From: Candidatus Peribacteria bacterium RIFCSPHIGHO2_02_FULL_49_16
Lineage (GTDB): Bacteria; Patescibacteriota; Gracilibacteria; Peribacterales; Peribacteraceae
Assembly (NCBI GenBank): GCA_001788955.1
Contig: MFXT01000006.1
Coordinates: 1 to 36,019 of the forward strand
Length of the DNA: 36,019 nucleotides
Reading direction: 5' to 3'
In this document: piece after piece, positions 1 through 36,019 of the stretch
Layout of the letters: each line of letters starts with the position of its first letter
Position numbering within the stretch: position 1 is the stretch's first letter
Notes under the pieces: model-generated
The model's input: the letters and a program-made list of their open reading frames with translations, nothing else
The model's database searches: none
What the model was told of the DNA's origin: nothing
Program-made: the position numbers and the translations under genes

Positions 1-1
1 T

Positions 2-82
2 TGTGTCTGGATTACCAACCAGGGAGTGCCAAATGTACTGGACTCGTACAAGCACTTGACAAAATACACACCATTTCTATAA
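2..82 (+). CDS. possible C-terminal end of an unrecognised upstream gene
   Basis: The frame beginning at base 2 is open from the window edge to a TAA at 80-82 and encodes 26 residues. I do not recognise it. The frame beginning at base 1 is also open, for about 50 codons, so the choice between them is weak. The stop would fall inside the TATAAT at 78-83, an arrangement also seen at the end of gltX in this window. Confidence 0.2.
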   Translation, partial: CVWITNQGVPNVLDSYKHLTKYTPFL

Positions 83-83
83 T
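56..83 (+). promoter_or_regulatory. strong sigma70-type promoter
   Basis: A perfect -35 TTGACA (56-61) is followed after 16 nt by a perfect -10 TATAAT (78-83), and transcription should start near 90. It is the best consensus promoter in the window, yet no convincing gene lies downstream on the plus strand before the hairpin at 190-243. Confidence 0.7.
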
Positions 84-89
84 AGAATT

Positions 90-250
90 TGCCAACATGT
101 ACTTTTTCTCCCTTCCCTCTAAAAATAGAGGATCAAGGGGCGGAACTCCCACATGGGCGTCATAAGAAACACGTTGGTAAAAAGTAGAGCGGGTTCCGAC
201 CCTACACCTTCAGAAAATCCTAGAGGTGTACGCTCGGAACCCGTTTCTCT
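90..250 (+). ncRNA. candidate small RNA of about 160 nt
   Basis: The interval is bounded by the consensus promoter at 56-83 and by the strong hairpin at 190-243, which on the plus strand is followed by a U-rich stretch. Inside it is a small CCTCT/AGAGG stem-loop near 117-133. The only reading frame is a short one from ATG 94 with no Shine-Dalgarno. It matches none of tmRNA, RNase P RNA, SRP RNA, 6S RNA or the riboswitches I can recognise. The RNA call rests only on promoter plus terminator. Confidence 0.35.
190..243. terminator. bidirectional hairpin terminator
   Basis: CGGGTTCCGA (190-199) pairs perfectly with TCGGAACCCG (234-243). Inside that, TACACCT (203-209) pairs with AGGTGTA (224-230). 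On the minus strand the stem is followed within a few bases by a run of five T, which fits termination of the operon ending at 220. On the plus strand it is followed by TTTCTCTTCT. The stop codon of the minus-strand gene lies inside the hairpin. Confidence 0.75.
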
Positions 251-798
251 TCTATGCGTGTTTTTGCCATGCGCATGAGTTTCAAAAGCCTCCTGTAATG
301 AATGAGACCACCTGTGACAACAGCACCGACAACACCCAGCCAAAGTGCGATTCCTGAATCCGGTAATGTATGCCCGTCATCCATCTTCTGAAAAATCTCC
401 GTGACTGACGCATCATCTTTATCTGACTCACGTACCGTACCGAGCTGACCTTCTTTTTCCGGTTTCGGGGCTGCCACACGTTCCAGACCAGATAAAGGAT
501 CTTCTGTCACCTGTCCCGAAACACTCTGAAGCGCAAGTTGTCGCGCATGACTCGTAATACCTCTGCGAACACTGTTTTGCTCTTCTGCAAGCTCACGAAT
601 GAATCTCCGTGATGGACGAGGAGAATCTGGCATTGTCGTCTTTCCGGCAAAATCACCAAGAAGATATGCCTGCAAACCTTGCATTCCTTCTGAAAAATGT
701 GGAGCAAAAATGGCGTACCCACCATACAGCGCCACTGCCATCAGCGCCCCGATTCCCGCTCCGATGATTTGTTTCCACAAGGGAGATTTGTGTGACAT
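220..798 (-). CDS. small two-TM protein with C-terminal LPxSG-like anchor region
   Basis: This 192-residue protein belongs to no family I recognise. Residues 9-32 form a hydrophobic segment, an N-terminal anchor or signal. The middle, about 35-140, is charged, low in hydrophobic residues and probably extracytoplasmic. The C-terminus has LPDSG at 145-149, then a hydrophobic stretch (150-167), then a basic tail. That order of LPxTG-like motif, membrane segment and positive tail is the layout of sortase substrates, but the motif has S for T and no sortase is visible in this window, so an ordinary two-TM protein is equally possible. The ATG lies 7 nt after a TATACT, indicating a leaderless start. 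The gene is last in its minus-strand group, and its stop lies in a strong terminator hairpin. Confidence 0.75.
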   Translation of the reverse strand: MSHKSPLWKQIIGAGIGALMAVALYGGYAIFAPHFSEGMQGLQAYLLGDFAGKTTMPDSPRPSRRFIRELAEEQNSVRRGITSHARQLALQSVSGQVTEDPLSGLERVAAPKPEKEGQLGTVRESDKDDASVTEIFQKMDDGHTLPDSGIALWLGVVGAVVTGGLIHYRRLLKLMRMAKTRIEEKRVPSVHL

Positions 799-805
799 TC
801 CTCTT

Positions 806-811
806 AGTATA
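806..811 (-). promoter_or_regulatory. -10 box TATACT for the LPxSG-like protein (leaderless)
   Basis: Read on the minus strand this is an extended -10 (TGCTATACT) ending 7 nt before the ATG at 798. Transcription should start at or within a few bases of the start codon. Confidence 0.6.
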
Positions 812-838
812 GCATGAAAAAATTTGAATGGGAATGTG

Positions 839-1234
839 TCATTTTTTTCGTAAAATACTGCTCTTATATTCTTCCGGCTTGAATGCCGGAATTCGCATGA
901 TTTTACACCCGATATCTTTTTCTATCACCCCTGGAGGGAGTTTCTGGTCATATCCAAGACAGAGCACGTTCGGCTTAATTTCGCGTACCGGTTTCAGAAA
1001 ATCTCCTCCCAAACTCCCGAGTACGACATGTGCTTCAGGATAGAGAGAAGAGAGAAGTTCCAGACGCTCTTTTTCCGCTTGTACGGGGGCACGCCCTTTG
1101 ATCTGCTCTACAGATTGATCACGTGCAACAATAATGAAGAGCTCATTGCCCTTTTTTTGTGCCTGATCTAAAAAAAACCGGTGTCCGGGATGCAGGCAGT
1201 CGAATGTTCCACAAACAAGAACGCGCATGGCCAA
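839..1234 (-). CDS. cytidylyltransferase-family nucleotidyltransferase
   Basis: This 131-residue single-domain protein has the HIGH-like signature GTFDCLHPGH at residues 9-18 and a C-terminal YKSSILRKK, typical of the compact cytidylyltransferases (glycerol-3-phosphate cytidylyltransferase TagD, archaeal-type FAD synthase RibL). These enzymes transfer CMP or AMP from CTP or ATP to a phosphorylated substrate. The substrate cannot be read from sequence; FMN or glycerol-3-phosphate are the main alternatives. It lies 14 nt downstream of the PP2C-like gene on the same strand and is probably co-transcribed. A second in-frame ATG two codons in is an alternative start. No Shine-Dalgarno is present. 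Confidence 0.85.
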   Translation of the reverse strand: MAMRVLVCGTFDCLHPGHRFFLDQAQKKGNELFIIVARDQSVEQIKGRAPVQAEKERLELLSSLYPEAHVVLGSLGGDFLKPVREIKPNVLCLGYDQKLPPGVIEKDIGCKIMRIPAFKPEEYKSSILRKK

Positions 1235-1248
1235 AACACACTCTTTAC

Positions 1249-3189
1249 TTAACGTTGTTCCATGTCAATAACATACAGACGCTTTTCATCGAGGATGTAG
1301 AGTCGTCCTTCATCCTGATCGACAAATAGATCTTGCAATTCCCCAATTGAATCTCCTTCCAGAACATACTGGCGTATATACGATGAATCTCCACTGGCCG
1401 ATATCTCACTGGAAACAATGACGCGAGAATGAAGAGGGTCAAGGAAATAGAAATTCCCATTTTGCAACTTAAAGACCTTTGTTGCTCTTTCAAGCACGCC
1501 TTCGGGCAAGCGCCGTATGGCAAACGGACGCACCTCTCCACGGAAGAGCCGCACGATCTTCCCACCATTTTTCAAGATATAGACATTACCATCAATCACC
1601 ATATCGATGGCACCAGACAGATCTCCATTGACATTATATTCCACAGGAACGGAGTAGCGATTACTCAAGCGCTCATACTTGTAAATCTGATTATTCTCCG
1701 AAGAAAGAATATAGAAATATCGCAAATATGCTTTCACATCCTGGCCGGAAATCCACCCTGCGGGATCTTCTGTCTTGAATGATGTAAATTGCCCATTCGA
1801 AAATTCCAGAAGATTGTTTCCTGTTGTGAGGAAAGTCAGCACCTGATAGCGATCAAATTCTGTGCCATCAATCAAGACTTCCTGATCCGATACCAGGAGA
1901 GGATCATCGATCGCATTTAAGAGAACGCGATAGAGATTTTGACGATCAAATGCAATAAATTCTCCATCTCCCAAGCCAATTAAACCTTGTGCCAGTACTG
2001 CAGGAGCCTTTGATGAGAGATTCACCACGGTTCGGGGAGAAAGGCGGATGATATTATTCATTTCTTCCCGCTTGGTACGAATGCGGTCAAGAAGATCGAG
2101 TGCTTCGGTGCGAAATGCGCTCACTTCGTTATCTACCACCTGTTTCGCTCGCTCCTCCGCCCGTTGCAAAATAGCATTTGCTGCTTCGCCGTCACCGGCG
2201 AGATACCGGTTTTGCGCCGTCTGTATTTCGGAAGAAATTTGTTCCACAAGCGATTCCAATTCCACCTGCGTCTTTCCACGTTGGCTTAAGACGGCAACAT
2301 GAATGACGATCCATACCAAAAGAAGTATACCGACTGCGGCGGCCAACAGAAGCAGCTGACGACGACGTCTGTATCGCGGGTGCGTGATATGTGAAATCCA
2401 TGCTGCAAAAGATGCATGTGCTCGTTTTGCATGAAAAAGTGATGTGATATTGCGGGGAAGAAATTCCCGAAGCTTCCTACTCCACGTGAAAAAACTCTCT
2501 ACAGAAAAAGAAGAAGTGCTTCGTCGAAGGGTAGAACGAGATGCAGGAGCCGTAACGCGCCGTATCGCGCGTGGCTCATCGGATGCAAAGAGAAGAGTTG
2601 CAATCGCAGCCGCTTCTCCATCCGATTCCATATGAGACAGAAGTTCATCAAGTAAATGCTCTTCCCGATGTGCGTGCTGCGCAAGTTGTGTCGGAGTGAG
2701 TGATCGAAGCAATCGCTGTGTGGAAAAAACGACGATATCTCGTGGATCCAGAGCACCGGATGCAACATGGACAAACGCCGGAATCGGCTTGCGGCCTCCG
2801 TATTCCGTAATCTGCGTCGTCAGAGCACCGCGAACGAGATACGCCTCTCCACGACCCGTGTGCGACACATGCAGCACACCCTGTGTATCCAGTATCGCAA
2901 TAATCATATGCGCTTCTTCCACGCGGCGCGCGAGAAAAAGCCCCTTCAGAAATCCATTTAACTCTTTCAACGTTCCATCAAGACGATCCGGCGCTTCATC
3001 ACCACCTTCCAAAAGAGAATGATCGATGATCGCCATACACTCACGTTCCACGGTTTCCATATCACTCGCATTGGCACGCACATGCATCAGCACACAGACA
3101 TGCTCTTTTTGATGCGACCGTAGAGAATGTGTCACAAGAGAAACAGCGCGCGGTGCGGATGTTTTCCCCGTCCGGATCTTTACATCCAT
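1249..3189 (-). CDS. PP2C-like domain, TM and beta-propeller membrane protein
   Basis: From the start chosen here this is a 646-residue protein. Residues about 1-190 resemble a PPM/PP2C phosphatase fold, with DGTL, GRGEAYLVR and DIVVFSTQRLLRSLT blocks; I could not confirm the full set of metal-binding aspartates, so activity is uncertain. A basic stretch leads into one TM segment (about 272-298), then a probable coiled coil (about 305-370), then a repetitive beta-rich region to the end that looks like a propeller (recurring 'IYILxxG', 'FYFLDP', 'LYILDE' strands). I infer a membrane sensor with a cytoplasmic phosphatase-like head and an external propeller. I chose ATG 3189 because a TTGCTC-16-GATAAT promoter ends 9 nt upstream. 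An in-frame ATG at 3303 would add 38 residues of poor quality. Confidence 0.75.
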   Translation of the reverse strand: MDVKIRTGKTSAPRAVSLVTHSLRSHQKEHVCVLMHVRANASDMETVERECMAIIDHSLLEGGDEAPDRLDGTLKELNGFLKGLFLARRVEEAHMIIAILDTQGVLHVSHTGRGEAYLVRGALTTQITEYGGRKPIPAFVHVASGALDPRDIVVFSTQRLLRSLTPTQLAQHAHREEHLLDELLSHMESDGEAAAIATLLFASDEPRAIRRVTAPASRSTLRRSTSSFSVESFFTWSRKLREFLPRNITSLFHAKRAHASFAAWISHITHPRYRRRRQLLLLAAAVGILLLVWIVIHVAVLSQRGKTQVELESLVEQISSEIQTAQNRYLAGDGEAANAILQRAEERAKQVVDNEVSAFRTEALDLLDRIRTKREEMNNIIRLSPRTVVNLSSKAPAVLAQGLIGLGDGEFIAFDRQNLYRVLLNAIDDPLLVSDQEVLIDGTEFDRYQVLTFLTTGNNLLEFSNGQFTSFKTEDPAGWISGQDVKAYLRYFYILSSENNQIYKYERLSNRYSVPVEYNVNGDLSGAIDMVIDGNVYILKNGGKIVRLFRGEVRPFAIRRLPEGVLERATKVFKLQNGNFYFLDPLHSRVIVSSEISASGDSSYIRQYVLEGDSIGELQDLFVDQDEGRLYILDEKRLYVIDMEQR

Positions 3190-3198
3190 GAGTGAAAG

Positions 3199-3226
3199 AT
3201 TATCGCATTTACAGGAATATGAGCAA
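3199..3226 (-). promoter_or_regulatory. promoter of the PP2C-like gene
   Basis: On the minus strand TTGCTC (3226-3221) is followed after 16 nt by GATAAT (3204-3199), which ends 9 nt before ATG 3189. This predicts a leader of only a few bases and supports the shorter start. Confidence 0.5.
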
Positions 3227-3402
3227 GATTTGAAGGTAAAGAGCGTCTTGTTTTGACACATATCTGTTGTAATGCGACGGTTGGTATGAATGGAGAATCC
3301 CATCTATGTACAAAGTTTCATAGTAATAATTTGTTTACTGTAAGCCAAATACTCTTAGTAATATCAAATTTGGTATTGCAATCCTATTAAAAGGAGCGTA
3401 GC

Positions 3403-3435
3403 ATGCTGAACATAGAACTTTATAGATATTCATGA
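3403..3435 (+). CDS. possible 10-residue leader peptide upstream of RNase J
   Basis: An ATG at 3403 sits 7 nt after AAAAGGAG, one of very few Shine-Dalgarno-like sites in the window, and encodes MLNIELYRYS. Its TGA overlaps the RNase J ATG as ATGA, a layout typical of translational coupling. A competing reading is that rnj is leaderless from the -10 at 3421, which lies inside this small frame. Confidence 0.3.
   Translation: MLNIELYRYS
3421..3426 (+). promoter_or_regulatory. -10 box TATAGA for RNase J (leaderless)
   Basis: TATAGA ends 5 nt before the ATG at 3432, which matches the leaderless spacing found at many other genes here. Confidence 0.45.
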
Positions 3436-5207
3436 AACCCATACGAAGATGGATTGGAGGACGAAAACGAAAACAATCTTCCATATCACAATCACCCACT
3501 CGCACCGAACCACGTTCGGGTGAGCAAAAACAGCACAGGAAAGGTTTACGAGTGTATCCGCTCGGCGGCTTTGAACAAATCGGCAGAAACTGCTTCGTCG
3601 TCGATGTCGACGATGATCTCTACATCATCGATCTCGGCCTTCAGTTCCCCGAGGAAGACATGCTCGGAATCGATTATCTCGTGCCGGATATCTCATATTT
3701 GAAAGGAAAAGAGGGAACGATCAAAGCTCTCCTCTTCACGCACGGACACCTGGATCATATCGGTGCCATACAACATCTTCTGCCGGAACTCCACTTTCCT
3801 CCCTGCTACGGGACAAAACTCACCATGGCTATGGTGCGCAAGCGTCTCGATGAAGAAAAACTAACAGGAAAGGCTCAACTAAAATCCATTCTCTATGGAG
3901 AAAAGATCCGAATTGGAACAGTGGAGGTGGAATACATCCGAGTAAATCACAGTATTCCCGATTCTGCCGCCATCGCTCTCCACACACCATACGGAACGCT
4001 TATTCACACGGGGGACTTTAAGTTCGATTTTACTCCCATAAATGAGCCTCCTACAGATATGCACCGTCTTGCGACTCTCGGAAAAGATGGAGTTCTCGCC
4101 ATTATTGCCGACTCTACCAATGCCACAAAACCCGGCATGAGTCCAAGTGAAAAGGATATTTCCCAAACGCTCTTCGGACTTATTCGCGATGCGGATGGAC
4201 GTATTATTGTGTCCACGTTCAGTTCACTCCTTAATCGGATCCAGCAAATCGTCGATCATGCGAGAAAGTTTAATCGGACGATTTTTATCTCCGGGCGTAG
4301 CATGGAAACGAATATCGAAATTGCCCAGAATCTTGGCTATCTTAAAGCCCCTCGCGGACTCATCCGCAAAGCAGGGCCGGGAATGAATCAACTGCCGGAT
4401 AAACAAGTACTTATTATTACCACCGGAAGTCAGGGAGAAGAAAATGCGGGACTTGCTCGCATCGGTCTCGGCACCCATCGTCATATCAGCATCAAAAAAG
4501 GTGATACGGTCATCTTAAGTTCCAACCCCATAATCGGGAATCAGCGGGCAGTTGCAAAAGTCATCAATAATCTGCACGTCCAAGGGGCAAAGGTGAAGAC
4601 GAATGCGGAACTCGCACTGCACACAACAGGACATGGTCATTGTGATGACATCATCCTTATGCATCGGCTTGTGCGCCCGCGCCACATCATTCCGGAACAC
4701 GGCGAACCATACATGCGCGAAGCACATGCAGATATAGCACGCAATCTCGGATACTCTGATAATCAGATACACATGCTTACGAATGGCGAGATTCTCGAAT
4801 TCGATGTAGAAGGAAATGCACGCAAGAGTAAAACCAAAATCCCCATCCGCGATGTCATTATCGACGGCCGCACACCGGCAACAGCTGAAGGACAACGCGT
4901 ATTGACGGATCGAAAAATCATGAGTACGGGAGGAGCAATCGTCGTCGTTCTCAAAGTATACAAAGACTCCAAACGTCTTGTCGGCGATCCTGATGTAATT
5001 TCTCGCGGACTTATTTATGGATCTGAACAGGAAAAGGTGAGCAAAGAAGTCGTACGCATCGCCAAAAAGACGTATGAAGAGGAATTCGCACGCAAAACTA
5101 CCGATCGCAAAGCGGTGAAGCGCGCCATCACCGGCGCCTTATATCGCTACTTTAATCGAGAGATTGATCGCGAACCGATGATCGTGCCATTAGTTGTGGA
5201 AGTATAA
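3432..5207 (+). CDS. rnj: ribonuclease J
   Basis: This 591-residue protein is a metallo-beta-lactamase/beta-CASP ribonuclease, with 5'-3' exo- and endonuclease activity in mRNA decay and rRNA maturation. The zinc motif HGHLDH is near residues 103-108 after LLFTHG, the second histidine block is in VNHSIPDS, an aspartate block is in IHTGDFKFD, and beta-CASP motifs follow (ADSTN, STFSS, TTGSQGE, HTTGHG, PEHGEP). The C-terminal domain is present and the length is normal. A short basic N-terminal extension (about 40 residues) precedes the catalytic domain. Its presence fits the long pre-16S stem in this window, which would need processing, although that link is inference. The flippase gene follows after 28 nt. 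Confidence 0.95.
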   Translation: MKPIRRWIGGRKRKQSSISQSPTRTEPRSGEQKQHRKGLRVYPLGGFEQIGRNCFVVDVDDDLYIIDLGLQFPEEDMLGIDYLVPDISYLKGKEGTIKALLFTHGHLDHIGAIQHLLPELHFPPCYGTKLTMAMVRKRLDEEKLTGKAQLKSILYGEKIRIGTVEVEYIRVNHSIPDSAAIALHTPYGTLIHTGDFKFDFTPINEPPTDMHRLATLGKDGVLAIIADSTNATKPGMSPSEKDISQTLFGLIRDADGRIIVSTFSSLLNRIQQIVDHARKFNRTIFISGRSMETNIEIAQNLGYLKAPRGLIRKAGPGMNQLPDKQVLIITTGSQGEENAGLARIGLGTHRHISIKKGDTVILSSNPIIGNQRAVAKVINNLHVQGAKVKTNAELALHTTGHGHCDDIILMHRLVRPRHIIPEHGEPYMREAHADIARNLGYSDNQIHMLTNGEILEFDVEGNARKSKTKIPIRDVIIDGRTPATAEGQRVLTDRKIMSTGGAIVVVLKVYKDSKRLVGDPDVISRGLIYGSEQEKVSKEVVRIAKKTYEEEFARKTTDRKAVKRAITGALYRYFNREIDREPMIVPLVVEV

Positions 5208-5223
5208 CATGAAGGTGGCAAGG

Positions 5224-5229
5224 TATACT
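5224..5229 (+). promoter_or_regulatory. -10 box TATACT for the flippase (leaderless)
   Basis: TATACT ends 6 nt before ATG 5236. It lies just after the rnj stop codon, so the flippase has its own promoter. It also decides the start against a longer frame that would overlap rnj. Confidence 0.6.
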
Positions 5230-5235
5230 TTCTCC

Positions 5236-6723
5236 ATGTCGAATCAGAAAATCGTCCATTCCACCCTCTGGCAAATCGCCAGCCAATGTGTCATGGCGTT
5301 TTTAAGTATCATCACGGTTAAATTCGTAGCGCTGGGCCTCTCAAAGGAACTCGCCGGAAATTACAATTCTGCCTACGGTTTTCTCCAACTTTTCGGCATC
5401 CTCGCAGATTTTGGCCTCTATGCCGTTTCCGTACGGGAAATGAGTGCGGCAAAGGATAAAGAAAAAATCTTGAGCACAATCATTCTTCTTCGCAGCGTCA
5501 CCATTTTCCTTGCGCTCGGATCTGCACTCCTCTTCGCATGGATATTGCCTGTGTGGCAGGGTACTCCACTTCCTTTAAGCATCACCATTGCCGCACTCGT
5601 TCCATTCTTCACACTCCTTGCCGGCATGATGCGAACGGTCTTCCAGATCACCTATACAATGCACTACGTCTTCGTTGCAGAAGTTGTACAGCGCATCATC
5701 ACCGTCGCCCTGATCGGACTTCTTGTGATACTTGGCATGCGTGGAAGCACCGACCTCCACCACCTGCATCTCGTTCTTTTCTTTGGCGGCATCGGTGCTT
5801 TCGTTCTCTTTGTGATTTCACTTTTTTATGCAAATCGACTCCTACCCATACAGTTCTCTTTCGATGCGGCTTTACTGAAAGAGATCTTCAAAAAGGCGGC
5901 GCCGTACGGTCTTGCCTTCCTCTGCATCGCTCTCTATCGCCAATTCGACACCACACTCATCGCCCTCTTGCGAGACGACTATGAACTGCAAAATGCCTAC
6001 TACGGATTTGCCATTCGCATCACCGATATGGCCTATCTCATTCCCACATTTCTTCTGAATTCCACACTTCCCATGCTGACACGATCACACATACATTCTC
6101 CAGAGCGTCGAAACATTCTAGAACGCACTCTCCTCCTCATTCTCACTTTCGGCATCATCATCTGTCTCTTCTCGCTCCTTTGGCCCCGCCCGTTTATGCA
6201 GCTTCTTACCACGGAGCAATACTTGAGTACAGCCACTCGCACCGGAGCAGATACCGCTCTCGCCCTTCTCTCTCTCCCCATGCTTCTCAACGGTCTTATT
6301 CTCTTTTGCTTTTATGCGCTCCTCACGATCCACCATTGGCGCCCATTGGTGACGCGCCTCGCGGCGATCGCCTTTCTCACCATTCTCTTGAATAGTGTTC
6401 TCATTCCTCGCTTCGGCTTCATCGGCGCAGGCATCACCTCAATCATCATTCATGTTCTCCTCACGCTCATCCTTCTTCCTGTAACTCTCTCCGCCATCCA
6501 GTTTTCCATTCCATGGAAGAAACTCCTCCCCCTCATTCCGTTTACAGTTCTTCTTGGTGGAGCACTACTGCTTACCCAACCCCTTCTCACTTCAAATCTT
6601 CACACAGTCATTGGACTTGGTAGTATGGGCCTTTGGACAGGTATACTCGTTCACACATTAAAAATTCAAAGACTGACAAGATACTACTTCAAAACATTCC
6701 CTTATCGCCCAGAAAAATTTTGA
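5236..6723 (+). CDS. polysaccharide flippase (Wzx/MurJ-like MOP superfamily)
   Basis: This is a 495-residue polytopic membrane protein with about 12-14 hydrophobic segments and short loops. The N-terminus (STLWQIASQ, VKFVALGLSK, YGFLQLFGILADFGL) and the layout match oligosaccharide flippases of the Wzx/RfbX type, which move lipid-linked sugars across the cytoplasmic membrane. MurJ in this organism would be a related protein, and sequence reading alone cannot rule out that role; the N-terminal signature looks more Wzx-like. The start at 5236 follows the -10 at 5224. The stop lies in the loop/right-arm junction of a perfect 20-bp inverted repeat. Confidence 0.85.
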   Translation: MSNQKIVHSTLWQIASQCVMAFLSIITVKFVALGLSKELAGNYNSAYGFLQLFGILADFGLYAVSVREMSAAKDKEKILSTIILLRSVTIFLALGSALLFAWILPVWQGTPLPLSITIAALVPFFTLLAGMMRTVFQITYTMHYVFVAEVVQRIITVALIGLLVILGMRGSTDLHHLHLVLFFGGIGAFVLFVISLFYANRLLPIQFSFDAALLKEIFKKAAPYGLAFLCIALYRQFDTTLIALLRDDYELQNAYYGFAIRITDMAYLIPTFLLNSTLPMLTRSHIHSPERRNILERTLLLILTFGIIICLFSLLWPRPFMQLLTTEQYLSTATRTGADTALALLSLPMLLNGLILFCFYALLTIHHWRPLVTRLAAIAFLTILLNSVLIPRFGFIGAGITSIIIHVLLTLILLPVTLSAIQFSIPWKKLLPLIPFTVLLGGALLLTQPLLTSNLHTVIGLGSMGLWTGILVHTLKIQRLTRYYFKTFPYRPEKF

Positions 6724-6737
6724 AGTAGTATCTTGTC
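6675..6737. repeat. perfect 20-bp inverted repeat with 23-nt spacer
   Basis: The arms at 6675-6694 and 6718-6737 are exact reverse complements, beginning GACAAGATAC and ending GTATCTTGTC. The left arm is the end of the flippase coding region and the right arm ends exactly one base before the TTG start of the next gene. The right arm contains TAGTAT (6726-6731), a plausible -10. In a read-through transcript it would form a very stable hairpin directly before the start codon; as DNA it could be an operator. Confidence 0.85.
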
Positions 6738-7553
6738 TTGCACAAAGCCCTTTTTCTTCTCACAGGCCTCCTCACTCTCTCCACACTCGAACTTTCCAAA
6801 TTGCCCGACGGCGACCTCCATCTTCATCTTCTTGATGTCGGTCAAGGTGATTCCATTCTTCTTACCACTCCCTCCGGCAAACATATTCTTATAGATGGCG
6901 GTCCCAATCTCTCCGTACTGGAACATTTGGGAACATATCTTCCCTTTTTCGATCGTCACATTGATCTCCTCATACTTTCTCATCCAAATCAAGATCATCT
7001 CACCGCATTTCCCGAAATCACCAAACGGTATTCCATCGGCTCCATACTTCTCACCGGCGCCCCATTCGATCTTGCACGCTATGATGCGCTTATTACACAA
7101 ATTCGGGAACGGAATATTCCCGTCATCGTCGCAGATCCTAAAAAGGATATTGCCATGGGAGATGGGGTATTGATCGATGTCCTCTGGCCACCACAAAAAC
7201 TCCGGGAAACATTTCTCAACAATGAAAATGAACTCTCTATCATCGCACGTATTCTCTACAAAGAGCATAGCATTCTTCTCACTGGCGATATTGAACATGG
7301 CGGCGAAGTCGCGATTCTCCAGTCCGGCGCCGATAGTGATTCTACTATTCTTAAAGTTGCTCACCACGGCAGCAAATCCTCTTCATCCACAGGTTTTCTT
7401 CTTGCGGCTTCCCCCGATCTCGCGCTCATTTCCGCAGGAAAGAATAATCCTTACGGCCACCCCAACAAAAAAGTTATAGAACGGCTGGAGGCAATGGGAA
7501 TTGAAGTAAGAAGTACAATCAAAGATGGCACTGTTTCCTTGATATTGGAATAA
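6738..7553 (+). CDS. ComEC-type metallo-beta-lactamase-fold hydrolase, exported or membrane-anchored
   Basis: This 271-residue protein has an N-terminal hydrophobic segment (about 3-20). Next come HLLDVGQGDSIL and LIDGGP, the hallmark start of the ComEC/Rec2 C-terminal metallohydrolase domain, then SHPNQDH (81-87), LLTGDIE and VAHHGS, and a C-terminal NPYGHP. In ComEC this domain is thought to degrade the non-transported DNA strand; free-standing copies are common and their substrates are mostly unknown. No ComEC channel region is present. The TTG start is chosen because TAGTAT ends 6 nt upstream and the hydrophobic N-terminus begins there. The 20-bp inverted repeat abuts this start. Confidence 0.8.
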   Translation: MHKALFLLTGLLTLSTLELSKLPDGDLHLHLLDVGQGDSILLTTPSGKHILIDGGPNLSVLEHLGTYLPFFDRHIDLLILSHPNQDHLTAFPEITKRYSIGSILLTGAPFDLARYDALITQIRERNIPVIVADPKKDIAMGDGVLIDVLWPPQKLRETFLNNENELSIIARILYKEHSILLTGDIEHGGEVAILQSGADSDSTILKVAHHGSKSSSSTGFLLAASPDLALISAGKNNPYGHPNKKVIERLEAMGIEVRSTIKDGTVSLILE

Positions 7554-7595
7554 ATAAAATATAGAAATTTAGCTTCACAAAGCCATTTTTTTAGC

Positions 7596-7601
7596 TATAA
7601 T
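7596..7601 (+). promoter_or_regulatory. -10 box TATAAT for the nucleotidyltransferase (leaderless, ATC start)
   Basis: A perfect TATAAT ends 6 nt before the ATC at 7608, the same spacing as at flippase, nrdR and dnaE. This promoter supports placing the start at that non-canonical codon. Confidence 0.6.
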
Positions 7602-7607
7602 CTCGTC

Positions 7608-8978
7608 ATCAAAACGATCCTCCTCGCCGCCGGCAGATCACAGAGATTCTGGCCACTCACGGACAAATATCTTGTCCCGATTTGTGGGAAGCCACTTCTT
7701 CTCCATCAACTCGATGCTCTACGCCAAGGAGATTGTGATGATATAATAATTGTTGCCGGTGTACACAATAAAAAACAGTTTGAAGAACTCCTACAACCTA
7801 CAATCTACAACCTACAACCTATCCAAATTGTCGAACAACACAATTTGGAACTCGGCATGCAAGGCGCTCTCCTCGATGCTCTACCGCTCTGTGGATCAGA
7901 TCCTGTTCTTATTGTCGGCAATGATATTGTGGAACCGGAACTCTTCTCTCAAATTCGCACGCAACTTCAAAGAGGAGATGCTGACGGAATCATTGCTGCA
8001 AGAAAAGTGGATGAATACTTTCCAGGTGGATATCTTACCGTGAATGAGACGTCCAACCGGGACGTCTCTACAACACAGGGACATATTGTGAACATCGTTG
8101 AAAAACCAGGAAAGGGAAATGAACCAAGCAATCTTGTGAACCTTGTTATTCATGCACATAAGAATGCAGCAGATCTCCTCTCTGTTCTTCAGCACACACA
8201 ATCACACAATGACGATGCTTACGAACAGGCGCTCACCACGCTCTTTCAACAAAAGAATTATCAAGCATTCTTCTATAACGGAACATGGTTCCCTTTAAAA
8301 TTCCCCTGGCATCTCCTTTCTGTTCTCTCACACATTCTTCAACAAAAAAATCTCCACCTTCATCCATCAGCCATCATCCATCCAACTGCAATCATTGATG
8401 GAAATGTTGTTCTTGGGGAAGATGTACATATCCATCCATATGCCTGCATTCGCGGCCCTTGTGTTATCGGAGATCGCAGCATTATTGGAAATAATGCTCT
8501 TATTCGCGCAACCAGTATCGGCACCGACTGCGTGATTGGATATAACAGTGAAATAAAAAACAGCGTTCTCTCTGATCATGTCTGGACTCATAGCACATAC
8601 ATTGCCGAGAGTATCATCGGAAGAAATGTTTCCTTCGGCGCAGGAAGCGTCACTGCAAACCTACGCCTCGATGAAGCAGAAATCTTTTCACAGGTGAAAG
8701 ACCAACACATCTCAACAGGTTTATATAAATTCGGCACGATTATTGGAGACGACGTGCGCATCGGAATTCAGGTAGGATTACAACCGGGAATAAAAATCGG
8801 AAGTGGAACATTTATCAACAGCCGCACTCTTGTCACAAAGGACATCCCGGCAAAAAGTTTTGTACAGGAAAAGGGTGGGGAAATATCCATAAAAGAAAAC
8901 CGCTCTTCTCTTCCACAACAGGAATTACGCGAAGGATTTCGTGCCGAATTTATGCAAAAAACACGCATATCTGAATAA
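7608..8978 (+). CDS. sugar-1-phosphate nucleotidyltransferase with left-handed beta-helix (GlmU-like layout)
   Basis: The protein is 456 residues when read from ATC 7608. The nucleotidyltransferase signature ILLAAGRSQRFWPLTDKYL occupies residues 4-22, followed by PICGKPLL, IVGND and VEKPG. From about residue 255 hexapeptide repeats (HPTAIIDGNV, IGDRSIIGNN, IGTDCVIGYN, IGRNVSFGAG) form a left-handed beta-helix, as in bifunctional GlmU and archaeal nucleotidyl/acetyltransferases. It likely makes an NDP-sugar, perhaps with acetyl transfer. No in-frame ATG, GTG or TTG exists upstream of the conserved N-terminus; the first canonical start (TTG 7845) would remove 79 residues including the signature. 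A heptamer repeat (7791-7825) and a palindrome (8046-8068) lie inside the gene. Confidence 0.85.
   Translation: MKTILLAAGRSQRFWPLTDKYLVPICGKPLLLHQLDALRQGDCDDIIIVAGVHNKKQFEELLQPTIYNLQPIQIVEQHNLELGMQGALLDALPLCGSDPVLIVGNDIVEPELFSQIRTQLQRGDADGIIAARKVDEYFPGGYLTVNETSNRDVSTTQGHIVNIVEKPGKGNEPSNLVNLVIHAHKNAADLLSVLQHTQSHNDDAYEQALTTLFQQKNYQAFFYNGTWFPLKFPWHLLSVLSHILQQKNLHLHPSAIIHPTAIIDGNVVLGEDVHIHPYACIRGPCVIGDRSIIGNNALIRATSIGTDCVIGYNSEIKNSVLSDHVWTHSTYIAESIIGRNVSFGAGSVTANLRLDEAEIFSQVKDQHISTGLYKFGTIIGDDVRIGIQVGLQPGIKIGSGTFINSRTLVTKDIPAKSFVQEKGGEISIKENRSSLPQQELREGFRAEFMQKTRISE
7791..7825 (+). repeat. heptamer tandem repeat inside a coding sequence
   Basis: Five 7-nt units of CTACAAC type are arranged head to tail (CTACAAC, CTACAAT, CTACAAC, CTACAAC, CTATCCA). 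They encode a short, poorly conserved-looking loop between two nucleotidyltransferase motifs. The other heptamer arrays in this window share the period but not the unit. Confidence 0.8.
8046..8068. repeat. palindromic element in frame within the nucleotidyltransferase
   Basis: GAGACGTCC (8046-8054) and its exact complement (8060-8068) flank a 5-nt loop, followed by TAC. The form resembles the GTAGAGACGT-type small dispersed palindromes known from several bacterial phyla. It encodes ETSNRDVS, which looks like a surface-loop insertion. Confidence 0.55.
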
Positions 8979-9314
8979 AAAAGTTATCCACATCCATTGT
9001 GGATTTCCTTTGTTTCGATCTCTACACATCTTGAGGGAACTTCTCCACAAAATATTTTTTATTTGGCTAATAAAAGCCAAAAATGGTAGATTGGCTTTGT
9101 GAAATATCTGTGATGAATGTCTTCCACTAGTTTTCCACATCTTCCCCACACACATTCTGTATTCAGAATACTGACGAACTGCAGAGGAAAAAGGAAAACG
9201 GAAAAACTTTACAAGAGAATTCCACAGAATACACTGAAGAACCTTTGTTGTGGATAGAGGATACGATGATGACGAATATGATATATATCTTTATTTTCTT
9301 TCTATAGAATAGAA
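8979..9314. other. oriC: probable replication origin (oriC) next to dnaN
   Basis: This gene-free stretch of 336 nt contains a perfect DnaA box TTATCCACA at 8984-8992 and near matches: TTCTCCACA at 9041-9049, TTTTCCACA at 9131-9139, AATTCCACA at 9218-9226 and, on the other strand, CTATCCACA at 9257-9249. TTCCCCACA at 9142-9150 and AAATCCACA (minus, 9006-8998) are weaker. An AT-rich run (about 9050-9075) could serve as the unwinding element. The position directly before dnaN is the classical one. dnaA is not the left neighbour; a nucleotidyltransferase is. Confidence 0.65.
9303..9308 (+). promoter_or_regulatory. -10 box TATAGA for dnaN (leaderless)
   Basis: TATAGA ends 6 nt before ATG 9315. 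TAGAAT at 9305-9310 is an overlapping alternative. Either predicts an mRNA that starts at the dnaN start codon. Confidence 0.5.
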
Positions 9315-10457
9315 ATGAAATTCACATGTAAAACATCCGATTTGTTTCAGGCATTGCAATTTGTCATTCGTGCAGTAAGCACGCAACATGCGCTTCCTAT
9401 TTTACAAAATATTCTTCTTGAGACAGAAGAAAACAGGTGCAAGTTGAGTGCAACAAATTTGGAATTGAGCATCATATCCACTTTCCCTGTGGCAACAAAA
9501 GCGCATGGAGGAATTACCGTTCCGGCAAAAGCGCTTTTAAATGTTGTGCAGTATGGTTCGGAAGAAGAAATGCTGTTTGAGGTTTTGGGTGAAGGAAAAT
9601 TACGATGCTCATCTTCGCGAACAAAAATACTTCTCTGTGGAGAGAGTGTGGAAAATTATCCAAAAATCTCTATTCTCAAAGAACGCGAAGAAATATTTTT
9701 TGAGCCGATGTCACTGCTCGAAGGTTTGCATCTGACAACTTTTTCTGCGGCACAATCCAGTTTGCGGCCTGTTCTTTCCGGCGTGTATATAAAGAGCACG
9801 GAAAAAGGTCTGATTATTGCGGCAACGGACAGCTACCGGTTGTCGGAATACATACTTCCTATAAGCACAGAAGGGCAACAGGTGGAGTGTATTATTCCAG
9901 TCAAGGTTCTTGAAGAATTAAAGGGCATTGTTTCAAGTGTGCAGAAAGCAGGGAAGTCAGCTTCTAAAGGCAATCTTTCTTGTGAAGTTTCCATGGCACT
10001 CAATAGCCAGCAAATACAATTTACCGTTGGTTCGACGCATGTTCTTTCGCGCTTGATTAATGGGATATTTCCAAATTATCAACAAATTATTCCGTCTGAA
10101 AAAAAAACCAAAGCACTGGTTTCCGTGCAAAAACTCATCACAACAATAAAGCGAATGCATTATTTTGCAAAAGAGGTGAATAATACCCTGACATTCGTTT
10201 TTTCCAGTGGTTCTATTCATATTTCAACACCGCAGACACAACTGGGAAACGAGGAATCCACACTCTCTTCTGAAACCGAAGGACAGGAAAATAAAATTGC
10301 GCTTAGCTCTTCATATTGTTTGGATTTTTTGAGCCATGTAGAAGCAGAAGAGATTGAAATATGTGTTCATGATAGTATGCATCCTGCGGTGTTTAAGATT
10401 CCCGGAAAAGAACATATGCTTCATCTTGTCATGCCTTTACGAATTCAAGAAGAATGA
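9315..10457 (+). CDS. dnaN: DNA polymerase III beta sliding clamp
   Basis: This 380-residue protein is of normal length for the ring-forming clamp, with three similar domains of about 120 residues. Recognisable blocks are ALPILQNILLE in domain 1, LRPVLSGVYI and ATDSYRLSEY in domain 2, and the closing LVMPLRI, the conserved C-terminal MPxR segment that forms part of the partner-binding pocket. It tethers DnaE (also in this window) to DNA. It sits directly after the probable oriC. mfd follows after 53 nt. Confidence 0.95.
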   Translation: MKFTCKTSDLFQALQFVIRAVSTQHALPILQNILLETEENRCKLSATNLELSIISTFPVATKAHGGITVPAKALLNVVQYGSEEEMLFEVLGEGKLRCSSSRTKILLCGESVENYPKISILKEREEIFFEPMSLLEGLHLTTFSAAQSSLRPVLSGVYIKSTEKGLIIAATDSYRLSEYILPISTEGQQVECIIPVKVLEELKGIVSSVQKAGKSASKGNLSCEVSMALNSQQIQFTVGSTHVLSRLINGIFPNYQQIIPSEKKTKALVSVQKLITTIKRMHYFAKEVNNTLTFVFSSGSIHISTPQTQLGNEESTLSSETEGQENKIALSSSYCLDFLSHVEAEEIEICVHDSMHPAVFKIPGKEHMLHLVMPLRIQEE

Positions 10458-10483
10458 TTCTATAAAAGGAATTTTTTCCATCA

Positions 10484-10518
10484 CAATTAATTGTTCACTG
10501 TGTATTGTTCATGAATTC
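10484..10518 (+). repeat. heptamer-periodic repeat across the mfd start
   Basis: Units of 7 nt run CAATTAA, TTGTTCA, CTGTGTA, TTGTTCA, TGAATTC, with the exact unit TTGTTCA repeated at a 14-nt spacing. The array spans the dnaN-mfd gap and the first codons of mfd. Confidence 0.5.
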
Positions 10519-13500
10519 TTCCCTTCTCCTTGGGACGAAGACACATCAGGATATAGAGCAGCTTCTTGAAAAAAAGAAGGAAGTTGTTGTGTCAGGTCTT
10601 TCAAATGAGACAGCGAAAGCTCTTCTTGTTGCTCAAATTCTTTCTTTTAAGGATTTTTCCATACTTCTCGTTACTGAAAATGAGGAGAGAAAGGAGCTTC
10701 TTCGGCATTGGTGCGGATTTTTTGGCGTTATGTGCGAAGAACTTTTTTATAATAAAGAAGAGGGAATATCTGCTTCCTTGCTCCAAAAAATTCTTCTTCT
10801 GTATACAAGAAAAGGGGGCGGTGTGTTCCTTGCAACACGAGAGTTTTGGGATGCAACAATTCCGCGCATACAAAAGCTTCAAGAACACGCTCTCATACTG
10901 AAACCCGGGCAATCGGTCTCTTTTACGCATTTTGTGGAGGATCTTATTGAGCGCGGTTATATTCATAGTAATGACAACTGCCTTTATCCGGGAGAGTATC
11001 GGCGTCAAGGGGATGTTCTTGATATATTTCCTGTGCAACTCCTGCATCCAATTCGTGTGCTTTTTGCTCTCGAGACGGTTGAGAAATTTTTTATAATTGA
11101 CCACAATGACGCGTTGGTTCTTGCGCCATTTGATCAAGATCTTCACATTTATTCACTTCAGTGTGATGAGAGCGCGCCTCTCTCAAAACAAATTCCAGAA
11201 GATTCCCTTTTAATCCTTGATGATCAAGATGATGTTCCTGTGCCGAAAAATGTAAAAACACTTCGTTTCACAGCATTTCCAGAGAGTGAAGAAAATCATG
11301 TGCATGTTCGTTATCTCTCCATTTTGAAGTTCTACACGCTTACAGATTTTCTGAATGACGTTCGGGATAAGCTGCAACAGGAATGGACTCTGGTTGTCGT
11401 GACGCGGCGTGGTGAGGAATTGCAGGGAATTTTTGATGAAGAACACATACCCTATCTCATAGAAGGGAAAAGAAAACCGGGCGTAGTGACACTCTTCAAA
11501 ACGCATGAGCAAGCTCTTCTGCCGCACTCTATTCAGAATCCGGATCTCAAATGTGCGCTTTTGACCGATCGCGAAATTTTTTCTCTCAAAAAAACTGCTC
11601 ACCAGCGCAGTGTGCAAAAGTTGGCGTTGGATTTTATCACTTCACTTTCGGCTGGCGATTTTGTAGTGCATATGGAACACGGGATTGGAAGGTTTGAGGG
11701 AATGACACAAAAGATGGTGGATGGAACCACGCGTGAGTATTTGGAAATCACGTATGCGGAAGGGGATAAATTATTTATTCCGGTCGATCAGGCGGATAAA
11801 TTAAGCAAGTATGTGTATGAAGATGGGAACGAGCCGGTGTTGACACGACTTGGGACAAAGGAATGGAAAAAGGTGACGGAAAGAATGCGAAAAGAGACGC
11901 AGGAAATAGCAAAGGAACTCCTTGTGCTCTATGCAAAACGCGCGAATGCAAAAGGATTTGCATATGAGGGTGACAATAAAGCCCAGGAAAAATTTGAAGA
12001 AGCATTTCCCTACCAGGAAACACCGGGACAAATCAAAGCCATCGAGGATATCAAGAAAGATATGGAGGATCCGCATCCTATGGATCGTCTTGTGTGTGGT
12101 GATGTAGGTTTTGGAAAAACGGAGGTCGCGATGCGTGCGGCATTTAAGGCTGTTCAAGATGGCAAGCAGGTGGCATGTATTGCACCAATCACTATTTTGG
12201 CTGATCAGCACTACCATAATTTTCAAGATCGTATGAAAGGATTTGATATGGAGATCGAAATGTTGAGTCGCTTTCGTACACAGAGGCAACAAAAAGAAAC
12301 GTTGAATCGGCTGCGAAAAGGGAATACGCACATCGTGATCGGCACACATCGTTTGCTGCAGGATGATGTGAAGTTCTTTAATTTAGGACTCGTCATCATT
12401 GATGAAGAACAGCGTTTTGGTGTGAAACAGAAAGAGAAATTCAAGAGTTTGCGTGCGTCCGTTGATATTTTGACGCTCACAGCAACTCCTATTCCCCGTA
12501 CACTCAATCTTGGTCTCCATAAGCTTCGTGATATTTCCACAATCACCACTCCGCCACCCGGCCGTTTGCCGATTATCACGGAGGTGCGCAAGTATTCCGA
12601 TCAACTCATTCGCCAGGCAATTCTTTATGAAATCAAAAGAAAAGGGCAATGTTTTGTGTTGTATAATCGGGTGGAAACGATTGATGCGTTTGCGGAAAAA
12701 TTGCGCATGCTTGTTCCGCAGGCCACATGCATCGTCGGTCATGGGCAACTGAAACCGGAAGAATTGGAAAAGCGCATTCTTGCCTTTAAGAAGGGAGAAT
12801 ACGACGTGCTTGTAAGTTCGACCATTATTGAAAATGGCATTGACCTTCCTCGAGCGAATACGCTGATTGTGAATGCGGCAGAGTGTTTTGGCCTTGCTCA
12901 ACTCTATCAGCTTCGCGGGCGCGTCGGCCGTGGAAAGGTGCAAGCGCATGCATACTTTCTCTATCATTCACAGAAACTGAAAGATGATGCCAAGAAGCGC
13001 CTGCGTGCGATTGTGGAAGCATGCGAACTGGGAAGCGGATTCCAGGTGGCAATGCGCGATCTGGAAATTCGCGGCGCGGGAGAAATTCTTGGCGCGAACC
13101 AATCGGGAACAATGCAAACGGTGGGAGTGAGCCATTATATGCGCATGTTGAAGAATGCCGTACAGGAATTGCGTAGTGGCGGAAAGGAACGGATGGAGGA
13201 GGAAGAGAATGTGGAAATTTTGCTCCCCACAGAAGCGCTTATCCCTCCGTACTACATTCCTGATGAAGGGGAGCGTATTTCGCTCTATCAAAAGCTTGCA
13301 GCAGCGGAAGATGAGAAGATTCTTTCCGAATTTGCTCTGGATTTGCGCGAAGAGTACGGCGAACCCCCGGAATCTGTGCAGAATCTCTTTATGGTTCTCC
13401 AACTCAAACTTGTCTGCCGCTCTGTTGGAGTTCTGCGCGTGAAGGCGGAGGAAAATCGTGGTGTGCGTACGATCATTCTCAACCTTAGTCAACGGGTGAC

Positions 13501-13678
13501 GGCAAAAGAAGTGATGCAGCTTTTGCAGGGGAATGCGAAGTGGAAAATCAGCAGCAATACTCTACGTATCACAGAAGAAGCGATGGGGGCAGAAAAGCTC
13601 ATCAGCGACATTCGTTTATTGCAGAAGGCAAAGCCCGTTCGACAAGCTCAAAATAAAAAGGAGAAGCAGAAAGAGTGA
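10511..13678 (+). CDS. mfd: transcription-repair coupling factor
   Basis: This 1055-residue protein is slightly shorter than the usual ~1150 residues. It removes RNA polymerase stalled at lesions and recruits UvrA. The N-terminal UvrB-like region includes YPGEYRRQGDVLDIFP. The RNA-polymerase-interacting domain follows with GDFVVHMEHGIGRF (about 380), then the RecG-like translocase with Walker A GDVGFGKTE (about 530), DEEQRFG (about 630), TATPIPRT and QLRGRVGRG, and the TRCF C-terminal domain. ATG 10511 is preferred to the TTG two codons upstream. There is no SD, and no clear -10 sits at the leaderless distance, so it may be read with dnaN. Confidence 0.95.
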   Translation: MNSSLLLGTKTHQDIEQLLEKKKEVVVSGLSNETAKALLVAQILSFKDFSILLVTENEERKELLRHWCGFFGVMCEELFYNKEEGISASLLQKILLLYTRKGGGVFLATREFWDATIPRIQKLQEHALILKPGQSVSFTHFVEDLIERGYIHSNDNCLYPGEYRRQGDVLDIFPVQLLHPIRVLFALETVEKFFIIDHNDALVLAPFDQDLHIYSLQCDESAPLSKQIPEDSLLILDDQDDVPVPKNVKTLRFTAFPESEENHVHVRYLSILKFYTLTDFLNDVRDKLQQEWTLVVVTRRGEELQGIFDEEHIPYLIEGKRKPGVVTLFKTHEQALLPHSIQNPDLKCALLTDREIFSLKKTAHQRSVQKLALDFITSLSAGDFVVHMEHGIGRFEGMTQKMVDGTTREYLEITYAEGDKLFIPVDQADKLSKYVYEDGNEPVLTRLGTKEWKKVTERMRKETQEIAKELLVLYAKRANAKGFAYEGDNKAQEKFEEAFPYQETPGQIKAIEDIKKDMEDPHPMDRLVCGDVGFGKTEVAMRAAFKAVQDGKQVACIAPITILADQHYHNFQDRMKGFDMEIEMLSRFRTQRQQKETLNRLRKGNTHIVIGTHRLLQDDVKFFNLGLVIIDEEQRFGVKQKEKFKSLRASVDILTLTATPIPRTLNLGLHKLRDISTITTPPPGRLPIITEVRKYSDQLIRQAILYEIKRKGQCFVLYNRVETIDAFAEKLRMLVPQATCIVGHGQLKPEELEKRILAFKKGEYDVLVSSTIIENGIDLPRANTLIVNAAECFGLAQLYQLRGRVGRGKVQAHAYFLYHSQKLKDDAKKRLRAIVEACELGSGFQVAMRDLEIRGAGEILGANQSGTMQTVGVSHYMRMLKNAVQELRSGGKERMEEEENVEILLPTEALIPPYYIPDEGERISLYQKLAAAEDEKILSEFALDLREEYGEPPESVQNLFMVLQLKLVCRSVGVLRVKAEENRGVRTIILNLSQRVTAKEVMQLLQGNAKWKISSNTLRITEEAMGAEKLISDIRLLQKAKPVRQAQNKKEKQKE

Positions 13679-13704
13679 TCAAGGATTATTTGTGCATCTC
13701 TTGC

Positions 13705-13710
13705 TACACT
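13705..13710 (+). promoter_or_regulatory. extended -10 for tRNA-Leu
   Basis: TGC-TACACT ends 9 nt before the first base of the tRNA, so the 5' leader of the precursor should be only a few bases. Confidence 0.45.
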
Positions 13711-13719
13711 GTTTCTAAA

Positions 13720-13806
13720 GCCGAGGTGGCGGAATTGGCAGACGCGCCAGCCTTAGGAGCTGGTATCCGCAAGGATGTGTGGGTTCGACCCCCACCCTCG
13801 GCACCA
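13720..13806 (+). tRNA. tRNA-Leu (anticodon UAG)
   Basis: This is a class II tRNA of 87 nt including encoded CCA. The acceptor arms GCCGAGG and CCTCGGC pair, followed by discriminator A and CCA (13804-13806). The anticodon stem CCAGC/GCTGG holds the loop CTTAGGA with anticodon TAG. A long variable arm (ATCCGCAAGGAT) and a normal T arm (GTGGG TTCGACC CCCAC) are present. It lies between mfd and the convergent aspS, whose stop begins 4 nt downstream. Confidence 0.97.
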
Positions 13807-13809
13807 GCA

Positions 13810-15561
13810 TCAAACCACAACTCTCACCCCCAATTCCTTCAAGAGTTTCTCATCAATGGGTGAGGGGGCGCCGAGCATGAGGTCTTTGGCCTTTTGATCT
13901 TTAGGGAAAGCAATAACTTCGCGAATGTTCGGTTCATCGGCGAAAAGCATGCAGACGCGGTCGAGTCCCATAGCAATGCCCCCATGCGGTGGTGCGCCGT
14001 ACTCGAAGGCTTTGAGCATATGCCCGAATCGTCGTTCGGCATCCTCATCGGTGATTTGTAGAACGTCGAACACTTTTTTTTGCAAATCACGTTCGTGGAT
14101 GCGCATGGATCCGCCCCCGATTTCGACGCCATTGAGCACCAGATCGTATGCGACGGCGCGCGCGGCAAGTGGATCTTTCAGAAACAGTTCTTCATCTTCG
14201 GGATGCGGGCGTGTAAAGGGGTGATGCACGGCAACAACTTGTGCATCCGCATTTTTCTCGAACATAGGAAAATCGACGATCCATACATACTTCCAAATTG
14301 AGGTATCAATCATGTTCAACATGGCGGCAACCGCATTGCGGACATGCCCCAGAGGAACTAATGCATGTGGATACGGTCCGGCTGCAAAAAAGAGGAGATC
14401 ACCATTCTCTGCATGCGTGACCTCTTGTAATTTCTGAAGAAATTCTGTTCCGGCATTCTTTGCCACAGGTCCGCTGTCTTCTCCAATCTGCACCCACGCG
14501 AGTCCTTTTGCGCCGTGACGCTCTGCAAGATCGGTGCAGTCATCAATGTCTTTGCGACTGAATCGTTCCCCTTTAGGGACGCGAAGAGCTTTCACTACAC
14601 CACCACGAGCAACAGCGTCGGCGAAGACTTTGAAGCCGCATGTTGTTGCTATCTCACTTACATCGATGAATTCGAGGCCGAAGCGCAGGTCGGGCTTGTC
14701 GGAGCCGTATCGCTCCAGTGCATCGCGATATGTCATTCGTGGAAAAGGAAGATCGGGCATGCGTTTACCGGGGCAGATCTTTTTCGTGAAGGCAATGAAG
14801 CACCCTTCCATGATTTGGATCACGTCTTCCTGCTCGGCAAAACTCATTTCTATTTCAAATTGCGTAAATTCCGGCTGACGATCGCCGCGTTGATCTTCGT
14901 CACGAAAGCACCGTGCAACCTGAAAATATCGATCAAAGCCGCCGATCATGAGGAGTTGCTTCAATTGTTGCGGACTTTGTGGAAGTACGTAGAAGGCGCC
15001 ATGGTAGAGCCGCGATGGCACGAGATATTCCCGAGACCCCTCCGGAGTGCCTTTAATGAGAATCGGTGTTTCGATTTCGAGAAAATTGTTCTTCGAAAAA
15101 TATTCGCGAATGATACGCACGATCTCGTGACGCATGATGATATTTTTCTTCATGCGTTCCCGACGAAGATCCAGGTACCGATACTCCAAGCGTATTTCTT
15201 CGTTAATCTCTTTTTCCTGATCCACTTCAAAAGGCGGTGTTTTGGACTCATTAAGAACGTCAATACTGCTTACAAGAACTTCAATGTTTCCTGTGGGATT
15301 ATCTTCGCGCTCGGCACCTTTTACACGCTTTCGCACCATTCCGTTTATTTTCAGCACCCATTCCAAGCGCACATTCTCGGCGGCGGTGAAGAGTTTCTTT
15401 TGATCAGGAGAGAATACGATTTGCGTGAAACCATAGCGATCGCGCAGATCAATGAAGATGAGGCCGCCGTGATCACGGCGCCGATGCACCCAGCCACAGA
15501 GTGTGACTTGGCTGTCACAATTCTTGGCACAAAGTTCGCCACAAGTATGTGTGCGCAGCAT
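13810..15561 (-). CDS. aspS: aspartyl-tRNA synthetase
   Basis: This 583-residue class II synthetase is of bacterial type. The N-terminal OB-fold anticodon domain (about 1-105) contains LCGWVHRRRDHGG. The catalytic core has motif 1, motif 2 (FRDEDQRGDRQPEFTQ) and motif 3 (GLDR near the C-terminus), interrupted by the bacterial GAD insertion. The enzyme charges tRNA-Asp, and if GatCAB is used also tRNA-Asn; discriminating residues were not checked. ATG 15561 is chosen because the protein begins MLRTHTCGEL as in the family and TATAGT lies 7 nt upstream. A longer frame to 15738 is not supported. The gene converges on tRNA-Leu with only 3 nt between. Confidence 0.95.
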   Translation of the reverse strand: MLRTHTCGELCAKNCDSQVTLCGWVHRRRDHGGLIFIDLRDRYGFTQIVFSPDQKKLFTAAENVRLEWVLKINGMVRKRVKGAEREDNPTGNIEVLVSSIDVLNESKTPPFEVDQEKEINEEIRLEYRYLDLRRERMKKNIIMRHEIVRIIREYFSKNNFLEIETPILIKGTPEGSREYLVPSRLYHGAFYVLPQSPQQLKQLLMIGGFDRYFQVARCFRDEDQRGDRQPEFTQFEIEMSFAEQEDVIQIMEGCFIAFTKKICPGKRMPDLPFPRMTYRDALERYGSDKPDLRFGLEFIDVSEIATTCGFKVFADAVARGGVVKALRVPKGERFSRKDIDDCTDLAERHGAKGLAWVQIGEDSGPVAKNAGTEFLQKLQEVTHAENGDLLFFAAGPYPHALVPLGHVRNAVAAMLNMIDTSIWKYVWIVDFPMFEKNADAQVVAVHHPFTRPHPEDEELFLKDPLAARAVAYDLVLNGVEIGGGSMRIHERDLQKKVFDVLQITDEDAERRFGHMLKAFEYGAPPHGGIAMGLDRVCMLFADEPNIREVIAFPKDQKAKDLMLGAPSPIDEKLLKELGVRVVV

Positions 15562-15568
15562 AGAAAGA

Positions 15569-15574
15569 ACTATA
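15569..15574 (-). promoter_or_regulatory. -10 box TATAGT for aspS (leaderless)
   Basis: On the minus strand TATAGT ends 7 nt before ATG 15561 and decides this start against longer frames. Confidence 0.55.
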
Positions 15575-15642
15575 CGAGGTTGTTGCTGGAGAGCCAATAC
15601 ATTGCGCGAAGTGGAGGGGCGGAGTGATGTAAAGTTGTCTAG

Positions 15643-15699
15643 ACATACTGGTGAAGTATGTAATGAAGAGTTTACAAAATAAACAACAAAGTTTATTTT
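15643..15699. repeat. two small inverted repeats in the aspS-htrA divergent gap
   Basis: ACATAC (15643-15648) pairs with GTATGT (15656-15661). AAAATAAAC (15676-15684) pairs with GTTTATTTT (15691-15699) around a 6-nt loop. The second overlaps a possible promoter TTTACA-17-TATTTT (15671-15699) reading toward htrA. They may be operators; no regulator can be named. Confidence 0.4.
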
Positions 15700-15730
15700 T
15701 CCATAGTATATCTTCATTTCCATTTCTACA

Positions 15731-16831
15731 GTGTCCACACCTTCACGAAAAAAATCCGTTTCTCTTGAAAAAGAGAAACATGATCAGGAGCACTGTAAAA
15801 GAAATCTCTGTTCTCATGAAAATCTTCGAAAAACATTTCGTTGGTTTCTCGGCACAACTCTTCTTTCAGGAGCCGGTATCGGCGGCGGCTATCTTGCATA
15901 TGAGAATATGCAGTTACGTGATCGGCAGAATGTATTGAAAACAACACTTGATGATATGAGCTCGCGTACGAATCAGCGTCTGAATCAGATTGTCAGTTTG
16001 AGTGATCTGGATGAAGCGGCGGAATATGTCACACCTGCGACCGTGCGTGTTGAGGGCCCGCTTGGGCTGGGATCGGGCGTGATTGTCACTGACCGGCTTG
16101 GCAGAAAATACATCCTCACAAATGGACATGTGACCGAAGGAAATTCATTTAAACGGGGAGATTGGATGGATTTTCAAGATGCGGTCTACAAAGTAACGAT
16201 GTATACGGGAAATGATTTCAAAGATGATGGCATTTCATTTGATGCTGCCCCGGTAGTTTCGGAGAATGGCAAACGCGCACATTCTTTTTCAGACAAGCGG
16301 GATCTCGCTCTTCTTGCTCTTCCGCCGGATATTGAACGCAGGATTATGGAAGGGGAAATTGCCATACCAACCATTCATCTTTGGAATCACGAGGAGAACA
16401 CACTTCGTGTGGGAACGCCGGTTATTGCCGTGGGAAATCCGTTTGGAGAACCGGATCATGTGACACAGGGGATCATCAGCCACACGCAAGCAAGCGGAGG
16501 CAGTCTCGAGCCGGAGAATGTGTTTGTGCGAACGAGTGCGCCGATTAATCCCGGAAATTCCGGTGGCGGACTTTTTGCAGTCGTACGGGAGAATGGAGAA
16601 CTGAAGACGTATCTCGTTGGCATCAATACGTGGGGATACAATGGAGGAGACGGCGTAAGCGGTTCCATTGATGTGCGTATTATTGTCCTGGAAGCATACA
16701 AGTGGGGTATTCCGCTTGTTTCAGATACAGAGATAAAGAAATACCAAATATGGTGGAAAGATGAGATAGAACCGCGGCTGCGGGAGCAAGGGATATTGGA
16801 GGATGATTTATCAGAGGATTCTGATGACTGA
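15731..16831 (+). CDS. membrane-anchored HtrA/DegP-like serine protease
   Basis: This 366-residue protein has a charged cytoplasmic N-terminus (1-34), one TM segment (about 36-56), a short coiled coil, and a trypsin-like domain outside the membrane. The catalytic triad is visible: His in LTNGHVTE (about 131), Asp in KRDLALLALP (about 190) and Ser in PINPGNSGGG (about 274). No PDZ domain follows; the tail after the protease is acidic and short, unlike full DegP. Likely role is envelope protein quality control or processing. The start is GTG 15731, as no in-frame ATG lies before the TM segment. It is divergent from aspS. Confidence 0.85.
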   Translation: MSTPSRKKSVSLEKEKHDQEHCKRNLCSHENLRKTFRWFLGTTLLSGAGIGGGYLAYENMQLRDRQNVLKTTLDDMSSRTNQRLNQIVSLSDLDEAAEYVTPATVRVEGPLGLGSGVIVTDRLGRKYILTNGHVTEGNSFKRGDWMDFQDAVYKVTMYTGNDFKDDGISFDAAPVVSENGKRAHSFSDKRDLALLALPPDIERRIMEGEIAIPTIHLWNHEENTLRVGTPVIAVGNPFGEPDHVTQGIISHTQASGGSLEPENVFVRTSAPINPGNSGGGLFAVVRENGELKTYLVGINTWGYNGGDGVSGSIDVRIIVLEAYKWGIPLVSDTEIKKYQIWWKDEIEPRLREQGILEDDLSEDSDD

Positions 16832-16994
16832 AGAACTTGCAGCATTTCTTGAGCTTGCAAAGGCGCGTCAGTCTTCACCGGAAGATCTTCGAAAAATAAT
16901 GAGTGTTTTGAAGACCATGGAACAGTATATGACGAAGACGCAGTGGGAAGTGTATCTTTTTCTAAAGAGTACGCTCAAAAGTTCACGCAAATAA
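16824..16994 (+). CDS. 56-residue helical protein coupled to htrA
   Basis: The ATG at 16824 overlaps the last codons of htrA in another frame, suggesting translational coupling. The product (MTEELAAFLE...) is rich in charged residues and predicted helical, with no TM segment or cysteine motif. I do not recognise a family. Its last 12 bases overlap the end of the convergent nrdR. Its coding-like composition and fit into the gap favour a real gene. Confidence 0.55.
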   Translation: MTEELAAFLELAKARQSSPEDLRKIMSVLKTMEQYMTKTQWEVYLFLKSTLKSSRK

Positions 16995-17429
16995 TTTTCC
17001 CAACTCTTCTTTAAACTCATCAACGTCTTTGAATTCCCGATGCACGGAAGCGAAGCGGATATAGGCGACTTTGTCGATGCGTTTGAGTTCCCTCATGACG
17101 TCGTTTCCTATGGTTGTGCTTGCAACTTCTTTTTTATTTGCAGCCCACTTTTCTTCAAGTTTATTGAGGAGTTTATCAATACGTTCCTGTGTAATGGGTC
17201 GTTTCGTACAGGCGAGCCAGATGCCGCGTTCCAGTTTGCTGCGATTGAATGGTTCGCGTGTACCATCGCGTTTGATGACAATAAGAGAAATAAGTTCCTG
17301 TCGCTCAAAGGTTGTGAAACGATGTTCACACTTTTCACACACCCTTCGTCGACGAATAGCACGACTGTCTTCCGTTGTGCGTGAATCAATCACGGCAGTA
17401 TCAGCGCATTTGCAGCGAGGGCAATGCAT
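16983..17429 (-). CDS. nrdR: transcriptional repressor NrdR
   Basis: This 148-residue protein is full length. The N-terminal zinc ribbon has CPRC at 3-6 and CEKC near 31-34, with the family block RRRRVCEKCEHRFTTFER, followed by an ATP-cone domain (VIKRDGTREPFNRSKL). NrdR senses ATP/dATP and represses ribonucleotide reductase genes through NrdR boxes. No nrd gene is in this window. Its start codon lies 40 nt inside tsaC, but a TATACT 6 nt upstream provides a separate leaderless transcript. Confidence 0.95.
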   Translation of the reverse strand: MHCPRCKCADTAVIDSRTTEDSRAIRRRRVCEKCEHRFTTFERQELISLIVIKRDGTREPFNRSKLERGIWLACTKRPITQERIDKLLNKLEEKWAANKKEVASTTIGNDVMRELKRIDKVAYIRFASVHREFKDVDEFKEELGKLFA

Positions 17430-18052
17430 GTGGATAGTATACTCGTTTTATTTCGTATATGCTTCATTGTTCCGTGTACAAGAGAAATCACCGTCGATGG
17501 TGAATTTTTAGGTAATTTTCCCCCATCAAGCAATACCACAGACGCATCGGCATCTGCAAAATACTCCTGTATTTCTTTTGGCGTGTAACACGGCGGATGG
17601 CCGGAGATATTTGCGGATGTCGTAGAGATCGGCTTTCCATATGCTTCAGCAAGTTTTTGGGCGATGGGGTGAGAGGAGAGGCGGATACCTAATGAGGGGA
17701 ATGGAGATAATTGATCATGAGTTCTGGGTAAAGGGAATAGTTGATGTGGAGCTTTTTCTTTCATTGGTAGTACCAATGTCAATGGACCGGGGAGGTGTTT
17801 TTTTGCCAATTCTTCTGCTTTTTCTGACCATTCCACATAGTTCTTTGCTTCCTTGAGAGATGAAAAAAGTGCACTCACAGGCTGATCTGTAGGACGATTT
17901 TTGAGCGTGAAAAGTTTCACAACTGCTTCGGGATTGCTCAAATCACATGCAAGTCCGTAGCACGTTTCGGTTGGGTAAATGACAACACCGCCTTTTTCGA
18001 GCACATCAGAGCTTGCTGCAATGCCGTCTGTCGTAGGAGGCAAGATACGCAT
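17390..18052 (-). CDS. tsaC: threonylcarbamoyl-AMP synthase (TsaC/Sua5, YrdC domain)
   Basis: This 220-residue YrdC-domain enzyme makes threonylcarbamoyl-AMP from threonine, bicarbonate and ATP for the t6A37 modification of ANN-decoding tRNAs. Signature blocks are GGVVIYPTETCYGLACD near the N-terminus, LTLVLP, and STTSANISG with PSTVISL toward the C-terminus. It lacks the extra Sua5 domain, so it is TsaC-like. The ATG overlaps the dnaE stop as TGATG, indicating the same transcript. The 3' end overlaps the nrdR start by 40 nt. Confidence 0.92.
   Translation of the reverse strand: MRILPPTTDGIAASSDVLEKGGVVIYPTETCYGLACDLSNPEAVVKLFTLKNRPTDQPVSALFSSLKEAKNYVEWSEKAEELAKKHLPGPLTLVLPMKEKAPHQLFPLPRTHDQLSPFPSLGIRLSSHPIAQKLAEAYGKPISTTSANISGHPPCYTPKEIQEYFADADASVVLLDGGKLPKNSPSTVISLVHGTMKHIRNKTSILSTCIALAANALILP
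17436..17441 (-). promoter_or_regulatory. -10 box TATACT for nrdR (leaderless)
   Basis: TATACT on the minus strand ends 6 nt before ATG 17429 and lies inside tsaC, so nrdR can be transcribed separately from the dnaE-tsaC message. Confidence 0.6.
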
Positions 18053-21000
18053 CACGAAAATACGGCATACTCACCCAAAAGCTCTTCGATATTTTTTTCG
18101 AGAATCGGTGACCATGTAACTGTAAGCGGAAGGAGAAGATTCTGCTGTCCGATTTTGAGTGCGACGCTCTCTGTTCCGGGAAATTGCGTGAGCGCATTCT
18201 TGAGATCAAAGAGCAGTTGTTTCGGCGCCCGGGAAGGAAGGAGAATCTGATGATTTGCCTGTGTATCTTTCGAAGATAAAGAAGAATGCAATTTTTCAAG
18301 AAGATCGTCTGTTGGCATTCCCTCCATAAGCCATATGCCGAGCGGGCCGAGAAATCCGTCGGCGTTTGCATCGCTATGCGCATTCAGTGTGATGTTTTCA
18401 CCGGCAATCACGTTTCCTTCATCATCAATCATTTCGATGGATTCTTCTTCATCGAATGTATGCCGCACGGGAGAAATTCCCCGCTTCGCCTCTTCTTCGT
18501 CAAAGAATCCTTCCGCCTTTGCCTTTTCGATCATTGTAGAGAGCGACGATCTTTTGATCGCATCGGCGCGGAGCTGTAATTGTGCTGCACGGAGGTTGAG
18601 AGTGCCGCAGATCACGAGAACCGTGTCCGGTTCAACAAGTAGTTTTTCCGCTTCTGCATACACGCGGGGAAACAGCGTCACTTCCATTTTTCCCGTCGGA
18701 TCGCCGAGAGTGATGATAGCCATCGTTTCATTTTTCTTTGTCCGGATTTTCTTTATACCTTCTAGAATGCCTGCAAGAGTCACTTTGCGGTTTACGTCGT
18801 CTTTTGTGAAATTGGCAATCAGATGCGCTTTTTTGCCTATATATTTCTTGAGTCCCGCGAGCGGATGACTGGAAATGTACAGACCGAGGATTTCCTTTTC
18901 CCATTCCAGGCGTTCTTGTGAAGTCATAGAAGAAGTGGTGGGAAATTCGATGGACGGATTTTCTGCGTTTTCTCCGCCGAGCGTATCGAAAAGATCCTGT
19001 TGTCCTGCATTTGTATCGCCGCAGAGTTTACGATATTCGATAATTTTCTGCTGGTGCAGAACGAATGTTTTGCGATTGCCAAAACAATCGAATGTGCCGG
19101 ATTTTGCGAGTGCGTCAAGGAGTTTTTTGTTGAGAATTTTTGTGGGAAGACGCTTCACAAAATCCTCAATGGAAGCGAATTTTCCGTTTTGTTTACGTTC
19201 GATGATGATCTGGTCCACAGAGTTCACGCCGACTCCTTTGATGGCGGAAAGTCCGAAACGAATCGTTTTTTCTTCCGGAGCAATTACCGTGAAGTTTTTG
19301 AGAGATTCATTGATATCCGGCGGGAGGACATCGATGCCCATATGACGACATTCTTCGATTTCAATCATGATGCGATCGGTGACTTGTGCGTCACTGCTTA
19401 AGAGTGCCGCCATAAACTCTGTCGGATAGTGTGCTTTAAGATAGCCGGTTTCATAGGCAATGCGTGCATAGCCTGCTGCATGTGCTTTGGGGAATCCGTA
19501 GCCGGCAAATGGCATAATGATCTCCGTAAAAATCTTTTCGGCGAGCTGCTTGTCGTATTTTTTCTTCACTGCCCCTTCAATAAATTTATCATGTTGCGCG
19601 TCGAGCTCCTGTTTGATCTTTTTTCCAATGGCCCGTCGAAGAAGATCGGCTTCGCCCAGTGTGTAACCTGCAAAGACGCGTGCAAGTTGGAGAATCTGTT
19701 CCTGATAAACGCCAATACCATACGTTTCCTGAAAAATATGTTCGAGGTCGGGGTGGATGTATTTTACCTGCTCTCTCCCGTGTTTCCGTTGAATGTAGCT
19801 CGGAATCCATTCCATGGGGCCCGGACGGTACAACGCGGTCATTGCTGTGATGTCGCCAAATTTGGTCGGTTTTAATTGCTTGAGATGCCGGCGCATGCCG
19901 GCAGATTCGAATTGGAAAACACCGGTGGTTTCCCCGCGCTGAAGAAGAGCGAATGTTTCCCGATCATCGAGAGGAAGTGCAGACATATCGATCTTTTTTT
20001 TGCGCGTGCGTTCGATAATGGCAAGCGTCGTCTGGATGATGGTTAAGTTGCTTAAGCCCAAAAAGTCCATCTTCAGCAGACCCAATGCTTCGAGTGGCTT
20101 GGCCGAGTACTGTGTGATAACAGTATCCTCATCCTTCGGTGCTCGCTGAAGGGGGGTGTACTGTACGGCCGGTTCCGGCGTGATGATGACGCCACATGCG
20201 TGCACGGAGATATGTCGCACTTTTCCCTCAAGTTTCAGTGCTGCATCAATGATGTTGCGGTAGAGCTCGCTGCTTTCGTAGGCAACTTTCAGTTCCGGTG
20301 TGTTAAGAGCGTCTTCCAGCCTTGTTCCTGGACGGGCGGGAATGAGCTTTGCGAGTATGTTCATTTCGTAAAACGGAACGCCGTAGGCACGACCGACGTC
20401 TTTCACGGCTGCCCGGGCAGCGAGTGTCCCAAACGTGCAAATTTGCACGACACGATCATCACCATACTTCTCGCGGACGTAGTCCAAAACTTCATCACGC
20501 CGATTATCAGCGAAATCCGTATCAATATCTGGCATCGTAATGCGTTCAGGGTTCAGAAATCGCTCAAAAATCAGTCCGTGCTCTAAAGGATCGAGAGTCG
20601 TGATCCCAAGACAATAGGAGACGATGGATCCCGCGGCAGACCCGCGACCGGGTCCGACGGTGATGCCGCGTCGTTTCGCTTCGTTCACGAAATCAGCAAC
20701 AATGAGAAAATATCCGGCAAACCCCATATCGTCGATGATGTGCAGCTCATGCTGCAGGCGTTCTTGCTGTTCTTCCGTGGCTTTTGGATATTTTTTGGAA
20801 AAGCCTTCCAGGCAAAGATCGCGCAGATATTCTGCTTCCGTTCTCCCTGTTGGAACAGTGAAACGTGGGATGTGATACGTTTTGAAATCGAAGAGAACAG
20901 AACATTGATCGGCGATGCGTCGGGTGTTTTCTAAAGCCTCTGGTACATGCGAGAATGCCTTTTCAAGCTCGTCAAACGGACGCATGGAATAGTTTTCCTG

Positions 21001-21684
21001 CCGCATGGAAAAGCGGCTCGGATCGTCAACGCGCGCATTGTTCTTAATGCAGAGCAGAATATCATGCACCTCCGCGTCCTCTGCAGAGCAGTAATGACTG
21101 GCGCAGCTAACGACAAGAGGAACCTGGAGTTTCTTTCCCCAACGGATGAACTGCTGATTGATCTCCGCTTGCCCGATTGTATTTGGAAGATCGATGAGTT
21201 CGAAGTAAAAATTCTCTTTGCCAAAAATATCCTGAAATGTGCGGGCGAGTGATTGGATTTTTTCGGTATCTTCAACGAGCGCGGCTTGTGAAAGTGCGCT
21301 TGAGGAGGGGCCGGAGAGCGCAATAAGTCCTTTTGCATGCTCTAAAAGAACATCGAGCGACACCGTGGGAAAAGAGTGTGTTTTTTCCAGAGCAGCAATG
21401 GTGGCAAGTGTGAGAAGATTCTGATAACCGGCGTTATTTTGTGCGAGAAGAACAAGCGGAGTGCTTTGCACAAAGAGCTCTACGCCAAGGATCGGTTTGA
21501 TTCCTTCTTTTTCCGCGGCCTGATGGAATTCCACAAGACCATGAACATGGTGTTTATCGGTCAGCGCCACGGCGGATTGCCCGAGTTTCTTCGCACGTGC
21601 TACGATTTCTTTCGGACCGGAAAGTCCTTCGAGAATGGAATAGGTGGAATGGCAGTGAAGATGAACGAAATCAGAGGATTTCAT
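18052..21684 (-). CDS. dnaE: DNA polymerase III alpha subunit
   Basis: This 1210-residue C-family replicative polymerase is of DnaE1 type. The N-terminal PHP domain has FVHLHCHSTYS (residues 6-16), with the metal-binding histidines kept. The palm carries the catalytic PDIDTDF near residue 383 and GPGRGSAAGS just before. Tandem helix-hairpin-helix and an OB-fold (VTLAGILEGIKKI) are near the C-terminus. No separate epsilon subunit is seen, so the intact PHP site could supply proofreading; that is inference. ATG 21684 is chosen because TATACT ends 6 nt upstream and the family starts here. A frame to 21723 would add 13 unlikely residues. Confidence 0.96.
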   Translation of the reverse strand: MKSSDFVHLHCHSTYSILEGLSGPKEIVARAKKLGQSAVALTDKHHVHGLVEFHQAAEKEGIKPILGVELFVQSTPLVLLAQNNAGYQNLLTLATIAALEKTHSFPTVSLDVLLEHAKGLIALSGPSSSALSQAALVEDTEKIQSLARTFQDIFGKENFYFELIDLPNTIGQAEINQQFIRWGKKLQVPLVVSCASHYCSAEDAEVHDILLCIKNNARVDDPSRFSMRQENYSMRPFDELEKAFSHVPEALENTRRIADQCSVLFDFKTYHIPRFTVPTGRTEAEYLRDLCLEGFSKKYPKATEEQQERLQHELHIIDDMGFAGYFLIVADFVNEAKRRGITVGPGRGSAAGSIVSYCLGITTLDPLEHGLIFERFLNPERITMPDIDTDFADNRRDEVLDYVREKYGDDRVVQICTFGTLAARAAVKDVGRAYGVPFYEMNILAKLIPARPGTRLEDALNTPELKVAYESSELYRNIIDAALKLEGKVRHISVHACGVIITPEPAVQYTPLQRAPKDEDTVITQYSAKPLEALGLLKMDFLGLSNLTIIQTTLAIIERTRKKKIDMSALPLDDRETFALLQRGETTGVFQFESAGMRRHLKQLKPTKFGDITAMTALYRPGPMEWIPSYIQRKHGREQVKYIHPDLEHIFQETYGIGVYQEQILQLARVFAGYTLGEADLLRRAIGKKIKQELDAQHDKFIEGAVKKKYDKQLAEKIFTEIIMPFAGYGFPKAHAAGYARIAYETGYLKAHYPTEFMAALLSSDAQVTDRIMIEIEECRHMGIDVLPPDINESLKNFTVIAPEEKTIRFGLSAIKGVGVNSVDQIIIERKQNGKFASIEDFVKRLPTKILNKKLLDALAKSGTFDCFGNRKTFVLHQQKIIEYRKLCGDTNAGQQDLFDTLGGENAENPSIEFPTTSSMTSQERLEWEKEILGLYISSHPLAGLKKYIGKKAHLIANFTKDDVNRKVTLAGILEGIKKIRTKKNETMAIITLGDPTGKMEVTLFPRVYAEAEKLLVEPDTVLVICGTLNLRAAQLQLRADAIKRSSLSTMIEKAKAEGFFDEEEAKRGISPVRHTFDEEESIEMIDDEGNVIAGENITLNAHSDANADGFLGPLGIWLMEGMPTDDLLEKLHSSLSSKDTQANHQILLPSRAPKQLLFDLKNALTQFPGTESVALKIGQQNLLLPLTVTWSPILEKNIEELLGEYAVFS

Positions 21685-21690
21685 GATGAT

Positions 21691-21696
21691 AGTATA
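21691..21696 (-). promoter_or_regulatory. -10 box TATACT for dnaE (leaderless)
   Basis: TATACT on the minus strand ends exactly 6 nt before ATG 21684, the commonest spacing seen in this window. Confidence 0.6.
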
Positions 21697-21714
21697 ACAG
21701 ATACTAAATGACAT

Positions 21715-21747
21715 AATTTTCAATTTTCAATTTTCAATTTTCAATTA
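21715..21747 (+). repeat. heptamer tandem repeat in the dnaE-ssb gap
   Basis: Four exact copies of AATTTTC (21715-21742) and a partial fifth fill most of the divergent gap between dnaE and ssb. Confidence 0.9.
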
Positions 21748-21760
21748 AGCTCGTCTTCCC

Positions 21761-22603
21761 ATGTTCTCCCTCAATCGAGTTTCTCTCATCGGCTACCAAA
21801 CTCAACCTGTCGATGTTCGAACGATCCCAAGTGGAACAAGTGTGACGGATCTGAACATAGTCGTGCCGTATGCATTTACATCTGCGGAAGGTCAGCAGGA
21901 AGGAAAAAGTTTTCACGTCGTGACGCTATGGGGGCCGCTGGCCGGTGTCGCAGGACAATTTATTCGTCCGGGAGCGCAGCTCTTTCTTGGAGGACGGCTG
22001 CAGACCGATAGTTGGGATGATCAGCAGACAGGAGAAAAACGCAGTCGCACAAAGGTTATCGCACAGGAAGTGATTCTCTTGGATCCAAAAGACGGGCAAC
22101 ATTCAGAGCCGCAGAGTGCGGGGAAAATTACGCAATCGCTCAATCGTGTGGACATCATCGGCAACGTGACGCGCGATCCGGAGATGCGCACGACGCCGTC
22201 CGGCCAACACGTTCTGACGCTCGGCATTGCAACGAATGACCGATGGAAGGATAAAAACACGGGAGAGCAGCGCGAACGGACTGAATTTCACAATATCGTC
22301 ATTTGGGCAGATTTGGCGCAGGAGACGCAGCAGTCGATCCGCAAAGGGAATAAGGTCTTTGCCACCGGACGCATGCAGACGAGAAGTTTCGAAACGCAAG
22401 GCGGTTCCAAGCGCTATGTTACGGAGATTGTGGCCGATCAGGTGAGTCTGCTCGGCATACGAAACGCGGTTGCGGAGGGAGTGATAAACAGTCAGCAGTT
22501 TTCCGCGCACAAAGCGCAGCCGACAGAGCAACCCGTGGCTGCAGGAAATATTCCGGATATTTCGTATGAATCGGAGATTAAAGCGGAAGATTTGCCGTTT
22601 TAG
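21761..22603 (+). CDS. ssb: single-stranded DNA-binding protein with two OB folds
   Basis: This 280-residue protein is about 100 residues longer than the usual bacterial SSB. Two OB-fold copies are visible. The first is residues about 4-110 (LNRVSLIGYQTQPVD, SFHVVTLWG, GGRLQTDSW). The second is about 126-233 (LNRVDIIGNVTRDPEMR, EFHNIVIWADLAQ, TGRMQTRSF). A short linker and an acidic tail ending EDLPF match the SSB C-terminal partner-binding tip. Two OB folds per chain recall the Deinococcus-Thermus SSBs, which act as dimers rather than tetramers; the same assembly is inferred here. The second copy looks closer to standard SSB. Confidence 0.9.
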   Translation: MFSLNRVSLIGYQTQPVDVRTIPSGTSVTDLNIVVPYAFTSAEGQQEGKSFHVVTLWGPLAGVAGQFIRPGAQLFLGGRLQTDSWDDQQTGEKRSRTKVIAQEVILLDPKDGQHSEPQSAGKITQSLNRVDIIGNVTRDPEMRTTPSGQHVLTLGIATNDRWKDKNTGEQRERTEFHNIVIWADLAQETQQSIRKGNKVFATGRMQTRSFETQGGSKRYVTEIVADQVSLLGIRNAVAEGVINSQQFSAHKAQPTEQPVAAGNIPDISYESEIKAEDLPF

Positions 22604-22604
22604 C

Positions 22605-22631
22605 CTCGTGGGAGGCAGTGTCCTGCACGAG
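22605..22631. terminator. stem-loop between convergent ssb and murB
   Basis: CTCGTG (22605-22610) pairs with CACGAG (22626-22631), with an inner AGG/CCT. There is no T-run, so it may be only a weak or factor-assisted terminator at this convergent junction. Confidence 0.35.
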
Positions 22632-22647
22632 CGGGACCCTCGGGATA

Positions 22648-23550
22648 CTAAAATACCACTTTTCCATCCTCCCCTACAAAACGCATTTCGACGTCGAGAG
22701 GTTCCGTGACGGTTGAACGAATCTCTTCCACGAGTATCTGTGCATCTGTAAATGTTGCCTTGCCCGTGTTCAATAAAAAATTCGCATGTTTCTCTGCGAC
22801 CTGCAGATCTCCATGGGCGCAGCCACGCAGTCTCGCTTGATCAATGAGTTTCCAGGCAGGCGTCCCGTCAGGAAGACTCTTAAAACACGATCCTGCCGTC
22901 TTGATATGCGGCTGCGTTTCAATGCGCTTTTGAAGAAGCCGCTCAATTTCCGTCTGGGTTTCTTCACGTGGTCGTGCGGATACATTGAGTGTTACTTTCC
23001 AGATAACGGGAGCCTGTAATGTTTTAAACGCACTCTCTCTGTATCCAAATCCACATTGTTCTTTCTTCCAGGTCTTCCACTGTTTTTCATGATAGAACAC
23101 GACGTCTTGTATAAAAGAATCGAGCCATATTCCTCCTGCCCCTTGTCCTGCGTTGCCAAAAATTGCACCGCCGACAGTGCCGAGAATTCCAGTGAGGGGT
23201 GAGAGATCGAGATTCTTTTCCGCGAGTTCATGAATGAGAGAAGCAAGTATTTTTCCTGCATGAGTAGTGACCCGTGTTTCCTCTCCCAAAGCATTACTTC
23301 TGCTCTGCGAAGCTGTATCAATTTCTGTTTCACCAGCCACTACCTTCGCTACCACGGCCTCGATCACGCCATCGGCGAAAATGGTGTTCGATCCGCCGCC
23401 GAGCATCACAAGTGGAAGATTTTTCTCTTCTGCACATCTGACAATCTCTTCAATATCTTCTTGCGTGGAAAGCTCTGCATACCACCGCGCTTGTCCGCCG
23501 ATACGCATAGTGGTTTTGGGGCCAAGTGGGACGTTTTCCTGCAATTTCAC
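22648..23550 (-). CDS. murB: UDP-N-acetylenolpyruvoylglucosamine reductase
   Basis: This FAD-dependent oxidoreductase of about 300 residues performs the second step of UDP-MurNAc synthesis in the cytoplasm. The blocks TTMRIGGQARWY, VMLGGGSNTIF, LTGILGTVGGAIFGNAGQ and the catalytic-region GSCFKSL are readable. A short insertion (about residues 65-80, rich in S, T and A) is unlike typical MurB. The start is uncertain: GTG 23550 lies 7 nt after GATAAT, which fits the leaderless pattern, while ATG 23553 or 23556 would be only 4 or 1 nt away. The long frame to 23661 adds no MurB-like sequence. It supports the view that the cell makes peptidoglycan. Confidence 0.92.
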   Translation of the reverse strand: MKLQENVPLGPKTTMRIGGQARWYAELSTQEDIEEIVRCAEEKNLPLVMLGGGSNTIFADGVIEAVVAKVVAGETEIDTASQSRSNALGEETRVTTHAGKILASLIHELAEKNLDLSPLTGILGTVGGAIFGNAGQGAGGIWLDSFIQDVVFYHEKQWKTWKKEQCGFGYRESAFKTLQAPVIWKVTLNVSARPREETQTEIERLLQKRIETQPHIKTAGSCFKSLPDGTPAWKLIDQARLRGCAHGDLQVAEKHANFLLNTGKATFTDAQILVEEIRSTVTEPLDVEMRFVGEDGKVVF

Positions 23551-23557
23551 CATCATG

Positions 23558-23563
23558 ATTATC
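23558..23563 (-). promoter_or_regulatory. -10 box GATAAT for murB
   Basis: On the minus strand GATAAT ends 7 nt before GTG 23550. The two preceding ATG codons are too close to be encoded in a transcript starting 6-7 nt downstream. Confidence 0.4.
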
Positions 23564-23602
23564 GATGAGCAATCAGCAATGATCAATAAGCAATTCATTA
23601 GT
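23561..23602 (+). repeat. degenerate heptamer repeat upstream of murB
   Basis: The 7-nt units read ATCGATG, AGCAATC, AGCAATG, ATCAATA, AGCAATT, CATTAGT. The period is clear although units vary at two or three positions. Confidence 0.6.
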
Positions 23603-23726
23603 CTTGAGCGGGGGGTGTGAATGCCTGCGTCATGGGATTTGCGGCAGCCGTAACGGGACATGATCCTGTCAGTTGTTTCAATGCAACGGCGGATGCGTGC
23701 CTGTGTGCCGGGGGAAGCTGAATCTC

Positions 23727-24200
23727 CTATTTTCCCATCATTCCCGCCAGTTTTTCCATCGTTTCCGTAAGTTTTTCGGATTTTTTTCTCCGCTGGATGT
23801 TCATCATGAATTTGGTCAGGACCGCAAAGGCAAGAAGGCCCGCAGCGATGAGAATGAGGTCCCTTCGATCCAGAGGAATATGAAAGATTCCAAGCAGCGC
23901 CAATTGCCCGAGAGCAAAGAGAAAAATTCCGGAGAGGATACCGGTAACCAATGTCACGAGAATAACGCGTGAACGGTTTTCCTGCGAATCCTGGGGGGCG
24001 CTTGCAAGCTGCGTGAGAAGTTCGCTGTCGATGATCACCGGTTCCTTTCCCCAGTCCTTGAAGAGGTTGAAAACTTTTCGCTGAAGAACAAGCGTCACGA
24101 ATGTCTGAAACGGGATCGGCGTTTTTCCTTCAATAACCGCTCGATTGTGCTCGATGGTGATTGGGACTTCGAGATTTTTTTTAGAAGAAATAATGGGCAT
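23727..24200 (-). CDS. two-TM membrane protein of unknown function
   Basis: This 157-residue protein has a cytoplasmic-looking N-terminal part (1-75), two hydrophobic segments (about 84-106 and 115-134) joined by a short turn, and a basic tail ending GMMGK. I do not recognise a family. ATG 24200 is chosen because a perfect TATAAT ends 6 nt upstream; a frame to 24218 would place the promoter inside the gene. The gene lies directly downstream of gltX. The 120 nt between its end and the murB region show only a short, unconvincing reading frame. Confidence 0.75.
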   Translation of the reverse strand: MPIISSKKNLEVPITIEHNRAVIEGKTPIPFQTFVTLVLQRKVFNLFKDWGKEPVIIDSELLTQLASAPQDSQENRSRVILVTLVTGILSGIFLFALGQLALLGIFHIPLDRRDLILIAAGLLAFAVLTKFMMNIQRRKKSEKLTETMEKLAGMMGK

Positions 24201-24206
24201 GGCCGC

Positions 24207-24212
24207 ATTATA
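24207..24212 (-). promoter_or_regulatory. -10 box TATAAT overlapping the gltX stop codon
   Basis: On the minus strand GTA-TAA of gltX forms part of TATAAT, and 6 nt later comes ATG 24200. A single hexamer therefore ends one gene and starts the transcript of the next. Confidence 0.6.
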
Positions 24213-25689
24213 CCGCAATTGCTTTCAATCTCTCCACTGTTTCCTGCTTTCCCAATATCGCAGCCACTTCCGTTGCGCCAGGGCTGTATGATCTTCCCGT
24301 CAGTGCAGCTCGCAGAGGCCACAGTAATTGGCCGAGCTTCAAACCATGCTCTTTCGCGGTTTTTTTACTCTCTTCCAAAAGCGTTTTTTCATCCCACTGT
24401 TCAATCCCCGATACCATGGCGATGAGAATCCCGAAAATTTTTGAAAGAAGATTCTCCGTCACTCCCTGTTTTGCGTTCACCAAAAGATCCGTATCGGCCG
24501 TCGGACATTCATAGAAGAAGCGAAGCATATCCGGAGCCTCGGAAAAGAACGTGATGCGGTCTTGGATCAAAGCCGCTTTCCGAAGAAAATCGGAGTCGCC
24601 GGCCGCGGCGGAAATTTCTTCTGTCACGATCGGGAAAATGCGATCGGCAAATTCCTGCGACGCCATCTTTCGCATCCACTGTCCCTGCAACCATTTCAGT
24701 TTCTCGCAATCAAAAACTGCTCCCCCTTTCTGCACGCGATCGAGAGAGAATGCCTCGATGAGTTCATCGAGCGTGAAGAGTTCCTGCGTTGTCCCCGGAT
24801 TCCAGCCGAGAAGCGCGAGGAAGTTGATGAGTGCTTCCGGAAGATATCCTTCTTTCCTGTAATCCTCCACAGAAACGGCATTCTGTCTTTTGCTTAATTT
24901 TGTCCGGTCCGCATTCAAAAGGAGCGGAACATGCGCGTATCGCGGTGCCTGCCATCCGAAAAATTCGAAGAGAAGGAGGTGCTTGGGTGTGGAAGAGAGC
25001 CATTCCTCTCCGCGAATGACAATATCGATCTCCATCAGGTGGTCGTCAACGACATTGGCGAGATGATATGTGGGCAGCCCGTCGCTTTTGAGAAGAATCT
25101 GATCGTCGATTTCGAGCCCGCGAAATTCCACGATTCCCCGAATGTCATCCGTGAAACGCACCACATTGCCATCGGGGATTTGCATGCGGATCACATACGG
25201 TTCATTATTTTTTAATCGCTCCACGACGTCATCTTCAGAAAACGTGAGAGAATTCTTCATGTGCATGCGCACGGACGCGTCGTATTTGGGCGCGGGATTT
25301 CCCGCGCGTTTTTCTTCTTCGCGCATTTTGGCAAGGTCTTCCTCCGTATCGAATGCGTAGTATGCATGGCCTTTTTCGATGAGTTTTTGTGCATGATCGC
25401 GGTAGAGGTCGGATCTTTGTGACTGAATGTAAGGCCCAGCCCTTCCTTTTTCCATTACAAGTCCGTCTTTCGTAAGCATCACGCCCTCGTCCGTATGAAG
25501 CCCCACCCAGTGCAGAGTGCGCAAGATATTTTCCGTTGCGCCAATAATGGTTCGCTCCTGATCGGTGTCCTCAATGCGCACAAGAAAATCTCCTTTGGGT
25601 TTCTTGGAAACAAGGTATGCGTAGAGCGCCGTGCGCAGCGCGCCGACATGAAGAAATCCGGTGGGGGAAGGCGCAAATCGGGTACGCAT
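24208..25689 (-). CDS. gltX: glutamyl-tRNA synthetase
   Basis: This 493-residue class I synthetase has the HIGH-type block RFAPSPTGFLHVGALRTALY at residues 4-23, VRIEDTDQERT, and KLSKRQNAVSVEDY as the KMSKS motif. The C-terminal anticodon-binding helical domain is present. It charges tRNA-Glu and, if non-discriminating, tRNA-Gln for GatCAB; this could not be decided. Start ATG 25689 directly precedes the conserved N-terminus. The upstream gap is a degenerate heptamer array with no SD and no clear -10, so it may be transcribed with the upstream cyclophilin and cell-wall genes. Confidence 0.95.
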   Translation of the reverse strand: MRTRFAPSPTGFLHVGALRTALYAYLVSKKPKGDFLVRIEDTDQERTIIGATENILRTLHWVGLHTDEGVMLTKDGLVMEKGRAGPYIQSQRSDLYRDHAQKLIEKGHAYYAFDTEEDLAKMREEEKRAGNPAPKYDASVRMHMKNSLTFSEDDVVERLKNNEPYVIRMQIPDGNVVRFTDDIRGIVEFRGLEIDDQILLKSDGLPTYHLANVVDDHLMEIDIVIRGEEWLSSTPKHLLLFEFFGWQAPRYAHVPLLLNADRTKLSKRQNAVSVEDYRKEGYLPEALINFLALLGWNPGTTQELFTLDELIEAFSLDRVQKGGAVFDCEKLKWLQGQWMRKMASQEFADRIFPIVTEEISAAAGDSDFLRKAALIQDRITFFSEAPDMLRFFYECPTADTDLLVNAKQGVTENLLSKIFGILIAMVSGIEQWDEKTLLEESKKTAKEHGLKLGQLLWPLRAALTGRSYSPGATEVAAILGKQETVERLKAIAV

Positions 25690-25699
25690 AAAAGAAATT

Positions 25700-25741
25700 G
25701 AAAATGGAGAATGGAAAACGCATGATCAATGGTCAATCACG
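25700..25741 (-). repeat. degenerate heptamer repeat upstream of gltX
   Basis: Read on the plus strand the units are GAAAATG, GAGAATG, GAAAACG, CATGATC, AATGGTC, AATCACG. The array fills the gltX-cyclophilin gap and reaches the cyclophilin stop. Confidence 0.55.
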
Positions 25742-26317
25742 TTCAACGATCACTTCAAAGGTAACAGGCTCCACCGGCATATCCTGTTCGTCCCGCTCAA
25801 GCTTTACGATGGCGTCAACGACGTCTAGACCCTTGGTGACACGACCGAAGACGGTGTGTTTTCCCTGAAGCCATGGCGTCTCATCCGCCTGCACGATAAA
25901 GAACTGCGATCCGTTCGTATCCGGTCCGCGGTTGGCCATGGCAAGAGCGCCGCGCACCATCGGCAGTGTATTGGATTCATCTTCAAATGTCGGGCCATAG
26001 ATACTTTCTCCGCCCGTGCCGTTTCCAAGAGGATCGCCTGCCTGAATCATAAAATCGGGAATGACACGATGGAAGGTAAGACCATCGTAGTAGCCACGTG
26101 TACTCAACTCTATAAAGTTCGTCACCGTCTTTGGTGCGCTGTCGCCGTCAAGTTCGAGCACAATATCTCCTTCACTCGTTTTGAGAGTGACAGTATGCAT
26201 GCCTTTGATCAGAGGACCGTCGTATCCGGACACAGAAGAATCGGCAGGAGATGATTGCTTGGGAGTACAGGAGAGAAGAAGTGCGATTGCGAAAAGCGGA
26301 ATGAGGAACTTATACAT
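25733..26317 (-). CDS. cyclophilin-type peptidyl-prolyl isomerase, lipoprotein
   Basis: This 194-residue protein has a signal peptide ending in the lipobox LLSC with Cys17, so it should be lipid-anchored outside the cytoplasmic membrane. That agrees with lspA in this window. The cyclophilin domain is complete: [50 protein letters not shown] and [16 protein letters not shown], with the active-site Arg of FHRV and Gln/Phe of SQFFI present. It assists folding of exported proteins, perhaps with the HtrA-like protease. It lies 15 nt after murG and before gltX on the same strand. Confidence 0.92.
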
Positions 26318-26332
26318 AACGCTGTCAGCCTA

Positions 26333-27358
26333 CTAAGGAGATTGCGAATTTTCAATATATTGGAAAATAATTTTGCATATTAGTCCAGATGCGTCCGAAG
26401 CAGAGAGCGTTTGCATGGATGCCCGCATCTCTTGAAGCCGATCGGGGTTTTGAAGAAGTGAATTGACTAGCGGACATAATTCATGTTCCAGATCATCCTG
26501 ATGAAGAAGAATACACCCGCCGGACATTGCTGCGAGCTTTGCATTTTGTAGCTGATGATCCTGTGCAAGTCCCCGAAGAGGAACAAGAAGAGCAGGAATG
26601 CCGTTTGCGGCGAGTTCGGCAATGCTGCTTGCCGCGCTGCGGCTCACGGCGAGTTCGGCAATGGCAAAGAGATGGGGAAGAGCGGATGTGGCGAATTCGG
26701 TAGACCAATATGATGAGGTTCTTGGGGAATGATTTTTTCCGGGTCCTGTTATATGAATGATATCGCAGAGCTTTGTAAGATCCGGAAGCATCTTCACGAT
26801 GACTTCGTTCATGGCCTGTGCACCTTGACTTCCTCCCCAAACGAGAAGGATGGGGCGTTTCCCGGAAAATCCGGTAATATGGAACCCTTTTTCCTTCGAT
26901 CCTTGCGTGATGTGTGGCCGCACGGGATTGCCGGTTGGAAACCCATAATGCACATACTTCGCTATTTTCGCGATCAGCCTGTTTGCTCTTCCCATCACTG
27001 CATCAGATTCGTGCAAGATGATGGGAATCCCTTGTGTCCAGGCGGCAATGCAGAGCGGAATGCCTACGTATCCTCCCGTACTGAAGATGAGTTGCGGTTT
27101 ATGCTCATGGAGTATGAAAAAGGCATGAAACAGGCTCTTCCAAAAAAGAAACGGGAATGTCCAGCCGACGCGTGGAGAAGGCGTGATGGTGTAAGGAAGA
27201 TGTTCTCCTTCAAGGAAGAGCAGGTCTGTCTGTCGGCAAGAGCAGACGAAGTGCGCGCGAATATCGGGATGTTCTGCGTTGATTGTCCTCCATACGGCGA
27301 CGGATGGAGCGATGTGGCCGGCAGAGCCTCCACCAACAAAGAGAATGAGAAGTCTCAT
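26333..27358 (-). CDS. murG: UDP-GlcNAc transferase MurG (lipid II synthesis)
   Basis: This 341-residue GT28 glycosyltransferase adds GlcNAc to lipid I on the inner membrane face. It has the glycine-rich FVGGGSAGHIAPSVAV near residues 6-21, IFSTGGYVGIP, GNPVRP, LVWGGSQGAQAMN, and the donor-binding SRSAASSIAELAANGIPALLVPL. Length is normal. The ATG overlaps the ftsW stop as ATGA, so the two are translationally coupled, and both act on lipid II. An in-frame start at 27376 is less likely. Confidence 0.95.
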   Translation of the reverse strand: MRLLILFVGGGSAGHIAPSVAVWRTINAEHPDIRAHFVCSCRQTDLLFLEGEHLPYTITPSPRVGWTFPFLFWKSLFHAFFILHEHKPQLIFSTGGYVGIPLCIAAWTQGIPIILHESDAVMGRANRLIAKIAKYVHYGFPTGNPVRPHITQGSKEKGFHITGFSGKRPILLVWGGSQGAQAMNEVIVKMLPDLTKLCDIIHITGPGKNHSPRTSSYWSTEFATSALPHLFAIAELAVSRSAASSIAELAANGIPALLVPLRGLAQDHQLQNAKLAAMSGGCILLHQDDLEHELCPLVNSLLQNPDRLQEMRASMQTLSASDASGLICKIIFQYIENSQSP

Positions 27359-28554
27359 CGAAGAGCAGGAAACCAATGTGAACTGCGGCGCACACGAGCA
27401 TATTTTTCGTGCGTATGCATGGAAATATTAAGAAGAACGCCGACTCCGGCAAGCAGGGCAACGTGTGACGAACCGCCATAACTGATAAAAGGGAGTGTGA
27501 GGCCGGTGAGTGGGAACAGTGCAGTATTGACCGCGATATTAATGATCGCCTGAAAGGCAACCCACATCGTGATACCACTGGCAACAAGGAAACCGAAGCG
27601 ATCCGGCGCCTCGCGCGCAATCGTGAAACCACGGTAGACGAAGAATCCGTAGAGCCCCAGAATAATAAGAATGCGAAAGAAACCCAATTCTTCTGCCATT
27701 GCTGCAAAAATCATGTCTGCTTGTACCTCGGGAAGATAGCCGAATTTCTGAACGGATTTTCCGTATCCGACGCCGAACGGCCCGCCGCTGCCGATGGCGA
27801 TGAGAGCTTGCTGAATTTGGAAACCGATTGTTTCACTGAATGTTGGGGAATCAGGAAAAAGAAACACTTTAAAACGGTCGCGGATATATTCTTTTTGCAG
27901 AATGAGCGGCAAACCAGAAGCTCCTGCGATTGCTGTTCCAAGTGCAAGATGCAGTACGTTTCCTCCTGCGAGGAAAAACATGGTGACGGCGATTGCGGAG
28001 AGGACAATGAATGAACCGAGATCCGGCTGGAGGGCAATGGGGAAGGTACTGATGAGAAGAAGCGTGGCAAAGGGCAAAAATCCCTCTTTTAATGTGGAAA
28101 CATGCTGCTCGCGTTTTTGCAGCCACAGTGCGAGGTAGAAGATGAGACTTAATTTCAGAAATTCCGATGGTTGGATCGAAAATCCGCCGATCACAAGCCA
28201 GCTTTGAGCGGAGCCATATTCATTGCTCAAGCCCGGAATGAAAAGAGCAAAAACAAGGAGAAGTGTTCCTAAAAAGATGATGTGCGCGAAATATCGCCAA
28301 AAATGGTAGGGAATACATGCAATAACGATCATCACAAAAACGCCGATCACCATATGAAAGAATCCTCTCCAGAGATAGAAGGAATTTGTAGGCTCGCTGA
28401 TAATGCCCTCTGCGGCAAGGCGCTCGGTGAGTTGATAACTCTCAAATACACTGACGCTCGCGATCATGGCAACGCCAAAACCGGTGAGACCGAATGCAAT
28501 GCCACACAAAAGCAAGTCCATACGTCGGAAACGGGAGATGAGTGATTGCAGCAC
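27355..28554 (-). CDS. ftsW: SEDS-family peptidoglycan polymerase FtsW
   Basis: This protein of about 399 residues has about ten TM segments. It shows SEDS features in QPDLGSFIVLSAIAV, IGSGGPFGVGYGKS (FtsW/RodA signature), YLPEVQADMIFAAMAEELGF, and LPFISYGGSS near the end. It polymerises glycan strands at the septum. Assignment to FtsW rather than RodA rests on the overlap with murG. GTG 28554 is chosen because TATACT ends 7 nt upstream; ATG 28521 (MDLLLCGIAF) is an alternative. A long frame to 28725 would run through lspA and is rejected. Confidence 0.9.
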   Translation of the reverse strand: MLQSLISRFRRMDLLLCGIAFGLTGFGVAMIASVSVFESYQLTERLAAEGIISEPTNSFYLWRGFFHMVIGVFVMIVIACIPYHFWRYFAHIIFLGTLLLVFALFIPGLSNEYGSAQSWLVIGGFSIQPSEFLKLSLIFYLALWLQKREQHVSTLKEGFLPFATLLLISTFPIALQPDLGSFIVLSAIAVTMFFLAGGNVLHLALGTAIAGASGLPLILQKEYIRDRFKVFLFPDSPTFSETIGFQIQQALIAIGSGGPFGVGYGKSVQKFGYLPEVQADMIFAAMAEELGFFRILIILGLYGFFVYRGFTIAREAPDRFGFLVASGITMWVAFQAIINIAVNTALFPLTGLTLPFISYGGSSHVALLAGVGVLLNISMHTHEKYARVRRSSHWFPALR

Positions 28555-28560
28555 GGAGGG

Positions 28561-28567
28561 TAGTATA
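28561..28567. promoter_or_regulatory. overlapping divergent -10 boxes for ftsW and lspA
   Basis: The 7-bp TAGTATA reads as TAGTAT on the plus strand (7 nt before lspA ATG 28574) and as TATACT on the minus strand (7 nt before ftsW GTG 28554). Only one polymerase could occupy it at a time. Confidence 0.55.
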
Positions 28568-28573
28568 GGGGAC

Positions 28574-29011
28574 ATGCGCTTTTTGTGGATAACCTGTGTG
28601 GGAAGCTTCAGCGTGAGCATCCTGTTTGGCGAGCTTTTGAAGAATATGCTTTCAGAGCGATTGTTGCTGCCGGGTGTGCCGGTCGGGTTGCAGTTGACGT
28701 ATAATTCCGGTGTTGCATTTGGCATCAGTCTTCCGTCCCCGCTTCAGGAAGTACTGATTATCATTGCGATAATGCTTGTGGGATACATAGCACTACGCCA
28801 AAAACACCATCTTCCCGATGAAATCGGTTTCGGTTTGCTGCTTGGCGGAGGAAGCGCGAATATTGTCGATCGGATGCTTGACGGTCTGGTGACGGACTTT
28901 ATTCGGGTGGGATCCTTTCCGGTATTTAATATTGCTGACAGTTGTATCACGCTTGGCATAGCAGTACTCTGTGTACACGGTTTTCTTGCACATAGGCGTC
29001 GATCTTGCTAG
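28574..29011 (+). CDS. lspA: prolipoprotein signal peptidase
   Basis: This 145-residue aspartic protease has four TM segments and cleaves lipoprotein signal peptides. The catalytic aspartates lie in NIVDRMLDG and FNIADSCITLG, and the block LQLTYNSGVAFGI matches the NxGxAFG family motif. The start is ATG 28574, 7 nt after the -10. The cyclophilin lipoprotein in this window would be a substrate. Confidence 0.93.
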   Translation: MRFLWITCVGSFSVSILFGELLKNMLSERLLLPGVPVGLQLTYNSGVAFGISLPSPLQEVLIIIAIMLVGYIALRQKHHLPDEIGFGLLLGGGSANIVDRMLDGLVTDFIRVGSFPVFNIADSCITLGIAVLCVHGFLAHRRRSC

Positions 29012-29030
29012 CATTCTGCGCCATTTTGGG

Positions 29031-29036
29031 TATAAT
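29031..29036 (+). promoter_or_regulatory. -10 box TATAAT for the TPR gene
   Basis: A perfect TATAAT (ext. GGG upstream, no TG) ends 13 nt before ATG 29050, predicting a leader of about 6 nt, too short for a normal SD. Confidence 0.55.
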
Positions 29037-29049
29037 CTCACCTTGAGTC

Positions 29050-29814
29050 ATGATTTACGTTCTTGTATTCGTCAGCTCCTTTGTTGGCATTTGTATCATC
29101 GTCTGTACGCGTTTGCTTTTACGACAGCGTTTCGTTCGCCGCTTTGTGCGTAACGTGCGCCAGCGTTTTCAGTCAGTGGAGGAACGCGGAGGAAAAATGT
29201 TTCAGGAGACAAAAATACAAAAGCCACAGAAAAATCCGCGTGTGTCTGCCATGGAACTCCAACAAGTGCGTTCGCTTCTTCGTGAAGCAGAGCGCGCAGA
29301 AGCGCAGGGGAAATATGAAGAAGTGGAGCGTCTCCTCATTCAAGCGCTCACAGTGCAGCCGCATGCGTACGAAGTGAAGGCGCAACTGGCGAAACTGTAT
29401 CTCACAACGAATCGGGAATCGAAAGCAGAAGCGATGTACAAAGAACTGCTTCAGGAACATGACGATATGTCATTCCATGCGAATCTTGGACTCTCCTATT
29501 ATCGTCAAGGGAAATATGTGGAGGCATGTTATGCCTATCAAGAAGCATTGAAGCGCGATCCGAAAAATCCGGAGCGTGCATCGATCCTCGGCCGCGCGTG
29601 TATTGCTGCGGGACATTTTGAAGAAGCCGTTCCGCTTCTGGAAAAGGCGACGATGTCTCTCTCACGAGATATGGAATTGTTGCATTTGCTTGCCGAATGT
29701 TACCTGCAAATCGGCGAACACGAGAAGGGAGAAGCAACGTACAGAAAAATCAATAAAGTAGAACCATATAATGAGGAAGTGAAGGAAAAGCTCCTGTCAC
29801 TTGCACGGGCGTAA
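29050..29814 (+). CDS. membrane-anchored TPR protein
   Basis: This 254-residue protein has an N-terminal TM segment (about 3-24), a basic linker, and about four to five tetratricopeptide repeats from about residue 70 onward (for example AEAQGKYEEVERLLIQALTV, LGLSYYRQGKYVEACYAYQE, LAECYLQIGEHEKGEATYRK). TPRs form a superhelical protein-binding surface. The partner is unknown; lspA upstream and suf genes downstream give no firm clue. Its last 18 nt overlap the end of convergent sufC. Confidence 0.85.
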   Translation: MIYVLVFVSSFVGICIIVCTRLLLRQRFVRRFVRNVRQRFQSVEERGGKMFQETKIQKPQKNPRVSAMELQQVRSLLREAERAEAQGKYEEVERLLIQALTVQPHAYEVKAQLAKLYLTTNRESKAEAMYKELLQEHDDMSFHANLGLSYYRQGKYVEACYAYQEALKRDPKNPERASILGRACIAAGHFEEAVPLLEKATMSLSRDMELLHLLAECYLQIGEHEKGEATYRKINKVEPYNEEVKEKLLSLARA

Positions 29815-30582
29815 CTTTTCATACCCTTCCTCTTCGAGCCTCTCTGCCACCTCTTTTTCTCCGCTTTCCACGATTTTTCCTCCTATCATCACGTGGACGA
29901 AGTCGGGAATAATATAATGGAGAAGACGGGTATAATGCGTGACAAGGAGCGCAGAGAATGTTTCCCGCTTCCCTCGTATTGAATGTATTCCGTCGGCAAC
30001 AATTTTCAATGCATCGACATCCAGACCGGAATCGGTTTCATCGAGAAGAGCAAGATGCGGCTGAAGAATTGTCAGTTGCAGTATTTCTGCTTTCTTCTTC
30101 TCGCCGCCGCTGAATCCTTGATTTACGGAACGTTCTGCGAGAGCGGGATCCATATGAAGGAGCCGCATTTTCTGTTCAAGAAGTTTTTGAAATGTGAGAA
30201 CGGAAGATTTTCGCTCTCCTCGCGCTTGCATGATCGTGGTATGTGCCGCAAAGAGAAAATGACGCAGGCTGACACCGGAAATTTCTTTTGGATATTGAAA
30301 GGCGAGAAAGAGTCCTGCTTGTGCTCTTTCATGTGGCTGCATTGTGAAAAGATTTTTCCCACGGAAACGCACGCTTCCTTTCGTCATTTCGTATTTCGGG
30401 TGTCCCATGAGAGCATTCACGAGCGTAGATTTTCCCGAACCGTTCGGGCCCATAATGGCATGTATCTCACCTTCGTTGATGTGAAGATCAATGCCATGCA
30501 CTACCTCTGTTTTTTCAACAGAGATATGAAGATCGGAGATGGAGAGTAAAGAATTGATAAAAAGAAATTGATAATTAATCAT
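29797..30582 (-). CDS. sufC: Fe-S assembly ATPase SufC
   Basis: This 261-residue ABC-type ATPase drives the SufBCD scaffold. Walker A is GPNGSGKST, the signature is FSGGEKKKAEILQL, and Walker B with the SufC-typical DETDSGLD is LALLDETDSGLDVDALKIV. It has no TM segment. The only in-frame ATG upstream of the conserved region is 30582, which places the first dozen residues (MINYQFLFINSLL) inside the heptamer array; a start nearer ISDLHISVE would need a non-canonical codon. It is divergent from the ferredoxin gene and from sufB/sufD, an arrangement unlike the usual co-directional sufCBD. Confidence 0.93.
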   Translation of the reverse strand: MINYQFLFINSLLSISDLHISVEKTEVVHGIDLHINEGEIHAIMGPNGSGKSTLVNALMGHPKYEMTKGSVRFRGKNLFTMQPHERAQAGLFLAFQYPKEISGVSLRHFLFAAHTTIMQARGERKSSVLTFQKLLEQKMRLLHMDPALAERSVNQGFSGGEKKKAEILQLTILQPHLALLDETDSGLDVDALKIVADGIHSIRGKRETFSALLVTHYTRLLHYIIPDFVHVMIGGKIVESGEKEVAERLEEEGYEKLRPCK

Positions 30583-30606
30583 GAATCATTGATCATTGAT
30601 CATAAA
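30551..30606 (+). repeat. degenerate heptamer repeat between sufC and ferredoxin
   Basis: Eight 7-nt units read GAATTGA, TAAAAAG, AAATTGA, TAATTAA, TCATGAA, TCATTGA, TCATTGA, TCATAAA. The left units form the first codons of sufC and the last unit contains the likely -10 of the ferredoxin gene. Confidence 0.7.
30601..30606 (+). promoter_or_regulatory. -10-like CATAAA for the ferredoxin gene (leaderless)
   Basis: CATAAA ends 6 nt before ATG 30613. The hexamer is weak but the spacing equals that at stronger leaderless genes. Confidence 0.35.
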
Positions 30607-30612
30607 CGAACT

Positions 30613-30900
30613 ATGGCACAAGTGAACTTCCATTTCTCCGGCCAGATTACGACCTGCAGAGCAGAAAAGGGGCAAAAAATCCTCAATATCGCGCTTGATA
30701 ATGGTGTTCCAATGGAACACGCGTGCGGAGGCAATGGATTCTGCACCACCTGCATGTGTACCGTCAAAAAGGGAATGGAACACCTCTCTTCCAGAAATGA
30801 TCGGGAAGAGAATATGGGGCTCACAAGCGATCCATGGAGGTTGGGATGTCAGGCGAAGGTGAAGGAGGAGGGGGAAATAGACATTGAAATAACAGCATAA
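30613..30900 (+). CDS. [2Fe-2S] ferredoxin
   Basis: This 95-residue ferredoxin has a cluster motif Cys38-x5-Cys44-x2-Cys47 in HACGGNGFCTTC and a distant Cys79 in RLGCQA. Cys49 is an extra cysteine near the cluster. The pattern is that of adrenodoxin/Isc-type or plant-type-like electron carriers. Placement between sufC and sufB suggests it supplies electrons for Fe-S assembly; the partner reductase is not in the window. ATG 30613 is preferred over in-frame 30568, which would translate the heptamer repeat. Confidence 0.9.
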   Translation: MAQVNFHFSGQITTCRAEKGQKILNIALDNGVPMEHACGGNGFCTTCMCTVKKGMEHLSSRNDREENMGLTSDPWRLGCQAKVKEEGEIDIEITA

Positions 30901-30940
30901 AAACTCCATTTCATCTCTCTTTGTGCGGGAATATTTCCGG

Positions 30941-30946
30941 TATACT
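30941..30946 (+). promoter_or_regulatory. -10 box TATACT for the SIMPL gene (leaderless)
   Basis: TATACT ends 6 nt before ATG 30953 and decides this start against an ATG at 30923, which would lie upstream of the promoter. Confidence 0.6.
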
Positions 30947-30952
30947 TGCTTC

Positions 30953-31699
30953 ATGGATGAACGCACTCTCTTTCTTCGCCCTCCTGTTTGGCTGCCCATT
31001 GCCGTTGCTCTTATTGCGGGAGGAATGTATGTGATGGGAAAATATGTCGAGAAGCAGGATTTCTCCCCCGTGATGATTACGGTTTCAGGTGATGGCCATG
31101 TATTTGCCGTACCGGATATTGCTGAACTCTCATTCGGTGTACAGACGCAATCGAAGCGCGAAGCGAAAGATGCAATGGAGATACTATCCGAGCGCATGAA
31201 AGCGATTTTTACGGCAGTGAAGAAAGAAGGCATTCCGGAGAAAGATATTCAGACCGAACAATTCTCTCTTCACCCTGTCTACGATTGGACGGAGAGAGGA
31301 GGGAGGGTGCTCAAAGGATATGAGGCTTATCAGAGTTTGCGTGTGAAAGTGCGTGATCTGGATATGGTGGATGATGTTCTTTCTGCAGCTACGAACGCCG
31401 GCGCCAATCAGGCGGGAAGCGTTCAATTCACAATGGATGATCCGGATGTTTTGAAGTCCGTAGCACGTGAAGAAGCAATTAAAGAAGCACAGGAGAAAGC
31501 AAAAGTACTTGCTAAAGATCTTGGACTGCGTCTTGGCAAGCTCAAAGGCTTCAACGAAGGTGGAGGAGGATATATTGCCATGACAATGCGGGCGATGGAT
31601 GGTGTGGGAGGAGGTATTGAGGAAAGTGCTTCTCCGCCGCTTCCTGCAGGAGAACAGAAAGTGACTGTGAGTGTGACGCTGACATATGAGGTGAAGTAG
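30953..31699 (+). CDS. SIMPL (DUF541) domain membrane-anchored protein
   Basis: This 248-residue protein has an N-terminal TM segment (about 12-30). A SIMPL/DUF541 domain follows, recognisable by ITVSGDGHVFAVPDIAELSFGVQT, the GIPEKDIQTEQFSLHPVY block and the AxEKAxxLAxxLGxxLGKL segment. The family is exported and poorly understood, with reported links to oxidative stress and outer-surface roles in other bacteria. It sits between the ferredoxin and sufB genes. A glycine-rich loop (GGGGYIAMTMRAMDGVGGG) precedes the last strand. Confidence 0.85.
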   Translation: MDERTLFLRPPVWLPIAVALIAGGMYVMGKYVEKQDFSPVMITVSGDGHVFAVPDIAELSFGVQTQSKREAKDAMEILSERMKAIFTAVKKEGIPEKDIQTEQFSLHPVYDWTERGGRVLKGYEAYQSLRVKVRDLDMVDDVLSAATNAGANQAGSVQFTMDDPDVLKSVAREEAIKEAQEKAKVLAKDLGLRLGKLKGFNEGGGGYIAMTMRAMDGVGGGIEESASPPLPAGEQKVTVSVTLTYEVK

Positions 31700-31703
31700 G
31701 TGG

Positions 31704-31709
31704 TATGAT
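31704..31709 (+). promoter_or_regulatory. -10 box TATGAT for sufB
   Basis: TATGAT ends 11 nt before ATG 31721, giving a predicted leader of about 4-5 nt with no SD. Confidence 0.5.
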
Positions 31710-31720
31710 AGGGCTTCTTT

Positions 31721-33124
31721 ATGCCCGACATCTTTTCCGGTCTTTCGCGCAGTGTTTTCGATACCGCGAATCCTGCGCCGTATGCAGAGCGAGCAATAAA
31801 GGGCGTGAGTGAGGAAGTTGTGCGAAAAATCAGTGTCGATAAACATGAACCAAAGTGGATGCTCCTGCATCGTCTGGAAGCGTTGCAGATTTTTCACGAA
31901 AAGATGCTTCCAACATGGGGAGCCGATCTTTCTGCTTTGGATTTTGATACTATTATCTATTATGTGCGACCCTTTGACTCCGCTGCCACTCCCGATGATT
32001 GGGGAGAGGTGCCGGAAGAGATCCGTGCCGTTTATGAGCGCCTCGGTATTCCCGAAGCGGAGCGCAAAGTTCTTGCGGGCGTAGGTGCACAGTACGAATC
32101 CGAAGTGGTCTATCACAAATTAAAGAAACAATGGGAGGAACTTGGCGTGATTTTTCTCGATATGGATGATGCGGTGCAGGAACATCCCGATCTGGTGCGG
32201 GAATATTTTATGAAGTGCGTACCGTCATCAGACCATAAATTTGCCGCGCTCCATGGGGCGGTCTGGAGTGGCGGGACATTCCTGTATATACCAAAAGGCG
32301 TGCAAGTTGCCGATCCTTTGCAGGCGTACTTTCGTATGAATGCGAAAAATATGGGGCAATTTGAACACACGCTGCTCATTGTGGAAGAAGGTGCCGATGT
32401 GCACTACATCGAAGGTTGCTCTGCACCAAAATACGGTTCGCAGGCGCTTCATGCGGGATGTGTGGAAATCTTTGTGAAAGAAGGTGCAAAGTGTCGCTAT
32501 AGTTCCGTCGAAAATTGGAGTCGCGATACCTACAACCTGAATACGAAACGTGCAATTGTAGAGAAGGATGGACTGATGGAGTGGGTGGGCGGCAATATGG
32601 GAAGCGGCACGACGATGCTGTATCCGTGTTCCATACTCGTCGGTGAAGGCGCCAGATGTGATCATTTGGCTATCGCTTTTGCAAATACTGATCAGTGGCA
32701 GGATACCGGTGCAAAAGTGTTTCATATGGCACCGCATACAAGCAGCAGTGTCGTCAGTAAATCGATCAGTAAAGATGGTGGGTGTAGTGTATATCGAGGA
32801 AAATTGTTTGTTGCTCCCTGTGCACACGACTGCACTGCAAGCGTGGAATGTGATGCGCTTCTGCTGGATGAAAAAAGCCGCACAGATACCATCCCCGATA
32901 TCAATATTCGTAACAACAATGTCACGATTGTTCACGAAGCGAAGGTGGGCAAACTCTCCGATGATGATATTTTCTATCTCACGTCTCGTGGTATACCGGA
33001 AGAGGAAGCAAAAGCGATGATCGTCAATGGTTTCCTCGAACCGATCATTCGCGCATTACCACTCGAATATGCAGTGGAGATGAATCGATTGATCGAATTG
33101 GAGATGGAGGGTTCAGTTGGATGA
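31721..33124 (+). CDS. sufB: Fe-S assembly scaffold SufB
   Basis: This 467-residue beta-helix scaffold subunit forms SufBC2D and builds nascent Fe-S clusters. The Cys in ASVECDALLLDEKS and the Glu in VHEAKVGKLS align by context with E. coli SufB Cys405 and Glu434, needed for sulfur transfer and cluster formation. The C-terminal block SDDDIFYLTSRGIPEEEA is typical. Length is normal. sufD follows after 31 nt with its own -10. No SufS, SufU or SufE is visible here, so the sulfur donor is encoded elsewhere. Confidence 0.96.
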   Translation: MPDIFSGLSRSVFDTANPAPYAERAIKGVSEEVVRKISVDKHEPKWMLLHRLEALQIFHEKMLPTWGADLSALDFDTIIYYVRPFDSAATPDDWGEVPEEIRAVYERLGIPEAERKVLAGVGAQYESEVVYHKLKKQWEELGVIFLDMDDAVQEHPDLVREYFMKCVPSSDHKFAALHGAVWSGGTFLYIPKGVQVADPLQAYFRMNAKNMGQFEHTLLIVEEGADVHYIEGCSAPKYGSQALHAGCVEIFVKEGAKCRYSSVENWSRDTYNLNTKRAIVEKDGLMEWVGGNMGSGTTMLYPCSILVGEGARCDHLAIAFANTDQWQDTGAKVFHMAPHTSSSVVSKSISKDGGCSVYRGKLFVAPCAHDCTASVECDALLLDEKSRTDTIPDINIRNNNVTIVHEAKVGKLSDDDIFYLTSRGIPEEEAKAMIVNGFLEPIIRALPLEYAVEMNRLIELEMEGSVG

Positions 33125-33141
33125 CAAGTATGGAGCATCTC

Positions 33142-33147
33142 TATACT
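33142..33147 (+). promoter_or_regulatory. -10 box TATACT for sufD
   Basis: TATACT ends 8 nt before ATG 33156, consistent with a leaderless or near-leaderless sufD message even though sufB is just upstream. Confidence 0.55.
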
Positions 33148-33155
33148 GATCACCC

Positions 33156-33914
33156 ATGTCTTTTCTTGATATCACTGATCCCCATGTGGTTCACAAAATT
33201 CCTGAAGGGCAGCAACTTGTGATTTGGCATGATATGCGTTACGCAGAGTCATATGACGTGGATCTTACACTCGGTCCCCGTGCCGATGTGCTGTTTGTAG
33301 GATATTGTCCGCGCCGTCTGGCAAAAAAAGTGAACATTATGCAATATGCACGCATTGAAGAGTATGCCAAGCTCCAGTGGATCAATGTGACGTTTGGAGG
33401 AGAAGTCGAGCAGATGCTTCATTGTGAATGTGTTGGAATACATGCACAGAGCGATGTGCGTTGGATATTTGCGGCATGCGATGCTGAAAAACAAGCACTA
33501 TCTGTGAAAAATACGTTTTCCAATGCGGAGGGAAGGGGAAACATTCTCATGAAAGGCATTGCAGAAGACACAGCCCATATTCATTGCAGAGGGTTTATTG
33601 ATATTGGTTTCAATGCTCGGGGAACAGATGCTTATCTGACACAAAATGTTTTGATGCTTGATTCGACAGCCAAGATTGATGCAGTGCCGGGATTGGAGAT
33701 TAAGACCAATGATGTAAAAGCCAGTCACAGTGCGACGGTGTCGCGTATGAATCCCGAAGATCTCTTCTATTTTTCCAGTCGCGGCATCGAGAAAGGCGCA
33801 GCACGAGCGATGGTCACCGAAGGATTTTTGCGGAGCGCTTGGGAGAGTCTCAAACACGCGCAGGTGCGAGATCATCTGCAAAAAAATTTGGATAGGTATT
33901 TGTATTCCCGATAA
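33156..33914 (+). CDS. sufD: Fe-S assembly scaffold SufD (short form)
   Basis: This 252-residue SufB/SufD-family protein keeps the C-terminal hallmark AVPGLEIKTNDVKASHSATV, with the His corresponding by context to E. coli SufD His360, and the closing EDLFYFSSRGIEKGAARAMV. It is much shorter than E. coli SufD (about 420 residues): the N-terminal helical region is missing and only the beta-helix core and C-terminal helices remain. Its position after sufB supports SufD. It ends 12 nt before the pre-16S stem of the convergent rRNA gene. Confidence 0.9.
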   Translation: MSFLDITDPHVVHKIPEGQQLVIWHDMRYAESYDVDLTLGPRADVLFVGYCPRRLAKKVNIMQYARIEEYAKLQWINVTFGGEVEQMLHCECVGIHAQSDVRWIFAACDAEKQALSVKNTFSNAEGRGNILMKGIAEDTAHIHCRGFIDIGFNARGTDAYLTQNVLMLDSTAKIDAVPGLEIKTNDVKASHSATVSRMNPEDLFYFSSRGIEKGAARAMVTEGFLRSAWESLKHAQVRDHLQKNLDRYLYSR

Positions 33915-33925
33915 GAATGGTGATG

Positions 33926-33953
33926 ATTCACATCATTGTAGAATAGAGAAGCG
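33926..33953 (-). repeat. 3' arm of the pre-16S processing stem
   Basis: This 28-nt arm is the reverse complement of 35802-35829, allowing one G-U pair in RNA. It brackets the 16S gene on its downstream side. Confidence 0.85.
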
Positions 33954-33957
33954 TTTG

Positions 33958-34017
33958 CCACGCAGTGATGCAAAGGCATCTACTGCGTGGGCATCCGGAT
34001 CGATGTAGCCTCCGGAT
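33958..34017 (-). other. two hairpins in the 16S 3' trailer
   Basis: CCACGCAGT-GATGC (33958-33971) pairs with GCATC-ACTGCGTGG (33976-33990, one bulged T). ATCCGGA (33993-33999) pairs with TCCGGAT (34011-34017). No T-run follows on the minus strand, so I read them as trailer structure rather than a classical terminator. Confidence 0.5.
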
Positions 34018-34157
34018 CAATCGAAAACATGATGACATGGCTACGTATCAGAGCATGTATATATGGTTCCCTGGTAAGGAAACGTTCCATCCGCAGGTTC
34101 TCCTACGGATACCTTGTTACGACTTACTCCCAGTCAGCAATATCACCGTGGTACCCC

Positions 34158-34241
34158 CCCCGCACCCTTGATGTAAGATCATGTCTTACATCTCGGTTAC
34201 GAAAGATGATGAACTGTTTCGAGTCCATCAAGGGTGCGGGG
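34158..34241 (-). other. extended tip of 16S helix 44
   Basis: A perfect 16-bp stem (34158-34173 with 34226-34241) encloses a 52-nt loop region with its own hairpin (GATGTAAGA at 34170-34178 with TCTTACATC at 34184-34192, mutually exclusive with the last 4 bp of the main stem). E. coli ends this helix in a short tetraloop. Confidence 0.75.
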
Positions 34242-34335
34242 TAAGGGTCCTTCGGGTGCTCCTGCCTTCCATGAGTTGACGGGCGGTGAGTACAAGACCC
34301 AGGAACATATTCACCGTGACGTAGCTGATTCACGG

Positions 34336-34391
<56 letters not shown>

Positions 34392-35561
34392 TCGGTTTTA
34401 TGGGATTGGCTTCACCTCGCGGTTTTGCTGCCCTCTGTACCGACCATTGTAGCATGGGTGTTGCCCCAGACATAAGGGCCACGCTGATCTGACGTCATCC
34501 TCACCTTCCTCCGCCTTGGAGGCGGCAGTCTCCTGTGAAAGAACAACACAGGATGAGGGTTGCGCTCGTTAACTGACTTAACAGTACACCTCAAGGCACG
34601 AGCTGACGACGACCGTGCAGCGCCTGTCTTCGGGTTCCTTGCGGCACTCAACTGTTTCCAGTCGATTCCCGAGATGTCAAGCCTGGGTGAGGTTCTTCGC
34701 TTATTATCGAATTAAACCCCATGCTCCACCGCTTGTGTGGGTCCCCGTCTATTCCTTTAAGTTTTAGTCTTGCGACCGTACTACTCAGGCGGTGTGCTTA
34801 CCGCGTTAGCTTAGGGTACAGAGACTGATTGAAGTCCCCACACCGAGCACACATCGTTTAGGGCGTGGACTACGGGGGTATCTAATCCCCTTCGCTCCCC
34901 ACGCTTTCGTCTCTGAGCGTCAGTACATCCCCAGCACCCTGCCTTCGCTTTTGGCGTTCTACCATGGATCAACGGATTTAACCCCTACACATGGCATTCC
35001 AGGTGCCTCTGGATGACTCAATCCTGCTGGTTTCTATTCCAGATTCACAGTTGAGCTGTGAGATTTCACAATAGACCTGTGCAGGACGCCTGCAGACGCT
35101 TTACGCCCAGTAATTCCGAGCAACGCTTGCACCCCCCGTCTTACCGCGGCTGCTGGCACGGGGTTAGCCGGTGCTTTCTGCTGAGGTACCGTCAAAAATT
35201 TCGTCCCTCAGAACAGGAGTTTACGCGTGAAACACGCTTCATCCCCCACGCGGTGTCGCTCCGTCAGGGTTGCCCCCATTGCGGAAGATTCCTAGCTGCT
35301 GCCTCCCGTAGGAGTATGGGCCGTGTCGCAGTCCCATTCTGGCTGGTCGTCCTCTCAGACCAGCTACCCGTCATTGCCTTGGTAAGCCGTTACCTTACCA
35401 ACAAGCTGATAGGCCGCAGGCCCCTCCCGTACCGCAAAAGCTTTGCTCTTACGAGACTATCCGGTATTAGCCCGAGTTTCCTCGGGTTATCCCTGAGTAC
35501 GGGGTAGGTTCCCACGTGTTACGCAGCCGTTTGCCGCTCTGCGCTGCACGCAGAGCACAGT

Positions 35562-35638
35562 CAGCTTGTAGCTTTTAGCAGTGAGCTCGAACGAATATCG
35601 CTCGTAGCCAATTGCTAATAGCCAATACAGAGCCAATT
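35562..35638 (-). repeat. heptamer-periodic expansion of 16S helix 6
   Basis: Eleven 7-nt units on the plus strand begin CAGCTTG, TAGCTTT, TAGCAGT, GAGCTCG and include GTAGCCA, ATTGCTA, ATAGCCA. They fill the loop of the V1 helix (E. coli about 69-99). The flanking CGCTGC/GCAGCG segments form the helix stem. Confidence 0.55.
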
Positions 35639-35801
35639 GTGTTCTGTGTGCAACGCAGCGCTCGACTTGCATGCCTTAGGCGCACCGCTAGCGTTCGCTC
35701 TGAGCCAGGATCAAGCTCTTCAAAAAGATGATCACAACCCCAATAGCAGATGTTGTTGCATCACTACGGGGCTGGTCAAAGGAATAGTTAGATTTTTATT
35801 G

Positions 35802-35829
35802 CGCTTCTCTACTCTACAATGATGTGAAT
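35802..35829 (-). repeat. 5' arm of the pre-16S processing stem
   Basis: This 28-nt arm is complementary to 33926-33953. In the pre-rRNA the two arms would bring the ends of 16S together as an RNase III-type stalk. Confidence 0.85.
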
Positions 35830-35982
35830 GAGCTTCTAGAAAAAATCTTGCAGCCGACTATTTCGAAGCTGGCAAGGCATACATCATATCTTCGGAAACA
35901 CACGGGTCAAGAAGAGAAAGGGGAATTTCTCGAAGAACTGCAAGAACTGCATAAGTTCAGAAACATTTGGCACTCCTCATAA
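35824..35982 (+). CDS. possible 52-residue protein opposite the rRNA promoter
   Basis: The frame GTG 35824 to TAA 35982 encodes a charged, helical-looking peptide (starts VNELLEKILQ, ends FRNIWHSS) of no recognised family. It runs antisense to the likely 16S promoter and overlaps the pre-16S stem, which argues against a normal gene. TACAAT lies only 3 nt before GTG. Confidence 0.25.
   Translation: MNELLEKILQPTISKLARHTSYLRKHTGQEEKGEFLEELQELHKFRNIWHSS
35883..35910 (-). promoter_or_regulatory. probable 16S rRNA promoter
   Basis: On the minus strand TTGACC (35910-35905), a 16-nt spacer and TATGAT (35888-35883) predict a transcript start near 35876, about 150 nt before the mature 16S and outside the processing stem. 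Confidence 0.6.
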
Positions 35983-35992
35983 CTGAGGAGCA

Positions 35993-36019
35993 ATGAAGCA
36001 ATTCAACATTCTCAAGGGC
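35993..36019 (+). CDS. possible start of a gene running out of the window
   Basis: ATG 35993 opens a frame of nine codons (MKQFNILKG) to the window edge. GAGGAG lies only 2 nt before it, too close for a working SD, and it is the right arm of a CTCCTCA/TGAGGAG hairpin (35974-35990). Too short to identify. Confidence 0.25.

Follow-up and report, generated by a model that had tools for sequence, protein, structure and literature searches.

The locus raises the question of where translation begins in a gene whose reading frame offers no ATG, GTG or TTG codon ahead of the active-site motif of its product. The window, by which we mean the whole stretch of 36,019 nucleotides analyzed here, comes from a tiny, uncultured member of the Peribacteraceae (Patescibacteria) and carries on its plus strand a gene for a GlmU-like (TIGR03992-like) sugar-1-phosphate nucleotidylyltransferase/acetyltransferase of 456 residues, which we place at 7608..8978. 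Positions 7596-7610 read TATAAT-CTCGTC-ATC: a -10 box (7596..7601) ends 6 nt before the ATC at 7608..7610, and is preceded, across a 16-nt spacer, by a -35-like hexamer, TTCACA (7574..7579). Together, the two hexamers agree with the consensus at 11 of 12 positions, and they form the sole promoter-like site in 7450-7700. Because the -10 box ends 6 nt before 7608, A7608 is the predicted transcription start, and from the alignment of orthologues ATC would be the start codon, placed at the very 5' terminus of a leaderless mRNA. The frame of this ATC is also that of the preceding plus-strand gene (6738-7553), whose TAA stop (7551..7553) lies 18 codons upstream. No ATG, GTG or TTG is present in these 18 codons, nor does the frame contain one from 7608 onward until TTG 7845..7847, 79 codons in, where gene callers would begin. 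A first-pass annotation of this DNA had reported the 6-nt distance, the lack of an in-frame canonical start ahead of ATC and a shortening of the gene by 79 residues under standard gene calling; the sequence and a frame scan back to the TAA agreed with all three.

The nucleotidyltransferase signature of the product, LLAAGRSQRFWPL, occupies codons 5-17 (7620..7658, plus strand) and would be lost with a start at the first canonical codon, as the first-pass annotation had stated. That annotation had the signature beginning three codons after ATC; it does lie close downstream, but its first residue is encoded by codon 5. Residues G9, S11, R13, W15, P16 and L17 of the signature are invariant. The protein combines a nucleotidyltransferase domain with a hexapeptide-repeat domain (a C-terminal left-handed beta-helix acetyltransferase), the two-domain layout of archaeal-type GlmU (TIGR03992; PDB 5z09, 2ggo). 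In a profile search, its best family was TIGR03992 (archaeal GlmU), with 245.9 bits over residues 2-409, a score that falls under the curated family cut-off of 292.1; we therefore name the product GlmU-like only. Alignment with PDB 5z09 spans residues 2-417 and pairs residue 2 with residue 2. This reading frame is the genome's single full-length match to the family.

The spacing at 7608 is that of the genome's ATG leaderless genes, in line with the earlier description. In 306 kb of the genome, good -10 boxes most often lie 6, 7 or 8 nt before ATG (12, 13 and 8 cases, compared with ~0-6 at any other spacing), and -10 boxes 6-8 nt before ATG occur at 44 per 1000 versus a background of 5.7. Within the window, the arrangement TATACT-6 nt-ATG is seen at at least four genes. 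Among 67 family orthologues of the GlmU-like gene, 45 have TANNNT 5-9 nt upstream, most commonly at 6 nt, whereas 200 shuffles gave a mean of 6.6 and a maximum of 14; Shine-Dalgarno-like tetramers were present in just 5. Position 7608 has the corresponding features, a -10 box at 6-nt spacing accompanied by a -35 element and, with CTCGTC preceding the ATC, no Shine-Dalgarno site. No unusual mRNA structure was found around this start region (z 0.12). Baudet et al. in 2010 reportedly detected non-canonical starts in D. deserti via proteomics. In leaderless genes of Deinococcus-Thermus, the -10 motif adjoins the open reading frame, with TANNNT ~6-7 nt before the start, as genome-wide here; the start codons discussed in the available part of that source are canonical, whereas the codon here is ATC (PMC12340547). 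Candidatus Peribacter riflensis is counted among organisms in which Shine-Dalgarno sites are scarce (PMC10783764).

The codon aligned with 7608 in the 67 family orthologues is ATG in 43, GTG in 19, TTG in 1, ATC in 3 and ATA in 1. A second collection of 79 named loci, which overlaps in part with the genomes of the first set, gave ATG 60, GTG 16, TTG 1 and ATC 2; the wider relatives compared carry the names Peribacteraceae, Peribacteria and Peregrinibacteria. Non-canonical start codons thus recur across species: ATC in this genome (G000), in G001 and in G008, and ATA in G030. G001, Candidatus Peregrinibacteria bacterium CG10_big_fil_rev_8_21_14_0_10_49_16, is the closest named relative and the second species of the genus; its separately assembled contig PFDS01000004.1 reads TATACT-6 nt-ATC, without an alternative start, and its protein is 69% identical. 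On the aligned sequences, the ATC start is common to this sister species. It is probably also common to G008 (RIFCSPLOWO2_12_FULL_55_15, MFYG01000020.1), a member of another genus that reads TACAAT-6 nt-ATC, while G030 reads TATAAT-7 nt-ATA. Both G008 and G030 are weaker witnesses, since an in-frame canonical codon lies upstream (an ATG by 13 codons and a TTG by 7 codons, respectively); in G000 and G001, no canonical start preserves the conserved N-terminus. The first-pass annotation had proposed comparing the start in relatives, and the outcome, a canonical codon in 63 of 67 orthologues with ATC in a sister species and a second genus, favors its assignment.

In the protein tree, a group of five (support 97/98) unites G000, G001 and G008 with two further genomes, one starting at ATG and the other at GTG; G030 sits elsewhere. 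This placement implies either a single gain of ATC followed by two losses or two independent gains, and a separate origin of ATA. Non-AUG starts make up 24 of the 67 orthologues versus ~17 of 106 background-corrected leaderless starts in four genomes (Fisher p 0.004), an excess that is only suggestive because the orthologues share ancestry and we estimated the background ourselves.

Comparison with G001 also locates the beginning of the coding region. Across codons 1-79, 26 codons are identical, 29 synonymous and 19 replaced, resembling the rest of the gene, whereas in the 18 codons upstream of 7608, 2 are identical, 1 is synonymous and 15 are replaced. Protein-level conservation starts at codon 7608, and similarity ceases upstream. 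This pattern of codon changes indicates that the selected frame begins at or next to 7608. With the onset of conservation, the orthologue column and PDB relatives aligned from residue 2, the claim that the gene starts at ATC 7608 is supported. Taken together, these comparisons give good support to a genuine, conserved non-canonical start, and we consider it probable (about 80%) that a leaderless mRNA from the gene's own promoter begins with AUC and is initiated there by ordinary fMet-tRNA.

Several other explanations of this start were weighed. One would be a sequencing or assembly error at C7610 in a true ATG, and this genome is represented by one assembly. The same base is nevertheless C in PFDS01000004.1 and in MFYG01000020.1; an identical C in separate assemblies, with proteins 31% different, makes a base-calling error very unlikely. 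Initiation might instead use a neighboring non-canonical codon, as GTC 7605, CTC 7602 and ATC 7617 all lie within 9 nt and we found no mapping of leaderless start sites for the clade in the literature. This seems unlikely, because 7608 aligns with the start of the 63 orthologues that use a canonical codon, Lys2 is widely retained, and the codons upstream of 7608 are unconserved. A product made only from TTG 7845, by a decayed or truncated gene, is what mechanical gene calling would suggest; it is extremely improbable given that codons 1-79 show the same synonymous excess against G001 as the rest of the gene and hold the invariant active-site residues, and that no other full-length copy is present in the genome.

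The upstream gene could also deliver ribosomes by reinitiation or stop readthrough, as it lies on the same strand and in the same frame and ends 54 nt upstream, leaving a short gap. Against this stand the near-perfect promoter within the gap, at leaderless spacing, the lack of conservation of the 18 gap codons, and an identical promoter placement in orthologues whose upstream frame is closed a few codons before the start; we regard this route as quite unlikely. Finally, the genome encodes a tRNA-Ile(GAU) that matches AUC perfectly, and this tRNA could in principle start the protein directly on the 70S ribosome, with isoleucine as the first residue. We know of no precedent for a bacterial start led by Ile-tRNA, and near-cognate starts studied elsewhere use the initiator tRNA, so we give this mode of initiation hardly any weight. 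Initiation at ATC 7608 by fMet-tRNA on a leaderless mRNA remains the preferred reading.

The unusual start appears to be specific to the gene rather than a habit of the genome. Start statistics were drawn from ~306 kb of G000 and 238 kb of G001. In the 306-kb sample, ATC 7608 is the sole good -10/ATH pair without a canonical start within ~15 codons, and this uniqueness argues that the pair is not a common chance arrangement. General use of ATH starts was rejected: the enrichment of -10 boxes mainly concerns ATG (44 per 1000 in G000 and 46 in G001), with a slight excess before GTG, whereas before ATC the boxes are at background in G000 (3.5 versus 5.7 per 1000). G001 has a mild ATC excess (10.5 versus 4.9), whose cases fall within other genes or close to canonical starts, except for the GlmU-like gene. 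An all-ORF comparison was too noisy owing to antisense frames, and 55 orthologous pairs, in which infC was deliberately included, were used instead; only for the GlmU-like gene and infC did homology extend, in G000 as well as G001, far upstream of the first canonical start. A third candidate for a non-canonical start in G000 and G001 (L039, minus strand) was discarded as the antisense of a nicotinamide-nucleotide adenylyltransferase-like gene. Elsewhere in the window, the minus strand at 22648-24129 carries an open frame of 494 codons, ~156 of which precede its first canonical start, ATG 23661; the openness ahead of this ATG may be due to chance.

In the mechanism we propose, a sigma-70-type promoter would direct synthesis of a leaderless mRNA from A7608, its first three bases being AUC, with which the initiator fMet-tRNA (anticodon CAU) would pair despite a third-base mismatch, placing fMet as the predicted first residue. 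Initiation at AUC would be inefficient, downstream of a strong promoter, and the weak start may have been retained because it keeps enzyme levels low. In E. coli, leaderless mRNAs are translated with a strong AUG preference, codon-anticodon complementarity alone being insufficient and non-AUG codons performing poorly (PMC9031893), so efficient use of AUC would be unexpected there. A 5'-terminal AUC on a leaderless mRNA runs counter to that preference, and a start common to different species offers a natural test of start recognition without Shine-Dalgarno pairing. A broader proposal, that leaderless initiation in Peribacteraceae tolerates 5' AUC or AUA because 70S ribosomes that initiate directly evade proofreading by IF3, with the GlmU-like gene thereby coupling sugar-nucleotide precursor synthesis to ribosome pool status, is speculative, and we consider it doubtful.

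The first-pass annotation had cited the AUU start of E. coli infC as a precedent, which the literature confirms and extends: E. coli infC begins with ATT and its Streptomyces counterpart with ATC, and IF3 regulates its own synthesis (PMC5472188). As at 7608, a conserved ATH replaces the canonical start in these genes and is read by the initiator tRNA with a third-base mismatch. In contrast, the infC product is itself the factor that discriminates against the infC start, whereas the product here is a sugar-nucleotide enzyme; and, unlike that of infC, the start here lacks a Shine-Dalgarno site and lies at a predicted 5' end. A second precedent is Streptomyces sigR, which has a GTC start and is repressed by IF3 (PMC5472188). 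Like the GlmU-like gene, sigR is a non-translation gene with a clade-wide non-canonical start that gene callers misannotate, but it has an extended, strong ribosome-binding site (AGGAGGTG), in place of which the GlmU-like gene has a leaderless promoter. Conserved non-canonical starts are thus already known; within the literature we found, their occurrence in a leaderless metabolic gene free of a Shine-Dalgarno site looks new.

IF3 is present in the genome, and in 16 family members with a readable N-terminus, infC starts at one conserved column with CTG in 11 and TTG in 5; ATG or GTG was found at this column in none of the 16 genomes read. The loci (G000:C23:56095-56577, L208; L209-L216; L265-L276) encode the N-termini LRQR, LRRK or LQKR, and in most of the 16 a pyrimidine-rich stretch precedes the start. 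The codon is TTG in G000, and in G023 an in-frame ATG lies 9 codons upstream of the column. These starts suggest that start-codon discrimination by IF3 is likely to operate in the clade. The non-AUG start of infC in the family, as in known IF3 autoregulation, makes IF3 control of the GlmU-like gene plausible. Annotation pipelines limited to ATG, GTG and TTG would remove the active site of the GlmU-like enzyme and, across this Patescibacteria family, misplace the infC start wherever it is CTG.

For the initiator tRNA (L277-L290), an altered anticodon stem was rejected as the basis of the ATC start: A29:U41 replaces G29:C41 in nearly all Peribacteraceae examined, with G015 retaining G:C, and the change does not track with ATC. 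Within the genus, the D-loop differs and position 1 is A in G000 and U in G001, a base that might pair with A72; a contribution of these differences to the ATC start is possible. Neither similarity nor pattern searches, nor the tRNA loci inspected, yielded an initiator tRNA for G008, which may reflect an assembly gap or a split gene. In G034 (G034:C11:19887-20287, L291), ~320 nt reading as N, possibly an intron, interrupt the initiator tRNA gene. The genome also encodes a tRNA-Ile with anticodon UAU (G000:C26:681-757, L234), and its presence suggests that AUA may be read without lysidine.
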